NCBI RefSeq assembly: GCF_007747215.1
Contig: NZ_CP036273.1
Coordinates: 5,130,322 to 5,194,321, forward strand
Direction: 5' to 3'
Length of the DNA stretch: 64,000 nucleotides
From: Urbifossiella limnaea
GTDB taxonomy: Bacteria; Planctomycetota; Planctomycetia; Gemmatales; Gemmataceae
The notes beneath the pieces were generated by a model. It searched no databases, was not told the DNA's origin, and saw only the letters and a list, made by a program, of their open reading frames with translations. Positions 1 through 64,000 of the stretch are shown here, in pieces. A program made the position numbers and the translations under genes. Position 1 is the stretch's first letter. Each line of letters opens with the position of its first letter.

Positions 1-1
1 C

Positions 2-163
2 GCCCCGGCCGTGCGCTTCAACCGCGGCATGGCACTTTTGTTCCTGGGCCGCGCGGCCGAGGCGAAGGGCGTGCTGACGGCCGCGATTTCGGCCCTGCCC
101 GAAGGGAGTGGCTGGCGCGACCTGGCCGAGTTGTACCGCACACTGGCCGAGATTCACGGGTAA
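2..163 (+). CDS. C-terminal fragment of a probable TPR-repeat protein
   Basis: The reading frame is open from the left edge of the window and ends at TAA 161-163; the N-terminus lies outside. The visible 53 residues are helical and alanine/leucine-rich, with the spacing of a tetratricopeptide repeat (FNRGMALLFLGRAAEAKG, then an LAELYRTLAEI helix). This resembles the last TPR unit and capping helix of a scaffold protein. No catalytic motif is visible, and the function cannot be assigned from this fragment. A dyad-symmetric stretch at 190-211 follows the stop and may serve as its terminator. Confidence 0.6.
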   Translation, partial: APAVRFNRGMALLFLGRAAEAKGVLTAAISALPEGSGWRDLAELYRTLAEIHG

Positions 164-197
164 TTCCAACAATCGTCCCCGGGGCAACTCCCGCCCG

Positions 198-225
198 TTG
201 CAACGGGTGGGCGTTGTGGTAGATT
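198..225 (+). promoter_or_regulatory. Predicted promoter for the EF-hand lipoprotein gene
   Basis: TTGCAA (198-203), a 16-bp spacer and TAGATT (220-225) lie 46 bases upstream of the ATG at 272. The -35 sits inside a 14-bp perfect palindrome (194-207, CCCGTTGCAACGGG). Flanking bases extend it to an 11-bp stem with one G-T pair (190-211), so it could be an operator or the terminator of the preceding gene. Confidence 0.45.
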
Positions 226-271
226 GTCAGGCAGCCGACACTGCAACCGCTCTCCCCGGGCTGCCGTTCCG

Positions 272-853
272 ATGCGTGCCCCCTTCACGCCCGCGCTCGT
301 GCTCCTCGTCGCCGCCGGGTGCGGCGGCGGGTCGAGCCCGTCGATCTCCGTCCCCACCTACAACCCGGACGGCGCCGCGCAGGACGCCCTCAAGCAATTC
401 GACAAGAACGGCGACGGTGCCATCGACGGCCCCGAGCTGGACGCCGTCCCCGGCCTGAAGGCGGCCTTCGGCGGCAAGAAGGTCACGGCCGACGCCCTCA
501 AGACCCGAATTGAATCGTACCGCGCCGGCAACGTCGGGGCGCTCGGCTACCGCGTCAAAGTCACGCGCAACGGAGCCCCACTGGCGGGCGCGACGGTCAC
601 GTTCACGCCCGAGCCGTTCCTCAGTTCACTCCGCGAGGCGACCGCAACCACCGACTCGGGCGGCGAGGCGAGCAACTTCACGTTCGGCGGCGACACCGTC
701 CCCGGGCTGCCGCCCGGGATGTACCGCGTGTCCGTGTCCAAGTCCGGCGAGACCATCCCGGCGGCGTTCTCCACGCAGACGACCGTCGGGTGCGAGGTGA
801 GCGGCGGCCGCGGCGGCTCCGGCTCCCTCGACGTCAACATCCCCGGCCGCTAG
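272..853 (+). CDS. Secreted lipoprotein with an EF-hand-like loop and Ig-like C-terminal domain
   Basis: 193 residues from the ATG at 272. The frame is open further upstream to 224, but the signal sequence begins at 272. A signal peptide ends in a lipobox (LLVAAGC), so the protein is probably lipid-anchored. Next comes an EF-hand-like calcium loop (DKNGDGAIDGPEL, about residues 45-57). The C-terminal half (about 90-193) has the pattern of a carboxypeptidase-regulatory-like beta-sandwich (GAPLAGATVTFTP, then GMYRVSVSKSG), common in planctomycete lipoproteins. It precedes the pilin-like DUF1559 gene by 42 bases in the same direction, so the two may be co-transcribed. The precise role is unknown. 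Confidence 0.75.
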   Translation: MRAPFTPALVLLVAAGCGGGSSPSISVPTYNPDGAAQDALKQFDKNGDGAIDGPELDAVPGLKAAFGGKKVTADALKTRIESYRAGNVGALGYRVKVTRNGAPLAGATVTFTPEPFLSSLREATATTDSGGEASNFTFGGDTVPGLPPGMYRVSVSKSGETIPAAFSTQTTVGCEVSGGRGGSGSLDVNIPGR

Positions 854-895
854 CCGGGGTGGCTTCATTCCGTTCGTCCGCCCGTGGAGGTCGTC

Positions 896-1834
896 ATGCA
901 TTCCTCGGTCCCGCGGCCCCGCCGCGCGTTCACACTCATCGAACTGCTCGTCGTCATCGCCATCATCGCCATCCTCATCGGCCTCCTGCTGCCGGCGGTG
1001 CAGAAGGTGCGGGAGGCGGCCAGCCGGGCGAAGTGCCAGAACAACCTCAAACAGGTTGGCATCGCCATGCACAACTGCCACGACGTGAACGGGTACTTCC
1101 CGTCGGGCGGGTGGGGCTGGAACTGGGTCGGCGAGCCGGGCCGCGGGTCCGGCAAGGACCAGCCGGGCGGGTGGGTGTACAGCATCCTGCCGTACGCCGA
1201 GCAGGGGGCGCTGGCCCAACTGCAAGGGGCGGCCGGGTTCAGCACGCGGAACCAGACGTCGCTGTCGATCTTCAGCTGCCCGAGCCGCCGCGCCGCGGCC
1301 CCGTACCCGAACTACTACAACTACGGCTACTACAACCCCGGCAACTCCATCCTGCCGACGTTCGGCCGCACCGACTACGCGGCGTGCGTGTCGGGCAACT
1401 CGAACGCGAACGAGATCGACGGCGGGCCGAGCACCCTCGCCGCGGGCGACGCGATGGCCCCCGCCGGGTGGGACGGCATCTTCGGCCGCAAGAGCCAGAC
1501 CCGCATCGCCGACATCCTGACCGGCACCAGCAACCAGTGCATGGTCGCCGAGAAGTACCTGAATCCGAACAACTACGTGACCGGCACCGACGGCGGCGAC
1601 AACGAGTGCATGTACACCGGGCTGAACAACGACGTGTACCGCACCACGTACAACCCGCCGCTCCAGGACCGCCAGGGGCTCGGCGACACCCTGCGGTTCG
1701 GCAGCGCCCACATCGGCGGGCTGAACGTCGCCCTCGGCGACGGGTCGGTCCGCACGATCCGCTACAGCGTGGACGGCGCCATGTGGCGACAGTTCGGCAA
1801 CATGCGCAGCACCACGCCGATCAACCTGAACTGA
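896..1834 (+). CDS. DUF1559 protein with type IV pilin-like N-terminus
   Basis: 312 residues. ATG 896 is preferred over the in-frame GTG at 884 because GGAGG (886-890) sits five bases before it. The N-terminus has a prepilin peptidase-type site and hydrophobic helix ([19 protein letters not shown]), followed by the typical DUF1559 sequence [15 protein letters not shown]. The C-terminal [15 protein letters not shown] region is the H-x-DG signature of the family. DUF1559 proteins are strongly expanded in planctomycetes and are thought to be pseudopilins or surface proteins; their role is not established. A 10-bp stem hairpin follows the stop. Confidence 0.92.
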
Positions 1835-1848
1835 GTGACGTGCGGCCG

Positions 1849-1875
1849 ACGCCCACCCGTAGTAAGGGTGGGCGT
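1849..1875. terminator. Hairpin between convergent genes
   Basis: A perfect 10-bp stem (ACGCCCACCC / GGGTGGGCGT) with a 7-base loop lies between the convergent genes ending at 1834 and 1885. No long T-run follows on either strand, so its use as an intrinsic terminator is an inference from position. Confidence 0.5.
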
Positions 1876-1884
1876 TCTCGTTGG

Positions 1885-2139
1885 TCAGCCGGCCACGGCC
1901 TTGTAGACCGCGAACCCCAGCGCCAGCACGCCGAACACCAGCCAGACCACGCCCATCGCCTTGGCCTGCCCGCCCTCCAGGTCCGGCCCCTTCTTGGTCA
2001 CCGCCTTGCCGGTGACGAACACCGACACCGCCAGCCCGAGCAGGATCAGCCCGATGACCGCGGCCCCGGCCGCGACCACCAGCGGCTTGCCGGCCAGCCA
2101 CTTGTTGATGTCGTCGTTCAGGTCGGCGAACAGCGGCAT
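1885..2139 (-). CDS. Small two-helix membrane protein, unknown function
   Basis: 84 residues from the ATG at 2139. An amphipathic N-terminus (MPLFADLNDDINKWLAG) is followed by two hydrophobic segments (about residues 19-43 and 62-82) joined by a short charged loop (KAVTKKGPDLEGGQ). This predicts a hairpin membrane protein. I recognise no family. It lies alone between the DUF1559 gene (convergent) and the TfoX-like gene (same strand, 36 bases away), so it may be the last gene of that minus-strand run. Confidence 0.6.
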   Translation of the reverse strand: MPLFADLNDDINKWLAGKPLVVAAGAAVIGLILLGLAVSVFVTGKAVTKKGPDLEGGQAKAMGVVWLVFGVLALGFAVYKAVAG

Positions 2140-2175
2140 GACGGGCTCCGTACGGGGCGGGTGACGCGACTCATC

Positions 2176-2523
2176 CTACGACCGGCGCGGCTTCAGCGGC
2201 TTCGCCGGGAGCGTCCCCACGAATGCGAGTGCCCGGCCGAGCCAGTCGGCGAGTTGGCGCTGGGTGTCGATGCCGTCGGGGTCCACCATCACCCAGTTGG
2301 TCATCGGCCGGCCGGTGATGTCGAACGGGCGAACGTGCGGCTCGTCGAGAGCGTCCGCGGCGGCGGGGCCGAGGCGGGCGATCAAGTCTTCGTGCCACAC
2401 GCCGGCGACGATGTTACCGTCGAGGAAGAAGGCGACGCCGCCGAACATGACCTTTTCGGAGACGCCGCGGGTGCGGCCGATGTGGTCGCGGACGCGGGCC
2501 ACGAGGCCGGGGTCGGAGTGCAT
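2176..2523 (-). CDS. TfoX/Sxy N-terminal domain protein
   Basis: 115 residues, essentially one TfoX_N domain: RVRDHIGRTRGVSEKVMFGGVAFFLDGNIVAG is the family pattern (the VxxKxMFGG motif at about residues 23-30). The protein lacks the C-terminal TfoX domain of the gamma-proteobacterial competence regulator, so a competence role should not be assumed. Stand-alone TfoX_N proteins are common and uncharacterised. The start lies three bases after the stop of the upstream glycosyltransferase, indicating translational coupling. Confidence 0.8.
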   Translation of the reverse strand: MHSDPGLVARVRDHIGRTRGVSEKVMFGGVAFFLDGNIVAGVWHEDLIARLGPAAADALDEPHVRPFDITGRPMTNWVMVDPDGIDTQRQLADWLGRALAFVGTLPAKPLKPRRS

Positions 2524-2526
2524 GGC

Positions 2527-3759
2527 TCACCCGGGATTCCGTGCGGTGATCAACCGCTCGACCGCGGCCGCGGAGCGGGCCAGGCCGTCGCGCACGGTCA
2601 GTTTCGCCGCCACCGCACGACACGCGCTGGCAACCTCGGCCGAGCCGAGCAGCCGCGCCAGCGCCGCGGCCACACGCCGGCCGGTGAACCGCTTCACGGC
2701 GAGCCCTTCCCCGACGCCGAGCCGGACGGCCCGCGCCAGGTTGTCGAACTGGTCGTGCGCCAGCGGCATCACCAGTTGCGGCGTGCCCGCCGCGAGCGCC
2801 TGCGACATCGAGCCGACGCCGCCGTGGTGCACGAAGGCCGCCGTCCTCGGCAGCAGGACGTCGAGCGGGGCGTAGGTCACGTGCCGCACGCCGGGCGGCA
2901 GCGCTGCCGGGAGCTGTTCCGGGAACCGCGTCAGGAGCAGCGCCCGCCGGCCCAGCCGCTGCGCCGCATCGACCGCCGCAGCGAAGAACGCCCGGCCGTG
3001 GACGTTCGCCGAGCCCGGCGTGAACGCCAGTGGCGGCTCCCCGGCGTCCAGGAACGCCGCCAGGTCGGCGGGCAGGCCGTCGGCCGTGCCGTCGTTCCAC
3101 AGCGGGAAGTCGGTTAGAACCACTCCCGGCGGCCAGTCCGGCTGCGGCGGGCCGAACCAGTCGGGGAACAACCCCACCACGCCGTCCGGCGAGTGCCACC
3201 AGCGGTCGACGCGCGGCAGCGGCCCGAGCCCGAGTTCGGCGCGCCACGGGTTCAGGGAGCGGGCCACCGTCGGGTGCGCGAAGAACCTGATGCCGGCGGC
3301 GTAGAGCAGCCGCCGGAGCCAGAGCGGCCCCGCCAGTCCGGCGAAGTCCGGCGGCACGACGTTGCTCCAGATCACGGACGGCTGTAGGTGGACGCTCACG
3401 ACCGGCAGGCCGAGCTTCTCGCGTGCGGTCAGTGCCCCGAAGCCGAACACGTTCGTGACACCGGGCAGTCGCAACTTCTCGTGGAGGGTGTACTGCTGGC
3501 GGATGGCGTCACCGAGGCGGTCGAGCACGGTGCGAAAGCCGGTCCGCGGCTTCCACAGGCCCGGGTCGCGGATCGTGTCCTCGAACTGCGCGGCGGTGCC
3601 GAGGGGCTCGAAGTCGAAGCCGTGCCGGCGGACCGGCTCCTCGAAATAGGGGTTGGTGGCGAACGTGACGACGTGGCCCCGGCCGCGGAGCGCCAGGGCC
3701 AGGCCGAGCATCGGGAACACGTCCCCGGCGCTACCGAACGTGCTGACGAGGAGTCGCAT
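2527..3759 (-). CDS. GT1-family (UGT/MGT-like) glycosyltransferase
   Basis: 410 residues. The N-terminus MRLLVSTFGSAGDVFPML is the usual opening of GT1 macrolide/sterol-type glycosyltransferases (GT-B fold). The C-terminal nucleotide-sugar site is clear: AAFVHHGGVGSMSQALAAG followed by PLAHDQFDNLARAV (about residues 310-350), matching the HHGG-x-GS and DQ motifs that bind UDP- or TDP-sugars. The acceptor is unknown; lipids, glycosides and polyketides are all possible for the family. The start ATG overlaps the stop of the upstream membrane-protein gene (TGATG), and the TfoX-like gene follows three bases after the stop, so the three form one transcription unit. Confidence 0.85.
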   Translation of the reverse strand: MRLLVSTFGSAGDVFPMLGLALALRGRGHVVTFATNPYFEEPVRRHGFDFEPLGTAAQFEDTIRDPGLWKPRTGFRTVLDRLGDAIRQQYTLHEKLRLPGVTNVFGFGALTAREKLGLPVVSVHLQPSVIWSNVVPPDFAGLAGPLWLRRLLYAAGIRFFAHPTVARSLNPWRAELGLGPLPRVDRWWHSPDGVVGLFPDWFGPPQPDWPPGVVLTDFPLWNDGTADGLPADLAAFLDAGEPPLAFTPGSANVHGRAFFAAAVDAAQRLGRRALLLTRFPEQLPAALPPGVRHVTYAPLDVLLPRTAAFVHHGGVGSMSQALAAGTPQLVMPLAHDQFDNLARAVRLGVGEGLAVKRFTGRRVAAALARLLGSAEVASACRAVAAKLTVRDGLARSAAAVERLITARNPG

Positions 3760-4340
3760 CAGGGGATGGTATACGTCGGCGACACTTTCGAGACGCTGTT
3801 CCCGTCGCGCCGCTCCACCCAGAACTCGACCGGCCCGGGCTCGTTCGCCAGCTCCGGGGTGATGAACGTCTCGCGGTACTCGGCCGGCCCCTGGCCGCCG
3901 CCGAAGGCCTTCAGGGTGCGGTCGTGAGAGGACGTGCGGCTGCCGGAGCGGAAGTTAAAGTAGAAGTCGCCCTTGAAGAACCCGCCCGGGTTCTCGCCCG
4001 ACATCAGCACCTTCACCGTGACCGACTGCGTGCCGCCCTGCGGGGACTTGGTGCGGCTGCCGTCCACCATCGTCACCTGTCGGCCGGAGGCGAGGTACAG
4101 CATCACGCCGCACCCGCCGCAGCACAGGGCCATGCCGCCGCCGCCGATCAGCAGCAGGATCAGCAGAATCTTCCCGACGCCGCCGCCGGACTTCGCGGCC
4201 GGCCGGTCATCGGCGGGGCGGCGACGGCGGCGCGGGCGGTCGTCCGGGTCGTCGCGGTCGTCACGGCGGGGCGGGTCGTCGTAGTCATCGTCGTCGTCGG
4301 GGCGGCGGGTCGGCACGGGGGTGTCCTCGTCGTCACACAC
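3759..4340 (-). CDS. Single-pass membrane protein with Asp/Arg-rich cytoplasmic tail
   Basis: 193 residues, GTG start at 4340 with no clear ribosome site. The first 50 residues are an extreme low-complexity mix of Asp, Arg and Pro. A hydrophobic segment follows (KILLILLLIGGGGMALCCGG, about 56-75), and then an extracytoplasmic domain of about 110 residues with beta-rich character ending PTYTIP. I recognise no family for the outer domain. The layout (charged tail, one membrane helix, outer domain) resembles the plus-strand protein at 5331, and both tails contain RRPADD. It is coupled to the GT1 gene by a one-base stop/start overlap. Confidence 0.7.
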   Translation of the reverse strand: MCDDEDTPVPTRRPDDDDDYDDPPRRDDRDDPDDRPRRRRRPADDRPAAKSGGGVGKILLILLLIGGGGMALCCGGCGVMLYLASGRQVTMVDGSRTKSPQGGTQSVTVKVLMSGENPGGFFKGDFYFNFRSGSRTSSHDRTLKAFGGGQGPAEYRETFITPELANEPGPVEFWVERRDGNSVSKVSPTYTIP

Positions 4341-4349
4341 AAAACAGTG

Positions 4350-4375
4350 AGCCCGGGGACGGCGGTCCCCGGGCT
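4350..4375. terminator. GC-rich intergenic hairpin, CCCGGGGAC type
   Basis: AGCCCGGGGAC / GTCCCCGGGCT form a perfect 11-bp stem with a 4-base loop between two co-directional minus-strand genes (4398-5171 and 3759-4340). The stem sequence recurs in the palindrome at 36737-36768. It probably acts as a terminator or processing site for the upstream gene. Confidence 0.5.
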
Positions 4376-4397
4376 GCGATTCGCCGCGCCGGCCGAA

Positions 4398-5171
4398 TTA
4401 TTTCGGGGCGTCCTTTCCGACGTTTGCGACGGCGTCCTCCGCGGCCTTGATGATGGTGGCCACCTGCTCGTCGGTCGGGCCGCCGGCCGGAAACGTCCAC
4501 CGGTCCTTGACCCGCATGCGGTTGTAGACCACCACGGTCACCTTGTCGTCGGCCTTGAGCCCCCAGGAGTCGATCGCCTTGCCCTTGTTCGGGGCCAGCC
4601 CGAACGGCACGTTCGGCGCCTTCGCCTCGTTCGCCAGCTTCAGCACCGCGTCGGCGTGAACGTCCCGCTTCTCGTCGTCGGGGAACTCGCCGTCCAGCGT
4701 CACGTTCGTGGTCGTGCCGTCGGCGTTGGCCAGCGCCACCGCCTTGGCCGGGGCGTCGATCCACAAGAACTGCACGAACCCGGTCAGCTTGTCGCCGCGG
4801 TACTCGGGAATCTTCTTGTCGAGCGCCTGGGCCAGCTTGACGACGCCGGAGTTCGACAGATCCGTCGCGTCGGAGCGGACGAACACCGCGACGACCGGGC
4901 TGAGGCCGTTCTCGCTCACGAGGTCGTGCATCTTGCGGGTGCGGTCGCGGGGGTCGCGGTCGTCGGCCTTCACCGGGGGACTGACCTTCGGCGGAAAGCG
5001 CCCGTCGGCCACGAGGAAGGCGCGGAACGTTTCCGGCACCCACTCGCCCTTTTGGGCGGTGGACGCGGCCTTGGGGTCGGCCTTCGGCTCGACCTTCGGT
5101 TCCTGGGCGGCGGCGGCCGCGGCGAGCAAGAGCCCGGCGGCCAGGCCGACGGTCCGGCGGGGGGGGGGCAT
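4398..5171 (-). CDS. Secreted thioredoxin-fold-like protein without a CxxC motif
   Basis: 257 residues. The ATG at 5171 is chosen because GAGGAG lies 5 bases upstream and the signal peptide (VGLAAGLLLAAAAAAQ) starts there; the frame remains open upstream to 5201. After a Lys/Pro/Ala linker (about 24-45), the body (LSPVVAVFVRSD, later DKVTVVVYNRMRVKDRWTF) has the strand pattern of thioredoxin-like proteins, but no CxxC is present, so redox chemistry is unlikely. The domain assignment rests on pattern only. A structure prediction would settle it. Confidence 0.6.
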   Translation of the reverse strand: MPPPRRTVGLAAGLLLAAAAAAQEPKVEPKADPKAASTAQKGEWVPETFRAFLVADGRFPPKVSPPVKADDRDPRDRTRKMHDLVSENGLSPVVAVFVRSDATDLSNSGVVKLAQALDKKIPEYRGDKLTGFVQFLWIDAPAKAVALANADGTTTNVTLDGEFPDDEKRDVHADAVLKLANEAKAPNVPFGLAPNKGKAIDSWGLKADDKVTVVVYNRMRVKDRWTFPAGGPTDEQVATIIKAAEDAVANVGKDAPK

Positions 5172-5254
5172 CGTTGCTCCTCGGTGGTACGGGTGTCCCA
5201 CTCTAGCCTGACGCCCCGACCGGCGGGCGTCAACCCGGCAGTCCGGACAGCCGT

Positions 5255-5283
5255 TTGCGTCCGGCGGCCGGACCCGTTAGGAT
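5255..5283 (+). promoter_or_regulatory. Predicted promoter for the zinc-ribbon membrane protein
   Basis: TTGCGT (5255-5260), a 17-bp spacer and TAGGAT (5278-5283) lie 47 bases before the ATG at 5331, in the 159-bp gap between divergent genes. Confidence 0.5.
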
Positions 5284-5330
5284 CGATACGTTATCCCCGG
5301 TCCCCGTCGCCACCACCACAGGTCGCGCCA

Positions 5331-6794
5331 ATGGCCGTCGAACTCCGGTGCCCGGACTGCCGGGCCAAGCTAAAGCTGAAGAAAGCCCCGGAGCCCGGCA
5401 CCGAGGTCGAGTGCCCCGAGTGCTACGCCGTGTTCGACGCCCCCGAGGCCGAGGACGTTCGCACCGACGACGACACCCCGCCGCCGCGCCGCCGCCCGGC
5501 CGACGACGCGGACGACGACGACCGCCCGCGCAAGAAGAAGAAGCCGAAGAAGGAGAAGCCCGCCGCCGGCGCCCCGACGCCCAGGAAGCGCAAGGCGAAG
5601 AAGAAGGAGACGAACAAGCCGCTGCTCATCGGCCTGATCGCCGGCGGGCTGGCCTTCCTGGCCCTGAACGTCTTCATGCTGGCGTGGTTCTTCCTGAAGA
5701 AGCCGGCCGCCTACGAGCTGATGAACTACCTGCCGCCGGACTGCACCTCGGTGTCGGGGTCGAACATCGGCCACGTCCGGAAGTACATCGAGTTCTACAA
5801 GAAGTTCGAGTCGCAGGTGAACGAGTCGTCCTTCAAACGGGCCGCCGACGTCGTCTCCGCGGCGGTCGGCGGCGACAAGAACGAGTTCCTCGACTACATG
5901 GTCATGGGGACCAACGGCAAGGGCGAGGAGGCGATGGTCCTGAAGACGCGGACCCCCTTCGACCAGTCGCTGCTGTCGAAGATGCCGGGCGCCCGCAAGG
6001 CGGCCGCCGACGGCCGCGACTACTACACCGTGGACGCCATCCCCGGCGTCTTCAACGGGCCGCTAAAGGTGTTCAGCCCGACGCCGAAGCTGGTGGTTCT
6101 CTGCCCCGCCGGCGTGTCCGGCGGCACGTTCAACAAGATGATCGCGGGGAACGCCGGCGACCTGGAGAACGCTACCGCGGCCCGGTTCGGCCCGCTCGGC
6201 AAGCGGATCGTCCGCGGCACCGCCTGGTACATGCTGACGTACGACAACAACTCCCGGCCGAAGGAGCCGGACAACAAGGACCCGGGGGCCGCCGGCGGCG
6301 ACTTCGAGAAGCAGTTCGCCCAGGCGACCAAGTCGCCGAAGGCGGGCGGCTTCAAGATCAGCGTCGGCTCGCGGAACGTGCGGTTCGAGGGGTGCCTGGA
6401 GTTCGCCGACTCGGACGCCGCCAAGGCGCTCCGCGACCGGTTCCGCGACAGCCCGCTGGCCAAGACGGACGACGCCTCGCTCGACCCGCCGCGCTACTGG
6501 AAGCAGTTCGTGAGCAAGATGATCGGCAACCAGAAGGTCGGCGTCGAGTTGTACACCAACCTCGGGGCCACAACTTCCGGCGACCTGTTCATCATCTCCA
6601 GCGAGTGCGACACGCTCTCGCTGATGGAGTCGTCGAGCACGCTGGTCGGGAAGATGACCGGATCGGGCGCCGGCGGTGGCGGGGGTGGGGGCGGCGGTCG
6701 TGGCCCCGGCCCGCCGCCGGGGATGAATGGCCCGGCCGGCCAGGGAGCGGGCGGCCGCCCGGGTGCGGCGGAAGCGGGCGTCGCCATACCGTGA
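5331..6794 (+). CDS. MJ0042-type zinc-ribbon membrane protein
   Basis: 487 residues from the ATG at 5331; the frame is open far upstream, but the zinc ribbon begins immediately after this ATG. CPDC and CPEC (residues 7-34) form an MJ0042-type zinc ribbon. An Asp-rich then Lys/Arg-rich disordered segment follows (about 40-95), then one membrane helix (LLIGLIAGGLAFLALNVFM, about 100-120) and an outer domain of about 330 residues, ending in a Gly/Pro-rich tail. The outer domain resembles planctomycete proteins of unknown function that open with YLPPDCTSV; no enzyme motif is visible. Confidence 0.8.
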   Translation: MAVELRCPDCRAKLKLKKAPEPGTEVECPECYAVFDAPEAEDVRTDDDTPPPRRRPADDADDDDRPRKKKKPKKEKPAAGAPTPRKRKAKKKETNKPLLIGLIAGGLAFLALNVFMLAWFFLKKPAAYELMNYLPPDCTSVSGSNIGHVRKYIEFYKKFESQVNESSFKRAADVVSAAVGGDKNEFLDYMVMGTNGKGEEAMVLKTRTPFDQSLLSKMPGARKAAADGRDYYTVDAIPGVFNGPLKVFSPTPKLVVLCPAGVSGGTFNKMIAGNAGDLENATAARFGPLGKRIVRGTAWYMLTYDNNSRPKEPDNKDPGAAGGDFEKQFAQATKSPKAGGFKISVGSRNVRFEGCLEFADSDAAKALRDRFRDSPLAKTDDASLDPPRYWKQFVSKMIGNQKVGVELYTNLGATTSGDLFIISSECDTLSLMESSSTLVGKMTGSGAGGGGGGGGGRGPGPPPGMNGPAGQGAGGRPGAAEAGVAIP

Positions 6795-6820
6795 GTTCGC
6801 CCGGCCGGCCGCGCGGCGGC

Positions 6821-6826
6821 TAGAAT
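6821..6826 (+). promoter_or_regulatory. -10 element placing queC on a leaderless transcript
   Basis: TAGAAT ends six bases before the GTG start of queC at 6833, so transcription would begin at or next to the start codon. There is no Shine-Dalgarno sequence. The -35 region is weak (TTCGCC at 6796-6801, 19-bp spacing). Confidence 0.4.
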
Positions 6827-6832
6827 CATCGC

Positions 6833-7543
6833 GTGACTCCGACCGACGCCTGGCCGCCGCCGCGCCCCGACGCCCCGCTCGCCGTCCTGGTGAGCGGCGG
6901 CCTCGACAGCGCCGTTCTCCTCGCCGAGGCGGCGTGGGCGTACCCGGCGGTCGTTCCGGTGTACGTCCGCGTCGGGATGCTGTGGGAGGACGCCGAGCGC
7001 GCGCACCTCGACCGCTTTCTGGCCGCCGTCCGCACGCCGGCGCTCCGACCACTGGTGGAACTGGCGCAGCCCGCGGCCGACCTGTACGGCGGCCACTGGA
7101 GCGTGACGGGCACCGATGTCCCGTCGGCGACCGCCGCCCACGACGCCGATTTCCTCCCCGGCCGCAACGTCCTACTATTCGCCAAGCCTCTGCTGTGGTG
7201 TCACCTCCACGGCGTGCCGGAACTGGCCACGGCCCCGCTCGGCACCAACCCCTTCCCGGACGCCACCCCGGCGTTCTATGACGGCCTCGCCGCGGTCGTG
7301 GCACGCGGGATGAACCTGCCGCCGGTCCGCGTCCTCCGGCCGTACGCGAAGTTGACGAAGACGGACGTGCTCCGCCGCGGGCTGCGCTTTCCGCTGGAGT
7401 TCACGTTCTCGTGCGTGCGGCCGGCGGGGCACGTACCGTGCGGGGAGTGCATCAAGTGCGGGGAGCGGCAGGCGGGCTTCCGCGCGGCGGGAGTACCGGA
7501 CCCGACGAGGTACGCGACCGAGGGCGATCGATGTTCGCGGTGA
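6833..7543 (+). CDS. queC: 7-cyano-7-deazaguanine synthase QueC
   Basis: 236 residues, GTG start. QueC makes preQ0 from 7-carboxy-7-deazaguanine, ammonia and ATP in the cytoplasm. The PP-loop ATP-binding motif (VLVSGGLDSAVLL, about residues 19-31) and the C-terminal zinc-binding cysteines (SCVRPAGHVPCGECIKCG, about 204-221) are both present. The segment LPGRNVLLF also matches the family. The last 13 bases overlap queD, so the two are translationally coupled. queE, the intervening enzyme in the pathway, is at 58747-59460. Confidence 0.93.
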   Translation: MTPTDAWPPPRPDAPLAVLVSGGLDSAVLLAEAAWAYPAVVPVYVRVGMLWEDAERAHLDRFLAAVRTPALRPLVELAQPAADLYGGHWSVTGTDVPSATAAHDADFLPGRNVLLFAKPLLWCHLHGVPELATAPLGTNPFPDATPAFYDGLAAVVARGMNLPPVRVLRPYAKLTKTDVLRRGLRFPLEFTFSCVRPAGHVPCGECIKCGERQAGFRAAGVPDPTRYATEGDRCSR

Positions 7544-7980
7544 CGAAGGAAATCCACTTCTGCTACGGCCACCGGCTCCTCGGCTATGCCGGCAAGTGTC
7601 GGCACCTGCACGGGCACAACGGCAAGGCCGTGGTCACGCTCGAAGCCCCGGAGCTGGACCGCCTCGGCATGGTGCTCGACTTCGGCGAGATGAAGAGGGT
7701 CCTCGGCAGGTGGGTCGACGACAGCCTCGACCACCGAATGCTGTTGCACCGCGACGACCCGGTCGTGCCGGAACTGGAGCGGCAGGGCGAGCCGCTCGTG
7801 TTGCTGGACGTGAACCCGACGGCGGAGAACATCGCCCGACTGATCTTCGACCACGCCGCCGCCGTGGGGCTGCCGGTGACCGAGGTGACGCTGTGGGAGA
7901 CGGCCAACGCGTTCGCCACCTACCGCCCCGCCGGCACCACGTCGCGGCCGATCACGGTCACGGTGCGGGCGGCACGCTAG
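7531..7980 (+). CDS. queD: 6-carboxytetrahydropterin synthase QueD
   Basis: 149 residues. The ATG at 7531 lies inside the end of queC. QueD converts dihydroneopterin triphosphate to 6-carboxy-5,6,7,8-tetrahydropterin, the first dedicated step to 7-deazaguanines. The zinc site and catalytic cysteine are visible in HRLLGYAGKCRHLHGHN (about residues 12-28). The body matches the PTPS/QueD fold, with NPTAENIARLIF and the final glutamate region EVTLWET. The 3' end overlaps the convergent symporter gene by 23 bases. Sepiapterin- or folate-branch PTPS paralogues are the alternative, but coupling to queC supports QueD. Confidence 0.92.
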   Translation: MFAVTKEIHFCYGHRLLGYAGKCRHLHGHNGKAVVTLEAPELDRLGMVLDFGEMKRVLGRWVDDSLDHRMLLHRDDPVVPELERQGEPLVLLDVNPTAENIARLIFDHAAAVGLPVTEVTLWETANAFATYRPAGTTSRPITVTVRAAR

Positions 7981-9271
7981 CCGCGTGGCCGGCCTCGCTG
8001 CGGGCCACCACGACCACGGCCGACAGGTCGCCGATGTTGTTCACCGTGGTCCGGCACATGTCGAGAATGCGGTCGATCCCCAGGACGATGGCGATCGCCC
8101 CGGGCGGGATACCGGCCGTCTCCAGCACGAGCATCAGAAGCGGGATCGACCCGCCGGGCACGCCGGCCGCGCCGACGGCCGTGAGAACGCACAGCATCAC
8201 CACCAGCGCCTGCTGCCCGAGCGCCATCGGCTCCGGCAGCATCAGCTGCGCCAGGAACATTACGGTGACGCCCTCGAACAGGGCGGTGCCGGCCATGCAC
8301 ATGGTCGCCCCGAGCGGCAGGACGAACGCGGCGATCCGCGGCGGCACGCCGAACTCGACCTCGGCCGTGCGCAGGTTCGTCGGCAGGGTGGCGTTCGACG
8401 AACTGGTGCTGAACGCGGTGACGATCGACGCCCGGGCCTTGCGGAAGAACGTGAGCGGCCCGTACCCGCCGAGCACGCGGACAAGCGCCGGCAGCACGAG
8501 CCCGCCCTGGATTGCCAGCCCGAGCAGCACGACGAACACGTACTTCCCGAGGAGCCCGAGGAGCGCGAACCCGAGCTGCGACGTGGTGGCGAAGATCAGG
8601 CAGAACACGCCGACCGGCGCGAGCTTCATCGCCAGGGTGATGATGAACACCATCAGCTCGCCGATCGCCTCCAGCAGCCGCACCACCGGCTCGGCCTTGT
8701 GGGCGTCGAGCTTCGTCAGGCCGACGCCGACGAGCAGGGCGAAGGTGATGATGCCGAGCATCTCCAGGTTCGCCGCCGCCCGGAAGGGGTTGTTCGGCAC
8801 GACCGACTGCACGAACGACATGACCGTGTACTCGGCCGGCTTCCGCTCCCCGGCGCCGGTCGCGAACTGCTTCTGAAGTTCGGCCAGGTCGCCGGGCGGG
8901 AGCCCTTCCCCGGGCTTGACCGCGTTGACCAGCACCAGCCCGATGACGGTCGCGATGGTGGTGATGACGAGGAAGTACGCGATCGTCTTCCCCCCGACCC
9001 GGCCCACCGCCCCGACGCTGCCGATCTGGGCGACGCCGACGGCGAGCGACGCGAATACCAGCGGCACGACGGTGACGAACAGCAGCCGCAGGAACACCTG
9101 GCCGATCGGCTCCGTGACGTTCTGGTTGAGGAGCCGGAGCCACTGCGGCACGACCGGCCGCTGGTCCGCACCCACCCCGACGAACAGGTAGTTGACGAGG
9201 CAGCCTGCGGCCGCGCCGAGGACGAGCCCGGCCAGGATGCGGGTGTGCGGGACCGAAGCGGGCGAAGCCAT
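7958..9271 (-). CDS. Dicarboxylate/amino-acid:cation symporter (DAACS family)
   Basis: 437 residues from the ATG at 9271. Inner-membrane sodium- or proton-coupled carrier for glutamate/aspartate or C4-dicarboxylates (GltP/DctA type). Diagnostic elements are the serine-rich re-entrant hairpin STSSSNATLPTNLRTAE (about 280-297), GATMCMAGTALFEG, the second hairpin GVPGGSIPLLMLVLE and the substrate/cation motif DMCRTTVNNIGD near the C-terminus. The substrate cannot be fixed from sequence alone. It is divergent from the D-aminoacylase-like gene, with only 76 bases between starts, which would fit uptake of an amino acid linked to its release. Confidence 0.92.
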   Translation of the reverse strand: MASPASVPHTRILAGLVLGAAAGCLVNYLFVGVGADQRPVVPQWLRLLNQNVTEPIGQVFLRLLFVTVVPLVFASLAVGVAQIGSVGAVGRVGGKTIAYFLVITTIATVIGLVLVNAVKPGEGLPPGDLAELQKQFATGAGERKPAEYTVMSFVQSVVPNNPFRAAANLEMLGIITFALLVGVGLTKLDAHKAEPVVRLLEAIGELMVFIITLAMKLAPVGVFCLIFATTSQLGFALLGLLGKYVFVVLLGLAIQGGLVLPALVRVLGGYGPLTFFRKARASIVTAFSTSSSNATLPTNLRTAEVEFGVPPRIAAFVLPLGATMCMAGTALFEGVTVMFLAQLMLPEPMALGQQALVVMLCVLTAVGAAGVPGGSIPLLMLVLETAGIPPGAIAIVLGIDRILDMCRTTVNNIGDLSAVVVVARSEAGHAASVPPAP

Positions 9272-9304
9272 GTCGGGTCCGGGGTGGGGGCGGGGGAGGC
9301 TTGG

Positions 9305-9343
9305 GACACGATAGGCGAGGGGCCGTCCCCCGCCTATCGTGTC
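9305..9343. promoter_or_regulatory. Large dyad in a 76-bp divergent promoter gap
   Basis: GACACGATAGGCG (9305-9317) and CGCCTATCGTGTC (9331-9343) are exact reverse complements. After a one-base bulge (A9318), GGGG/CCCC extends the stem to 17 pairs around a CCGT loop. The dyad ends four bases before the ATG at 9348, so it is either an operator for both genes or an RNA hairpin masking the start of the deacylase. Confidence 0.55.
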
Positions 9344-9347
9344 GGGG

Positions 9348-10907
9348 ATGTTCGACCTCATCATCCGCAACGGCCGCGTCGTGGACGGGTCCGGCCTCCC
9401 CTGGACCCACGCCGACGTCGGCGTCACCGCCGGCCGCGTCGCCGCCGTCGGCCGCTTCCCCGAATCCGCCGCACGCGCCACGCTCGACGCCGCCGGGAAG
9501 GTGGTGTGCCCGGGCTTCGTGGACGCGCACGTCCACGGCGACCTGGCGCTGCTCGTGGACCCGTACCACGAAGCCGCCGTCCGCCAGGGCGTGACGACGC
9601 ATGTGCTGGGCCAAGACGGCGTGGCCTTCGCCCCGGGGTCGGCCGCGGTGCAGGCGTACATGCGGGAGTACACCGCCGGCTTCAACGGCAACTTCCCCAC
9701 GCCCGGCAAGACGTGGGCGAGCGTCGCCGAGTACCTGGCGCTGTTCGACGGCGCGTGCGCCCTCAACGTCTGCACGCTGATACCCAACGGGAACGTGCGG
9801 ATGGAGGTGATGGGCCTCGACCCGCGGAAGCCGACTGCCGCCGAGCTGGCCGCGATGCGGCGGCTGATCCGCGTCGGCATGGAGGAGGGCGCCGTCGGCC
9901 TGTCCAGCGGGCTCGACTACGTCCCCAGCATCTACGCCGACGAGGACGAGTTGTCCGAGTTGTGCCGCGAGATCGCCCCGTTCGGCGGTGTCTACGTCAC
10001 CCACATGCGCGGGTACAACCAGCAGAAGGCACCGGCGGCGCTCGAGGAGGTGTTCAACGTCGGCCGCCGCTCCGGGGCGGCAGTCCACGTCTCGCACTTC
10101 AACTGCCTCGCCGCTCAAACCCTGCCGCTGCTCGACGCCGCGCGGGCCGACGGCGTGGACGTGACGTTCGACCTGTACCCCTACCTCTACGGCAGCACGC
10201 TGGTGTCGATGCTGACGCTGCCGCCGGAGGTGTGCGCCGGCGGCACCGCGGCGACGGTCGAACGGCTGAAGCAACCCGCGGTGCGGGCCGGGCTGCAAGC
10301 GGCGTTCGAAAATCCGCGCTTCCCGATCGAAACCATCCGCCTGGCGAGCGTGCCGAGCGACGAGTACCGCCACTACGAGGGGAAAGGCCTGACCGCCGCC
10401 GCGGCCGACGCCGGGCAGTCGCTCGTGGATTTCGTGTGCGACCTGTTGATCGCCACGACGTGCGCCGCGGGCTGCGTCATCCGCCACTTCGCCGCCCGGC
10501 AGGACGCCGACGTGGTGGCCCTGATGCGGCACCCGCTGATGATGGCCGGGAGCGACGGCATTTATGTCGGCGGCCGCCCGCACCCGCGCGGCACCGGCTG
10601 CTTCGCCCGCTACCTCGGCCACCACGTCCGCGCCGGCGACTGGTCGCTCGAGGAGGCGGTGATGAAGTGCGCCCACCACACCGCCCGCCGCTTCGGTCTC
10701 GCCGACCGCGGGCTGTTGCGGGCCGGGTTCGCGGCGGATGTGGTGGTGTTCGATCCCGACGCCATCACCGACCGTTCCACCTACGACGACGGCAGAGCGC
10801 TCGCGGCCGGCGTGACGGACGTGCTCGTGAACGGCGAGTTCGTGCTGCGGAACGGGGCGCGCACGGCGGCGCTGCCGGGGCGCGGGCTGAAGAGGAAACC
10901 GGATTAA
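9348..10907 (+). CDS. N-acyl-D-amino-acid deacylase / D-aminoacylase family amidohydrolase
   Basis: 519 residues from ATG 9348; a GTG three codons upstream (9339) is possible. The opening FDLIIRNGRVVDGSG and the metal site VDAHVHGDL (H-x-H, about 59-67) mark the amidohydrolase superfamily. Further ligands are in YVTHMRGYN, VHVSHFN and the aspartate of MMAGSDGIYVGG. The arrangement matches N-acyl-D-amino-acid deacylases, which hydrolyse N-acyl-D-amino acids or related dihydropyrimidine-type amides. The TAA stop (10905-10907) is the first part of a 28-bp inverted repeat. The divergent symporter may move the product or substrate. Confidence 0.85.
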   Translation: MFDLIIRNGRVVDGSGLPWTHADVGVTAGRVAAVGRFPESAARATLDAAGKVVCPGFVDAHVHGDLALLVDPYHEAAVRQGVTTHVLGQDGVAFAPGSAAVQAYMREYTAGFNGNFPTPGKTWASVAEYLALFDGACALNVCTLIPNGNVRMEVMGLDPRKPTAAELAAMRRLIRVGMEEGAVGLSSGLDYVPSIYADEDELSELCREIAPFGGVYVTHMRGYNQQKAPAALEEVFNVGRRSGAAVHVSHFNCLAAQTLPLLDAARADGVDVTFDLYPYLYGSTLVSMLTLPPEVCAGGTAATVERLKQPAVRAGLQAAFENPRFPIETIRLASVPSDEYRHYEGKGLTAAAADAGQSLVDFVCDLLIATTCAAGCVIRHFAARQDADVVALMRHPLMMAGSDGIYVGGRPHPRGTGCFARYLGHHVRAGDWSLEEAVMKCAHHTARRFGLADRGLLRAGFAADVVVFDPDAITDRSTYDDGRALAAGVTDVLVNGEFVLRNGARTAALPGRGLKRKPD

Positions 10908-11032
10908 CCACAGAGTCACAGAGGGCACAGAGGGCACAGAGGGAAGACCGAGTGAATGACCGGATTTGAATTCAAACTTGCTTCATCTCTGCCTTGTGTC
11001 TTCTCTCTGTGCCCTCTGTGACTCTGTGGTTA
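10905..11032. repeat. CACAGAG tandem-unit inverted repeat
   Basis: A 28-bp arm at 10905-10932 and its exact reverse complement at 11005-11032 enclose 72 bases. The arms are built of degenerate CACAGAG(GG) units; the left array continues with another unit to about 10943. The left arm supplies the stop codon of the deacylase, and the right arm ends 22 bases before pyrB. As RNA it would form a very stable hairpin. Confidence 0.85.
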
Positions 11033-11054
11033 GTCTACCTGGACGAGTTCACCC

Positions 11055-11969
11055 ATGAAGCACCTGCTCGGCCTCGAAGACCTGTCGGCCGCCGACCTCA
11101 CCGCGCTTCTCGACGCGGCCGAGGGGTACCTCGGCGTCGGGTACGGCGCCGTGCCGAAGCGCGACGACCTGAAGGGGAAGGTGATTGCCAACCTGTTCTA
11201 CGAGAACAGCACCCGCACCCGCGTCAGCTTCGGCCTGGCCGCCCGCCGGCTCGGGGCCGACACCCTCGACTTCACCCCCGGCGGGTCGAGCACGTCGAAG
11301 GGCGAGACCTTCATCGACACGGCCCGCAACATCGAGGCGATGGGGATCGACGCCGTGGTCGTGCGGCACTCGTCGCCCGGCGCCCCGCACGTGCTCGCCC
11401 GGCACCTGCGCCCGCACGTCCGCGTGGTGAACGCCGGGGACGGCGCCCACGAGCACCCGACGCAGGGACTGCTCGACATCTTCACCGTCCGCAAGCGCCT
11501 CGGCCGCGTCGCCGGCCTCACGGTCGGCCTCGTCGGCGACATCGCCCACAGCCGCGTCGCCCGCAGCAACATCCACGGCCTGCTGAAGCTCGGCGCGAAG
11601 GTGATCGTGTGCGGGCCGACGACGCTGGTGCCGCCCGAGGTCGCGGCGCTGGGCGTCGAGATCGCCCACAACCTCGACGACATCCTGCCGACGTGCGACG
11701 TGCTGAACCTGCTGCGCATCCAGTTCGAGCGGCAGCGGAGCGGGCTGTTCCCGTCGATCCGCGAGTACCGCCTCCTGTTCGGGATGGACGGCGACCGGAT
11801 GACGCGGGCCAAGCCCGGCGTGCTGCTCCTGGCCCCGGGGCCGATCAACCGCGGCGTCGAAATCACGCCCGACGTGGCGGACGGGCCGGCGTCGGCGATC
11901 CTGGACCAGGTGACGCACGGGCTGGCGGTGCGGATGGCGGTGCTGAGCAAGTTGTGCCGCGCGGCGTAG
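11055..11969 (+). CDS. pyrB: Aspartate carbamoyltransferase catalytic subunit
   Basis: 304 residues. It condenses carbamoyl phosphate with aspartate to carbamoyl aspartate, the second step of pyrimidine synthesis, in the cytoplasm. The carbamoyl-phosphate motif [10 protein letters not shown] (about 51-60), the SSTSKGET loop, HPTQGLLD (about 135-142) and [11 protein letters not shown] are all present. The C-terminal domain contains [13 protein letters not shown]. Length is normal for the class. No pyrC or regulatory pyrI follows. The CACAGAG repeat occupies the upstream region, so any attenuation would involve it. Confidence 0.95.
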
Positions 11970-11979
11970 CATCGCGGGG

Positions 11980-12009
11980 TTGCACGCCCTTGCCCGTGTG
12001 CCCTACACT
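11980..12009 (+). promoter_or_regulatory. Predicted promoter of the HEAT/TPR-AAA-kinase operon
   Basis: TTGCAC (11980-11985), an 18-bp spacer and TACACT (12004-12009) lie 33 bases upstream of the GTG at 12043 and just after the pyrB stop. Confidence 0.45.
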
Positions 12010-12042
12010 GACTCCGTCCCGCGACTCGCCCGAGGACCAGCC

Positions 12043-12723
12043 GTGACCGCCCCCCTGTTGGTCACCTACTTCGACCGTCTGCCGCCGCTCAACCCGGGGG
12101 ACGACGAAGAACTCTGGGCCGCCGGCGCCGGCCCGCTGGTGAACCACTTCAAGGACGAGGTTCGCAGCAAGTACACGGAAGGCACCCTGGCCCGGCTCCT
12201 CGCCGCGGCGGACGTCCGCACCCGCCGGGCGGCGGCGCTGGCCGTCGGCCTCCTCGGCACCATGGGCTGCAACCAGCCGCTGGCCGCCCGCCTCCGCGAC
12301 GACGACCCGCTCGTGCAGCGGCTCGCGTCCGACGCCCTGTGGGAGGTGTGGTTCCGCGGCGGCACCGAGGACGAGAACCGGGCGCTCCAGCTGGCCGTGC
12401 GCGAGAAGGAGCCGGCCGCCCGCAAGGCGGCACTCGACGACCTCATCACGCTGGCCCCAGACTTCGCCGAGGCGCGGAACCAGCGGGCGATCTGGTTCTT
12501 CAAGCAGGGGCAGTACCCGAAGGCGGTCGCCGACTGCGAGGTGGTGCTGCGGCTGAACCCCGTTCACTTCGGGGCCGCGGCCGGGCTCGGGCAGTGCTAC
12601 CTGAAGCTGAAAAAGCCCCGCGCCGCGCTCCGCGCCTTCCGCCAGGCTCTGGACATCAACCCGACGCTCGAACACCTCCACGAAACCATCCAGGCGCTGA
12701 AAGAGGCGCTGGACTCGGAATGA
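12043..12723 (+). CDS. HEAT-like and TPR repeat protein
   Basis: 226 residues from the GTG at 12043, preceded by GAGGA at a suitable distance. An earlier GTG/ATG frame exists, but it would place the start before the predicted promoter. The middle (about 50-125) has paired helices of HEAT/PBS type (RRAAALAVGLLGTMG, LVQRLASDALWEVWF). The C-terminal 80 residues are two TPR units (NQRAIWFFKQGQYPKAVADC, AAAGLGQCYLKLKKPRAALRAF). No catalytic domain is present, so it is a protein-interaction adaptor. Its stop overlaps the start of the AAA+ gene (ATGA), suggesting a stoichiometric partner. Confidence 0.8.
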   Translation: MTAPLLVTYFDRLPPLNPGDDEELWAAGAGPLVNHFKDEVRSKYTEGTLARLLAAADVRTRRAAALAVGLLGTMGCNQPLAARLRDDDPLVQRLASDALWEVWFRGGTEDENRALQLAVREKEPAARKAALDDLITLAPDFAEARNQRAIWFFKQGQYPKAVADCEVVLRLNPVHFGAAAGLGQCYLKLKKPRAALRAFRQALDINPTLEHLHETIQALKEALDSE

Positions 12724-14135
12724 GCCGCGTGCCGCCGCTGCTGGCGGTCGACTTCGCCACCGTCGGGGCGGCCGTCGCCCTCGTCCTCATCGGGCTGGTG
12801 GCGGCCGGCGTCGTCGTCAGCTACTTCGCCGGCGTGTCGCCGGTCGTCGAGAAGCACCTCGGCCGGCCGTGGAAGCGCGGCGCCGTCATCACCCGACCGC
12901 TGCTCCAGTGGGAGCGCGTCAACCTGTTCCTGGCCCTCGAAGCCCTCCGCGAGGCCTCCGACGCCCGGCCGGTGATCGGCATGGGCTACTGGAACGAGTT
13001 GACGCCGGCGCTGGCCGCGAACGCCTCCCGCAACGCCCCCGTCGAGTACACCGTTCGCGCGACGTCGCTCTCGCGGTCGACGAAGGTCGTCGTCTCGGGG
13101 CTGTACCTGCTGGCGACGCCGGGGCTGGCGCCGTTCGTGGCCATGCTGTCGCGGACGGCGCTGGACATCCTCGCCCCGACCGCCGACGACGCGCAGAAGG
13201 CGCTGGACCGCGTGCTGGCCGAGGCCCGCGAGCGGAACGTCTACCGCGGGCAGGTGCTGATGGTCGAGCAGGCCGGCCCGGCCGGGGCCGACGGCGAGCC
13301 CGACTTCCAGATTCGCTTCCACGACCTGCCCGCCGTCAGCCGCGACCAGATCATCCTGCCGGACGAAGTGCTCCAGGTGGTGGAGCGGAACGTCATCGGC
13401 CTACTGACGCACGCCGACACGCTGCGCAAAGCCGGCCGCGGCACCCGCCACGGCGTGCTATTCCACGGCCCGCCCGGGGTCGGCAAGACGCTGGTGACGA
13501 AGTACCTGGCCCGCGCCTGCCCGGCGTACACCGTCATCCTGCTGACCGGCCGGCAGCTGCGGCTCGTCCGCGAGTCGTGCCAGCTGGCCCGCCTCCTCCA
13601 GCCGGCGCTCGTGGTGATCGAGGACGTGGACCTGATCGCCCTCGACCGGGCCGACAACCCGGACACGACGCTCCTGCACGACCTGATGGACCAGATGGAC
13701 GGCCTCGGCACGAAGGCCGACGTCATCTTCCTGCTGACGACGAACCGCCCGCGGATGCTGGAGCGGGCGCTGGCCGCGCGGCCGGGCCGTGTCGACCAGG
13801 CGGTGTACTTCCCCCTGCCCGACCGTGACTGCCGCCGCCGCCTGTTCGAGCACTTCACGCACGGCCTCGACCTTTCCGCGGTCGAGGCCGGCCCGCTGCT
13901 CGACCGCACCGAGGGTGCGAGCCCGGCGTTCGTGGAGGAGCTGTTCCGCAAGGCCGCGCTCCTGGCCGCGGAGCGGGGCGAGAAGTCCCACCCGCTGCGG
14001 CTCACGACCGCGGACTTCGACAGCGCCCTGCGCGAGCTGGTGGAGTTCGGCGGGGCGCTGACCCGGAACCTGCTCGGCTTCCGCGACGAGCCCGACAGCG
14101 GGAACGCGGGCATGGGGTTCGGCCCGCGGAACTGA
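12720..14135 (+). CDS. Membrane-anchored AAA+ ATPase
   Basis: 471 residues, starting in an ATGA overlap with the HEAT/TPR gene. One N-terminal membrane helix (about residues 12-38, VGAAVALVLIGLVAAGVVVSY) is followed by a region of about 200 residues of unknown fold. A C-terminal AAA+ module has Walker A GPPGVGKT (about 251-258), Walker B LVVIEDVDLI (about 297-306), a sensor-1-like LLTTNRP and an arginine-containing AARPGRVDQAV. This matches FtsH/Bcs1-like AAA cores, but there is no protease domain. It probably remodels or extracts membrane-associated partners, with the adjacent TPR protein and kinase as candidates. The substrate is unknown. Confidence 0.88.
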   Translation: MSRVPPLLAVDFATVGAAVALVLIGLVAAGVVVSYFAGVSPVVEKHLGRPWKRGAVITRPLLQWERVNLFLALEALREASDARPVIGMGYWNELTPALAANASRNAPVEYTVRATSLSRSTKVVVSGLYLLATPGLAPFVAMLSRTALDILAPTADDAQKALDRVLAEARERNVYRGQVLMVEQAGPAGADGEPDFQIRFHDLPAVSRDQIILPDEVLQVVERNVIGLLTHADTLRKAGRGTRHGVLFHGPPGVGKTLVTKYLARACPAYTVILLTGRQLRLVRESCQLARLLQPALVVIEDVDLIALDRADNPDTTLLHDLMDQMDGLGTKADVIFLLTTNRPRMLERALAARPGRVDQAVYFPLPDRDCRRRLFEHFTHGLDLSAVEAGPLLDRTEGASPAFVEELFRKAALLAAERGEKSHPLRLTTADFDSALRELVEFGGALTRNLLGFRDEPDSGNAGMGFGPRN

Positions 14136-14143
14136 CCGGAGGG

Positions 14144-16711
14144 ATGCCCGTGCCCGTCTGCGAGTGCCTGTCCGCGTTCGCCGTCCGCACGCTGACCGAG
14201 CGCGTCGACGTGCTGTTCCGCCTCGCCACCGACCACGCCTCCGACCACTCGCGCACGCTCCTCGCGGCCCTCGAAGCGTCCAACCGCAAGGCGTGGCGGT
14301 CGCTCGAGATCGCCCTCGCCGGCGAGTCGCTGTGGACGTGGTTCGACCGCGAGGAGAACAAGGCCCTCCGCCGCGAGATCAAAGCGTTCATCGACACCGT
14401 GGAATTCCCCGAGCTGGCCGGCCGGGCCGACGCGCGTGCCGCGTGCCTCCGCGAGCTGCGCGACGCCCTCGGCAGGGGCGTGCTCCTCGGCCGGCTCGTC
14501 GCGGGGGACCTGGTCGAACGCGCCGGGGCGTTCGCCCGCCACGCCGACCCGCAGGCGCTGCTCGCCGCCGAAAAGGCCGCGCTCGACGACCTCGGGGCGC
14601 AGGTCGCGCTCGCCGGCTATCCCGCCCTCGGCACGCTCCTCGCCACGCCGGCCGACGCCGGGCGGTCGGTCGTGGTCGTGGCCGTGCGCTTCTTCTTCCG
14701 CCGCGAGGTGGAGCGGAACCCCGAGCTGTTCCAGGGGCTTCAGTTCGCCGCGACGGAAGCGCTGGCCGAGAACCAGGCGGCCGGGTTCGACCGCCTCGCC
14801 GGCCTCCTCGACGAGCAGGCCGAACGCCTCGACGCCGGCCTCGCCGCGGTCGCCGGGCAGGTGGTGGCGGAGGTGCGGGCCGTCGGCGACTCGGTGAAGC
14901 TGGTTCACGATTCGGTCCGCGGCGTCGAGAGCCGCGTGGCGGACATCCATCTGGTGGTCGAGCACGCCACGGCCGCCGCGATGGCGGCGCAGGCCGCGGC
15001 CGAGTTGCACGGCGCCGACACCGGCCGGAAGCTCGACGACCTGCACGGCCGGATGGCGGCGCTGCTCGACAAGCTGGACATGCTCGACAAGCCGGTCGAG
15101 CCGAAGCACAGCCTCTCGCTGCGGACCGACCGCGAGCGCGAGCTGGTGAAGGAGCTACTGACGCAGGTGCGCGGCCTGCCGGACGAGGCCCGCGCCGCCC
15201 GGCCGCAGCTAGTCACCGACGTCGGCAAGCTGCAACTCGCGGTCGGCGACTTTGATGGGGCCGGCGAGTCGTTCGCGGTCGCGGCGGCGATTGCCGAGTC
15301 GGCCCCGGAGCGGGCCGAGGCGTACCACAACGCCTACCGCACCAAGCTGGAGCAGGACGACTTTCCGGGCGCGCTCGCCGACCTGCGGCAGGCCGTCGAG
15401 CTGGACCCGGCGCGGTTCGCCCCGTTCCCGTTCGACAAGTACCCGCCGGACCGCATCCTCGGCGCCGGCGGGTTCGGCGTTACGTTCCTCTGCCGGCACA
15501 AGTTGACGGCCGCGCCCGTGGCGGTGAAAGCGATCCACGACGGCGGGCTCGACCGCGACGCCGCCAGCGTGCTGAAGGAGGCGATGACGCTCGACCAGCT
15601 GAAGCACCGCGCCATCGTCGGCCTCCGCGACTGCGGCTTCGCCGACGAGGCGGACCGCCGCCGGCCGTACCTCGTGATGGAGTTCTTCGACGGCCCCACG
15701 CTCCAGAGCTACGTCGAGGCGAACGGCGCGGTGCCGCTCGCGGACCTGTTGCCGCTGGCGCGGACGCTGGCCGGGGCGCTGAAGGCGGCGCACGACCAGG
15801 GCGTGCTGCACCGCGACATCAAGCCGGCGAACGTGATGGTGAACCGCGTGACGACCGACGGCGGCCGCCGGTGGGACGTGCGGGTGATCGACTTCGGCCT
15901 GGCGATGCCGGCCGCGGCGCTGAGCGGCGGCTCGACGGCGCGCGGCCTGACGGTGTACGGGTCGGCCATCGCGGGCACCCTCGACTACGCCGCCCCGGAG
16001 CAGCTCGGCAAACTCCCCGGCGTGAAGGTCGGCCCGGCCGCGGACGTGTACGGGTTCGCCAAGACGCTCTGCTTCGCGCTGTTCAAGACGACCGAGCCGA
16101 CGAACCGGCACTACAACCAGCTTCCGCCGCGGATGGCCGACCTGATCGGCCGCTGCCTGTCGCGCGAGCCCGAGGAGCGGCCGCGCGGCTTCGGCGAGGT
16201 GCAGGCCGAACTCGCGGCGGTCGACGGCGGCGACAGAAGCCCGCGCCCCGAGCCGAAGCCGACCGCGGCGCTCGCCGACGTGTGGGGCAAGGTGACGAAG
16301 GCGGTCGAGTCGGCGGTCGCCGGTGCTTCACCCCCACCGCCCCCTCCCCCACCGCCAACCCGACCACGGCCGGTCGCCGCGCCGCGTGAGGAGCGCGTCC
16401 CGGAGCCGCGCCAACCCCGCGCGGAGGAGCGGCGCCCGCGCCGGCCCGACCGCGAGCGCGACGACGCGCCCCGCGGCCCGAGCGGCGCCGACCGCACGAG
16501 TCATGCGCTTCTGGCGATCTTCCTCGGCACGTGGGGCGTCCACAAGTTCGTGCAGGGGTGTACGACCAGCGGCATCATCCGCGCCGTGATCGGCGTACTC
16601 TTCTGCCCGGTCACGCTGCTGGTCGGCGTGGTCGAGGGGATACAATACTTCAGCATGTCCGACGAGGAGTACGCCCGGACTTACCTCCGGGACAAGAAGG
16701 AATGGTTCTAG
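14144..16711 (+). CDS. Ser/Thr protein kinase with long N-terminal helical/TPR region and C-terminal TM2 domain
   Basis: 855 residues; GGAGGG precedes the ATG, which lies eight bases after the AAA+ stop. Residues 1-340 are helical with coiled-coil character. A TPR-like stretch (about 350-425) precedes a Hanks kinase domain (about 430-690): glycine loop GAGGFGVTFL, VAVKAI lysine, HRDIKPANVM (about 555) and an intact DFGLA. A Pro/Arg-rich linker leads to a TM2 domain (about 785-850) with LAIFLGTWGVHKFVQG and two hydrophobic helices. The catalytic residues are present, so activity is likely. The TM2 domain at the C-terminus is an uncommon kinase anchor. Genes 12043-16711 form one tight operon. 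Confidence 0.9.
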   Translation: MPVPVCECLSAFAVRTLTERVDVLFRLATDHASDHSRTLLAALEASNRKAWRSLEIALAGESLWTWFDREENKALRREIKAFIDTVEFPELAGRADARAACLRELRDALGRGVLLGRLVAGDLVERAGAFARHADPQALLAAEKAALDDLGAQVALAGYPALGTLLATPADAGRSVVVVAVRFFFRREVERNPELFQGLQFAATEALAENQAAGFDRLAGLLDEQAERLDAGLAAVAGQVVAEVRAVGDSVKLVHDSVRGVESRVADIHLVVEHATAAAMAAQAAAELHGADTGRKLDDLHGRMAALLDKLDMLDKPVEPKHSLSLRTDRERELVKELLTQVRGLPDEARAARPQLVTDVGKLQLAVGDFDGAGESFAVAAAIAESAPERAEAYHNAYRTKLEQDDFPGALADLRQAVELDPARFAPFPFDKYPPDRILGAGGFGVTFLCRHKLTAAPVAVKAIHDGGLDRDAASVLKEAMTLDQLKHRAIVGLRDCGFADEADRRRPYLVMEFFDGPTLQSYVEANGAVPLADLLPLARTLAGALKAAHDQGVLHRDIKPANVMVNRVTTDGGRRWDVRVIDFGLAMPAAALSGGSTARGLTVYGSAIAGTLDYAAPEQLGKLPGVKVGPAADVYGFAKTLCFALFKTTEPTNRHYNQLPPRMADLIGRCLSREPEERPRGFGEVQAELAAVDGGDRSPRPEPKPTAALADVWGKVTKAVESAVAGASPPPPPPPPPTRPRPVAAPREERVPEPRQPRAEERRPRRPDRERDDAPRGPSGADRTSHALLAIFLGTWGVHKFVQGCTTSGIIRAVIGVLFCPVTLLVGVVEGIQYFSMSDEEYARTYLRDKKEWF

Positions 16712-16720
16712 CAGGCGGGT

Positions 16721-16804
16721 GGGCGAACCGGCGGCGTCAGCCGCCGGGTGTACACCTCAAGTCGGACGTACCTCTACCCGGCGGCTGACGCCGCCGGTTC
16801 GCCC
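16721..16804. repeat. 29-bp perfect inverted repeat
   Basis: 16721-16749 and 16776-16804 are exact 29-bp reverse complements around 26 bases. The core of each arm is an internal near-palindrome (GGCGGC...GCCGCC). It fills the gap between the kinase stop (16711) and the E2 start (16817), and probably acts as a terminator or a dispersed REP-like element. Confidence 0.85.
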
Positions 16805-16816
16805 TCGGAGCGGCTC

Positions 16817-18079
16817 ATGGACTTCCCCCTCCCCCCGGTCGGCGAAGGGTTGATCGAGGTGGAGCTGGTCCGCTGGCTGGTGAAGCCCGGCGACGCGGTC
16901 GGCCGCGGGCAGGGGCTGGCCGAGGTGATGTCGGACAAGGCGACGATGGAGGTGCCGGCCCCGTTCGCCGGCACCATCACGTCGCTCGCGGCGACGCCCG
17001 GCGCCAAGGTGCAGGTCGGGCAGGTGATCCTCGCCTACTCGCCTGGGGGGACTGTGGGACCGGGGGACTCAGGGACCGTGGGACAGAAGGAGGCCGTGCG
17101 GGCGGAATCAAGATCGACGAACGGATCGGCCGTCGCCGTCGCCCGACCGCCGGTCCAGCAGTCCCACGGTCCCACAGTCCCACAGTCGCTTCCCCCTGCT
17201 TCCCCGTCCGTCCGCCTACTGGCCCGCAAGTTCGGCGTGGACCTGGCCCGCGTCCGCGGCACCGGGCCGCACGGGCGCATCCTCCTCGACGACCTCACGC
17301 CGCTCCTCGCCCCCGCAGCGACGCCGCCGCCCAAGGCCGAAGCGACCGCGTTCGACCTGGGCACCGCCGGGACGCGGACGAAGCTCGTCGGCCTCCGCCG
17401 CCGCATCGCCGATCATATGGTCGAGTCGAAGCGGCGCGTGCCGCACTACTCGTACATCGACGAGTGCGACGTGACCGACCTGGTGCGGCTGCGGGCGCAG
17501 CTCCGCGAGCCGTTCGCCCGCACCGGCGTGAAGCTGACGTACCTGGCGTTCGTGGTGAAGGCCGTGGCGCGCGCCCTGAAGGAAGTGCCGATCGCAAATA
17601 GCACCCTCGACGAGGCCGGCGGCGAGATCGTATTGCACGACCGCGTCCACGTCGGCGTCGCCGTCGCCACGCCCGGCGGGCTGATCGTGCCGGTGGTGAA
17701 GGATGCCGACAAGAAAGACCTGCCCGCGGTCGCCGCCGACATCGACCGCCTCGGCCGCGAGGCGAAGGCCGGCCGCGCGCGGCCCGACGACCTGAAGGGC
17801 GGCACGTTCACCGTCACGTCGGTCGGTAACGTCGGCGGGCTGATCTCGACGCCGATCGTGAACTATCCCGAAGTCGGCATCCTGGGCGTCGGCAAGGTGG
17901 TGAGGCGGCCGGTGTACGACGACGCCGGCCGCCTTCACCCCGCGGACATCCTGTACCTGTCGATCTCGTTCGACCACCGGGTCGTGGACGGGGCGGTGGG
18001 GGCGGTGTTCGGCAACGCCGTGGCTCGCCACCTGCGGAGCCCGGCGACGCTGCTCCTGCCGGAGAATTATGGTGCGTGA
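16817..18079 (+). CDS. 2-oxo acid dehydrogenase dihydrolipoyl acyltransferase (E2)
   Basis: 420 residues from ATG 16817; the frame extends upstream into the inverted repeat, which is not coding. Domains in order: one lipoyl domain (1-77, lipoyl lysine in MSDKATMEVPAPF); a linker (77-123) encoded by repeat DNA; a peripheral-subunit-binding domain (about 130-165, VRLLARKFGVDLARVRGTG); and the acyltransferase core (about 190-420) with the catalytic SFDHRVVDG. It transfers acyl groups from lipoate to CoA in a pyruvate, 2-oxoglutarate or branched-chain complex. No E1 or E3 gene is nearby, so the complex cannot be named, although the layout is closest to branched-chain-type E2. Confidence 0.92.
   Translation: MDFPLPPVGEGLIEVELVRWLVKPGDAVGRGQGLAEVMSDKATMEVPAPFAGTITSLAATPGAKVQVGQVILAYSPGGTVGPGDSGTVGQKEAVRAESRSTNGSAVAVARPPVQQSHGPTVPQSLPPASPSVRLLARKFGVDLARVRGTGPHGRILLDDLTPLLAPAATPPPKAEATAFDLGTAGTRTKLVGLRRRIADHMVESKRRVPHYSYIDECDVTDLVRLRAQLREPFARTGVKLTYLAFVVKAVARALKEVPIANSTLDEAGGEIVLHDRVHVGVAVATPGGLIVPVVKDADKKDLPAVAADIDRLGREAKAGRARPDDLKGGTFTVTSVGNVGGLISTPIVNYPEVGILGVGKVVRRPVYDDAGRLHPADILYLSISFDHRVVDGAVGAVFGNAVARHLRSPATLLLPENYGA
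17049..17187. repeat. GGACTGTGGGAC-type repeat hairpin inside a coding linker
   Basis: GGACTGTGGGAC (17049-17060) and GGACCGTGGGAC (17073-17084) have reverse complements at 17161-17172 (GTCCCACGGTCC) and 17169-17180 (GTCCCACAGTCC), with a further partial copy at 17177-17187. The frame stays open, and the element encodes the disordered linker between the lipoyl and subunit-binding domains. Confidence 0.8.
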
Positions 18080-19277
18080 CGCCCTCCCGGCGGCGGCCGC
18101 CGCGCTGCTGGTGTTCGCGTTCGGCGTGTTCCAGGCGCTCGCCGCGAACGTCGCGCCGGACCTGTTCATCTACCGCCTCGGCTCGCAGCTCGGCCTCCGT
18201 GCCCAAAACCCCTACGACACCGCGACCGTGCGGTCGGCTGTGGTCGAGCAGTTCCCCGAACTGAACACCGGCCCGGCGCCGCTCGGCGAGAACTGTGGAT
18301 TCTTCCTGCCGCCCAGCGCGGTCGTGGAGTTCGCGCCGTTCGCGCTCCTGCCGTGGCCCGACGCGAAACTCCTGTGGGCCGTCGTGAACGGCCTTGCGGC
18401 CTTCGCGGTGGCGCGAGTCGTCACGCTCGTTCGCCCCGCAGGCCAGCCGACCGGACCGGACCTGGTGCGAATGCTCGTACCGTTCGCGCTCGTCCTGAAC
18501 TTCCTGACGCTGGCCGTCGTGCTGGTCGGGCAGACGACGCTGGTCGCGGCCGGGTGCGTCGTCGCCGGTCTGGTCGCGTTCGGCCGCGGCTGGAACGTCG
18601 CCGGGGCGGTGCTGTGGGCGCTGCCGTTCGTGAAGCCGCACGTGGCCCTGCCGCTGCTCCCGCTGGCGTGGCTTCTCGGCGGCTGGAAGCGCGCCGCGGG
18701 CGTGCTACTGGTGGTCGGCGGGCTGAACCTGTTGGGCGCGACGTTCGTCGGCGGCACGCCGCTGTTTCTGCTCGACTACGTGAAACAGGCCGGGGCGGGG
18801 CACCAGGCGGTGGCGTTCAACCGTGCCGAACTGGCCTACGAGATGACGAGTTGGAACCGCCTCCTGTACCTCGCCAGCGGCGAGCGCGTGCTCGTGGAGC
18901 AGACGGCGGCGACGATGCTCCTCAGCTACGCCGTCGGCTTCGGGCTGGTCGGGCTCCGCTGTGTCGCGTCACGAACGCGGCCGTCGGAGGCGTGGGCACT
19001 GGCGATGGCGGCCGCGCTCGCGGTGGTGTGCCCGCAGGTGTTGGGTTACGAGCTGTTGGGGCTGGTGCTGGCGGTCCCGTGGGTCCGCGACCTGTTCGCC
19101 GCCGGTCGCCACGGCTGGGGGCTGACTGCGGTACTGCTCCTCGGCGTGCAACTGGTGCCGTTCCCAACGATGCAGGCGCTCGGGATCGAGTGGCACCGCC
19201 CGGGCGGCGCGATGGCGTTCGCACTGGTGGTGCTGTGCGGCCCGCTGCGGCCGGGCCTCACCCCGTCGCCGCCTTGA
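18069..19277 (+). CDS. GT87-like (DUF2029) polytopic membrane glycosyltransferase
   Basis: 402 residues. The ATG at 18069 overlaps the end of the E2 gene by 11 bases. The protein is strongly hydrophobic, with about ten membrane segments. The first loop carries the family-type motif LFIYRLGSQLGLRAQNPYD, whose acidic residues correspond to the catalytic region of GT-C enzymes. GT87 enzymes transfer mannose or other sugars from polyprenyl-phosphate donors on the outer face of the membrane. The acceptor is unknown. A paralogue sits at 24546. Its stop overlaps that of the convergent NicO gene by 20 bases. Confidence 0.75.
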   Translation: MVRDALPAAAAALLVFAFGVFQALAANVAPDLFIYRLGSQLGLRAQNPYDTATVRSAVVEQFPELNTGPAPLGENCGFFLPPSAVVEFAPFALLPWPDAKLLWAVVNGLAAFAVARVVTLVRPAGQPTGPDLVRMLVPFALVLNFLTLAVVLVGQTTLVAAGCVVAGLVAFGRGWNVAGAVLWALPFVKPHVALPLLPLAWLLGGWKRAAGVLLVVGGLNLLGATFVGGTPLFLLDYVKQAGAGHQAVAFNRAELAYEMTSWNRLLYLASGERVLVEQTAATMLLSYAVGFGLVGLRCVASRTRPSEAWALAMAAALAVVCPQVLGYELLGLVLAVPWVRDLFAAGRHGWGLTAVLLLGVQLVPFPTMQALGIEWHRPGGAMAFALVVLCGPLRPGLTPSPP

Positions 19278-20736
19278 GCCCCTCGCGGCACAGCCACAGG
19301 CCGATGCCGAGCAGCAGCGCGGCGCTCACCATCGGCAGCACCCGGAACCAGCGGCTCTCGGCGAATCGCACCGCCCCGGCCCGGTGGGCGTAGACAACGC
19401 TCACCCCCAACAGCACCAGCACGACGCCGAGGCCGATGCTGAACGCCAGCAGCAGCGGCACCGCGAAGCCGATGCGGTTCAGCGCCGTCGCCGCGAGCAG
19501 CAGCAGCACCGCGTCCCAGCACGGGATCAGCCCGCCGCCGAGGCCCATCAGGATGAGCCGCGTCCAGCCGAACGTCGTCTTCGCGTCCTCCGGCGGCGGG
19601 CCGTGGTGGTGATGGTGGCCGTCGCCGTGGTCGTGGTCGTGGTGGTGATGGTGGCCGCCGCCGAAGTGGACGTGGTCGGCCCGGCCGGTGAGGCGGCGCA
19701 TCAGCAGCCACGCGCCGACGGCCGCGACCAGGACCCCGCCGAGGAACTGCAACACCCCCTGCGTCGTGCCCGGCACCTCGTTCCCGTACACGCCCCACAG
19801 CACCGCGGCGACGGCGATCACCGAGCCGGTGTGCGCCACCGTCGTCGTCACGGCCAGGATGAGGGCGTGGCCGACGGTGCCGCGTTCGCCGACGAGGTAC
19901 GCGGCGACGAGCGTCTTTCCGTGCCCCGGGGTGAAGGCGTGGGCCGCACCGAACAGGAACGCCGCGAGTAGCAGCACCCCCAGGCCGGCGGACGAGTCGA
20001 ACAGCGCCGGCAGCCCGCGGGCCACGAGGTCGGCCGCGAGCGTGCGCGGCTCCTCGGTTACGGTGACGGCCGGCGAGCCGGGGGCGGCAGCCCCCGGATT
20101 CGGTCTGGCCGCGGGGTCCACGATCGCCCGCGGCAGCTTCACGACCGCCGACGCCTTCCGCAGCCGCGCCGCCTGCTCGGGCGTCAGGTCGATGGCCGGC
20201 CGGTCGCGCCAGCGCGGGTCGGGCTCGATCAGGTCGTCGAACGACACCCCGCTGTCACTCCCGGCCGCGGCGACGGTCAGCGCCAGGACGCCGGGCTTGT
20301 CGGGGAACGAGTCGTCGTCGAAGACGAGGCTGCGCTTCTCCGGCCCGGGCGGCCACGGGGCGCGGAACTCGAACCGGAAGCGCGGGTGCTCACCGCCCTC
20401 CAGCTCGATCTTCTCGACGGCGAACGTCAGCGGCGTGCCGTCGCTGGCGGCGCGGAGGTCGCGGGCGATCTCGGGGGCGACCTTCTTGGCGTAGGCGAGC
20501 ACGAACCCGCGGCCGGTCTTGTCGAGCTTGGCGATCTCGTCCGCGGTGAAGAGCTTGGCCCCGTCGAGGAAGATGGTGAACTGCGTGACTTCGAGCGTGT
20601 ACTTCACCTGCACCGACTCCGGCCCGACGCGGACGGCAACGGTGCGGTCGTAGCGCGTGTTCGGCAGCGGGTGCGCGGTCGAGGCGGAAGCCGCGAGTAG
20701 GGCGCCGAGTACGGCGGCGGGGAGGAGGCGGGTCAT
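19258..20736 (-). CDS. NicO-family nickel/cobalt exporter-like membrane protein with His-rich loop
   Basis: 492 residues. A signal peptide ends near ASASTAHP. A periplasmic domain of about 190 residues (DUF1007-like pattern: TRYDRTVAVRVGPESVQVKY) is followed by a NicO transporter core with GHGKTLVAAYLVGERGTVGHA (about 270-290) and six or so helices. A cytoplasmic loop near residues 360-380 has a run of His, Asp and Gly (HHHHHDHDHGDGHHHHH) suited to binding Ni, Co or Zn. RcnA-like efflux is one possibility and uptake another; direction cannot be decided from sequence. A -10-like TATGAT lies six bases before the ATG, so the mRNA may be leaderless. Confidence 0.85.
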   Translation of the reverse strand: MTRLLPAAVLGALLAASASTAHPLPNTRYDRTVAVRVGPESVQVKYTLEVTQFTIFLDGAKLFTADEIAKLDKTGRGFVLAYAKKVAPEIARDLRAASDGTPLTFAVEKIELEGGEHPRFRFEFRAPWPPGPEKRSLVFDDDSFPDKPGVLALTVAAAGSDSGVSFDDLIEPDPRWRDRPAIDLTPEQAARLRKASAVVKLPRAIVDPAARPNPGAAAPGSPAVTVTEEPRTLAADLVARGLPALFDSSAGLGVLLLAAFLFGAAHAFTPGHGKTLVAAYLVGERGTVGHALILAVTTTVAHTGSVIAVAAVLWGVYGNEVPGTTQGVLQFLGGVLVAAVGAWLLMRRLTGRADHVHFGGGHHHHHDHDHGDGHHHHHGPPPEDAKTTFGWTRLILMGLGGGLIPCWDAVLLLLAATALNRIGFAVPLLLAFSIGLGVVLVLLGVSVVYAHRAGAVRFAESRWFRVLPMVSAALLLGIGLWLCREGLKAATG

Positions 20737-20741
20737 ACTTT

Positions 20742-20747
20742 CATCAT
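20742..20747 (-). promoter_or_regulatory. -10 element of the NicO gene, probable leaderless start
   Basis: Read on the minus strand, TATGAT is followed by six bases and then the ATG at 20736, leaving no room for a ribosome-binding site if transcription begins 6-7 bases after the -10. Confidence 0.35.
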
Positions 20748-20760
20748 ACCGGAAGCCCCG

Positions 20761-20802
20761 CCGCTTGCGGCCTCGCGTCGCCCAGCGCGAAGCCGCGAGC
20801 GG
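20761..20802 (-). terminator. Imperfect 17-bp hairpin downstream of the cyclase-like gene
   Basis: CCGCTTGCGGCCTCGCG (20761-20777) and CGCGAAGCCGCGAGCGG (20786-20802) pair with two mismatches around an 8-base loop, just after the stop at 20816 and before the NicO start at 20736. Confidence 0.5.
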
Positions 20803-20815
20803 GTGGGCTACAGCA

Positions 20816-21949
20816 TCACTTCTTCCGCGTGTAGCTGAGCGCCATCAGGGCGTACCCAGTGACGAGGTTCGGGTCGCCCTCCATCCAGCGGTCGGTCGGG
20901 TTCACCCAACTGCCGTCCGGGCGCTGCCGGCTCGCCAGCGCCGCCGTCAGGTCCGCGCGCCAGTCGTGCTTCACGCCGCTCGCGTCCTCGAAGGTGTCCA
21001 CGCCGAGGGCGTCCATCGTCTTGGCGAAGGTGTGGTAGTAGTAGAACAGGCCGCGCTGCGAATTCGCCTCCGGCATCCCCGGGTTGCGGTCGAGGGTGTA
21101 GTTCTTGCCGATCCACCCGAGCGCCGCCTTCAGCCTCGGGTCGTCCTTGCCGACGCCGGCGTAGATCAGGCTCTTCACGCCGGCGTAGGTCATGCTGCCG
21201 TAGCCGCCCATGTCGGTCTTGGTGCCGTCGCCGTCGGTGCGGCGGTTCTCGCCGCCGTTGGCCCCGGTGTAGATGAAGCTACCGTCGTTGTTCTTCGCCG
21301 CCCACGCGGCCCCGTTGTGTTCGCTCTTGAGGTTCTGGCAGCGGCTGACGAACACGGCCGCCTTCTTGAACGCCGGGTCGTCCGACGGGACGCCCGCGGC
21401 CTTCAGCGCCTCCAGGAAGAACGCGGTGTTCGACAGGTCGGGCCGCGACTTGTCGCCGGCGTACCCGGCGCCGCCGTAGAAGTCGGTGTTCGCGTCCTTG
21501 CCGCGGGCGTCGTCCCACTGGTACGCGCGGAGGTACTTCACCGCGTCGCCGATCACCGGCCGGTACTTCTCCGCCCGCCCGGCTTCCGACAGCGCCATGA
21601 CGTTGATGCTGGTCGTGTAGTTGATGAGCCCGGCTTTCAGGTCGTTGCCGGCAATGTGGCCTTCCTTCTGATTCACCAGCGACTCGATGAATCGGAGCCC
21701 CTTCGCGGTCGGCTCGGTGTCCGGGCCGGTGCCGGTCCGCAGCAGCCCCGTCACGACGATGCCGGTGACGCCGCGGTTGTTCGGCGCCGGCCCCCAGCTG
21801 CCGTCTTCGTTCTGACTCTTGGCGAGGAACGCGGCGGCCTTCTTCGCCAACGTCGCGGCGTCGGCCGACGGCTGAGCGACAGCGGGGACCGCGGCGACGG
21901 CCGCGGCGAACAGGACGGCGGGCACGACCGCGCGGGACCGGAGCGACAT
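20816..21949 (-). CDS. Secreted prenyltransferase/squalene-oxidase repeat protein
   Basis: 377 residues. ATG 21949 is preferred over the GTG three codons upstream because GAGGT is well placed. After a signal peptide ending near AVAQPSA, the protein consists of alpha-toroid repeats of the squalene-hopene cyclase/prenyltransferase type. These show as QNEDGSWG near the N-terminus, TAFFLEALKAAG, and QRPDGSWVNP near the C-terminus. The DxDD cyclase motif is not apparent and the protein is exported, so it is unlikely to be a true hopene cyclase. Secreted proteins of this class are frequent in planctomycetes and of unknown role; glycan or terpenoid binding is possible. Confidence 0.82.
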   Translation of the reverse strand: MSLRSRAVVPAVLFAAAVAAVPAVAQPSADAATLAKKAAAFLAKSQNEDGSWGPAPNNRGVTGIVVTGLLRTGTGPDTEPTAKGLRFIESLVNQKEGHIAGNDLKAGLINYTTSINVMALSEAGRAEKYRPVIGDAVKYLRAYQWDDARGKDANTDFYGGAGYAGDKSRPDLSNTAFFLEALKAAGVPSDDPAFKKAAVFVSRCQNLKSEHNGAAWAAKNNDGSFIYTGANGGENRRTDGDGTKTDMGGYGSMTYAGVKSLIYAGVGKDDPRLKAALGWIGKNYTLDRNPGMPEANSQRGLFYYYHTFAKTMDALGVDTFEDASGVKHDWRADLTAALASRQRPDGSWVNPTDRWMEGDPNLVTGYALMALSYTRKK

Positions 21950-22016
21950 CGGTGGCACCTCGAAGACGGGATGCGGGTTATGGTACGCCAGGCAAACCGG
22001 GTGCCGACGTGCGAAA

Positions 22017-22040
22017 CCCCGGGGACGTGACGCCCCGGGG
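22017..22040. terminator. CCCCGGGG-flanked intergenic hairpin
   Basis: CCCCGGGG occurs at 22017-22024 and 22033-22040 around 8 bases, between the minus-strand genes ending at 22085 and starting at 21949. It is a plausible terminator for the upstream gene; there is no T-run. Confidence 0.4.
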
Positions 22041-22084
22041 CCGGTCGCGCGGTCAGCCGGTGACCAGCGGTGGTCACGCGCGGG

Positions 22085-23053
22085 TCAGTACTGCAGGACG
22101 AGCCTCGGCGGCGGCTTGCTGCCACGGCGGTCGAGCCAGAACCGGCCGCTCATCGCCAGCACCACGAGCAGGTGCAGCGCGACGGCCAGGCCGAACCACG
22201 CGGTCCATTCCAGGTTGAACTTCGCCAACTCCTGGTCGGCGCGGAACTCGATCTTGTCCAGCTCGGCCTGGTTCCCCGCGGCCTTCGCCTGCTCGTCGGC
22301 GTACCGCTCGGCCACGGCCTGCCGCATCGCCCGCTCCAGACCGAACCCGTGCGCGGCCTGTGCGAGTAGCAGCACCAGCATCAGCACCGCGGCGCCCGCC
22401 AGGGCCGGGACGCGGTACGGCCAGGCGTCGCGGAGGAACGCGACCTGCCGCGGGAGGCGGCTCACGTCCGTCACGAGCCGCTCGGCCCACGCCACCACGA
22501 CGGCCAGGATCAGAAGCAGCAGGTACGGGAGCATCAGCAGCCAGTCGGACGACACCTTGTTGAGCACGTCCGCCGGCCAGCCGGACTGCTGGCGCGACAG
22601 TTCTTCGAGGTGGAAGTTCCGCGCCGGGCTGCCGGCGAGTGCCCGCCACGGCGTCTGCGAGTAGACCGCCGACCCACCGACGTAGGAGCCGACCCACGGG
22701 AACAGCGTCAGCACCAACACGAGCGTCAGCCCCACGGCCGGCACCCACGCCAGTGTCGCCGGCTTCAGCGACACGCCGACGTTGTGCTCGTACCCCGGCG
22801 CGGCCGGTGCCGGCTGCGTCACCGCGGCGAGCGCGTCGGGCGTCAGCCCCGGGGGCGGCGCGGGCGGCTGGGGGGGCGGCGCGACCGGGGGCGGAACCGG
22901 CGCCGGCGACGCGGGCGGCACCGAAACGACCGGGTCGTACCGGGCCGGCACGGGGAAAGCGGCCTGGCACTCGGGGCACGGCACGGTCGTGCCAGCGGCC
23001 TCGTCGGGCACGGTCACGAACTTCGCACAGTTCGGGCAGATCAGCTTCGGCAC
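22085..23053 (-). CDS. Zinc-ribbon polytopic membrane protein, unknown function
   Basis: 322 residues, GTG start with GAGGA eight bases upstream. An MJ0042-like zinc ribbon with CPNC and CPEC (about residues 6-29) opens the protein. A Pro-rich spacer follows (about 45-75), then four membrane helices (about 100-125, 170-190, 215-240 and 285-305) with a charged helical segment between the last two. The same ribbon type begins the protein at 5331. I recognise no function. It ends the minus-strand pair with nnrD, starting 19 bases after the nnrD stop, so the two are probably co-transcribed. Confidence 0.72.
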   Translation of the reverse strand: MPKLICPNCAKFVTVPDEAAGTTVPCPECQAAFPVPARYDPVVSVPPASPAPVPPPVAPPPQPPAPPPGLTPDALAAVTQPAPAAPGYEHNVGVSLKPATLAWVPAVGLTLVLVLTLFPWVGSYVGGSAVYSQTPWRALAGSPARNFHLEELSRQQSGWPADVLNKVSSDWLLMLPYLLLLILAVVVAWAERLVTDVSRLPRQVAFLRDAWPYRVPALAGAAVLMLVLLLAQAAHGFGLERAMRQAVAERYADEQAKAAGNQAELDKIEFRADQELAKFNLEWTAWFGLAVALHLLVVLAMSGRFWLDRRGSKPPPRLVLQY

Positions 23054-23072
23054 GGGCGGCTTCCTCGGGGCA

Positions 23073-23957
23073 TTACCAGCGGGCTTCCAGTTCGCGGAAC
23101 GCGGCGGAGAGGTAGTCGGGGAGGTCGGCGGCGGTCAAGCCGGTCTGGCCGATCGCGGCCGCGGCAATGTCGCCGGCCCGGCCGTGGACCCAGGCGCCGA
23201 GCACGGCCGCGTCGAACGGCGACAGCCCACGAGCCAGCAGTGCGGCGACCACGCCGGTGAGCACGTCGCCGCTGCCGCCGGTGGCCATGCCGGGGTTGCC
23301 GGTCGTGTTCCGGTACACGCGCCGGCCGTCGGTCACGACCGTGCCCGGGCCCTTCACCAGCACGACGGCGCCGGTCTTCCACGCGAAGCCGACGGCCAGT
23401 TCCGCGCGGCGCGCCACGGCGTCGTGGGTGGCGACGCCGGCCAGCCGCGCGAACTCGCCGGGGTGCGGCGTGAGCACGAGCGGCATCGGCCGGTCGCGGA
23501 AGTCGTCGCCGAGCGGGGCGAGGGCGTTCAGCCCGTCGGCGTCCACGACCGTCGGCGTCCGCGGTAGCTCGCGGAGCACGGCCTTCACCAGTGCCGCGGC
23601 GTCGTCGGCCTGGCCGAGCCCGGGGCCGATCGCAATTGCGTTGGCGGCGCGGCCGAGCTCGATCAACTCTGCCGCGACGCCCGCGCCGAGAGTACCGTCG
23701 ACGTGCTGGCGGAGTGGCACCGTCATGTAGCACGGGTGGCCGGCGGCGACGGTGGGCTGAACCTCGGCCGGGCACGCGACGCGGACGAGACCGGCCCCGG
23801 CCCGCAGCGCCCCGCGGCCGACGAGGACCGCGGCCCCGGCCATGCCGCGGCTGCCGGCGACGGCGAGCACCTGGCCGTACGTGCCCTTGTGGCCGTCCGC
23901 CGCGCGGCGCGGCATCCGCGGTAGTTCGAAGACCGGCGTGGCCGCGGCGTCGCTCAT
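23073..23957 (-). CDS. nnrD: ADP- or ATP-dependent NAD(P)H-hydrate dehydratase
   Basis: 294 residues from the ATG at 23957. It repairs hydrated NADH/NADPH by dehydration at the cost of a nucleoside triphosphate or ADP (YjeF C-terminal, ribokinase-like fold). Visible motifs are GGSGDVLTG near residues 230-238 with the catalytic aspartate, VVDADGLNAL, TPHPGEFARLAG and KGPGTVV. The NnrE epimerase domain, often fused at the N-terminus, is absent, and no separate nnrE is in the window. A -10-like TATAAC lies at 23974-23979 on the minus strand. Confidence 0.9.
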   Translation of the reverse strand: MSDAAATPVFELPRMPRRAADGHKGTYGQVLAVAGSRGMAGAAVLVGRGALRAGAGLVRVACPAEVQPTVAAGHPCYMTVPLRQHVDGTLGAGVAAELIELGRAANAIAIGPGLGQADDAAALVKAVLRELPRTPTVVDADGLNALAPLGDDFRDRPMPLVLTPHPGEFARLAGVATHDAVARRAELAVGFAWKTGAVVLVKGPGTVVTDGRRVYRNTTGNPGMATGGSGDVLTGVVAALLARGLSPFDAAVLGAWVHGRAGDIAAAAIGQTGLTAADLPDYLSAAFRELEARW

Positions 23958-24054
23958 CGTCACCCCCGCGTCCGTTATACGACTGCCCGCCGGCTCCCGG
24001 CTTCCGACACCAGAGCCAGGTTGATAGAACACATTTCGTACCGGAGGACGAACG

Positions 24055-24546
24055 ATGAGCCAAACAGCCCACGAGGCGATTACCGCGGGCTACCGCATGG
24101 GCGGGCAGCTCGTCCACCGCATGACGCACGACCTGACGCCGGCCGAGTTCGCGCACCAACCCGTGCCGGGGGCGAACTCCGCGGCGTGGGTCGTCGGCCA
24201 CCTCGCCGTCACGCTTTGGCGCACCGCCGACCGCCTCGGCGCCCCCGACCTCGCGCCACTGCCGCCGGGCCTGCTCGAATCCTTCACCCAGACCGGCAAA
24301 CCCGCCGGCGACCAGTCCTCCCTCGTCGACCCCGCCGCGCTGCTCGCGCTGTTCGACACCTGCCTCGCGAAGGTCATCGACGCCGTGCCAACGATCCCCG
24401 CCGCGAAGCTGACCGAACCCGCGACGCGGCCCGGGTTCGCAACCACGTTCGGCGAAGGCGTTCTGTTCGGGGCGCTCCACATCGCCATGCACACCGGACA
24501 ACTGTCGATCATCCGCCGCAGCCTCGGCAAGCCCCCGGTGGTGTGA
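24055..24546 (+). CDS. DinB-family protein
   Basis: 163 residues; GGAGG lies well placed before the ATG. The four-helix DinB/YfiT fold is indicated by the three candidate metal histidines: one in WVVGHLAVTLWR (about 45-56) and two in GALHIAMHTGQLSIIRR near the C-terminus (H-x3-H spacing). DinB-family proteins are putative metal-dependent enzymes, some being thiol S-transferases (bacillithiol/mycothiol type). The substrate is unknown. TTCCGA, 17 bp and TAGAAC (24002-24030) make a possible promoter. The last base of its stop is the first base of the following start codon. Confidence 0.85.
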   Translation: MSQTAHEAITAGYRMGGQLVHRMTHDLTPAEFAHQPVPGANSAAWVVGHLAVTLWRTADRLGAPDLAPLPPGLLESFTQTGKPAGDQSSLVDPAALLALFDTCLAKVIDAVPTIPAAKLTEPATRPGFATTFGEGVLFGALHIAMHTGQLSIIRRSLGKPPVV

Positions 24547-25712
24547 TGGCGCCGCGTCTGCGGTCGGCGCTGGTTGCGGTCGTGGGGTTGCTCGTCGCCG
24601 GGGTCGCGGCCGACCGGGTGGTGAACAGCCCGGCGTTTCTCAACCCTCGCGACTTCCTCGAATTCTGGTCCGCCGGCGCCGTCGTGGCCCGCGGCGGCAA
24701 CCCCTACGACCCCGACGTGCTTCTCGCCGAGCAGCGCCGCGCCGAGCCGGGCCGCGACGCCGCGGTGATGATGTGGAACCCCCCGTGGTCGCTGGCCGTG
24801 TACGTACCCGTGGGGCTGCTGCCGGTTCGCTGGGCGACGCTCGTGTGGATCGGCCTCCAGCTCGCCGCGGTCATGCTGAGCTGCGATTGGCTCTGGCGAG
24901 TGTACCGCGGCCCGGCTCGGTTGCGGTGGGTGCCCCAGGTGCTCGGCCTCACCTTTGCTCCCGTCGTGTGGAACGTGCTGTATGGCCAGAACGCCGGGCT
25001 GTTGCTCCTGGGGTTGGCCGGCTTCGTTCACTTCCGCGTGGCGGGGAAGCCGGGGCGCGCCGGGGCGTGCGCCGCGCTCACGGCGCTGAAGCCGCACTTG
25101 CTCGCGGTGTTCGGCGTGCTGCTCGTCCTGGACGCGATGAGCCGCCCCGGGCGAACCGCGCTCGCGTCCGGTGTCGGCACTCTGGCGGCAGCCCTCGGCG
25201 GCGTGCTGCTGCTGAACCCGGACGTTGTTGAGCAGTTCGCCCGGGCCACGGCTTACCCGCCGCCCGGAGCGGTTCCGCTGACGGAGTGGGTGCTGCCGGT
25301 CGCGTCGTACTGGCTGCGCGTCCTCGTCGCCCCGGAGCGCTTCTGGGTGCAGTTCATGCCATGTGCCGCGGCGTGCGTGGTCATCGCGGCATGGCGGTGG
25401 AAGCGGGGCGAGCGCTGGGACTGGCCGGCGGCGCTGCCGTGGGCGGTGTGGGCGTCGGTTCTGGCGACGCCTTACGGCGGCTGGGTGTTCGACTTGGCCG
25501 TGCTACTCGTGCCGGTCGTCGCGGTCGCGGCCCGCCTCGCGGCCGGATCGCGGCTCGTGGCGCTGGCGCTGTTCACCCTCGGGCAGCTCGGTGTCACCAC
25601 CGTGTCGCTGGCGTGGGCGGGCTCGCTGCCGGGGTTCTTCTGGGTCGCGCCGGTGGTCCTGCTCCTCTGCGTGGCCGCGGGAATGACACGCCCCGCGGCA
25701 CGCGGTTCGTAG
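24546..25712 (+). CDS. GT87-like (DUF2029) polytopic membrane glycosyltransferase
   Basis: 388 residues. The start overlaps the DinB stop by one base (TGATG). About ten hydrophobic segments are present; the first outer loop contains DFLEFWSAGAVVARGGNPYD, the same acidic/NPYD signature as the paralogue at 18069. By family, it is a GT-C enzyme using a polyprenyl-phosphate sugar at the outer membrane face of the cytoplasmic membrane. Acceptor and sugar are unknown. The frame extends upstream through the DinB gene but is not coding there. Confidence 0.78.
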   Translation: MAPRLRSALVAVVGLLVAGVAADRVVNSPAFLNPRDFLEFWSAGAVVARGGNPYDPDVLLAEQRRAEPGRDAAVMMWNPPWSLAVYVPVGLLPVRWATLVWIGLQLAAVMLSCDWLWRVYRGPARLRWVPQVLGLTFAPVVWNVLYGQNAGLLLLGLAGFVHFRVAGKPGRAGACAALTALKPHLLAVFGVLLVLDAMSRPGRTALASGVGTLAAALGGVLLLNPDVVEQFARATAYPPPGAVPLTEWVLPVASYWLRVLVAPERFWVQFMPCAAACVVIAAWRWKRGERWDWPAALPWAVWASVLATPYGGWVFDLAVLLVPVVAVAARLAAGSRLVALALFTLGQLGVTTVSLAWAGSLPGFFWVAPVVLLLCVAAGMTRPAARGS

Positions 25713-25742
25713 CATACCGCTGACCGACGGAGGGCGACGGAC

Positions 25743-27098
25743 ATGGCAGGCGGCGCGCAGCACCGGGTGGTGATCGTCGGCGGCGGGTTCGCCGGCCTGA
25801 ACGCCGCCCGCGGCCTGGCCAAGGCGCCGTGCCGCGTCACCCTCATCGACCGGCGCAACTTCCACCTGTTCCAGCCGCTCCTGTACCAGGTCGCCACCGG
25901 CGCCCTCTCCCCGGCCAACATCGCCGCCCCGCTTCGCTCCATTCTCCGCCGCCAGCGCAACACGAACGTCCTCCTCGGCGAGGTCACCGGCTTCGACCTC
26001 GGGGCCAAGACCGTGTCCCTCCGCGACGGGGCGACGGTGCCCTTCGACACGCTCGTGCTCGCCACCGGGGCCACGCACACGTACTTCGGCCACGACGACT
26101 GGGCCGACCTGGCCCCGGGGCTGAAGACGGTCGAGGACGCCACCGAGATCCGCCGGCGGGTGCTGAGTGCGTTCGAGCGGGCCGAGCGCGAGCCGGACCC
26201 GAAGGCCCGCGAGCGGCTCCTCACGTTCGTCGTCGTCGGCGGCGGGCCGACCGGCGTCGAGATGGCCGGCGCGATCAGCGAGCTGGCCCGCCAGACGCTC
26301 CGCAACGACTTCCGCGCCATCAACCCTCGTGACTCCCGCATCATCCTCGTGGAGGGCCAGACGCGCGTGCTCGGGGCGTTCCACGAGAAGCTGTCCGCGT
26401 ACGCGCTCAACGCCCTGCACAAGCTCGGCATCGAGGTCCGGCTCGACTGCCACGTCGTCGGCGTGCAGGCCGACCAGGTCGAGGTCAAGGCCGACCGCCC
26501 GGACGCGGTCGCCGCCGCCATCCCCACCGAGACCGTCATCTGGGCCGCGGGGGTGAAGGCGAGCGGCCTCGGCAAGCTCCTCGCCGACGCCGTGGGCGGC
26601 GTGCCGACGGACCGCCCCGGCCGCGTGACGGTGAACCCCGACTGCACCGTCGGCAGCCGGTCGGACGTGTTCGTGCTCGGCGACCTGGCCGTGCAGACGG
26701 GCGCGGACGGGAAGCCGCTGCCGGGCGTGGCCCCGGTGGCGATGCAGCAGGGCGACTACGTGGGCGGCGTGATCGCGGCCCGGCTGAAGGGCGACACGTC
26801 GCCGCCGCGGCCGTTCAAGTACTGGGACAAGGGGAGCATGGCGACGATCGGCATGGCGAAGGCGGTGGCCGAGACGAACGGCCTGCGGCTGACGGGCGTG
26901 CTGGCGTGGCTGGCGTGGCTGTTCATCCACATCCTCTACCTGGCCCGCTTCGAGAACCGCGTCCTGGTGCTGTGGCAGTGGGCGTTCAACTACTTCACCC
27001 GCAACCGGGCGGCGCGCCTGATCACGGGTGAGAACGCGGCCAACCCCGCCGAGCCGCACCGGGCCGTGCCGCCGGGCGAGGCCGTGGTGAAGGGGTGA
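25743..27098 (+). CDS. ndh: Type II NADH:quinone oxidoreductase (NDH-2)
   Basis: 451 residues with GGAGGG before the ATG. It oxidises NADH and reduces quinone without proton pumping, as a peripheral membrane flavoprotein. The FAD motif VVIVGGGFAGLNAARGL (about 9-25), the NDH-2 signature NFHLFQPLLYQVATGALSP, the second nucleotide-binding motif VVGGGPTGVEMAGAI (about 163-177), and VFVLGDLA with PGVAPVAMQQG for the FAD/quinone end are all present. The C-terminal hydrophobic stretch LAWLAWLFIHILYLARF is a likely membrane anchor. A hairpin at 27101-27136 separates it from the convergent DUF1080 gene. Confidence 0.93.
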   Translation: MAGGAQHRVVIVGGGFAGLNAARGLAKAPCRVTLIDRRNFHLFQPLLYQVATGALSPANIAAPLRSILRRQRNTNVLLGEVTGFDLGAKTVSLRDGATVPFDTLVLATGATHTYFGHDDWADLAPGLKTVEDATEIRRRVLSAFERAEREPDPKARERLLTFVVVGGGPTGVEMAGAISELARQTLRNDFRAINPRDSRIILVEGQTRVLGAFHEKLSAYALNALHKLGIEVRLDCHVVGVQADQVEVKADRPDAVAAAIPTETVIWAAGVKASGLGKLLADAVGGVPTDRPGRVTVNPDCTVGSRSDVFVLGDLAVQTGADGKPLPGVAPVAMQQGDYVGGVIAARLKGDTSPPRPFKYWDKGSMATIGMAKAVAETNGLRLTGVLAWLAWLFIHILYLARFENRVLVLWQWAFNYFTRNRAARLITGENAANPAEPHRAVPPGEAVVKG

Positions 27099-27100
27099 GT

Positions 27101-27136
27101 GGGGCGAACGGCCGGCGTGGGCCGGCTGGTCGCCCC
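27101..27136. terminator. Bidirectional hairpin between convergent genes
   Basis: The outer stem GGGGCGA/TCGCCCC (27101-27107, 27130-27136) encloses an inner GCCGGC/GCCGGC stem with a 4-base loop, in the 52-base gap between two convergent genes. Confidence 0.55.
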
Positions 27137-27150
27137 GAGTCTCCGGAGCG

Positions 27151-27903
27151 TCACGACTTCGGCGCCGGCATCTTGCCCACGACCGGCGTCAGTTCGCGCA
27201 GCCAGATGTTGCGGTACTTCACCGGGTCGCCGTGGTTCTGCAGCCGGATCGGCTGCTTCGGCGGGTGCGGCTCGTAGGCCGGCGCCTGATGGAACCACGT
27301 CGTCCCCGTCAGCTCGTAGTGGTTCTGCACGACCACGCCGTTGTGGATGACGGTCACATGTCCCGGCTTCGTCAGCTTCTTGTCGTCGCCGAACCGCGGG
27401 GCCGTGTAGACGATGTCGTACGTCTGCCACTGGCCCGGCCCGCGGCTGGCGTTCACCATCGGCGGCATCTGCTTGTACAGGGCGGCGCACTGGCCGTCGA
27501 AGTACGTCTTGTTGCCGAACGAGTCGAGGACCTGCACCTCGTACCGGTTCGACAGGAAGACGCCGCTGTTGCCGCGCCCCTGGCCGCTCCCCTTCACCAC
27601 CTCCGGCGTGGCGAACTCGACGTGTAGCTGGTAGTCGCCGAAGGACTCCTTCGTGGTGATGTCGGCGTTGCGGACCACGGCGTAGCCGTCCTTGATCTCC
27701 CACTTGTCGCCGTTGACCCACTTCGACAGGTCCTTGCCGTCGAAGAGCACGACGGCGTCGGCCGGCGGGGCGCCGGGGGCGTCGCCGGGCGCGACCACCT
27801 TCGGCTCCGGCCAGATGATGCCGCTCTCCCAGCCCTGCTGGACGGCGAGAGCAACGCCGCCGGCGGCGAGGATGAGGACGGCGGTACAGAGTTTCCGGGT
27901 CAT
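27151..27903 (-). CDS. Secreted DUF1080 (3-keto-disaccharide hydrolase-like) protein
   Basis: 250 residues. A signal-like N-terminus ([19 protein letters not shown]) is followed by a single DUF1080 domain. [16 protein letters not shown] opens it, and [21 protein letters not shown] and [16 protein letters not shown] are hallmark segments of this concanavalin-like beta-sandwich family. Members act on 3-keto-glycosides in some planctomycetes and Bacteroidetes; others are binding modules. No oxidoreductase partner is adjacent, although a Gfo/Idh/MocA gene occurs at 45380. The domain fills the protein, so a catalytic or sugar-binding role in the periplasm is likely. Confidence 0.9.
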
Positions 27904-27957
27904 CGTGCGGCTCCGTGGGGAGGGACGGAGTCACGATACGAACCGGCGCGCCGCGGT

Positions 27958-29994
27958 TCAGTCCGCCCGCGCCGCTGCCACCACCCGCTTCCCGGCCGCG
28001 AGGCGGATGCCGATGTTGAGCACCATCACGACCGCCAGCAGCACGACCGCCCCACCCCAGGCCTGGTCGCGCCAGTCGGCGTAGGGGCTGCGCGAGTAGT
28101 TGAAGATGTTCCCCGGCAGGAACGCCGTCTGCGACGCCGGCCGCGCGTGCAGGAACGGGAAGGTGCCGTCCACCGTGACCGGCCACTGGTCGCTGCCGCC
28201 GGCGGTCAGCAACAGCGGCGCCGTCTCGCCGGCGATGCGGCCGACGGCCAGGAACACGCCCGTCACGATCGCCGGCAGCGCCGCCGGGAGGATGACCCGC
28301 AGCGTCGTCTGCATCCGCGACGCGCCCAGGGCGTAGCTCGCCTGCCGGATGTTCTCCGGCACCAGCTTCATCGACTCTTCCGCACTCCGGACGATGATCG
28401 GGATCATCATCACCGCCAGCGCGAACGCCCCGGCCCAGGCGTTGAACCCGAACGGGCTCGGGTACCAGAACGGGTACACCAGCACCGCGTACGCGAAGAT
28501 GCCGATCACGATCGACGGCACGCCGCCGAGCAACTCGGTGACGAAGCGTACGGCGGCGGCCACCCGGCTGCGTCGCGCCTCGGCGAGGTACACGGCGGCC
28601 ATCAGCGCGAACGGCACCGCCAGCAGCGTGGCGATGGTGACGATCATGAGGCTGCCGACCATGGCGTTGCCGAGGCCGCCGCGGCGGACGTTCCGGCCCG
28701 TCTCGGTCTTCGGGTACTCGGCCCGGTTGTCCTGCCACGCCTGGTACTGCTCGTACTGCGTGTCGGTGAGCGGGGCGCGGGTCCACTCGGTGAACAGCGT
28801 GGCGTCCACGGCCGACGCCCCGCGGACGGTGATGTACCCGAGGATGAGGAACAGCGGCACGATGGTGGCGACCAGCCCCGCGGCCAGCACGCCGGTCATG
28901 ACCTTGTCCCACAGCCCGGCGCGAGAGACCGGAGGCGTGGTACGGGGGACTGGAGACAAGACCGAATCGGCACTCCCGCTCGGCTCAGTGCTCGTCGCAT
29001 CCGACGTGGAGCTGGCAGCTGTCGGGTTCGGGTTCCCTGTCTCCTGCCTCCTGTCTCCCGTCTCATGCCTCCTGACCCGCGGCCCGCCCACCAGCTGCCG
29101 CAGCAGGAGGCGGGCCGTCACGTTGAACGCCGCCGTCACCGCGAACAGCACCAGCCCCAGCGCCACGAGGGCGGAGCGGAAGTCGGGCGTGTCGGCCTCG
29201 TTCAGCTGGTTGGCGATGCGGCTGGCGATCGAATCGCCGAGCGCGAACGGGGAGGCGTCGATGACCGCCTGGTTGCCGATCAGCATGGTCACGGCCATCG
29301 TCTCGCCGAGCGCCCGGCCGAGCGCCAGGAACGACGCCGCGATGATGCCGGGCCGGGCGTAGGGGAGCACCACGTTCCAGATCGTCTGCCAGCGCGTGGC
29401 CCCGAGCGCGAGACTCCCCTCGCGCTGGCTACGCGGAACCGCCTGGCACACGTCGTAGCCGATCGCCGTGATGTACGGCAGGACCATGATGGCCAGGATG
29501 AGCCCGGCCGCGACGACGCCGTTGCCGCCGGTGTTCGGGCCGCCGACGGCGTCGAACGCCTTCTGGATCAGCGGCGCGAGGAAGAACAAGCCCCAGAAGC
29601 CGTACACCACGCTCGGGATCGCGGCGAGCAACTCGATCAGAAAGGCGCCGACCTTCTTGACCCACGGCGGGGCGATCTCCGACATGTACGCCGCGCTCGC
29701 CACGCCCAGCGGCACGGCGATGACCATGGCGAGCACGGAGGTGACGACGGTGCCCCACACGAACGCGAGAACGCCGTATACGGGGCTGCCACCGCCGGCC
29801 GGCTTCGGCACCCACTCGGAGCTGGTGAACAGCCGGTACTCGCCGGCCCGCGAGAGGACCGGCCAGGCGTCGTGCAGCAGGACGGCGACGAGCGACGCGA
29901 CCAGAACCAGGATGCCGACGCCGGCGGCGCGCGTGAGCCCCTGGAAGACGACCTCGGGCAGTGACGACGGGGCCGGGGCGGCGGGCGGGCTCAT
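27958..29994 (-). CDS. PstC-PstA fusion: phosphate ABC transporter permease
   Basis: 678 residues from the ATG at 29994. Residues about 1-305 are a PstC permease, with GAFLIELLAAIPSVVYGFWG and the EAA-type loop GSLALGATRWQTIWNVVLP. Residues about 360-678 are a PstA permease, with FVTELLGGVPSIVIGIFAY and the EAA loop ASYALGASRMQTTLRVILP. The frame is unbroken. Normally these are two genes, pstC and pstA, whose products pair in the membrane to import phosphate with PstS and PstB. Neither pstS nor pstB is in the window. The 54-residue linker (306-359), rich in Thr, Ser, Arg and Pro, is encoded by inverted-repeat DNA. Both halves keep their ATPase-contact loops, so a functional single-chain permease is likely. 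Confidence 0.92.
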   Translation of the reverse strand: MSPPAAPAPSSLPEVVFQGLTRAAGVGILVLVASLVAVLLHDAWPVLSRAGEYRLFTSSEWVPKPAGGGSPVYGVLAFVWGTVVTSVLAMVIAVPLGVASAAYMSEIAPPWVKKVGAFLIELLAAIPSVVYGFWGLFFLAPLIQKAFDAVGGPNTGGNGVVAAGLILAIMVLPYITAIGYDVCQAVPRSQREGSLALGATRWQTIWNVVLPYARPGIIAASFLALGRALGETMAVTMLIGNQAVIDASPFALGDSIASRIANQLNEADTPDFRSALVALGLVLFAVTAAFNVTARLLLRQLVGGPRVRRHETGDRRQETGNPNPTAASSTSDATSTEPSGSADSVLSPVPRTTPPVSRAGLWDKVMTGVLAAGLVATIVPLFLILGYITVRGASAVDATLFTEWTRAPLTDTQYEQYQAWQDNRAEYPKTETGRNVRRGGLGNAMVGSLMIVTIATLLAVPFALMAAVYLAEARRSRVAAAVRFVTELLGGVPSIVIGIFAYAVLVYPFWYPSPFGFNAWAGAFALAVMMIPIIVRSAEESMKLVPENIRQASYALGASRMQTTLRVILPAALPAIVTGVFLAVGRIAGETAPLLLTAGGSDQWPVTVDGTFPFLHARPASQTAFLPGNIFNYSRSPYADWRDQAWGGAVVLLAVVMVLNIGIRLAAGKRVVAAARAD
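28923..29076. repeat. GAGACAGG-type imperfect inverted repeat inside the PstC-PstA linker
   Basis: On the plus strand, 29032-29076 is a run of CTCCTGTCTC-like units, and 28923-28966 carries degenerate complementary units (GGAGGC, GGGGGACTGGAGAC). Together they form an imperfect stem that coincides with the interdomain linker. The frame is kept through it. Confidence 0.65.
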
Positions 29995-30008
29995 ACGGTG
30001 ATAGCTAC

Positions 30009-30101
30009 GGTGAACGGGTGACGGGGTGAAGGGGTGACGGGGTGACGGCTGACCGAACTTCATCACCCCTTCACCCGCTCACCCCCTCACCCCGTCATCG
30101 G
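30009..30101. repeat. GGGGTGA(C/A) octamer inverted repeat
   Basis: 30009-30048 contains about five degenerate GGGGTGAC/GGGGTGAA units; 30061-30101 contains the complementary TCACCCC units. The element fills the gap between the pseudo-HtrA stop (30102) and the PstC-PstA start (29994). As RNA it would fold into a long stem with a loop of about 12 bases. Confidence 0.85.
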
Positions 30102-32171
30102 TTACAGCCGGTCGATCGCATCCAACCAGGCCAGGAACTCGGCGAACGTCGGCCCGTCCAGGTACTCCTTGCCGGCGTCCTTCATCAGCCGGTAGCTGAT
30201 GGGGAAGCGCTTCTCGTCCAGCTGCGCCTTGCCGGCCTCGATCTCTTTCAGTTCCGGGTCGCGGCCGCCGGCGGCCACGAAGAAGCTCAGCGGCTGGGTC
30301 GCCACGTTGTCCCGCGGCGGGTTGCCGAGCGTGGCGCCGACGGGGGCCACGCCGCGGAACACGTCGCGTGCCTGGAAACCGAGGTAGTACGCCATCTGGC
30401 CGCCGCGGCCGAGGCCGTGCGCCACCACGCGCGCCTTGTCGATCGCGTACTCGCTCATCACGCGGTTCACGTCCGCCAGCACCGTCTCGCTCTCGCTCGG
30501 CGTCCACCCCTCGGCCGCCTCCGCCTTCGGCCCCAGGAGGATGGTCCGCGAGCTCTCGCAGAACGGGCGGAAGCTCTTGATCATGGTCTCGGCGTCGCGC
30601 GGGCCACCGGCCCCGGCAGGGTGGAGCCACACGAGCAGGCCGTGCGGCACCGCGGGGTCGTAGTTGTCCGGCACGTACACCCAGTGCTTCCGGCCGGTCA
30701 CCGCGTCGGTCCGCTCCAGCAGCCCGGTGTCGGCCTTCTTCGCGTCCTTCTTCTTCGGGGCGAACGGGTCGTCCTGGAACGCGGCGACGAAGGCCTCGTT
30801 CGCGCGGGCCGCCGGCGCGGCCCCGACCAGTGGCACCTTCTCGGGGATGAAGTCCGGGACCGGCGTGAGCTTGGCCTTCAGCGTCACCGTCTTGCTCCCC
30901 TCCTTACGGATCACGTCGATGCCGACCTCGGTGCCGGGGGCCATCTGGCTGAGGAAGGTGGCGAGGCTGGCGCGGTCCTTGACCGGCACCTGCGCCTTGT
31001 CGCGGGAGGCGAACAGGATGCGGTCGCCGGCCTTCATGCCGGCGGCGGCCGCGGCGCTGTTCGGGTACACGTAGCGAACGCCGACGCCGGCCACGGTGGC
31101 GCTGCGGATCGGCAGGATACCGAGGAAGGCGTTCACGTACGCGGGCGAGCTGCCGAGCAGCGTCGCGGGCGGCAACTCGATCTCCTTGTCGCCGCGCTTC
31201 ACGGTCAGCTTGACGGCGTCGCCCTCGTACTTCGGCCCGAGCAGGTGCTGGAGGGCCGAGAAGTGCGGCACCGGCCGCCCGTCGGCCTTCACGATGGTGT
31301 CGCCGACCTGGAGCCCGGCGCGGGCCGCGGCCGAGTCCGGCTGCACCGCCGCGACCACCGGCGGCTCGGCGTAGGTGCCGGTCTTCGGGTCGGGGTTAAA
31401 CCCGAGGAGCCCGCGGCGGAGTTCCTTCTTCTCCTTCAGCGCCGGCAGCTTCGCGAGCACGTCCTCGAACGGGATGACGAAGCCGATGCCGGAGTCGTAC
31501 CACTCGAACCCGGCCGTCTCGCCCTCGCCCTGCGGCGACGCCGGCACGATGACGCCGAGCACGCGACCGTCGAGCGCCACGAGCGGGCCGCCGTAGTTGG
31601 CCGGCGAAAACTTCGCGTCCGACTGGATGGCCCGGCCGTACAGGCGGTTCTTGGCGCTCACCACGCCGACACTCACCGACGGGGCGCTGGTCGGCGTCGG
31701 GTCGAGGGCGCGGCCGAGGGCGAGGGCAGTCTGGCCGATCTTCACCTCGGCCTTCGGCACCGCCGCGGGCACGGGCAGGCCGGTCGACTTGATCTTGAGC
31801 AGCGTCAGCATCCGGCTGAAGTCGGTGCCGACGACCGTAGCCACCTCGCGCTCCTTGCCGGGCACGGTGACGAAGATGTCGGTGGGCTTGTTGGCGAAGT
31901 TGAACGAACTGGTGACGACGTACCCGTCGGCCCCGACCACGACGCCGGTGGTTGCGCCGGTGCCGCGGCCGATGAAGATGGTCTTACCCTTCGGGTCCTT
32001 CCCGCCGGCGACGGCGTCGAGGCCGCCGGCGGTGTGGATCATCACGACCGACGGGGCGGCGCGGCCGGCGGCGGTGCGGACGGCCTTCTCGGCGGCCTCG
32101 TCGGCGTCCTGCGCCGCGGCGGGCAGCACGACAGCGATCGCGGCGAGCAGGGCGAGGCGGCGGCGGGTCAT
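30102..32171 (-). CDS. HtrA-like pseudoprotease with two PDZ domains and a degenerate alpha/beta-hydrolase domain
   Basis: 689 residues, signal peptide MTRRRLALLAAIAVVLPAAA. Domains: trypsin-like (about 25-255), PDZ (about 270-355), PDZ (about 375-460) and a PHB-depolymerase-like alpha/beta-hydrolase (about 490-689). Aligned by eye to HtrA, all three triad positions are lost. The TNNHV histidine becomes Phe (VVTSSFNFA), the TDLAVLKI aspartate becomes Met (SRMLTLLKI), and GNSGGP becomes ANYGGP with Tyr for Ser. In the hydrolase domain the nucleophile elbow reads AHGLGRGGQ, so G-x-S-x-G has Gly for Ser, and no catalytic His is obvious at the end. It is probably a secreted scaffold or binding protein. 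Confidence 0.85.
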   Translation of the reverse strand: MTRRRLALLAAIAVVLPAAAQDADEAAEKAVRTAAGRAAPSVVMIHTAGGLDAVAGGKDPKGKTIFIGRGTGATTGVVVGADGYVVTSSFNFANKPTDIFVTVPGKEREVATVVGTDFSRMLTLLKIKSTGLPVPAAVPKAEVKIGQTALALGRALDPTPTSAPSVSVGVVSAKNRLYGRAIQSDAKFSPANYGGPLVALDGRVLGVIVPASPQGEGETAGFEWYDSGIGFVIPFEDVLAKLPALKEKKELRRGLLGFNPDPKTGTYAEPPVVAAVQPDSAAARAGLQVGDTIVKADGRPVPHFSALQHLLGPKYEGDAVKLTVKRGDKEIELPPATLLGSSPAYVNAFLGILPIRSATVAGVGVRYVYPNSAAAAAGMKAGDRILFASRDKAQVPVKDRASLATFLSQMAPGTEVGIDVIRKEGSKTVTLKAKLTPVPDFIPEKVPLVGAAPAARANEAFVAAFQDDPFAPKKKDAKKADTGLLERTDAVTGRKHWVYVPDNYDPAVPHGLLVWLHPAGAGGPRDAETMIKSFRPFCESSRTILLGPKAEAAEGWTPSESETVLADVNRVMSEYAIDKARVVAHGLGRGGQMAYYLGFQARDVFRGVAPVGATLGNPPRDNVATQPLSFFVAAGGRDPELKEIEAGKAQLDEKRFPISYRLMKDAGKEYLDGPTFAEFLAWLDAIDRL

Positions 32172-32215
32172 GGGGTGTCCTGCGTTCGTCGGAAACGTCG
32201 CGCCGGGGGGGGTGG

Positions 32216-33340
32216 TCACTTCTTCGGTGGCGCCGCCACCGCCGCCCGCGCCGGCGGCGCCGTCAGCGTCAGCTCCACGGGTTGCAGCGTGCCGCCGCGG
32301 CGCACCTCCAGCCGGATCGTGCTCCCCGGCCGCGTCTTGGTGCGGAGGTAGTCGTCGAACGCGGCGATGCTCGCCACCGGCTCGCCGTCCACGAAGCTCA
32401 CCAGGTCGTCGGGTTGCAGCTTTGCCTTTTCCGCTGGGGACCCCGGCAGCACGGCCTCCACGTACGCCGGCGTCCGCGCCAGCACGTTCGGCACGAACAC
32501 GATGCCGGCCCACCCGCCCTCACCGGCCGTCGGCCGCTCGCGCTTCGTGGGGCGGTACTCGCCCTTCATCCCCTTCGCCACGAACTCCGGCAGGCTGACC
32601 GTCACCGTCGCGTCCTTGTCCTTCTCCTTCACGGTCACGTCGACCTTCGCGCCGACCGGGACGGCGTAGTTCATCCACGTGTTCGTCACGTTGTTCTTCA
32701 GCTCGCGGCCGATCACGCCGAGCAGTTCGCCCTTGCGGTTGACCAGCGCCCCGCCGGCCGAGCCGGGGTTGTTCGTGATGGCGTCGGTGACGTACACGTC
32801 GCCCTTGTACGGGAAGTCGAACGAGCCGAGCTTGCCGCTGAGCTTCGTGTACGCGCCGATGACGCCCTTCTGGGCCGTCAGCGGCTCGTCGCGGAGGGCG
32901 ATCTCGAACTGGTTCGTGAAGCCGACGGCCGTGTCGCCGGGCGCGGCGATGGGGCGCTTGGCCTCGGCCGCGATGTCGTAGAACGCGAGGTCGAGGCCGG
33001 TCGGCTCGCCGGCCTTCTTCCCCTCCACGACCACCCGCAGCAGCGCGGCATCGAGTTCGGGCTCGATCACCATCACCTCCGCCTTGAGGCGGCGGCCGTC
33101 GTACAGGTGGACGACGAGGTTGGGGGTGTCGATGAGGGAGTTGGCCACGGTGAGGATGTGGCCGTCGGGCGAGACGAGCACGCCGGTGCCGAAGTTGTTC
33201 AGCCGGGTGAACCCGCCGGCCCCGAAGATTTTGACGAGCTTGCCGTTCACCGTCTCGGCCACCTGCACGAGCGGCTGCGCCCGCACGGCGGGAGTGATGC
33301 CGACGAGGGCGGCGGCGAAGAGTGCAGTGATTCGCTTCAC
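32216..33340 (-). CDS. HtrA-like pseudoprotease with one PDZ domain
   Basis: 374 residues; GTG at 33340 is the only reasonable start and lacks a clear ribosome site. A signal peptide (ITALFAAALVGITPAVRAQ) is followed by a trypsin-like domain (about 25-240) and a C-terminal PDZ domain (about 270-355: VLPGSPAEKAKLQPDDLVSF). Against HtrA, the catalytic histidine position is replaced (HILTVANSLID), the aspartate is kept (EPELDAALLRV), and the serine loop reads NNPGSAGGALV with Ala for Ser. Proteolysis is therefore unlikely. It lies 44 bases before the double pseudoenzyme gene and is separated from the intact HtrA gene by a GGGGTGA repeat. Confidence 0.82.
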   Translation of the reverse strand: MKRITALFAAALVGITPAVRAQPLVQVAETVNGKLVKIFGAGGFTRLNNFGTGVLVSPDGHILTVANSLIDTPNLVVHLYDGRRLKAEVMVIEPELDAALLRVVVEGKKAGEPTGLDLAFYDIAAEAKRPIAAPGDTAVGFTNQFEIALRDEPLTAQKGVIGAYTKLSGKLGSFDFPYKGDVYVTDAITNNPGSAGGALVNRKGELLGVIGRELKNNVTNTWMNYAVPVGAKVDVTVKEKDKDATVTVSLPEFVAKGMKGEYRPTKRERPTAGEGGWAGIVFVPNVLARTPAYVEAVLPGSPAEKAKLQPDDLVSFVDGEPVASIAAFDDYLRTKTRPGSTIRLEVRRGGTLQPVELTLTAPPARAAVAAPPKK

Positions 33341-33373
33341 TGTTCGGGTCCAGTTCAGGTGGTCGAATCGCGC

Positions 33374-33453
33374 GGAGGGGTGAGGGGGTGAAGGGGTGAG
33401 AAAGTACCCCACGCTTGTCACCCCTTCACCCCTTCTCCCCCTCACCCCTTCAC
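33374..33453. repeat. GGGGTGA octamer inverted repeat
   Basis: 33374-33400 carries three to four GGGGTGAG/GGGGTGAA units, and 33418-33453 the complementary TCACCCC units. A 24-base stretch pairs with one mismatch. It is the same type as 30009-30101. The right arm overlaps the stop codon of the intact HtrA gene (33450-33452). Confidence 0.85.
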
Positions 33454-35297
33454 TGCAATGCCCACCGCGTGACCGTGAGCACGGCGTACCGCTTGTCCGC
33501 GAAGCGGCACTCGACGCGGTGCGGCAACTGCCGGCCGGCCCCGGCGTCGCGGTAGTCGGAGAGGTACACCTCGCAGGGGTCGGCGTCCTTCGACAGGTAC
33601 GCCTCAAAGCCCATCAGCCTGGCGTCGGCCCGGCTGTGGTACCACTTGCACGTCACCGGGCCGTGCCGGGTCCGCATCACGTCCGCGTCCACGCGCAGCG
33701 CCGCGAGGCTCTTCGGCGTCGCGCCGTCGGCCGGCGGCGGGTAGAACGGCTCGCCGCCGCCGTGGAGGAACTCGCCCTCGAAGCCCTTCGGCCCGGCCGT
33801 CAGGAAGCGGCGGTAGTGGTAGAGCGCCATCATCAACCCGCCGCTGCCGATCGGCTCGGCCTGCTCGCGCAGGTCGGTCTGCTTCAGCGGTTGCAGCTTG
33901 TGCTCGATGTTCAGCTTCAGCGTCACCCGGGCGTCGTCGCCGCCGCCGGGGGCGATTTCGAGCCGCATGTCGCCCTTCCGCTGGTCGGCCTCGTAGGTGC
34001 CGTCCGCGACCCAACTCCCCTGCGCGGCGGCGAAGTCCCCGTGCTTCTTCGCGGCGGCCAGGAGCTTGTCGCGGGCCAGGTCGTTGAAGTAGGCGTTCGC
34101 CAGCCCCTTCCCGCCCGGCTTGTACAACTTGGACGCCGGCGTTTCGACCTTCGGGGCCGGCCCGCCGACGGGCATCGGCCGCGGCTGCTTCGGGTCGGCG
34201 GGCCGCTCCGACTTCTCGGCGGGCGTCGCGGTCTGGAGCCGCACGAGAATCTCGCGGCTCTCGTTCTCCCGGCGGTAGGTGATGGGCACGCGCCAGCCGG
34301 CGGGGAAGGTACCGAGAATGTTCTTGTAGTGGTTCGTGCTCGACATGTTCCGGCCGGCGAAGTTCGTCAACTGGTCGCCGGCGCGGAGGCCGCGGCGGTA
34401 GGCGTCGGCGTCGTCGAGAATCTGGCGGACCACCATGCGGGCCAGGTCGGCGTCCTCGTTCTCCGTCAGTACCAGCGCGCCGAGCGTGGCGTGGTCGGTG
34501 GCGATGCCGGCGTACAGGTGAACGAGGAAGTTCTTGATCTGGTTGATGGAGATGGCGTACCCCACGCCGACGTTCACCCGGCCGCGCTTCTCCAGCGAGA
34601 TGCGGCCGTTGATGCCGATGAGCTGGCCGCGCATGTTGAACAGCGGCCCGCCCGAGTTGCCGGGGTTGATCGGCACGTCCACCTGGATGCAGTCGGTGTA
34701 CTCCTGCCCGCCCGGCCGGCTGCCGAGCGGCTCGTACCGGTTCGTGCCGCTGACGATGCCGAACGTGACCGTCGGCGTGAAGTCGAGCGCGACCGAGAAC
34801 GGGTTGCCGGCCGCGAAGGCATACTCCCCGAGCCGCACCTCGTCGCTGTTGCCAAGTTGTACGAACGGGAACGGCTTGCCCGGCTCCTTCGGCAGCAGCT
34901 TGATGAGCGCCACGTCGCCGAGGAAGTCGTAGCCGACGAGCACGGCGTCGTAGAAGACGCCGTCGGCGAGCCCGCACCGCATGACGCCCGGGGCCATGCC
35001 CGGGGCGGAAATCACGTGGTGGTTGGTGAGGGCGTAGCCCTCGGGGTCGATGATGACGCCCGAGCCGCACCCCTTCCCGTTCAGCATGTTCACGGCGACG
35101 ACCGCCGGCGACACCTTCTCGATGACGGCGATGCGGTCCTGCTCGGAGGTCTGCACAAGGGGGGCGAGCGCGATCGGCGCGGCCGGCGGCTGCGCGGCGA
35201 CGGGCGCGGGTACGGCGACGGCGGCGGCGAGGAGCCCGGCCGGCAGGGCGGCGACGGCGAGAGCCCGGAGGATGCGGACGAGGTGGCGTCGCGTCAT
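33450..35297 (-). CDS. Secreted HtrA/DegP-type serine protease with PDZ and unknown C-terminal domain
   Basis: 615 residues, long hydrophobic signal (LVRILRALAVAALPAGLLAAAVAV). The trypsin-like domain (about 45-260) keeps the full triad: His in YALTNHHVIS, Asp in FLGDVALIKLL and Ser in INPGNSGGPLFN. A PDZ domain follows (about 275-365, YRRGLRAGDQLTNFAGRNM), then a Pro/Lys linker and a C-terminal domain of about 220 residues that I do not recognise. This is the only apparently active protease of the three HtrA relatives at 30102-35297. Likely role: periplasmic or surface protein quality control, perhaps with the pseudoprotease neighbours as partners or regulators (inference). Confidence 0.88.
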   Translation of the reverse strand: MTRRHLVRILRALAVAALPAGLLAAAVAVPAPVAAQPPAAPIALAPLVQTSEQDRIAVIEKVSPAVVAVNMLNGKGCGSGVIIDPEGYALTNHHVISAPGMAPGVMRCGLADGVFYDAVLVGYDFLGDVALIKLLPKEPGKPFPFVQLGNSDEVRLGEYAFAAGNPFSVALDFTPTVTFGIVSGTNRYEPLGSRPGGQEYTDCIQVDVPINPGNSGGPLFNMRGQLIGINGRISLEKRGRVNVGVGYAISINQIKNFLVHLYAGIATDHATLGALVLTENEDADLARMVVRQILDDADAYRRGLRAGDQLTNFAGRNMSSTNHYKNILGTFPAGWRVPITYRRENESREILVRLQTATPAEKSERPADPKQPRPMPVGGPAPKVETPASKLYKPGGKGLANAYFNDLARDKLLAAAKKHGDFAAAQGSWVADGTYEADQRKGDMRLEIAPGGGDDARVTLKLNIEHKLQPLKQTDLREQAEPIGSGGLMMALYHYRRFLTAGPKGFEGEFLHGGGEPFYPPPADGATPKSLAALRVDADVMRTRHGPVTCKWYHSRADARLMGFEAYLSKDADPCEVYLSDYRDAGAGRQLPHRVECRFADKRYAVLTVTRWALQ

Positions 35298-35340
35298 GGG
35301 TGTGGGGTTCCGGGCGGGCGGGTCGGCTCGGGCATTGTAG

Positions 35341-35361
35341 GTCGGGTCGTCGAGACCCGAC
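35341..35361. repeat. GTCGGGTC hairpin upstream of the HtrA gene
   Basis: GTCGGGTC (35341-35348) and GACCCGAC (35354-35361) form a perfect 8-bp stem with a 5-base loop. A -10-like TACAAT on the minus strand (35334-35339) borders it, 36 bases before the HtrA start codon. Confidence 0.5.
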
Positions 35362-35455
35362 GCGGGGCGCGGACAACACGGGGACGAATACCACGCGCGT
35401 CGGCGCCTCGGGTTCGTCGCCGGTCGTGATCGATCGCCCGACGAAAACACCTGCG

Positions 35456-36709
35456 TTACTTCTGCACTTTCGCGTCGGCGAGGATCAGGTACGCGGCCGT
35501 CTCCGAGGGGTAGTCGCGGTCCACGGCGATTCGGAGCTGGCGGACGCCCTTCACGTCCACGCTCAGCGCGCGGGCCTTGTCTTTCCCCTTGAACGCGTCC
35601 GTGGCGATCACCTTGCCGTCGGCCTCGATCGTCAGCTTCAGCTCGGCCGCGTTGCCGTGGCGGGCGTCGGCGAAGCCCACCGTCGCGCGGAACTCGCGGT
35701 ACTCGCCGCCGAGCGGGAAGGTCAGCGCCGAGTCGGCCGACACGGCCAGCCCCTTCGGCACCGGCGCCCCGTCCAGGGTGAGCGTCGGGCTGTCGCCGAG
35801 GAAGCGGTCGCGCAGGAAGGCCCCGGGCCGCGTCTTTCCTTCGAGCAGCGGGAACGCCTTGGCGTCGGCGTCCGCCACACCCGCCGCTTCCACTTGCGGC
35901 GTCAGGTCGCTCAGGTAGGCCACGTTCCCCTGGGCGTAGTCCAGCTGCGCCACCGCCGCCGCGGCCGGGTAGGCGACCGACACGCCGCTCACGGTCTTCA
36001 CCTTCACGCCGCCACCACTCACGCCGATCTCCCGGGCCACGAGCGAGTTGCCGAACACGTCCTTGAGCTTGCACAGCGTCGCCGGCGGCCGCCCGTCGGA
36101 CGGCTGGTTGAACACCAGCCCGCCGGTCGCGCGCGACAGCCGCAACTGCTCCTTCGCCCCGCCCTCCTTCTCGAACGTAAGTTCGGTGCCGTCGGCGTTC
36201 CCTTCGTGGATCGTGCCCTGCACGAAGTTCAGCCCCTCGGCCGTCCGCATGACGTAGAGGTCGCGCTTGCCGCGGGTGCGGAGCATGGCCTGCCAGTTGT
36301 CGCGGTGCTTGGCGTCGTCGGCGTTGCGGCAGACGGAGAAGACGCTCGACAGCGGCAGTTCTAACGCCGGCGCCGTCACGCCAGCCGGCCCCGCCAGGAG
36401 CTCGACGTCGAGGCTCTTCCCCTTCACCGCGAACTTGCCGACCCGCAGCACGGAGCCGTCGGTGAGCTCGACCTCGTGGTACTTCTGGTCCTTGACGGGG
36501 ACACCGATCTTGTTCCCCAAGTCGATGAGGAGCACGTCCTTGGCAGGCACCTTTACCTCGGTGCCGCCGGCGTTGAACGTCACGCCTTCGGCATCGACGG
36601 CGACGAGCTTCCCTGTCAGCTTCTTACCGCCGACGAGGGTAATGTCGTCGGCGCGGGCCGCGACCACGACGGCAAGCAGGGCGACCGCAACGAGGGGGCG
36701 GGTGAACAT
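35456..36709 (-). CDS. Secreted NPCBM-domain protein
   Basis: 417 residues, ATG 36709 with AGGAG seven bases upstream. The signal peptide ends near VVVAARA. The N-terminal part (about 20-100) has repeated short beta units (DITLVGGKKLTGKLVAVD, LTDGSVLRVGKF) typical of planctomycete surface proteins. The C-terminal 130 residues match an NPCBM/NEW2 carbohydrate-binding module (TFPLGGEYREFRATVGF, AELKLTIEADGKVI, VRQLRIAVDR). It may bind a glycan at the cell surface. It precedes the HtrA genes on the same strand, with 158 bases between, so co-transcription is uncertain. Confidence 0.82.
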   Translation of the reverse strand: MFTRPLVAVALLAVVVAARADDITLVGGKKLTGKLVAVDAEGVTFNAGGTEVKVPAKDVLLIDLGNKIGVPVKDQKYHEVELTDGSVLRVGKFAVKGKSLDVELLAGPAGVTAPALELPLSSVFSVCRNADDAKHRDNWQAMLRTRGKRDLYVMRTAEGLNFVQGTIHEGNADGTELTFEKEGGAKEQLRLSRATGGLVFNQPSDGRPPATLCKLKDVFGNSLVAREIGVSGGGVKVKTVSGVSVAYPAAAAVAQLDYAQGNVAYLSDLTPQVEAAGVADADAKAFPLLEGKTRPGAFLRDRFLGDSPTLTLDGAPVPKGLAVSADSALTFPLGGEYREFRATVGFADARHGNAAELKLTIEADGKVIATDAFKGKDKARALSVDVKGVRQLRIAVDRDYPSETAAYLILADAKVQK

Positions 36710-36736
36710 GCTGTGCTCCTGAACCCGTCTTACGCA

Positions 36737-36768
36737 GAAAGCCCGGGGACGGCCGTCCCCGGGCTTTC
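36737..36768. terminator. Perfect 32-bp palindrome between minus-strand genes
   Basis: GAAAGCCCGGGGACGG and its exact reverse complement abut with no loop, so RNA pairing would give a 14-bp stem with a 4-base loop. On the minus strand the stem ends in TTTC, resembling a short terminator for the gene ending at 36795. The CCCGGGGAC core recurs at 4350-4375. Confidence 0.6.
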
Positions 36769-36794
36769 AGGTGGTTGCTATCACCGGGGAACCC

Positions 36795-37880
36795 TTACTG
36801 CCGCGGGGCGAACCCGTGCAGCCGGTTGAGCGAGCGGAAGTACTCGTCGATCATCGGCTTGTACCGGGCCGGGAGGTCGCGGGTGAGCTCCTGCACCAGC
36901 GCGTCGCGGCGGTCCGGCGGCAAGGTGCCCCACTGCTCGGCGGCCTCACGCAACTTGCGGTCGTCCACCTTGCCCGCGCCCGCCCCGCCCATGATCCCGC
37001 TGTCCGGGGCCGGCTGGGTCGGGTTGGTCGAGCCGCCGGCCAGCTTGTCGCCGGGCTTGCCGCCGTTGGGGCAGTTCCCGCCGTTGCACTGGCCGCCCTT
37101 GCTCTTGCTCTCGGCCTCCTTGATCAACTCGTCCAGGCGGAACACGATCCGCTTCTGGATGTCCTGAGTCTTGTCGCCGGGGCGGGACAGGTCGAGGCGG
37201 CGGCCGCTGTTGTCCATCAGCCGGCTGATGTTGGTGAAGTCCTTCGGGTCCGGGTTCCAGGCGATCATGTCGGCGATCATCATCAGGCCGACGCGGTTGT
37301 ACCGGTCCGGGCTGTCGGTCACGTCGTCGCGGAGCCGCACGATGCTGGCCAGCGCGGCGTCGCGCTTCATGGTGGCGTGCTCGGCCACGGCCTTGAAGAA
37401 GAAGAACCCGGCCGGGTCCACGACCTGCTCGGGCGTGACGCCGGCGAGGGCGTCGAGCGCCTCCTCGTAGGCCCGCTTGTTGGCGTTGGCCCGCGCGAAC
37501 ACCAGCGCCAGGTTGGCACGGGCGAACGGGTCCAACTTCGAGTCCTTCAACAGGGCCGGCACGGTCGAGGCGGCCTCGGCGCGGCGGCTGTCGGCGATGA
37601 CGGCTTCGGCTTCGGGGCTGCCGATGGCGACCGTCTCGGCGACCTTGTCGAGGAGCGTCAGGTCCTTCTTGTCCCACACGGCCTGGACGCGGGCGGCGTC
37701 GTGGCGGCCGGCGGCCTTCAGGACGGCCTCGGCCTTCGCACGGGCCACGTCGGCGGCCATCGGGCGAAGGGAGCTGAAGCCGTAACCCGGGCGGGGGATG
37801 GTATTTTCGGCGGCGGTGGCGGGTGCTGCGAACAGGCCGGTGGCGAGGGCCGCGGCTGCGAGACACGAGCGGGGCGTCAC
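36795..37880 (-). CDS. Secreted helical protein of unknown function
   Basis: 361 residues. The GTG at 37880 is chosen over the GTG six codons upstream because GAGGAGG ends five bases before it and the signal peptide (AAAALATGLFAAPATAAE) begins there. The mature protein is mostly helical, alanine- and charge-rich (AKAEAVLKAAGRHDAARVQ), with a possible repeat-like middle. A short Gly/Asn/Cys patch (GGQCNGGNCPNGGKPG, near residue 275) is followed by a C-terminal helical segment ending RLHGFAPRQ. I recognise no family. The 205-bp upstream region is the most AT-rich stretch nearby and probably carries its promoter. Confidence 0.65.
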   Translation of the reverse strand: MTPRSCLAAAALATGLFAAPATAAENTIPRPGYGFSSLRPMAADVARAKAEAVLKAAGRHDAARVQAVWDKKDLTLLDKVAETVAIGSPEAEAVIADSRRAEAASTVPALLKDSKLDPFARANLALVFARANANKRAYEEALDALAGVTPEQVVDPAGFFFFKAVAEHATMKRDAALASIVRLRDDVTDSPDRYNRVGLMMIADMIAWNPDPKDFTNISRLMDNSGRRLDLSRPGDKTQDIQKRIVFRLDELIKEAESKSKGGQCNGGNCPNGGKPGDKLAGGSTNPTQPAPDSGIMGGAGAGKVDDRKLREAAEQWGTLPPDRRDALVQELTRDLPARYKPMIDEYFRSLNRLHGFAPRQ

Positions 37881-38085
37881 ATCATCCTCCTCGGTCACGA
37901 AAGGGCGGGAGGTCCGGAAAGCGCGGTCGGGCGGGGGGAAGAGCGGGCCGCCTAATCGCCTACCTTAACTTCGGCACAGACGAAAAACAATTCTTATCCG
38001 AAACTTCTCAGGAATTCCCCATCACCGCTCCGGGCCGTCACGGCTTAGAGGGCTGACGAGCAATACCGAAGCGAATAACAGGCCA

Positions 38086-40233
38086 TCAGGCCCCCTCAGG
38101 CTTTCGGCGAGGGCCGGGTAGGTTCGTTGGTCGCAGTGTCGGATCAGCTCCGCCGCGGCGACCTTTGCCACGCTTTTTCTTCTCCGGCAGGCGCGGGGCG
38201 ATCACCTTCCCGCCCAGCACGCTCGGCGGGGCGCCGTCGCCGTACTTCTTCTTCAGCTCCGATTCGAGCTTCACCACCTGGTCGCGCAGCTTCTGGGCCC
38301 GCTCGAAGTCCAGCCCCTTCGCCGCCTCCAGCATCTCGGCGTACAGCGACTGCACGTACTCGATCGTCACGTAGTCCGCTTCCGCCGCAGCGGTCGCGCC
38401 CGTCGCCGCCTCCGTCGCCATCTTGTGCGCCTCGATCTCGTCCTCGATCGAGTTGCGGATCGCCGTCACCACCGACCGCGGGGTGATGCCGTGCGCGGCG
38501 TTGTACGCCAGCTGCACGTCGCGCCGGCGGTTCGTCTCGCCCATCGCCCGCGCCATGCTGTCAGTCACGTTGTCGGCGTACAGGATCACCTCGGCGTTCA
38601 CGTTGCGGGCGGCCCGGCCGATCGTCTGGATCAGCGACGTTTCCGACCGCAGGAAGCCCTCCTTGTCGGCGTCGAGAATCGCCACCAGCGACACCTCGGG
38701 CAGGTCGAGCCCCTCGCGCAACAGGTTCACGCCGACGAGCACGTCGAACGTGCCCTCGCGGAGCTCGCGGAGTACCTGGATCCGCTCGATGGCGTCGAGT
38801 TCGCTGTGCAGCCAGGCGCAGCGCATCCCGGCGTCGCGGAAGAACGTCGTCAGGTCCTCGGCCATCCGCTTCGTCAGCGTCGTCACCAGCGTCCGCTCGC
38901 CCTTCGCGGCGCGGGCCTGAATTTCGCTCTTCAGGTCCGGCACCTGCCCGCGCGCCGGCTTGACGTGAATCACCGGGTCGACCAGCCCCGTCGGCCGGAT
39001 CACCTGCTCGACCACCTCGCCGCCGACGCGCTCCAACTCGTACGCGGCGGGCGTCGCCGACAGGCACAGGCACTGCTTCAGCCGCCCCTCGAACTCGGGG
39101 AACTTGAGCGGCCGGTTGTCCAGCGCGCTCGGCAGGCGGAAGCCGTGTTCGACGAGCGTCGTCTTGCGGGCAAAGTCGCCGTGGAACATGCCGCGGACCT
39201 GCGGCAGGCTGACGTGGCTCTCGTCTACCACGACGAGGAAGTCTTCGGGGAAGAAGTCGATGAGCGTGTACGGCGGGTCGCCGGGGTTGCGGCCGCTGAA
39301 CCAGCGGGCGTAGTTCTCGATGCCCGAGCAGTAGCCCACCTCGCGGAGCATGTCCAGGTCGTACCGGCAGCGGGCCTTCAGCCGCTCGTACTCCAGCAGC
39401 TTGCCCTCGGTCTTGAACTGCTCCAGCCGGGCCGTCAGTTCGGCCTCGATGCCGGTGATCGCCTCCTTCACGCGCTCCTCGGGCGTCACGAAGTGCTTCG
39501 CCGGGTAGACGTACAGCTCCTCCAGCGGCTTGATCGTCTCGCCGCTGACGGGGTGGATGACCGAGAGCGCGTCCACCTCGTCGCCGAACAGCTCCATCCG
39601 GTACGCGACTTCCTCGGAGGCCGGCCAGATGTCGATGGTGTCGCCTCGGACGCGGACCTTGCCGCGCTCGAAGGCCACGTCGTTCCGCTGGTACTGGATG
39701 TCCACGAGCCGCAGCAGCAGGTTGTCGCGGTCGATGACCTCGCCCTTCTGGACGTACACCATCATCCGCTTGTAGTCGGACGGCGAGCCGAGGCCGTAGA
39801 TGCACGACACCGACGCCACGATGATCACGTCTTCCCGGCTCACGAGCGCGGACGTGGCGGCGAGGCGGAGGCGGTCGATGTTCTCGTTGATGGAGCTGTC
39901 TTTTTCGATGTAGATGTCGCGCTGCGGGATGTACGCCTCGGGCTGGTAGTAGTCGTAGTAGCTGACGAAGTACTGCACCGCGTTGTGCGGGAAGAAGCCC
40001 TTGAACTCCTTGTACAGCTGCGCCGCCAGCGTCTTGTTGTGGGCGAGCACGAGCGTCGGCTTGCCGAGCCGGGCGATGACGTTGCTGGCGGTGAACGTCT
40101 TGCCGGTGCCGGTGGCCCCGAGGAGAACCTGGAAGCTCTTGCCGCGCTCGAACCCGGCGACGAGTTGCTCGATGGCCTTCGGTTGGTCGCCGGCCGGCGG
40201 GTAGTCGCTGACGAGCTGGAACTTCGCGGCCAT
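38086..40233 (-). CDS. uvrB: Excinuclease ABC subunit B
   Basis: 715 residues, ATG 40233 with AGGAG seven bases upstream. UvrB is the damage-verifying helicase of nucleotide excision repair and works with UvrA and UvrC. Walker [14 protein letters not shown] (about 38-50), the damage-contact beta-hairpin [15 protein letters not shown] (about 92-106), the helicase motif [10 protein letters not shown] and the C-terminal UVR domain ([21 protein letters not shown]) are present. The length exceeds the usual 670 because of a basic Lys/Arg/Pro-rich C-terminal tail. A -10-like TACAAT lies 32 bases upstream. Confidence 0.97.
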
Positions 40234-40563
40234 CGAGCGGCTCCTGGCGGGCGGGGAGAGGTGAATTGTAACGGTGCCGCGCCGCAGGGGGATGTCGGAT
40301 GCGATGCACGACTTCGGCGACCCGCTGTCGGACGTGCCGTTCTCCCTCCCCGCCGGCAGGGCGGTCAGGACGCCCGTGCTCGGGCCGATCTCCGCGGCCG
40401 CGTTCGGCGAGGGGCCGCCGCACCGGGCCGAGTCGGAGTGCGGACCGGGCCATCCCGGACGACCGACACAGCTTGCGCCAGTTCGCACGCCCATTCGGGA
40501 TGCCGATCGTTGCGGCGGCGGCCGAAGGCGAGTAGGCTCGGCGGTTCACTCCGGAGCCCACCC
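40234..40563. other. 330-bp divergent intergenic region
   Basis: Between uvrB and the surface-protein gene. It holds a minus-strand TACAAT (40265-40270) for uvrB and TTGCGG-17-TAGGCT (40510-40538) for the plus-strand gene. An open frame crosses it but has no coding character. I see no repeat or RNA gene here. Confidence 0.5.
40510..40538 (+). promoter_or_regulatory. Predicted promoter of the large surface protein
   Basis: TTGCGG (40510-40515), 17 bp and TAGGCT (40533-40538), 25 bases before the ATG at 40564. Confidence 0.5.
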
Positions 40564-43500
40564 ATGCCCCGCCCCGTGCCGCGCCCCCTGTCCGGCCGCG
40601 TCGAATCGCTCGAAGACCGCGTCACCCCGGCCATCGCGATGGCGCTGGCCGGGGCGACGGCGACAATCACCGGCGACGCGGTGAGTGACACGCTTGTCGT
40701 CACGGTCGATACTGCAACGGCCGGCGGTCCGTTCCTGGCCCACAACCGGGTGACCGCCGGCGACGCCGGGTTCGTCAGCAACCTCGACTTCGACAGCACC
40801 CTGGCCGGCGTACAGACGCTCGCGGCCACAGCCGCGAGCTCGCTCATCATCAGCGACCTCGGGGACGGCGACGACGCCCTCCGGATCGTCCGCGGGTCCG
40901 ACGGCGCGACTGGCAGCGGGGATGTGGACGCGACCGTGGGCATCGACAACCTGGGGGGCGACGCGGGGGACTCGATCACCGTCGATGACAGCACCCGCAC
41001 CACGGCGGCGACGTACACCTACAACCGGGTTGGGGTCGCGTTCGCCGGGCCGGGGTACAACGTGTCCCTGAATGCGTTTCACTCTGGCGGGTTCTTCTTG
41101 ACCACCGGGACCGGGTCGGACACGGTCAACGTGACCGGCACGTTCGGCAACTCGCAAGAGGTGACCCTGAACTCGGCCAACGGGCTCGATACCGTCAACA
41201 TCGGAGCGATGTCCGAACTGTCCTCGACCGTGACCGTCAACAACACCCCGTCGCTCACGACCGTCAACATCGATTCCTCGGCCGACGGGGCCGCAACTTA
41301 CACCCTCACGGCCGGGCAGGTGACCTCCAGCCTCGCCGGCGCGCCGGTCATCTTCACGCCGATCGACATTTCCGTGGTCAACCTGACGACCGGCGGCGCC
41401 GCCGACGTCATCAACGTCACCGCGACCATCAACCAGACGAACGTGACCGCCGGCGACGGGGGCGATGTCGTCGCCTTCGCCGCCGGTGCGACCTTGTCCG
41501 GGGGCACGCTCGACGGCGGGGCGGGCACCGACACCCTCGACTACACCGCGTACACCACGCCGGTCGCCGTGAACCTCGGCCTCGGCGTGGCCGGCCTCAC
41601 CGCCGCACTGGACGGCGGGCAGGAGGTGCCGTCCAACGGCATCGCCGCGGCCGGGACCGGGACTGTCTCGAACTACAACGCCCTCACCCGGACGTTCGAC
41701 CTGAACCTGACCGTCGGCGGGCTCGCCCCGGCGGCCGTGACCGGCATCCACCTGCACCGCGGCGGACTCGGGGCGAACGGACCGATCGTGCTCGACCTGC
41801 TCGCGCTCGGCACCCTCCTCCCGAACGGCACCGGGTTCACGCTCGCCCTCAACGGCCTGGACGTGGACGCCTTCCTCCTCGGCGGGGCCGCGAACGAGGC
41901 CGCGTTCCTCGGCGGGCAGACGTACCTGAACGTCCACACCGCGGCGTTCCCGAACGGCGCCATCCGCGGGCAGGTGTTCTCGACCGGGAACGTCGCCCTC
42001 CCGTCGGGCACCGCGACCGGCATCACTTCGGTGACGGGCGTCGAGAACGCGACCGGCGGGGCGGCCGGCGACAGCCTGATCGGGACCACCGCGGCAAACG
42101 TGCTGAACGGCCTGGGCGGGAACGACGTCCTCCTCGGCGGGCCGGGGGCGGACACGTTCCTCGGCGGGGCGAACGACGACACGCTCATCTGGAGCAACGG
42201 CGACGGCTCCGACGTGATGGACGGGCAGGCGGGGAATGACACCGTGGCCGTGAACGGGAACCTGACCGTGGCCGACGTATTCACCGTCGCCGCGAACGGC
42301 TCCCGCGTCGACTTCGACCGCACATCGGCCGGCCCGTTCAGCCTCGACATCGGCACCGTCGAGACGATGCGGGTGGCCGGCGTCGGCGGGGCTGACACGT
42401 TCACCGTCAGCGACCTTTCGACGGTCGCCAACCTCCAGTCGGTGCAGCTGTTCGGGCTGGCCGGCACCGACACGTTCGAAGTCACCCCGTCCACGGTGCC
42501 CGTGAGCGTGTTCGGCGGCGGCGGCACCGACACGCTGAACCTCGGGCCGACGACCGGGCCCACCGACCCGTTCGTCACGCCCGTCGCGGACCCGGCCGGC
42601 GGGGTGACGGGGAGCACCACGTACACGATCCCGACCCCGTCGAGCATCTTCTTCTCCCAGATCGAGCCGCCGCCGGAACCGTTCAACTTCCTCACCGTCA
42701 CCGCCACCGACGGCCGCACGATCTCCGTCGTGGGTTCCACGGTGACGATCACCGTCGTGGTGACGAACACCTCGCCCGTCGGCATCGGCGGCATCGGCGT
42801 GAGCGACCTGTTCCCGCCGGAACTCACGGGCGTCACGTGGACGGCGGCGTACACCGGCAACCGCTCGTCCGGGGCGGCGAGCGGCAGCGGCGACATCGCC
42901 GAGTTGGTGAACCTGGAGGCCGGCGGGAGCGTGACGTACTCCGTGACCGCGAGGCTCCGCACCGACGTGGCCGGGTCGTTCACGAACACCGCGACCGCGA
43001 CCGTGCCGGCCGGGCTGGTTGACGGCAACACGGCCGACAACACCGCGACCGACAGCACCACCATCAGCGCGGCGCTGCCGACGGCGCTGGTCGTGACCGG
43101 GCCGGGCGGGGGCAGCGGGCTGCGGTTCGCCTCGTCCGGCGGGCAGCTCGTGTCGCCGCAGACGGTGGCGTTCTTCCCCGGCTTCCTCGGCGAAATCCAC
43201 GTCGCGCAGGGCGACGTGGACGACGACGGCGTTCCCGACATCGTCGCCGCCACCGGCCCCGGTGCGGGGGTATTCCAGGTGGTCCGCGGCAGCGACGGCG
43301 CCGCGGTGACGCAGATCGAACCGTTCCCCGGCTACGCCGGCGGGCTGTTCGTCGCGGTCGGCGACCTGACCGGCGACGGCAAGGCCGACATCGCCGTGAT
43401 GCCGGACGCGGCCGACGCCTTCACCGGGCCGATCAACCGCGAGCTGCCGGTGCGGGTGTACAGCGGCGCCGACTTCTCGCTCGTGGCGGCGTTCAACGGG

Positions 43501-44151
43501 CTGGCCGACCTGCAAGGGGCCAGCGGCGAGAACGACGGCACGAAGCTCGGCGGCCGGCCGGCCATCGCCGACGTGAACGGCGACGGCACGCCCGACCTGC
43601 TCGTGGCCGCGGGGAACGGCGGCGGCCCGCGGGTGACGGTGTGGAGCGGCGCCGGCTTCCCCGGCGCCGCCGGCGGCAAACCCACCGTGAACCCGCTCAC
43701 GAACCTGTTCGTGTTCGAGAGCACGCAGCGCGGCGGGGCGTTCCTGACGGCCGGCGACGTGAGCGGCGACGGCGTCGCCGACATCATCGTCGGCGGCGGG
43801 CCGGGCGGCGGGCCGCGGGTGCGGATCGTGAGCGGGGCGAAGCTGTTCGGCCTGTCGAACCTCGACGTGAACCTGGACGACCCGGCGAACCTGGCGAACG
43901 GGCTGGTGCTGAACAACTTCATCGCCGGCGACGGGAACCTCCGCGGCGGGCTGCGGGTGGCGGTGGCCGACGTGGACGCCGACGGCCGGGCCGACCTGGT
44001 GACCGGCAGCGGCACCGGCGAGGGGTCGTCGGTGCGGGTGTACACGGGGCTGGCGCTGGCGGCGGCGTTCGGCACCAGCTCCGAGCCGGGCGTGAACCAG
44101 GTGCTCGACCCGTTCGCCGCTGTCGTCCCCGGCGGCGTGTGGGTGGGCTGA
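40564..44151 (+). CDS. Giant surface protein: LEDRVTP leader, CHRD, RTX-like, DUF11 and FG-GAP repeats
   Basis: 1195 residues. No classical signal peptide; instead RVESLEDRVTPAIA (about 15-28), the N-terminal sorting-type motif of Gemmataceae surface proteins. Domains: beta-rich repeats (30-345), a CHRD domain (about 348-474, with TGIHLHRGG and LNVHTAAFPNGAIRG), calcium-binding RTX-like GGNDVLLGGPGAD repeats (about 500-560), a DUF11 domain (about 709-840, NTATATVPAGLVDGNTADN) and five FG-GAP/VCBS repeats (about 875-1190, each with a DxDxDGxxD calcium loop). It is probably exported and calcium-stabilised, acting as adhesin or cell-envelope component. The frame stays open upstream, antisense to uvrB, but that part is not coding. 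Confidence 0.9.
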   Translation: MPRPVPRPLSGRVESLEDRVTPAIAMALAGATATITGDAVSDTLVVTVDTATAGGPFLAHNRVTAGDAGFVSNLDFDSTLAGVQTLAATAASSLIISDLGDGDDALRIVRGSDGATGSGDVDATVGIDNLGGDAGDSITVDDSTRTTAATYTYNRVGVAFAGPGYNVSLNAFHSGGFFLTTGTGSDTVNVTGTFGNSQEVTLNSANGLDTVNIGAMSELSSTVTVNNTPSLTTVNIDSSADGAATYTLTAGQVTSSLAGAPVIFTPIDISVVNLTTGGAADVINVTATINQTNVTAGDGGDVVAFAAGATLSGGTLDGGAGTDTLDYTAYTTPVAVNLGLGVAGLTAALDGGQEVPSNGIAAAGTGTVSNYNALTRTFDLNLTVGGLAPAAVTGIHLHRGGLGANGPIVLDLLALGTLLPNGTGFTLALNGLDVDAFLLGGAANEAAFLGGQTYLNVHTAAFPNGAIRGQVFSTGNVALPSGTATGITSVTGVENATGGAAGDSLIGTTAANVLNGLGGNDVLLGGPGADTFLGGANDDTLIWSNGDGSDVMDGQAGNDTVAVNGNLTVADVFTVAANGSRVDFDRTSAGPFSLDIGTVETMRVAGVGGADTFTVSDLSTVANLQSVQLFGLAGTDTFEVTPSTVPVSVFGGGGTDTLNLGPTTGPTDPFVTPVADPAGGVTGSTTYTIPTPSSIFFSQIEPPPEPFNFLTVTATDGRTISVVGSTVTITVVVTNTSPVGIGGIGVSDLFPPELTGVTWTAAYTGNRSSGAASGSGDIAELVNLEAGGSVTYSVTARLRTDVAGSFTNTATATVPAGLVDGNTADNTATDSTTISAALPTALVVTGPGGGSGLRFASSGGQLVSPQTVAFFPGFLGEIHVAQGDVDDDGVPDIVAATGPGAGVFQVVRGSDGAAVTQIEPFPGYAGGLFVAVGDLTGDGKADIAVMPDAADAFTGPINRELPVRVYSGADFSLVAAFNGLADLQGASGENDGTKLGGRPAIADVNGDGTPDLLVAAGNGGGPRVTVWSGAGFPGAAGGKPTVNPLTNLFVFESTQRGGAFLTAGDVSGDGVADIIVGGGPGGGPRVRIVSGAKLFGLSNLDVNLDDPANLANGLVLNNFIAGDGNLRGGLRVAVADVDADGRADLVTGSGTGEGSSVRVYTGLALAAAFGTSSEPGVNQVLDPFAAVVPGGVWVG

Positions 44152-44160
44152 TCCAGCCCC

Positions 44161-44189
44161 TTGACGCCGCCCGCGGGGTGTCCGATCAT
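44161..44189 (+). promoter_or_regulatory. Possible promoter of the SGNH hydrolase gene
   Basis: TTGACG (44161-44166), 17 bp and GATCAT (44184-44189), 30 bases before the ATG at 44220. The -10 matches consensus poorly. Confidence 0.3.
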
Positions 44190-44219
44190 GGCGGTCCCAC
44201 CCGCCCGAAAGGACACCCC

Positions 44220-44906
44220 ATGTTCGTCCGCGTCTCCGTCGTCGCCGCCGCCGCGGCCTTCCTCCTCACGGCCTCGTGCGCGGCCGCCGACCCCGTCGGG
44301 CTCCAGAAGGGCGACCGCGTCGTCTTCCTCGGCGACAGCATCACCCAGGCCGCCGTCGGCAAGTCCGGCTACATCACGCAGCTGAAGGCGACGCTGACCG
44401 AGAAGCACGGCGTCGAGTTGGTCGGCGCCGGCATCAGCGGCAACAAGGTGCCCGACATCCAGAAGCGGCTCGACAAGGATGTGCTGGCGAAGAAGCCGAG
44501 CGTCGTGGTCGTGTACATCGGCATCAACGACGTGTGGCACGGCGAGAACGACCCGAGCCGCGGCACCAGCAAGGAGCGGTTCGACGAGGGGCTGCGCGAC
44601 GTGGTCGGCCGCATCAAGGCGAGCGGCGCCCGGGTGGTGCTGTGCACGCCGACCGTGATCGGCGAAAAGAAGGCCGGCGGCAACAAGCTCGACGCCCGGC
44701 TGGACGAGTACGCCGGCATCAGCCGCAAGGTCGCCGCCGACACCGGCTCGAAGCTGTGCGACCTGCGCAAGGCGTTCGTGGACCACCTGGCGAAGAACAA
44801 CCCGGACAACAAGGCCAGCGGCGTGCTGACGACGGACGCCGTCCACCTGAACGAGGCCGGCAACCGGCTCGTCGCCGAGACGATTCTGGGCGTGCTCACG
44901 AAGTAG
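44220..44906 (+). CDS. Secreted SGNH/GDSL-family hydrolase
   Basis: 228 residues, AAAGGA before the ATG. After a signal peptide (SVVAAAAAFLLTASCAAA), the four SGNH blocks are visible: VVFLGDSITQ (Ser nucleophile, about residue 40), the Gly in GAGISGNK, Asn in YIGINDVWHG, and the Asp-His pair in TTDAVHLNEAGN near the C-terminus. Such enzymes are esterases, acting for example on acetylated polysaccharides, lipids or glycans. The nearest family pattern is the lysophospholipase L1-like/rhamnogalacturonan acetylesterase group. Substrate unknown. Length is typical for a single domain. Confidence 0.9.
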   Translation: MFVRVSVVAAAAAFLLTASCAAADPVGLQKGDRVVFLGDSITQAAVGKSGYITQLKATLTEKHGVELVGAGISGNKVPDIQKRLDKDVLAKKPSVVVVYIGINDVWHGENDPSRGTSKERFDEGLRDVVGRIKASGARVVLCTPTVIGEKKAGGNKLDARLDEYAGISRKVAADTGSKLCDLRKAFVDHLAKNNPDNKASGVLTTDAVHLNEAGNRLVAETILGVLTK

Positions 44907-44990
44907 GGTCGAACGACTCCCGTCGGGTTGACCGCCGTTCCACCCCCCGGTATGTCCCCGCCGGGTGAACGATCCAACCGGGGGACAGTC

Positions 44991-45212
44991 ATGCGCACGA
45001 TTCTGGCCGCGGTGCTACTGACGACGCTGGGAACGGGCTGCTGCAAGACGTGCGGCTGGTGCCACGACGACACTCCGGCGCGCACCGGCTTCTCGGCCGA
45101 GGCGCCGCCTGCGACGCCGGCATCGCCGGCCACGACACAACCGCCGACCCCGGCGGGGGTTCCGGCCAGCCGACCGGCTGGCACCGGTGCCTACGGCGGC
45201 ACGGGGAACTGA
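44991..45212 (+). CDS. Small Cys-rich, Pro/Ala-rich lipoprotein
   Basis: 73 residues from the ATG at 44991, with GGGGGAC upstream. The signal peptide ends in a lipobox (TLGTGC), giving a mature N-terminus CCKTCGWCHDD in which a CxxC pair follows the lipid-bearing cysteine. The rest is disordered Pro/Ala/Thr-rich sequence. No family is recognised. It could be a small cell-envelope lipoprotein; the Cys/His cluster might bind metal, which is speculation. Confidence 0.6.
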   Translation: MRTILAAVLLTTLGTGCCKTCGWCHDDTPARTGFSAEAPPATPASPATTQPPTPAGVPASRPAGTGAYGGTGN

Positions 45213-45379
45213 ACCGGCGCACTCCGACGCAAATTTGTGTATTTGACTCAATGCGTGCCCTGACCCCCCGGGGGGGTCGGCGACACACAATGCGCCCGGT
45301 TTGAACGTCGGCCCGTCACCCGGGGCGGGGCGGCAGTCCTATACCAGTCGGGACCGACCGCCTCACCCGGAGTCACGCC

Positions 45380-46477
45380 ATGCCGCCCGCCTGCCGCTGG
45401 GGAATTCTCGGCACCGCCAACATCGCGCGCAAGAACTGGAAGGGGATCCGCCTGAGCGGCAACGGCGTCGTCGCCGCCGTCGCCAGCCGCACCCCGGAAC
45501 GCGCCAGGCAGTTCATCGCCGAGTGCCAGTCGGAAGTGCCGTTCGAGCAGGTTCCGACCCCGGTCGGGTACGACGAACTGCTGGCGAGTACGGACGTGGA
45601 CGCGGTGTACGTGCCGCTGCCGACGGGCGTCCGCAAGGAGTGGGTGCTGAAGGCCGCGGCCGCCGGGAAGCACGTGCTCTGCGAGAAGCCGTGTGGCGCC
45701 GACGCGGCGGAAGTGAAGGCGATGGTGGACGCCTGCCGGGCCGCCGGCGTGCAGTTCATGGACGGCGTCATGTTCATGCACAGCGCCCGCCTGCCGCTGC
45801 TGCGGAAGGTGCTCGACGACGCGGACGCGGTCGGCGAGTTGCGGCGGGTCACGAGCCAGTTCAGCTTCGCCGCCGACGCCGGCTTCCTGGGCGGCAACAT
45901 CCGCGTGAGCGGGGCCCTGGAGCCGCTCGGGGCGCTGGGCGACCTCGGCTGGTACAACCTCCGCTTCGCCCTGTGGGTGATGAAGTTCCAGCTGCCGGAG
46001 GCGGTGGTGGGCCGCGTGCTGAACGAGTACGCGACCGACGGCCGGCCGGTGCCGCTGGAGTTCGCCGGCGAGCTGTTCTTCCCCGGCGGCGTGACCGGCT
46101 CCTTCTACTGCTCGTTCCGCACCGAGTTGCAGCAGTGGGCGCACGTGAGCGGCACGAAGGGGGCGGTGACGGTCGAGGACTTCGTGCTGCCGTACCACGG
46201 GGCCGAGTCGGCGTTCGTGGTGCAGCGGCCACACTTCCGGGTGCGCGGCACGAGCTTCCAGATGGAGTCGCACCCGACGCGCTACGCCGCCGCGGAGGCG
46301 AGCGACGGCCGCGAGGACGCCCAGGAAACGAACATGGCCCGCCGGTTCGGGGAACTGGTACTCGGCGGCAAGCCCGACGCCAGCTGGCCCGAGATGGCGT
46401 TGAAGACGCAGTTGGTCCTCGACGCCTGCCTGAAGTCGGCCCGCGACGGCGGCCGCGCCGTCGGGATAACCGGCTGA
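45380..46477 (+). CDS. Gfo/Idh/MocA-family oxidoreductase
   Basis: 365 residues. The N-terminal Rossmann domain opens with CRWGILGTANIARKN (dinucleotide-binding GxGxxA type) and contains the conserved HVLCEKPCGADAAEV (the EKP lysine, about residue 98). The C-terminal alpha/beta domain contains LGDLGWYNLRFALW (the conserved D-x-G-x-Y/H region). These enzymes oxidise or reduce sugars, inositols or their keto forms using NAD(P). The substrate is unknown, and it has no twin-arginine signal, so it is cytoplasmic. Possible TATACC -10 at 45340-45345. The family is very abundant in planctomycetes. Confidence 0.9.
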   Translation: MPPACRWGILGTANIARKNWKGIRLSGNGVVAAVASRTPERARQFIAECQSEVPFEQVPTPVGYDELLASTDVDAVYVPLPTGVRKEWVLKAAAAGKHVLCEKPCGADAAEVKAMVDACRAAGVQFMDGVMFMHSARLPLLRKVLDDADAVGELRRVTSQFSFAADAGFLGGNIRVSGALEPLGALGDLGWYNLRFALWVMKFQLPEAVVGRVLNEYATDGRPVPLEFAGELFFPGGVTGSFYCSFRTELQQWAHVSGTKGAVTVEDFVLPYHGAESAFVVQRPHFRVRGTSFQMESHPTRYAAAEASDGREDAQETNMARRFGELVLGGKPDASWPEMALKTQLVLDACLKSARDGGRAVGITG

Positions 46478-46557
46478 CCGGCACGTTCCGGTGAAGCGGC
46501 CCGGTCCGCAGACCCGATACATTCCGCATCCTGCCTATCGCCCGCAAGGATCGGAAA

Positions 46558-47349
46558 ATGCCCACTCCCACCCGCGTCGCCGGCGCCGCCCTGACGCTGT
46601 TGGTTGTGGCCGTCGGGTGCGAGACGCTCGGCCTGAGCCCGCCGGCGAACCAACTCCTGCCCGTCACGAAGGACATGCGCAACTCCGCGCCGATGCCACC
46701 AGCCGTGCCCCGCGAGTTGGCCAAGGAGCTTCACCCGGCGTTCGTCGTCGAGCCCGGCGACGTGCTCCTGGTGCAGCCCGCCGACCTCGACGCCCCGCTG
46801 CGGCTCCCGCCGGACCAGACGGTCTTCGCCGACGGCACCATCGACCTCGGAGTGTACGGCCGGCCGGTCGTCGCGGGGAAGGTGCTGCCGCAGATCGAGG
46901 CCGAGGTGAAGGCTTTGATCACCGCGAAGGAGAAAGGGAACGTCGCCGTCACGGTGCGGCTGATCGGCCGGAACAGCAAGGTGTACTACGTGCTCGGCGA
47001 GGTGAACGCCCCCGGTGCGTTCCCGATCAAGGGGAACGAGACGGTGCTGGACGGCATCCTGGCCGCCGGGGGCATCACCCAGCGGGCGAGCGAGCAGAAC
47101 GTGGTGCTGAGCCGCCCGACGCCGCCGGACGGCTGCCGGGTCGTGTACCCGGTCTGCTACACGAACGTGGTGCAACTGGGCGACACGACGACGAACTACC
47201 AACTCCAGCCGGGCGACCGCGTCTACGTCCCCGGGAGGGGGCTGTTGGAAGGGATCCTGCCGGCGAAGTGCCTCAAGGGCGGCCCCTGCGCCGGCCCGCA
47301 GGTGGCGTGCTGGTGGGGCGGCAACTGCGCCCCCGCCGGGTGTAGGTAG
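46558..47349 (+). CDS. Wza-like polysaccharide export lipoprotein
   Basis: 263 residues, AAGGA before the ATG. The lipobox VVAVGC anchors it to a membrane. The Poly_export domain (about 65-135: FVVEPGDVLLVQPADL, FADGTIDLGVYGRPVV) is followed by an SLBB domain (about 140-200: YYVLGEVNAPGAFPIKGNETVLDGIL). The protein lacks the C-terminal transmembrane helix of E. coli Wza and ends in a Cys/Gly-rich tail (GGPCAGPQVACWWGGNC). It is probably the periplasmic/outer-membrane part of an exopolysaccharide exporter. No Wzc-type kinase is adjacent; the convergent GT operon could feed the pathway. It abuts the next gene with no gap. Confidence 0.88.
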   Translation: MPTPTRVAGAALTLLVVAVGCETLGLSPPANQLLPVTKDMRNSAPMPPAVPRELAKELHPAFVVEPGDVLLVQPADLDAPLRLPPDQTVFADGTIDLGVYGRPVVAGKVLPQIEAEVKALITAKEKGNVAVTVRLIGRNSKVYYVLGEVNAPGAFPIKGNETVLDGILAAGGITQRASEQNVVLSRPTPPDGCRVVYPVCYTNVVQLGDTTTNYQLQPGDRVYVPGRGLLEGILPAKCLKGGPCAGPQVACWWGGNCAPAGCR

Positions 47350-48981
47350 TCAGCGCGGCGTCTCGAACAGTGCCAGGAAGTCGGCCCGGCCGGCCGGCTT
47401 CCAGCCGTGCGCGGCGACGGCCTCGGCCACCGCTTCCGCGACGCCGGGGAAGTTCGGGTCGTCGTGGTCGTGGAACCCGACCACCGCTCCCGGGGCGAGG
47501 TGCGGGACGACGTTGGCGATGTCCGCGGCCACGTTGTCCCTGTCGTGCGCCCCGTCGATCAAGCAGGCGGTGAAGGGTCCGCCGCTACTCGGCCCGAGTG
47601 CGGCGAACGTGCCGACCCGCAGCCACACCTTGTGCCGCACGCCGTACCGCTGGAGCCAGAAGTCGGCCGGGCCGTCGTCGGCCCGGTCGAGCGACACGAC
47701 CCGCTTGGCGGTCACGGCCGCGACCGTCGTACTCCGGCCGAGGTGGCGGCCGAGTTCCAGCACGTCGCGGCCGCGGCACGCTTCCGCCCACAGCCGGCAC
47801 TCCGCCGTGGTGAACCAGCCGGGAACCTCGTCAGCGGGGTCCGCCGCGCCGGCCGCGCTCATCCAGTCGAGGAAGTACCGCCAGGCCACGAGTTCCATGG
47901 GGTTGGAGCCCGGGTGCCACTGCGGCGGGAGGGCGAAGTCGCCGGCGGGGGCGAACTTGTTAAAGAACCGGTGTACGAACAGCGGCCGGCCGTGTGGCCC
48001 GGCCTGGATGTAGCTTCCGTGGCGGCACGCCAGCGGCCGCCGGGTATACCGGTGGTGCGGGGCGCCGAGCCGGTGCAGCGCGGCCCGCACTTGCTCCTGG
48101 TCCCCGAACCCGCCGACGGCCACCCCGGTGACCGACCGCCAGTAGTAGTAGTCGCTGTGGTCGTCGTAGTGCCCGGCGAGTTGGAGCACGCGCCAGGCCG
48201 CCCGCTTGGCGTAGACGTAGTGCCCGCCGTTGAGCGCGTAGCCGTCGTCGGGGGCGACGCCGTAGGACGGCCAGTGGACGCACTCGTCCCCGATCGGGTT
48301 GTCCGGCCACGTGACGATGCCGTGCGGGTTGTGCTCCGGCTCGAAGCACTCGTTGGGGTCGTAGATCGGGTAGCAGTCGGCGTCGAGGAACAAAACCTCC
48401 TCGAACGGCGAGTTGAGAACGGCGAGCGTCTTCACCTCCCAGCCGCCGAGCAGGCGCCGGGCGGCACGGGCCGGGTGGGATTCGGCGTCCACCACCTCCA
48501 CGCCGGGGAGTTGTCGGACGCGGTCGCTGACGGGTTCGGCCGGGCCGCGGTGCCACACCTGGATCGGGTGCCGCCAGCCGACCTCGCGGAGCATCCGGCA
48601 GGCGACGTAGACGCTCGCCTCGTACCGTCCGCCGCCGCAGATCACGGCCCCGCGGCCGGCGAACCGCCCCTCGGGGTACGCCGGCATCTCGGCCAGGAAG
48701 CGCTCCGCTAGGATCAGGTGGGCCTCGCGAGCCACCGGCCACAACTTCCAGCCGTCCGGCATCACGTACGGGGGCTCGGTCAGCAATTCGGCCAGCGCGG
48801 CGGCGGGCATGTCGGGCCGGAAGTCGACCGGCGGAACACAGCCGGCGGGGTCGCCGCCCCACGCCGCCCGGACCTCCGGGCGGTGGGCGAACATCCAACA
48901 CGCCGAACAGTCGCGGGACGGCTTGAACGGGCGGGCCGGCAGGAACCGGTCGCAAATACACGGGCGAACCGGTCGGCTCAT
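47350..48981 (-). CDS. Fusion of a mannosyltransferase-like glycosyltransferase and a SAM-dependent methyltransferase
   Basis: 543 residues. A Cys cluster at the start (CICDRFLPARPFKPSRDCSAC) could bind zinc. Residues about 70-360 resemble GT71/MNN1-type GT-A enzymes: EVLFLDADCYPIYDP carries the DxD metal motif, and DDGYALNGGHYVYAKR follows. Residues about 390-543 are a class I methyltransferase of the Methyltransf_24 type (GRDVLELGRHLGRST, RVVSLDRADDG, FTACLIDGAHDRDN, VVGFHDHDD). One chain could glycosylate and methylate a glycan. The start overlaps the stop of the unknown gene upstream (ATGA). Third gene of the kinase operon. Confidence 0.78.
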   Translation of the reverse strand: MSRPVRPCICDRFLPARPFKPSRDCSACWMFAHRPEVRAAWGGDPAGCVPPVDFRPDMPAAALAELLTEPPYVMPDGWKLWPVAREAHLILAERFLAEMPAYPEGRFAGRGAVICGGGRYEASVYVACRMLREVGWRHPIQVWHRGPAEPVSDRVRQLPGVEVVDAESHPARAARRLLGGWEVKTLAVLNSPFEEVLFLDADCYPIYDPNECFEPEHNPHGIVTWPDNPIGDECVHWPSYGVAPDDGYALNGGHYVYAKRAAWRVLQLAGHYDDHSDYYYWRSVTGVAVGGFGDQEQVRAALHRLGAPHHRYTRRPLACRHGSYIQAGPHGRPLFVHRFFNKFAPAGDFALPPQWHPGSNPMELVAWRYFLDWMSAAGAADPADEVPGWFTTAECRLWAEACRGRDVLELGRHLGRSTTVAAVTAKRVVSLDRADDGPADFWLQRYGVRHKVWLRVGTFAALGPSSGGPFTACLIDGAHDRDNVAADIANVVPHLAPGAVVGFHDHDDPNFPGVAEAVAEAVAAHGWKPAGRADFLALFETPR

Positions 48982-49676
48982 GCCTGCGACACCAGCACCG
49001 GCCCCGTCGCACCGAACACCGTCCCGGGCAGCAGTGCCGAGACGGGTTCGTACTGCACGTCCGTCGCCTCGACCGGCTTGCCGTCCACGCGGACGAGCAG
49101 CCCGTCCGTGGGACACAGCTTGACCTCGCAGACGGCCGTTCCGACGCGGGCCTGCCACGTGAGTTGGGCGGTGGGAGCGGCGGAGTGGTGGCCGGCGTCC
49201 GGCCCGTCGGGCACGGTGACGCGGACCCCCTTGCCGGCCGATAGGGTCGCCGCCGCCTGAGCGAACTGGGGTGCCATCATGGCCCCGGAGCCCGACCCGC
49301 AGCCGGCGCAGCAGTCGTTGCCACCGGTGGCCCGGAGTTGGCCGGTGAATTCGGCAGACTGGTCGTAAGGATTCACCGGCGCGGTGTCGAAGACCCAGCC
49401 GTACACGACCAGCGCCGTCCCCGCCGGCGTGCACGTCGGGACCGGGACGTTCGGGACGCACCAAACCTGGCCGACGACCTCGCCATCCCGGCAGTTCGAG
49501 TCGCTCGGGTCGGGCGACGGAACGCCTGAAGCCGGAGCAGGGAGAATGAGAACCCGGACCTTGTCGCCGTCCTTGTCGCCGTATTCGCCGCTAACGCACA
49601 TCAGCGCCGGGCCGGAAGCCTGCGGCCGGACGGCGAAGGTCAGGCCGCCCGTGGGGCACACGAATTCCAGAGACAC
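48978..49676 (-). CDS. Cys-containing protein of unknown function in a kinase operon
   Basis: 232 residues, GTG start with TAGGAG upstream. No signal peptide or membrane helix. The N-terminal half has several cysteines in beta-like context (EFVCPTGGLTFAVRP, VWCVPNVPVPTC) and a GGNDCCAGCGSGSG turn in the middle. The C-terminal half resembles a small beta domain (RVGTAVCEVKLCPTDGLLV). I recognise no family. The gene is sandwiched between a kinase (11 bases upstream) and the GT-methyltransferase fusion (overlapping ATGA), so it probably works with them. Confidence 0.65.
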   Translation of the reverse strand: MSLEFVCPTGGLTFAVRPQASGPALMCVSGEYGDKDGDKVRVLILPAPASGVPSPDPSDSNCRDGEVVGQVWCVPNVPVPTCTPAGTALVVYGWVFDTAPVNPYDQSAEFTGQLRATGGNDCCAGCGSGSGAMMAPQFAQAAATLSAGKGVRVTVPDGPDAGHHSAAPTAQLTWQARVGTAVCEVKLCPTDGLLVRVDGKPVEATDVQYEPVSALLPGTVFGATGPVLVSQA

Positions 49677-49687
49677 AGGTACTCCTA

Positions 49688-51610
49688 CTAGGGTCGAGAC
49701 ATGTACCGGGCGCTCCGTACCAACGTGGCGCCAGTCGAAACGTAGATGCCGAACTCGCCGACGTAATCGGCCGGCTGGAACCGGTTATTTTCCGTGGTAC
49801 CGGTCAGTTCGTGACACGGCACGCCGTCCCAGCGAACCCACTGCAGCTTCCGCCGGTCCACCATCAGTTCGACCATTTGTTCCTGGTTCCCCGGCGGGTG
49901 AGGCAGGATGGTGCTGGCGAACAAGTGGGTGCTGCTATGAGCCAGTTGCCCGCCGGGCTGAATCTCACCCGTCTCACGCGACACGACGAAGGGTTGCCCG
50001 GCCTGCGGTTGGAACGGCCGCAACTCGATCACTTGGAATGTGAACCGGCCGTCCGCTCCCGTGCGACCACCGAAGTACACACCGACGTAACCGGTCCACC
50101 GGGTCTGGCGGACCGAGACTTGGATGTGATACCCGCACTCGGCCATGTGGCCGAGCGGGATCAGTGCCCGGCTGATGGTCTGGATTGAAAGGGCTTCGGC
50201 CGCCGGATCGTGGAAGACGTGCGTGCCGAAGCCGCCCTTCCACAGCCGCGGTTCCGGGGCCTTCTTGAGCAGCCTCACCCACTCGCCCTTCTCCGGAGCC
50301 CGGGCGGCGTCCGGGATCGGTGCTTCTTTGCTTGGCGTATCCGGCGCCGGTGGTGGAACGGGCGGGGTGGCGTCTCCGTTACCCCGGGCGAAGACGACCG
50401 CAGTGACCGCGACGACCGCGAGGGCCGCCGTCGTGACGCCCACCCACATCCGGCGTGACCGGCGCGGGGCCGGCACGGGCGTCCGCGTCGAGGCCGGGAC
50501 GGGCGGCAGAAACGCCCAGTCGGAAGTGACAGCGACTTCTACAGGAACGCGGGCGAGCAGCGCCGGCAGGTCCGCACCGGCGGCGAGCGGCGCCAGCGCG
50601 ACAGCCACCTCGGTGGCCGTGGCCGGCCGCATCGCCGGGTCGCGCGCCGTCATTCGGTCGCAGAGCGACACCACCTCCGCGGGCACCTCGGGCCGCTCCG
50701 CGGCGAGCCCGCCCGGGGTTGTCGGGGTGCCGCAGCGGTCGAATGGCGGTTTCCCGGTCAGCAGGTGGTAGAGGGTGCAGCCGAGGGCGTACAGGTCGGC
50801 CCGCGCGTCGACCCGGCGGAAGTCGTCCCACTGCTCGGGGGCCATGTAGTCGGGCGTGCCCATCACCTGCCCGGCGGTGGTGAGCCCTCCGCCGACCGGC
50901 CCGGGCGTCCGAAATAGCGCCAGCCCCAGGTCGAGCACCTTTACCCCGCCGGCCGCGAGCATCAAGTTGTGCGGCTTCACGTCGCGGTGGACGAGCTGGT
51001 GGTCGTGGGCGTGCTGCAACCCCAGCGCGGCCTGTCGGATGATCTCGCAGGCGTCGGCCACGGGCACCGGGTGACACGTTTTACACACCCGTGCCAGGTC
51101 GGCCCCGTCGAGTAGTTCCATCACCAGGTAGCGGACCCCCTCGGCATCGCCGGCGTCGGTCGCGCGGACGATGTTCGGGTGGTCGAGTTGGCCGACGACC
51201 TCCATCTCGCGGTCGAACCGGGCGACCCAGTCGGCGTCGCCGGACCGGCCCGCGGGCAGCACCTTGACCGCGACCCACCGCTTGAGCCGCTCATGCCACG
51301 CGCGGTGCACCTTCCCCATCCCGCCGCGGCCGATTACTTCGTGGAGGCGGTACTGGCCGAGCCGGCGCGGGCCGCTTCCGGTGTCGGGCTGCGGCGGGTC
51401 GAACGGCGTCCAGCCGGGCGGGCGGTCGGCCGGGGTCTTCCCGGTCGCCGGCGGCGTCGCCAGGTCGCCTAGGCGGAGGATGCAGGCTTCGCAGTCCGAC
51501 AGGTGGGCCTCGAGCCCGTCTTGCGCGGCCCGCGGCAGGCTGCCGCGGAGGTACGCCGAGAGCGCGTCCCGGGTCGGGCAGGGGCCGAAACGTGAGGGGC
51601 GGGAACTCAT
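49688..51610 (-). CDS. Ser/Thr protein kinase with N-terminal zf-HC2-like segment and extracytoplasmic C-terminus
   Basis: 640 residues. HLSDCEACILRLGDL (about 32-46) resembles an anti-sigma-type zinc-finger end. The kinase domain (about 87-350) has GRGGMGKV, WVAVKVLP and HRDVKPHNLM (about 206), but KVLDLGLAL in place of DFG, a DLG variant that is usual in planctomycete kinases and still offers the aspartate. One membrane helix (about 383-405, VGVTTAALAVVAVTAVVFA) is followed by an outer domain of about 200 residues with concanavalin/LamG-like pattern (YHIQVSVRQTRWTGYVGVYFG). It may sense an external ligand and signal to the two downstream genes. First gene of its operon. Confidence 0.9.
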   Translation of the reverse strand: MSSRPSRFGPCPTRDALSAYLRGSLPRAAQDGLEAHLSDCEACILRLGDLATPPATGKTPADRPPGWTPFDPPQPDTGSGPRRLGQYRLHEVIGRGGMGKVHRAWHERLKRWVAVKVLPAGRSGDADWVARFDREMEVVGQLDHPNIVRATDAGDAEGVRYLVMELLDGADLARVCKTCHPVPVADACEIIRQAALGLQHAHDHQLVHRDVKPHNLMLAAGGVKVLDLGLALFRTPGPVGGGLTTAGQVMGTPDYMAPEQWDDFRRVDARADLYALGCTLYHLLTGKPPFDRCGTPTTPGGLAAERPEVPAEVVSLCDRMTARDPAMRPATATEVAVALAPLAAGADLPALLARVPVEVAVTSDWAFLPPVPASTRTPVPAPRRSRRMWVGVTTAALAVVAVTAVVFARGNGDATPPVPPPAPDTPSKEAPIPDAARAPEKGEWVRLLKKAPEPRLWKGGFGTHVFHDPAAEALSIQTISRALIPLGHMAECGYHIQVSVRQTRWTGYVGVYFGGRTGADGRFTFQVIELRPFQPQAGQPFVVSRETGEIQPGGQLAHSSTHLFASTILPHPPGNQEQMVELMVDRRKLQWVRWDGVPCHELTGTTENNRFQPADYVGEFGIYVSTGATLVRSARYMSRP

Positions 51611-51800
51611 CGAGGCACCACGGCCGGAGGCGGAGGCGGGTCGCGGGTCGGCCGCACCTCGATTCGTGGGTGTGGTAGGATTGTCAGCCGGGCGTCCCCG
51701 AAATGCAAGCGCCGATCCCGAATTCTTCAGTCGGCCTGCGGCACGTCATTCGCTCACTTTCTGGCCGACGGCACCGATTCGACCCAGCGACGAGGACCGC

Positions 51801-53921
<2,121 letters not shown>

Positions 53922-53925
53922 CGCC

Positions 53926-56880
53926 GTGACCGACATCCTCGACCGCCTCGCCGCCGCGGCGCTCGACACGGCGGCCGCCCGCCGCCGCGTCCCCGGCGCG
54001 ACGTACCGCTTTCAATTCCGCAAGGAATTCCGGTTCGCCGACGCCCTGGCGCTGGTGCCGTACCTGGACGCGCTCGGCGTCACGCACGCCTACGCCTCGC
54101 CGATCCTGAAGGCCCGGCCCGGGAGCCCGCACGGGTACGACGTGATCGACCCCGGCCGGCTGAACGACGAACTCGGCACCAAGGACGACCTGCGGGCGCT
54201 CGCCGCCGCGCTACACGCCCGCGGCATGGGGCTGATCCTCGACACCGTGCCGAACCACATGTGCATCGGGGCCGACAACCCGTGGTGGGCCGACGTGCTC
54301 GAGCACGGCCCGTCGTCGCCCTACGCCGACTACTTTGACATCGCCTGGCACGACTCGCCGCGCCCCGGCATGAACGGCCGCCTGCTACTCCCGGTGCTCG
54401 GCGACCCGTACGGGGCGGTGCTCGAGAGCGGCCAGCTGCGCGTGGCCTTCGACGCCGGGCAGTTTTCCGTCTGGTACTTCGACACACGCCTGCCGATCGA
54501 CCCGCGCACGTACGGCCGCGTGCTCGGCCCCGCGGCCGCCGAGTTGGTGACGCGCCTCGGCGTCGAGCACGCCGACACCATCGAGTTAACCAGCATCCTG
54601 AACGCCGTCGAGCACCTGCCGCCGCGCGGCGAACCCGACGCGGTGCGCGTGGCGATGGGCCGCGTCGAGACGGCCGCGGTGAAACGCCGCCTCGGCGAGC
54701 TGAGCGACCGCTTTCCCGAGGCCGCGGTCGCGGTGACGGCGAGCGTCGATCGGTTCGCCGGGACGGCGGGCGACCCGGCCAGCTACGGCCCGCTCGACGA
54801 CTGGCTCGAAGCCCAGGCGTATCGGCCGTGCTTCTGGCGCGTCGCGTCCGACGAGATCAACTACCGCCGCTTCTTCGACGTGAACGAGTTGGCGGCCGTC
54901 GGCACGGAGCGGGAGGACGTGTTCCGCGCCGTCCACCGCAAGCTCCTCGGCTGGCTCGCCGACGGCACCGCGGACGGCCTCCGCATCGACCACCCGGACG
55001 GCCTGTTCGATCCCAAGCAGTACCTCGACCGCCTCCAGGCCCACTACGTGCTCGCGCTGGCCAAGAAGCTCGCGGCCGACGCGCCCGCCGACTACCCGGG
55101 CTTCGACCCCGAGCGCGACGAGGCGGCGCTGCTGGAGCGCGTCGCGGAGCCCGCGGCGAAGGGGCGCCCGCTGTACGTCGTGGTCGAGAAGATTCTCGCC
55201 GACGCCGAGCCGCTGCCGCGCGAGTGGGCGTGCGACGGCACCACCGGGTACGAGTTCGTCACCGCGGTGAACAACCTGTTCGTGGACCCCGCCGGCGAGA
55301 CCGGGCTGACCCGCTTCTACGGCGACTTCACCGGCCAGACCGACGCGTTCCCGACCATCGTGTACGAGAAGAAGGCACAAATCCTGTCGTCGTCGCTGTC
55401 CAGCGAGCTGACGGCGTTGTCGCACCAGCTCGACCGGCTGGCCCGGCTCGACCGCCGCAGCCGCGACCTCACCCTGAACGGCATCCGCCGCGCGCTCCGC
55501 GAAGTGATCGCCTGCTTCCCGGTGTACCGCTCCTACGTCAACGGCGGCGTCCGCGACGTCGACAAGGCGCTGATCGGCAAGGCGGTGTCGAAGGCCCGCA
55601 AGCGGAACCCGATGCTCGGCCGGCCGCTGTTCGACTTCATCCGCGACACGCTGCTGCTGAAGGACCCGCCGAGCGGCCCGGCGTCGGACGACTACCGCGC
55701 CCAGCAGAAGCGGTTCGCCGGCAAGTTCCAGCAACTCACGTCGCCGGTCACCGCGAAGGGGATCGAGGACACGGCGTTCTACGTGTACAACCGGTTCGTG
55801 TCGCTGAACGAGGTCGGCGGCGAGCCCGGCCACTTCGGCTGGCGGCCGGACAAGGTCCACGCCTTCATGATGGACCGGCAGGAGCAGAGCGCCGGGAGCC
55901 TGTCGCCGCTGAGTACGCACGACACGAAGCGGAGCGAGGACGCCCGCGCGAGGCTGAACGCGATCAGCGAACTGCCCGGCGAGTGGGCCGACCGCGTGAA
56001 CCGGTGGGCGCACCTGAACGCCCGCCACCGCGAGGACGGCGACGACGGCCCCGTGCCGGACCGGAACGAGGAATACCTGCTGTACCAGACGCTGGTGGCG
56101 GTGTGGGACGGCGGCCCGTCGGAGGAGTTCAACGGCCGCGTCCAGGCGTTCGTGAAGAAGGCGCTGTGCGAGGCGAAGGTCCACAGCTCGTGGATCAACC
56201 CCGACCCCGACTACGAGGCCACGGTAGCGCGATTCGTCGAGCGCGTGCTGAACCCGAACGAGTCGGCCGAGTTCCTCGCCGACCTGGCGGCGTTCGTGGG
56301 GCGCGTCGCGTTTCTGGGACGGGTGACGTCGCTGGCACAGAGCGTAATCCGCTGCACGGCCCCGGGCGTGCCGGACACGTATCAGGGAACCGAGAGTTGG
56401 GACTACAGCCTCGTAGACCCGGACAACCGCCGTCCGGTGGACTACGCCGCCCGGCAGGCGTGGCTCGCGGACCCGGCGGCGCCGGACCTGGCCGACCCGC
56501 GGGTGAAGCTGTTCGCGGTGTCGCGGGCGTTGCGGGCGCGGCGGGAGCACACCGAGCTGTTCGAACGCGGCGAGTACGTGCCGCTCGCGGCGATCGGGCC
56601 GAAGGCCGACCACGTCTTCGCCTTCGCCCGCCGGCACAACGGCGCCGCGGTGGCGGTCGTGGTGCCGCAGCTGGCGGCGGCGCTCGTCCCCGAGTCGGGC
56701 CGCGCGCCGGTCGGCGCCGCCGCGTGGGGTGACACCGCGGTGTCTCTCGACGACTTGCCGCCGGGCCGCTGGACGAACGTGTTCACCGGCGCAGCGATCG
56801 ATGCCGGCCGGCGGCTGCCGCTGGCCGAGGTGCTGGCGTCGTTCCCAGTCGCCGTCCTGACCTACAGCCCTCGGTCGTGA
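53926..56880 (+). CDS. treY: Maltooligosyltrehalose synthase TreY
   Basis: 984 residues, GTG start. It converts the reducing-end alpha-1,4 bond of maltodextrin to an alpha,alpha-1,1 bond in the cytoplasm. Family signatures: TYRFQFRKEFRFADAL at the start, ILDTVPNHMCIG (region I), GLRIDHPDGLFDP (region II, nucleophile Asp), YVVVEKIL (acid/base Glu), and STHDTKRSEDARAR (region IV). Size is at the upper end for TreY. The stop overlaps the TreZ start (GTGA), so the two are co-translated, as expected for the two-step TreY-TreZ path. Confidence 0.95.
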   Translation: MTDILDRLAAAALDTAAARRRVPGATYRFQFRKEFRFADALALVPYLDALGVTHAYASPILKARPGSPHGYDVIDPGRLNDELGTKDDLRALAAALHARGMGLILDTVPNHMCIGADNPWWADVLEHGPSSPYADYFDIAWHDSPRPGMNGRLLLPVLGDPYGAVLESGQLRVAFDAGQFSVWYFDTRLPIDPRTYGRVLGPAAAELVTRLGVEHADTIELTSILNAVEHLPPRGEPDAVRVAMGRVETAAVKRRLGELSDRFPEAAVAVTASVDRFAGTAGDPASYGPLDDWLEAQAYRPCFWRVASDEINYRRFFDVNELAAVGTEREDVFRAVHRKLLGWLADGTADGLRIDHPDGLFDPKQYLDRLQAHYVLALAKKLAADAPADYPGFDPERDEAALLERVAEPAAKGRPLYVVVEKILADAEPLPREWACDGTTGYEFVTAVNNLFVDPAGETGLTRFYGDFTGQTDAFPTIVYEKKAQILSSSLSSELTALSHQLDRLARLDRRSRDLTLNGIRRALREVIACFPVYRSYVNGGVRDVDKALIGKAVSKARKRNPMLGRPLFDFIRDTLLLKDPPSGPASDDYRAQQKRFAGKFQQLTSPVTAKGIEDTAFYVYNRFVSLNEVGGEPGHFGWRPDKVHAFMMDRQEQSAGSLSPLSTHDTKRSEDARARLNAISELPGEWADRVNRWAHLNARHREDGDDGPVPDRNEEYLLYQTLVAVWDGGPSEEFNGRVQAFVKKALCEAKVHSSWINPDPDYEATVARFVERVLNPNESAEFLADLAAFVGRVAFLGRVTSLAQSVIRCTAPGVPDTYQGTESWDYSLVDPDNRRPVDYAARQAWLADPAAPDLADPRVKLFAVSRALRARREHTELFERGEYVPLAAIGPKADHVFAFARRHNGAAVAVVVPQLAAALVPESGRAPVGAAAWGDTAVSLDDLPPGRWTNVFTGAAIDAGRRLPLAEVLASFPVAVLTYSPRS

Positions 56881-58739
56881 CCATGCCCACCCGCCGCCTC
56901 CCCGTCGGGGCCGAAGTCGTCCCCGGCGGCGTCCACTTTCGCGTCTGGGCGCCGATCCGCACGACGGTCGAAGTGGTGATCGAGGCCGGCCCGACGGCCG
57001 CGCTCGCGGCCGAGGGCGGCGGGTACTTCTCGGCGCTGGTGCCGGGCGTGGCCGCGGGCGACCGCTACAAGTTCCGTCTGGACGGACGGCCGAACACGCA
57101 CCCCGATCTGGCCTCGCGGTATCAGCCGGCGGGCCCGCACGGCCCGTCGCAAGTCGTGGACCCGGCGGTGTTCCCGTGGACCGATCAGGATTGGAAGGGA
57201 GTCCTCGAAACGGGCCAGGTCTTCTACGAGATGCACGTCGGCACCTTCACGCCGGACGGCACCTTCGCCGCCGCCGCGGACAAGCTGCCTGAGCTGGCAG
57301 CACTCGGCGTCACGGCGGTCGAGGTGATGCCGGTCGCCGAGTTCCCCGGCGAGTTCGGCTGGGGCTATGACGGCGTCCACATGTTCGCGCCGACGCGCCT
57401 GTACGGCACGCCCGACGACTTCCGCCGGTTCGTGGACCGCGCCCACGCTCTCGGTCTCGGCGTGATCCTGGACGTGGTCTACAACCACTTCGGGCCGAGC
57501 GGGAACTACACCCGCGAGTACAGCCCGCAGTTCTTCAGCACGGTCCACAAGACCGACTGGGGCGAGCCGTTCAACTTCGACGGCCCGGACAGCGGCCCGG
57601 TCCGCGAGTTCTTCGTCGCCAACGCCGGCTACTGGGTGGACGAGTTCCACCTCGACGGCCTCCGCCTCGACGCCACGCAGGCCATCTTCGACGACTCCAA
57701 GGAGTACGTCGTGACATCGATCGCCCGCCGGGCGCGGGAGGCGGGCCGCGGCAAGTCAATCTACGTCGTGGCCGAGAACGAGCCCCAAGACGCCCGGCTG
57801 GCGAGGCCGTCCGAGAGCGGCGGCAGCGGCCTGAACGCGCTGTGGAACGACGACCTGCACCACGCCTGCCGCGTGGCCCTCACGGCCCGGAACGAAGGCT
57901 ACTTCTCCGACTACCTCGGCACGCCGCAGGAGCTGATCAGCGCCGCGAAGTACGGCTTCCTGTACCAGGGGCAGCGCTACCGCTGGCACGCCCGGCCGCG
58001 CGGCCGGGCCGCGTTCGACCTGAAGCCGCACAACTTCGTAGCCTTCCTCGAGAACCACGACCAGGTTGCCAACAGCTGCCGCGGCCTGCGGCTGAATCAG
58101 TTGGCGAGTCCCGGCAAGCTGCGGGCGCTGACGGCGTACCTGTTACTCGGCCCGGCGACGCCGATGCTGTTCCAGGGGCAGGAGTGGGCCAGCACCCGGC
58201 CGTTCCTCTACTTCGCGCACCACGAGCCCGACCTGGCGAAGCTCGTCCACGAGGGCCGCCGCGGCGAATTGAAGCGATTCCGCAGCCAGTCATCGCCGGC
58301 CGTGCTGGCCCAGGTCGCCGACCCCGCCGCCGCCGAGACGTTCTTCGCGTCGAAGCTCGACTGGTCGGAGCGCGAGCGGCGCCGCGACTGGCTCGCGCTC
58401 CACACCGACCTGTTGGCGGTGCGCAAAACCGACCCCGCCTTTCACCCCGGCGTGCGTATCGACGGGGCCGTCATCAGCCCCGCGGCGTTCGTGCTGCGCT
58501 ACATCGTGGACGGCACCGACGACCGACTATTGGTCGTAAACCTCGGCCGCGACCTGAAGCTGGACCCGATCCCCGAGCCGCTGCTGGCGCCGCCCGACGG
58601 CGCGACGCGCTGGGCGGCCGGCTGGTCGAGCGAGGAGCCCAGCTACGGCGGTCACGGCACCGCGCCGCTGGACACCGACCTCGGCTGGCTCATCCCCGGC
58701 GAGTCGGCCGTGTGGCTGGCCGGGGACCGCGGGGTATGA
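56877..58739 (+). CDS. treZ: Maltooligosyltrehalose trehalohydrolase TreZ
   Basis: 620 residues from GTG 56877; ATG 56883 is an equally plausible start. It cleaves trehalose from maltooligosyltrehalose. The N-terminal beta-domain (VHFRVWAPIRTTVEV) precedes a GH13 catalytic domain with GVILDVVYNHFGPSG, HLDGLRLDATQAI (nucleophile Asp), IYVVAENEPQD (acid/base Glu) and AFLENHDQVANS (transition-state Asp). MLFQGQEWAS is the typical TreZ C-terminal signature. The stop is seven bases upstream of queE. Together with TreX and TreY this makes the maltodextrin-to-trehalose pathway complete. Confidence 0.94.
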   Translation: MTMPTRRLPVGAEVVPGGVHFRVWAPIRTTVEVVIEAGPTAALAAEGGGYFSALVPGVAAGDRYKFRLDGRPNTHPDLASRYQPAGPHGPSQVVDPAVFPWTDQDWKGVLETGQVFYEMHVGTFTPDGTFAAAADKLPELAALGVTAVEVMPVAEFPGEFGWGYDGVHMFAPTRLYGTPDDFRRFVDRAHALGLGVILDVVYNHFGPSGNYTREYSPQFFSTVHKTDWGEPFNFDGPDSGPVREFFVANAGYWVDEFHLDGLRLDATQAIFDDSKEYVVTSIARRAREAGRGKSIYVVAENEPQDARLARPSESGGSGLNALWNDDLHHACRVALTARNEGYFSDYLGTPQELISAAKYGFLYQGQRYRWHARPRGRAAFDLKPHNFVAFLENHDQVANSCRGLRLNQLASPGKLRALTAYLLLGPATPMLFQGQEWASTRPFLYFAHHEPDLAKLVHEGRRGELKRFRSQSSPAVLAQVADPAAAETFFASKLDWSERERRRDWLALHTDLLAVRKTDPAFHPGVRIDGAVISPAAFVLRYIVDGTDDRLLVVNLGRDLKLDPIPEPLLAPPDGATRWAAGWSSEEPSYGGHGTAPLDTDLGWLIPGESAVWLAGDRGV

Positions 58740-58746
58740 TGGAAGG

Positions 58747-59460
58747 ATGATCGCGTTGCCGTCCGTCCCGCCCGAGGCCCGTCCGCGGCTCGCCCCGCTC
58801 CGAGGGCTGGAGGCGGGCGAACTCCTGATCCACGAACTGTACCTCAGCGTGCAGGGCGAATCGACCTTCGCCGGGCTGCCGTGCGTCTTCGTCCGCACCA
58901 GCGTGTGCGACCTCCGCTGCTCGTGGTGCGACACGCCGCACGCTTTCACGCGCGGCGAGCGCATGCCGCGCGCCGAGGTGCTGGCCCGGGCGCTGGCGTT
59001 CGACTGCCCGCTGGTCGAGGTCACCGGCGGCGAGCCGCTGCTGCAACCGGACGTGCTGCCGCTGATGGCCGAGTTGTGCGACGCCGGCCGCACCGTGCTG
59101 CTGGAGACGGCCGGCGCCCACGACGTCGGCCCGGTGGACCGCCGCGTCCACGTTATCATGGACCTGAAGTGCCCGGACAGCGGCGAGGCCCACCGCAACC
59201 GCTGGGCGAACCTCGACGCCCTGAAGCCGACGGATCAGATCAAGTTCGTGGTCGCCAGCCGCCGCGACTGGGAGTGGGCCGAGCGCACGATCCGCGAGCA
59301 CGCGCTCGACCGGCGGTTCGTGTGCCTGGTGTCGGCCGTGTTCGGGGCGGTGAAGCTGTCCGACCTGGCCGACTGGCTCGTGGCCGCGAAGCTGGGGGAC
59401 GTGCGTATGCAATTGCAGATGCACAAATTCGTCTGGGACCCAGCCGCCCGCGGCGTGTAG
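58747..59460 (+). CDS. queE: 7-carboxy-7-deazaguanine synthase QueE
   Basis: 237 residues. A radical-SAM enzyme that contracts 6-carboxytetrahydropterin to 7-carboxy-7-deazaguanine, feeding QueC. ELYLSVQGESTFAGLPCVFVR is the usual opening, and CDLRCSWCD (about 57-65) gives the CxxxCxxC 4Fe-4S site; VTGGEPLLQPDVLP (SAM-binding GGE) and MDLKCPDSGE follow. Its AAGGATG start lies seven bases after treZ, so it appears to be the last gene of the trehalose operon. The remaining pathway genes queC-queD are at 6833-7980. Confidence 0.93.
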   Translation: MIALPSVPPEARPRLAPLRGLEAGELLIHELYLSVQGESTFAGLPCVFVRTSVCDLRCSWCDTPHAFTRGERMPRAEVLARALAFDCPLVEVTGGEPLLQPDVLPLMAELCDAGRTVLLETAGAHDVGPVDRRVHVIMDLKCPDSGEAHRNRWANLDALKPTDQIKFVVASRRDWEWAERTIREHALDRRFVCLVSAVFGAVKLSDLADWLVAAKLGDVRMQLQMHKFVWDPAARGV

Positions 59461-59484
59461 AACGCCCATGCCAGTCGGCGCAAC

Positions 59485-59513
59485 TTGCGGCCGCGGCCCG
59501 GCGGCGATACAGT
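59485..59513 (+). promoter_or_regulatory. Predicted promoter of the double-GNAT gene
   Basis: TTGCGG (59485-59490), 17 bp and TACAGT (59508-59513), 76 bases before the GTG at 59590. An in-frame GTG at 59512 lies within the -10 itself and is therefore unlikely to be the start. Confidence 0.5.
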
Positions 59514-59589
59514 GAGCGGATTGGACCCGCCGCCCCTCTCCCCGGCGGCCTACGCTCCCCCGCCCGGCGGCGGACCCCATGAGCCGGCC

Positions 59590-60609
59590 GTGACCACCTA
59601 CCGCCGCTTCCGCAACACCGACCCGCCGGCCCTTGCCGACGTCTGGAACGAGGCCCACACCGCCCGCGGGGCGTACCCCGTCCGCACCCCCGCCCTGCTC
59701 GAACGCTGGATCTTCAGCAAGCCTTACTTCGACCCCGACGGCTTGATCGTCGCCGCGGACGAGGAGAGCAACCTCGTCGAAGGGTATGTCCTCGCCGGGT
59801 TCGCCCCCACGGCCGAGCTGAACGCCCTCAACTTCGCCGAAGGGGTCATCAGCTCCGTGGCCGTACGGCCGACGGCGCGGCGGAAGGGCGTCGGCCGAGG
59901 ACTCGTCTCGGCGGCCGAGGAGTACCTGATCCGCAAGGGCGCCCGCACCCTCCGCGCCGGGCCGACGTGGCCGCAGTGCCCGTTCGGGTTCGGCCTGTAC
60001 GGCGGCACCAACGCCCCCGGCTTCCTCGCCTCCGACCCCGACGCCGACCCGTTCTTCCGCGCCCTCGGCTACCAGCCCGCCGGCCAGACGGCCGTCTACC
60101 AGAAGAAGCTCGACCAGCCGATCGCACTGGCCGACGCCCGGTTCGGCATGTTGCGCCGCCGCTACGAGACGCAGGTGCTCCGCGCCGCCGCGGTGCAGAG
60201 CTGGTGGCACGACGCCGTGTGGGGCACCCTCGAACCGGTCGAGTTCCGGCTCGTCGACAAGCTGGCGAACAACTTCCCGGCCGCCCGCGCCGTCGTGTGG
60301 GAGCTGGAAGGCTACGGCTGGCGCTGGGGCACGCCGTCGGCCGGCATCCTGGACATGCAGGTGCGGCCCGACCTCCGCCGGCAGGGGATGGCCAAGCTGC
60401 TCGTGTCGCAGGTGCTTCGCTTCCTTCAGGACCAGTTCTTCGGCGTGTGCGAGCTCCACGCCCCCACCGACCGGGCCGACCTGACCGGGCTGTGCAAGGC
60501 GGCCACGATGGAGCTGGTGGACACCGGCACGACGTACCTCAAGCCCGTGCCCGAAGACCGGCAGGTGCCTCTGAGACAGGCCACGGGGCTCACTCCCGTC
60601 GGGGTCTGA
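59590..60609 (+). CDS. Protein with two tandem GNAT acetyltransferase domains
   Basis: 339 residues. GTG 59590 is chosen because homology-like sequence starts at TYRRFRNTDPPALADVWN, just after it. The first GNAT domain (about 1-150) has the acetyl-CoA loop VRPTARRKGVGRGL. The second (about 185-330) has VRPDLRRQGMAKLLV. Both keep the R/Q-x-x-G-x-G/A pattern, so both may bind acetyl-CoA; one may be regulatory. Substrate unknown (amino group of a small molecule, aminoglycoside-like compound or protein). Confidence 0.85.
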   Translation: MTTYRRFRNTDPPALADVWNEAHTARGAYPVRTPALLERWIFSKPYFDPDGLIVAADEESNLVEGYVLAGFAPTAELNALNFAEGVISSVAVRPTARRKGVGRGLVSAAEEYLIRKGARTLRAGPTWPQCPFGFGLYGGTNAPGFLASDPDADPFFRALGYQPAGQTAVYQKKLDQPIALADARFGMLRRRYETQVLRAAAVQSWWHDAVWGTLEPVEFRLVDKLANNFPAARAVVWELEGYGWRWGTPSAGILDMQVRPDLRRQGMAKLLVSQVLRFLQDQFFGVCELHAPTDRADLTGLCKAATMELVDTGTTYLKPVPEDRQVPLRQATGLTPVGV

Positions 60610-60765
60610 CGCCACGACTCACATTCGGACCGCGATGCTTATTTCCGGCCGAGGGGGGTCGATCCGCGGAACCATGTCACCGACTCATAAAAAAGTTGGT
60701 TCGATCCTGCGGCGGCACCAGTTTCGTCGGTAAGTGCCTGTCTAAATTGGCGTTCGGCCGCGGCG

Positions 60766-61671
60766 TCACGGCCGGGCGTGCTTCTGGAAGAATTCCCACA
60801 TTCGTCCGTTCACGTCCACGTCGGTCGTGGACCGGCCCGTGAGGCCGCCGAGCGACGGCCGGCCGAACCAGTTGTGGCCGCCGCCCTCGACCGTGTAGAC
60901 CACCACCTCCGCGCCGCCGGTGCCGCCCGCGAACGTCTTTCGCTTCACCTTGCACCCGTCGTCGGGGTCGGCGTCGGGCAGTTCCGCTTCGACCGGCGCC
61001 GCGGCGCAGCCGTTGGCCTTCGCCCACGCCGCCGCCGTCGCCTCGACCGACTTGAACGCCGGCCCCTTCCCGGTCCTCGGCGTGCCGGTCATCGGCACGA
61101 AGGCGTCGTCGGTGCCGTGGAAGTGTAGCACCGGCACCGGCCGCTTCGGCGCCGGCTCCTCGTAGGTCATCGTGCCGCCGACGGCGCACACGGCGGCGAA
61201 CGCGTCGGCCTGTTCGTTTGCCAGCTTGTACGTCATCATGCCGCCGTTGCTGAACCCAGCGGCGTAGACGCGCTTCGGGTCGACCGCCGCCACCGCCTTC
61301 AGGTCGTCGAGCAGGTCGCGGGCGAACACCACGTCGTCGGTCTTGTTCACGACGAACGGGATGCCGCCGGAGTTCCACGTCGGAATGAGGCCGGTGCCGT
61401 CGGGGTAGGCGACGACGAACCGGTGCTTGTCGGCGACGGCGTCGAGGCCGGTGACCGCGCGCATGATGCGGGCGGTCATACCGGCCCCGTGGAACACGAC
61501 CACGACGGGCGCCGGCGTCTTCGCGTCGAGCCCCTTCGGGACGTGGACCAGATACGTGCGCTCCTTACCGCCAGACTTCACCTTCCGCGCGGCGACGGGG
61601 ACGGGGGCGGCGGGCGTGTCGGCCGGCGCGGCGGCGGCCAGCAGCAGGACGAGGAGGGCGGCGTGGCGCAC
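60766..61671 (-). CDS. Secreted PHB-depolymerase/LpqC-type esterase
   Basis: 301 residues, GTG start with GGAG upstream, short signal peptide (AALLVLLLAAAAPAD). The alpha/beta-hydrolase core has the oxyanion region VVVVFHGAGMTARIM, the nucleophile elbow VYAAGFSNGGMMTYKL (G-x-S-x-G, about 133-148), the acid in LHFHGTDDAFVP and the catalytic His in EGGGHNWFGRPS. This is the family of secreted polyhydroxybutyrate depolymerases and feruloyl-esterase-like enzymes. It is a useful intact reference for the degenerate hydrolase domain at 30102-32171, where the serine is lost. The substrate is not certain. Confidence 0.9.
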   Translation of the reverse strand: MRHAALLVLLLAAAAPADTPAAPVPVAARKVKSGGKERTYLVHVPKGLDAKTPAPVVVVFHGAGMTARIMRAVTGLDAVADKHRFVVAYPDGTGLIPTWNSGGIPFVVNKTDDVVFARDLLDDLKAVAAVDPKRVYAAGFSNGGMMTYKLANEQADAFAAVCAVGGTMTYEEPAPKRPVPVLHFHGTDDAFVPMTGTPRTGKGPAFKSVEATAAAWAKANGCAAAPVEAELPDADPDDGCKVKRKTFAGGTGGAEVVVYTVEGGGHNWFGRPSLGGLTGRSTTDVDVNGRMWEFFQKHARP

Positions 61672-61735
61672 GGGGGGCTCCGGGAACGGGCGTGGCGGGT
61701 CGCCGTGCGATTATCGTACGCCGGGACAGTTGCGG

Positions 61736-61765
61736 TTGCACGGGCGGAATCGTTGTGCCTAGAAT
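61736..61765 (+). promoter_or_regulatory. Predicted promoter of the GT2 gene
   Basis: TTGCAC (61736-61741), 18 bp and TAGAAT (61760-61765), 50 bases before the ATG at 61816, in the gap shared with the divergent esterase gene. Confidence 0.5.
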
Positions 61766-61815
61766 CCGCGGTCCACGGACGGACGCGTCCCGCACGCACC
61801 GGGAAGGAAACCGGA

Positions 61816-62916
61816 ATGGCCCTGGCAGTCCCGCCCGGCGGCCCCACGCCGCCCACCCCGCCGCCGGCCGCGGTCCCCGTCCCCGTGCCGACCCGGACGC
61901 GCCGCCCGAGCCGCGCCGCACCGCCCCGGACGCCCGACCTGTCCGTCGTCGTCGTCAACTTCTGCCAGTGGCGCAACACCGCCCGCCTCGTCACCCAGCT
62001 CCGCCGCTCGATCGCCGCCCGCACCGGCACGGCCGACGTGGTCATCGTCGATAATCACTCGCCGTCCCACCCGGTCGTCCGCCGGCTCACCGCCCTCCGG
62101 GGCGTCACCGTGCGCCGGTTCGGCCGCAACCACGGCTTCGCCCGCGCCGTGAACCGCGGCTGCCGCGTCGGCCGCGGCCGCTGGCTGCTCCTCCTCAACC
62201 CCGATGTGACCGTCCCCGACGGCTTCCTGGACGAGGTGTTGGCCGCGGTCCGCCGGCTGCCGGCGAACGACCCGCGGGCCGGGGTCGTCGGCTTCCGGCT
62301 GATGAACCCGGACGGCACCGGGCAGGCGTCGGCCGGGCCGTTCCCGACGCTCGGCAACACCGTCGGCGGGATGATCCGGCCGCGCTCCCGGCGGAAGTGC
62401 CGGCACGTCGACGCCGCCGACCGTACCGCCGTGCCGTGGGTGACCGGCGGCTGCCTGCTGGTGCGCCGCGACTGCTTCGAGCAACTCGGCGGCCTGGATG
62501 AAACTTTCTTCCTCTACTACGAGGACGTGGACCTCTGCCGGCGGGCCGCGGACGCCGGCTGGGGCGTGTGGTACGACCCGCGGCTCGAAGTGACGCACCA
62601 CTGGCCGCTGCACGCGCGGCGGGTGCCGCCGCCGCTGCGACTCATGACGCGGCACGCGCTCCTGACCTACGCCCGGAAGCACTGGCCGGGCTGGCAGGCG
62701 GGCGCGCTGTCGTGGCTGGTGTGGGCGGAGGCCGGCGTGCGGCAGGCGTGGGCGGCGGTCCGCGGCGACCGCGACGCGGCCCGCTGCCACGCCGAGACGC
62801 GCCGGTTGGTCGGCGACGTGGCCCGCGGCCGGCTCGAGGCGGCGCGGAAGCGCATCCGCACGGCGGCGGCGTTCCTCCACCCCGTCGCCGCCGAGCAGGA
62901 CGGGCGCACGAGCTGA
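61816..62916 (+). CDS. GT2-family glycosyltransferase (rhamnosyltransferase-like)
   Basis: 366 residues, GGGAAGGA upstream. A Pro/Ala-rich N-terminal extension (about 1-40) precedes a GT-A domain: DLSVVVVNFCQWRNTARLV, VVIVDNHSPSHP, the metal-binding region LLLLNPDVTVPDG, and the acceptor/catalytic segment ETFFLYYEDVDLCRRAADAGW (ED pair). The C-terminal helical part has Trp-rich, possibly membrane-associated helices. Similar enzymes add rhamnose or other deoxysugars to surface polysaccharides. It may act with the export lipoprotein at 46558 (inference). Confidence 0.9.
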   Translation: MALAVPPGGPTPPTPPPAAVPVPVPTRTRRPSRAAPPRTPDLSVVVVNFCQWRNTARLVTQLRRSIAARTGTADVVIVDNHSPSHPVVRRLTALRGVTVRRFGRNHGFARAVNRGCRVGRGRWLLLLNPDVTVPDGFLDEVLAAVRRLPANDPRAGVVGFRLMNPDGTGQASAGPFPTLGNTVGGMIRPRSRRKCRHVDAADRTAVPWVTGGCLLVRRDCFEQLGGLDETFFLYYEDVDLCRRAADAGWGVWYDPRLEVTHHWPLHARRVPPPLRLMTRHALLTYARKHWPGWQAGALSWLVWAEAGVRQAWAAVRGDRDAARCHAETRRLVGDVARGRLEAARKRIRTAAAFLHPVAAEQDGRTS

Positions 62917-62930
62917 CGCGACCGCCGAAC

Positions 62931-62968
62931 AAATTGGACCTTGATATCCAATTTTCTCGGGGTATGCT
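62931..62968 (+). promoter_or_regulatory. AT-rich operator-like dyad over a promoter
   Basis: AAATTGGA (62931-62938) and TCCAATTT (62947-62954) are exact inverted repeats 8 bases apart. The -35 TTGATA (62941-62946) lies in their centre, and TATGCT (62963-62968) follows with a 16-bp spacer, 41 bases before the ATG at 63010. This suggests a repressor-controlled promoter. Confidence 0.6.
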
Positions 62969-63009
62969 GGTCGTAGCCTGCCACACGACCCGCTCCGGGG
63001 CACTTCCAC

Positions 63010-63537
63010 ATGTCCGCTTCCACCCGCACCGGCCTCGCGGCCGGGCTGTTCGTGCTCCCTCTCGCGCTGGCCGTGAGCCCGACCCGGGCCGACGAGGAGG
63101 GGGCCGACCGCCGCGTGCCAGTCGCCGTAGCCCGGGACCGGGCGAAGCTGGCGCACGAGGTCTACGTCGCCACGCTCGACTCGATGCACCACCATTTCTT
63201 CCGCCGCGACCGTGCGGTGCTGCCGGCCCGCGCGCTGGAGGACGTGTTCACCCAGGTCGGCCGGCGGACCGGGGTCGAGGCGAAGTGGATCGCCGTGAAC
63301 ACCCCGGCGATGTCGACCGACCACGAGCCGAAGACGGCCTTCGAGAAGGAGGCGGCGGCCGCGATCGCGGCCGGGAAGGACTCGTACGAGCGGGTCGAGG
63401 GCGGCGTCTACCGGCGGGCCGGGGCGATCCCGCTCGGGACCGGGTGCGTCAGCTGCCACACCCGGTTCGCGACCGCCCCGGACAAGACGCCGCGGTTCGC
63501 CGGGCTGGTCCTCGGCGTGCCGCTGAAGGGCGAGTGA
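63010..63537 (+). CDS. Exported Tll0287-like (DUF3365) haem-binding-type protein with CxxCH
   Basis: 175 residues. A signal peptide (TGLAAGLFVLPLALAVSPTRA) is followed by a Tll0287-like domain: VYVATLDSMHHHFFRRDR, WIAVNTPAMSTDHEPKTAFEKE and a C-terminal CVSCH (about 145-150) suitable for covalent c-type haem. Such domains occur in sensor proteins and stand-alone periplasmic haemoproteins. Here it stands alone. The strong AT-rich dyad over its promoter indicates tight control. It is convergent with a small membrane-protein gene, 11 bases between stops. Confidence 0.85.
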   Translation: MSASTRTGLAAGLFVLPLALAVSPTRADEEGADRRVPVAVARDRAKLAHEVYVATLDSMHHHFFRRDRAVLPARALEDVFTQVGRRTGVEAKWIAVNTPAMSTDHEPKTAFEKEAAAAIAAGKDSYERVEGGVYRRAGAIPLGTGCVSCHTRFATAPDKTPRFAGLVLGVPLKGE

Positions 63538-63548
63538 GGCGGCCCGGT

Positions 63549-63803
63549 TCAGCCGGTCCCGATGTCCTCGACCCACCGCATTGACGGGTGGATCCGCACG
63601 TACTCGATCGCCAGGTTCTTGGCGACGATCCGCCGCACCGTCAGGGCGACGTGCCGGCTCGTGCCCGGGGTGCAGCGGGCGAGGAACTCGTCGTCCGAGA
63701 TCGGCGGGAACCGGGTCTTGAAGTCCTCCTCACGGAGCACGATTGTCGCGTAGATGCCCAGCACCACGGCCACGACGGCCGCCCCGATCATCACCGCGCC
63801 CAT
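63549..63803 (-). CDS. Small single-helix membrane protein, unknown function
   Basis: 84 residues. ATG 63803 is chosen because GGAGGTGAG lies just upstream; the frame remains open to 63938. One membrane helix (about 4-24, VMIGAAVVAVVLGIYATIVL) is followed by a soluble segment with EEDFKTRFPPISDDEFLARC and a basic C-terminal helix. No family recognised. It is divergent from iscX, with 123 bases between. Confidence 0.6.
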   Translation of the reverse strand: MGAVMIGAAVVAVVLGIYATIVLREEDFKTRFPPISDDEFLARCTPGTSRHVALTVRRIVAKNLAIEYVRIHPSMRWVEDIGTG

Positions 63804-63926
63804 CGTCTCACCTCCGTCTCGGTCACCCGGACTCCGCACGAACCGACGCCACCGTGCCGAGTCCCCGGCGCTGCCCATCGATACACCAATGGGGGAGATG
63901 GACGCCCCACCCCCGAGGGTTCTCTG

Positions 63927-64000
63927 ATGACGTGGCACGACTCCCGCGACATCGGCGAGCAGCTGTTCGAGAAGTTCGGAAAGCTGAACCCGCTGACCGT
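63927..64000 (+). CDS. iscX: IscX-family protein, N-terminal part
   Basis: The frame opens at ATG 63927, with GAGGG before it, and runs off the window. The visible 24 residues, beginning MTWHDSRDIGEQLFEKFG, match the start of IscX (W-x-DS-x-x-I-x-x-x-L), a small acidic adaptor that modulates IscS in iron-sulfur cluster assembly. Only the N-terminus is seen, so identity rests on about 18 residues. Confidence 0.7.
   Translation, partial: MTWHDSRDIGEQLFEKFGKLNPLT

Follow-up and report, generated by a model that had tools for sequence, protein, structure and literature searches.

A planctomycete gene trio encoding one intact and two catalytically degenerate HtrA-type proteins

Many planctomycetes keep a three-gene set that encodes one live and two apparently dead HtrA-type proteases. 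We characterized this set in a stretch of 64,000 nucleotides from Urbifossiella limnaea (the window), where the live gene A (33450..35297) and its two degenerate relatives B (32216..33340) and C (30102..32171) lie on the minus strand, with coordinates and reading frames verified. A is the only predicted protease of the set, B and C are predicted to be HtrA-derived pseudoproteases and not proteases, and it is well supported that B and C are dedicated partners of A, since the three genes co-occur almost perfectly, are retained even when scattered and occur as natural fusions of live and dead domains. The three proteins probably form one hetero-oligomer, most likely an HtrA-type trimer with a single active site, in which the dead subunits would control A.

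Domain architecture and catalytic residues

Protein A (615 residues) comprises a protease domain (about 34515-35135), a PDZ domain (about 34218-34502) and then a C-terminal domain. Its triad was originally read as intact, and indeed His94 (35016-35018), Asp128 (34914-34916) and Ser215 (34653-34655) align with the catalytic residues, the complete His-Asp-Ser triad being present in 74 of 74 orthologs, window copy included. Protein B (374 residues, GTG start) has a protease-like domain (32636-33250) and a PDZ domain (about 32246-32503); the codons of its former triad lie within 32756..33142 and encode Asn67 in place of His, the retained Asp97 and Ala195 in place of Ser. Protein C (689 residues) carries a protease-like domain (31437-32063), two PDZ domains (about 31167-31409 and about 30864-31124) and an alpha/beta-hydrolase-like domain (about 30105-30734). 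Its former triad consists of Phe90 or Asn91, Met121 and Tyr193, encoded together with the activation-cluster residues at 31593..31904; for the His position of C the alignment allows two adjacent residues, and in the window His stands at neither. The original prediction that B keeps only Asp and that C has lost all three residues held when sequence alignments were searched for triad residues elsewhere.

In the alignments both B and C lack the triad that characterizes HtrA/Deg proteases. No ortholog of B has a complete triad: among the rows with letters at these positions His is absent from 73 of 73 and Ser from 72 of 73. One ortholog (L127) retains Ser, yet Thr replaces its His, and the B domain of another (L185) has His, yet Gln at the Ser site. 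In C the catalytic Ser is replaced by Tyr in all 79 orthologs, and a C-like unit with both His and Asp (L214) has Leu at the Ser position.

Trypsin-like and PDZ domains had been predicted in all three proteins. Trypsin_2 was found above the Pfam cut-off in A, B and C alike, as was PDZ in one stretch of B and two stretches of C. The PDZ domain of A fell under the cut-off (PDZ_2, 22.1 versus 27 bits), and we accept it because residues 53-357 of the predicted single-chain structure of A align with the protease and PDZ domains of solved HtrAs. The C-terminal domain of A gave no Pfam match, and the structure matches listed for A were HtrAs. The predicted single-chain structure of C also matches solved HtrA structures, which likewise made up the matches listed for it, and B is assigned to the HtrA family from its sequence. 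The NCBIfam Do-family model TIGR02037 (cut-off 416.2 bits) gave 216.6, 82.6 and 159.2 bits for A, B and C, respectively. By inspection of the sequence, all three proteins have a hydrophobic N-terminus, a putative signal peptide.

The hydrolase-like domain at the C-terminus of C, absent from the original description, matches a PHA depolymerase model weakly (NF050058, 43.6 bits versus a cut-off of 150). Its aligned nucleophile is Ser in one of the 63 orthologs with the domain and Gly in 42, and the alignment of this motif is uncertain outside the order, in the class-level rows.

Retention of the activation cluster

The equivalents of DegP Arg187 and Gln200 are retained by C in 76 of 76 orthologs (in the window Arg176, 31644-31646, and Gln183, 31623-31625, minus strand) and by A in 71 of 71; in B the Arg is found in 11 of 72 and the Gln in none of 72. 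The alignments (A1, 76 rows; A2, 71; A3, 72) excluded long, split, fused or partial rows, three for C (L123, L124, L129), three for A (L103, L155, L163) and two for B (L099, L100). The GNPF motif is carried by A and DegP and lost in C.

Selection on the three genes

Compared with the congener L197, dN/dS was 0.35 for A, 0.24 for B and 0.34 for C, and compared with L091 it was 0.37, 0.31 and 0.52, so that C appears looser in the latter comparison. Purifying selection thus acts on B and C. Since, in addition, the replacements recur in orthologs across the sampled phylum, the triad losses go beyond chance.

Distribution in Planctomycetota

In a phylum sample of 246 genomes, the profile of A was found in 41, that of C in the identical 41 and that of B in 40 of these, the lone genome with A and C and without B being explained by a contig end; no genome among the 246 had B and C without A. 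The thresholds (B 246, C 336 and A 430 bits; next genome at 166, 273 and 373, respectively) were set at visible score gaps after inspection of the score lists, and the searches scored 4 to 8 candidates per genome, so that misses are possible. In a class sample of 248 genomes, compared by eye at the thresholds used, 188 had both B and C, seven B only, one C only and 52 neither. The family f89 contributed 15 genomes among the 20 no-match rows listed, all without core B. Among 18 genomes from families without the core trio in the phylum sample, one genome per family, the full array was found in at least four, regions being examined only where listed matches adjoined one another. A tree of the protease units, midpoint-rooted and with an unsafe root, joined distant dead units to core B or C with moderate to weak support (0.887 and 0.456).

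The trio is spread through the sampled phylum and is not confined to Gemmataceae, so that its absence from all relatives, named as a refuting case for the original reading, was not borne out by the genome searches; the original observation of the cluster, made in a single stretch, was right and understated. Restriction to Planctomycetota was weakly tested by scanning GTDB contigs with a pattern designed to detect proteins closely related to C, which returned 25 loci: 24 were C orthologs by full or near-full match, and the remaining one was a general HtrA of Spirillospora. In the literature, searched by titles and abstract openings with subscription papers and preprints outside the scope, the trio was not found.

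Organization of the loci, scattered sets and fusions

Exactly three protease units, one with an intact triad and two dead, were found in 110 of 141 loci from 36 families, a count that is not a rate because the loci were picked by profile score or tandem hits. The tally covers the window and the loci L091-L230 (L001-L090 lie outside it). The other 31 loci were itemized by cause: eight are single genes of scattered sets, fifteen lie at contig ends or on short contigs, one has the match of its active domain split in two (L166), one has weak split hits (L220), two are lone units (L226, L230), two have a fourth, intact gene about 4.7 kb from an array of three units (L208, L209), one has two units in a frame of a different type (L229) and one is a dead-dead fusion with the live gene absent from the 7.6 kb examined (L228).

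The set can be retained without being clustered. In the genome G206 an intact A and dead B and C lie on one contig at 4.06, 3.73 and 6.61 Mb, respectively, and G188 likewise retains all three genes in scattered positions. Fusions occur as well: A and B share a single frame in three genomes (L155, L163, L185), two dead domains share a frame at 15 loci (two of these, L220 and L227, from weak matches), and at L225 an active and two dead domains form one frame of 870 residues, in which Pfam finds three Trypsin_2 stretches.

Neighboring genes

Two genes, absent from the original description, are common upstream neighbors in the same order, both on the minus strand in the window: N (35456..36709), encoding a protein with a C-terminal NPCBM domain, and E (36795..37898), whose window copy has no Pfam match. 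A Pfam scan of 45 orthologs of E gave scattered TPR matches, each in at most four orthologs. The neighboring genes for a fused PstC-PstA permease (27958-30066) and for a 3-keto-disaccharide hydrolase (27151-27903) were considered and placed outside the unit, with relatives in one and two of 80 other loci, respectively.

Discussion

We propose that A, B and C would be subunits of a single secreted protease complex in which A cuts. B and C would be HtrA paralogs that lost catalysis early in these lineages and were retained as non-catalytic subunits, each of the three proteins filling one place of an HtrA-type trimer, which would then have one active site and not three. A ligand might be sensed by C, and perhaps by the PDZ domains of B and C alike, and A would then be activated through the contact between subunits; B might be a structural or substrate-binding subunit. 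In this proposal we infer the physical association, the stoichiometry and trimer geometry, the direction of control, the secretion and the substrate. It is quite possible, though we would not call it probable, that early in Planctomycetota an ancestral homotrimeric HtrA became an obligate asymmetric heterotrimer of one catalytic and two dedicated dead subunits, with C keeping the L3 arginine that activates the neighbor, and that some lineages later fused two of the places and one lineage all three. Against a complex speaks the loss in C of GNPF, a motif of the HtrA-like interface, which may thereby be weakened; likewise, for MamE and MamO, the closest precedent, the authors of PMC4794232 failed to detect physical contact.

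Three paralogs are no proof of a trimer; the pattern in the genomes would look no different if homotrimers were stacked. A, B and C might each form homotrimers that build a mixed cage like the trimers of DegP, with the dead trimers as chaperone or substrate-holding layers. DegP-type HtrAs form 12-mers and 24-mers, according to the titles of the matched structures, C resembles DegP in its pair of PDZ domains, and the number of units is constant at three. The single chain of L225, however, suits a mixed trimer better, although a cage would still be compatible with it, and we regard the stacked arrangement as unlikely.

Dead paralogs are a known route to inhibitors, and B and C might block A, or act as decoys competing with it for substrates, until a signal releases A; the invariant Tyr of C could then have a fixed role in the pocket. 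However, C retains the residues that help to activate the neighbor in DegS and DegP, the L3 Arg of DegS touching the neighboring subunit upon activation, as described in a review (PMC11642142). Moreover, in the magnetotactic MamE/MamO pair the live HtrA depends on its degenerate partner for cleavage and is not opposed by it, as reported in PMC4794232. An inhibitor or decoy therefore appears distinctly unlikely. The original reading of the dead copies is supported in part: their being dedicated partners of A is well supported, and a regulator or allosteric subunit, as judged from the conserved Arg and Gln of C, fits better than a decoy.

It seems highly improbable that B and C are independent scaffolds, each binding by itself to a ligand, to a metal or to the cell wall and merely sharing an operon with A. 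The extra domain of C and the NPCBM domain of N would agree with such a role, as would MamO, for which PMC4794232 reports metal binding beside activation and no contact with MamE detectable by the authors; co-retention of unlinked genes and fusions to the active domain would not be expected from it. The chance that the triads were misplaced or that B and C are decaying pseudogenes is negligible: although the His position of C could shift by one residue, the triad alignments, with an invariant Tyr in C, the open frames and the dN/dS values refute it.

The closest precedents of the proposed asymmetric complex are MamE/MamO and plant Deg7. As in MamE/MamO, an active HtrA and a degenerate paralog share a gene cluster. 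PMC4794232 also reports three separate cases in which one copy of a duplicated pair lost its triad. In contrast to MamE/MamO, which is tied to magnetosome islands and includes, in MamO, a transporter domain as well as a metal site, the present set has three proteins; the MamE and MamO models (800 bits each) reached at best 97 and 44 bits, both with A, which places the set outside that system. In Deg7, as described in PMC3473262, each chain has one active and one degenerate HtrA domain, the latter reported to serve trimerization. Here, too, active and degenerate domains occur together; unlike Deg7, a single protein with two protease domains, the set usually comprises three genes, and fusions are exceptional. 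The predicted structures of A and C match solved structures of the HtrA proteases, to which DegP, DegQ and DegS belong, and A keeps their triad and activation-cluster Arg and Gln. These proteases are known as homotrimers or multiples of them with an active site in every subunit; unlike them, A, B and C score below the Do-family cut-off, and B and C have no triad.

HtrA trimers are known as homo-oligomers whose subunits all combine sensing with cutting, which makes it hard to tell whose PDZ domain or L3 loop governs which active site. A natural set with one cutting and two non-cutting subunits would separate these roles and make activation between subunits testable. A survey of 2019 (PMC6411480) reported that HtrA and PDZ genes have expanded in this group, and the words "inactive" and "catalytic triad" are absent from its available text. 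The trio described here may account for a part of this planctomycete expansion.

Results

The trio A, B and C is real, old and widespread: a unit of three genes in which a single HtrA domain is live and the other two are dead. The genes are consecutive on the minus strand, the protease A (33450-35297, 615 aa) being followed by its relatives B (32216-33340, 374 aa) and then C (30102-32171, 689 aa). The A-B gap measures 109 bases and the B-C gap 44 bases. Upstream of A, also on the minus strand, lie N (35456-36709), which carries an NPCBM domain, and E (36795-37898). Pfam places Trypsin_2 in all three proteins and PDZ above the cut-off in B and C, the PDZ of A scoring under it. In structure searches, the predicted model of A (mean pLDDT 89.5) aligned with the protease and PDZ domains of solved HtrAs, the best match reaching Z 31.3 over 281 residues at an rmsd of 3.9. 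The model of C (pLDDT 90.8) aligned with DegQ and Deg1, among other structures, with a top Z of 27.4 over 365 residues (rmsd 7.3). Similar 8-mer short tandem repeats on opposite strands, GGGTGACG (30009-30053) and TCACCCCT (33418-33453), lie within or adjoin the gaps that follow C and A, respectively. In a separate minus-strand gene (27958-30066), the phosphate permeases PstC and PstA share a single 702-aa frame, each above its NCBIfam cut-off.

The triad of A consists of His94, Asp128 and Ser215; the corresponding positions hold Asn67, Asp97 and Ala195 in B, and Phe90 or Asn91, Met121 and Tyr193 in C. Among orthologues from the fetched loci, window included, the triad was complete in 74/74 A proteins. 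His was absent from 73/73 B proteins and Ser from 72/73 (rows with letters there), and all 79 C proteins had Tyr for Ser and an aromatic residue in column 90. A joint alignment with DegP shifts the His column of C by +1, where His occurs in 2/76 rows; the Tyr-for-Ser replacement is the same under either alignment. The original prediction of a full triad in A, only Asp in B and no triad residue in C agrees with both the residues and the orthologue counts. The C-terminal domain of C weakly resembles PHA depolymerases (43.6 bits against a cut-off of 150), and its aligned nucleophile site holds Ser in 1/63 sequences. Since the protease triad is lost as well, both enzyme domains of C seem to be dead.

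Close orthologues (core A, B and C) lie above a gap in profile scores. Within the 61 genomes of the window's family, A was found in 58 (E <= 1e-60) and B in 57 (E <= 1e-20). At the level of the order, C was found in 97/102 genomes (E <= 1e-40); GTDB records matching C bear names of Gemmataceae or other planctomycetes. Among 81 loci (the window and L091-L170), 70 keep A-B-C in order on one strand and 47 the complete E-N-A-B-C order, and many of the remainder stop at a contig end.

Co-occurrence is the first line of linkage between the three genes, followed by retention when scattered and by fusions. In the phylum-wide sample of 246 genomes (thresholds of at least 430 bits for A, 336 for C and 246 for B), A was present in 41, C in the same 41 and B in 40 of those, the odd genome being G292, whose C sits at a contig end. 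At the thresholds set for the class sample (248 genomes), 188 had B and C, 7 B alone, 1 C alone and 52 neither; family f89 provides 15 of the 20 no-match genomes listed. One genome (G206) has A at 4.06 Mb, B at 3.73 Mb and C at 6.61 Mb of one contig, with A still intact and B and C dead, and on the single contig of another (G051) more than 2 Mb separates C from A and B in either direction. A and B share a stop-free frame at three loci from three families (L155, L163, L185), and two dead domains share one at 15 loci, L220 and L227 among them resting on weak matches. An 870-residue frame (L225:2295-4904) encodes a single-chain HtrA with one intact and two dead protease domains and a sole PDZ at the end; an independent Pfam count gives three Trypsin_2 stretches. 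Values of dN/dS were 0.35, 0.24 and 0.34 (A, B, C) for the window against L197 and 0.37, 0.31 and 0.52 against L091, far under 1 in both comparisons, with C looser in the second.

Profile matches under the core gap led to distant loci with three tandem HtrA-like domains, one intact and two dead, whose replacements and orders differ from the core. In 110 of the 141 loci examined (106 of 127 genomes, 36 of 44 families), the number of units was exactly three and only one triad was complete; as loci were picked by high score or tandem matches, this describes arrays and not phylum frequency. The full array was present in 4/18 genomes from other families. In a tree of 140 domains, live members of distant arrays cluster with A, and dead members stand beside core B (support 0.887) or core C (only 0.456). 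Triad replacements vary between distant arrays (L171-L181, L201-L225; e.g., Thr-Glu-Asp, Phe-Asp-Val), hinting that the triad may have decayed by several routes, and the C-like units with Phe-Asp-Ser (L173, L180, L201, L212) are possible intermediates. A second pair in the window's own genome (G000:C1:826705-828053; L007, L018) comprises a trypsin-like domain that is intact (VGGDSGG) and, after it, a relative in which Ser replaces His; a similar pair lies in a single frame in G268 (L229).

Discussion

It is very probable that A, B and C work together. The nearest working analogue is MamE/MamO, in which cleavage by the live HtrA requires the dead relative, and loss of one member's triad in such duplicated pairs was reported three separate times (PMC4794232). 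Plant Deg7 combines a live and a dead domain within one chain, the dead one reportedly serving trimerisation (PMC3473262). Neither of them is a three-member set. A 2019 survey notes that HtrA and PDZ genes are numerous in planctomycetes (PMC6411480), and a search of titles and abstract openings, with subscription papers and preprints outside its scope, returned no paper on the trio.

The best single reading joins A, B and C in a mixed trimer that has a single active site, although this is unproven and tentative, somewhat short of probable; against a mixed complex stands the analogue itself, as its authors could detect no contact between MamE and MamO (PMC4794232). In DegS, the activation cluster includes Arg178, Thr167 and Gln191, and Arg178 of loop L3 contacts the LD loop of the adjacent subunit (PMC11642142). 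Equivalents of DegP Arg187 and Gln200, with numbering transferred from the Ser position, are present in 71/71 A and 76/76 C proteins; B has the Arg in 11/72 and the Gln in 0/72. Because C keeps both residues throughout and its triad is gone, it would have retained the neighbour-switching part and lost the cutting part. This retention of neighbour-activating residues without catalysis suggests a division of labour, in which A would be the cutting subunit, C may act as sensor and activator, and B would be a supporting member.
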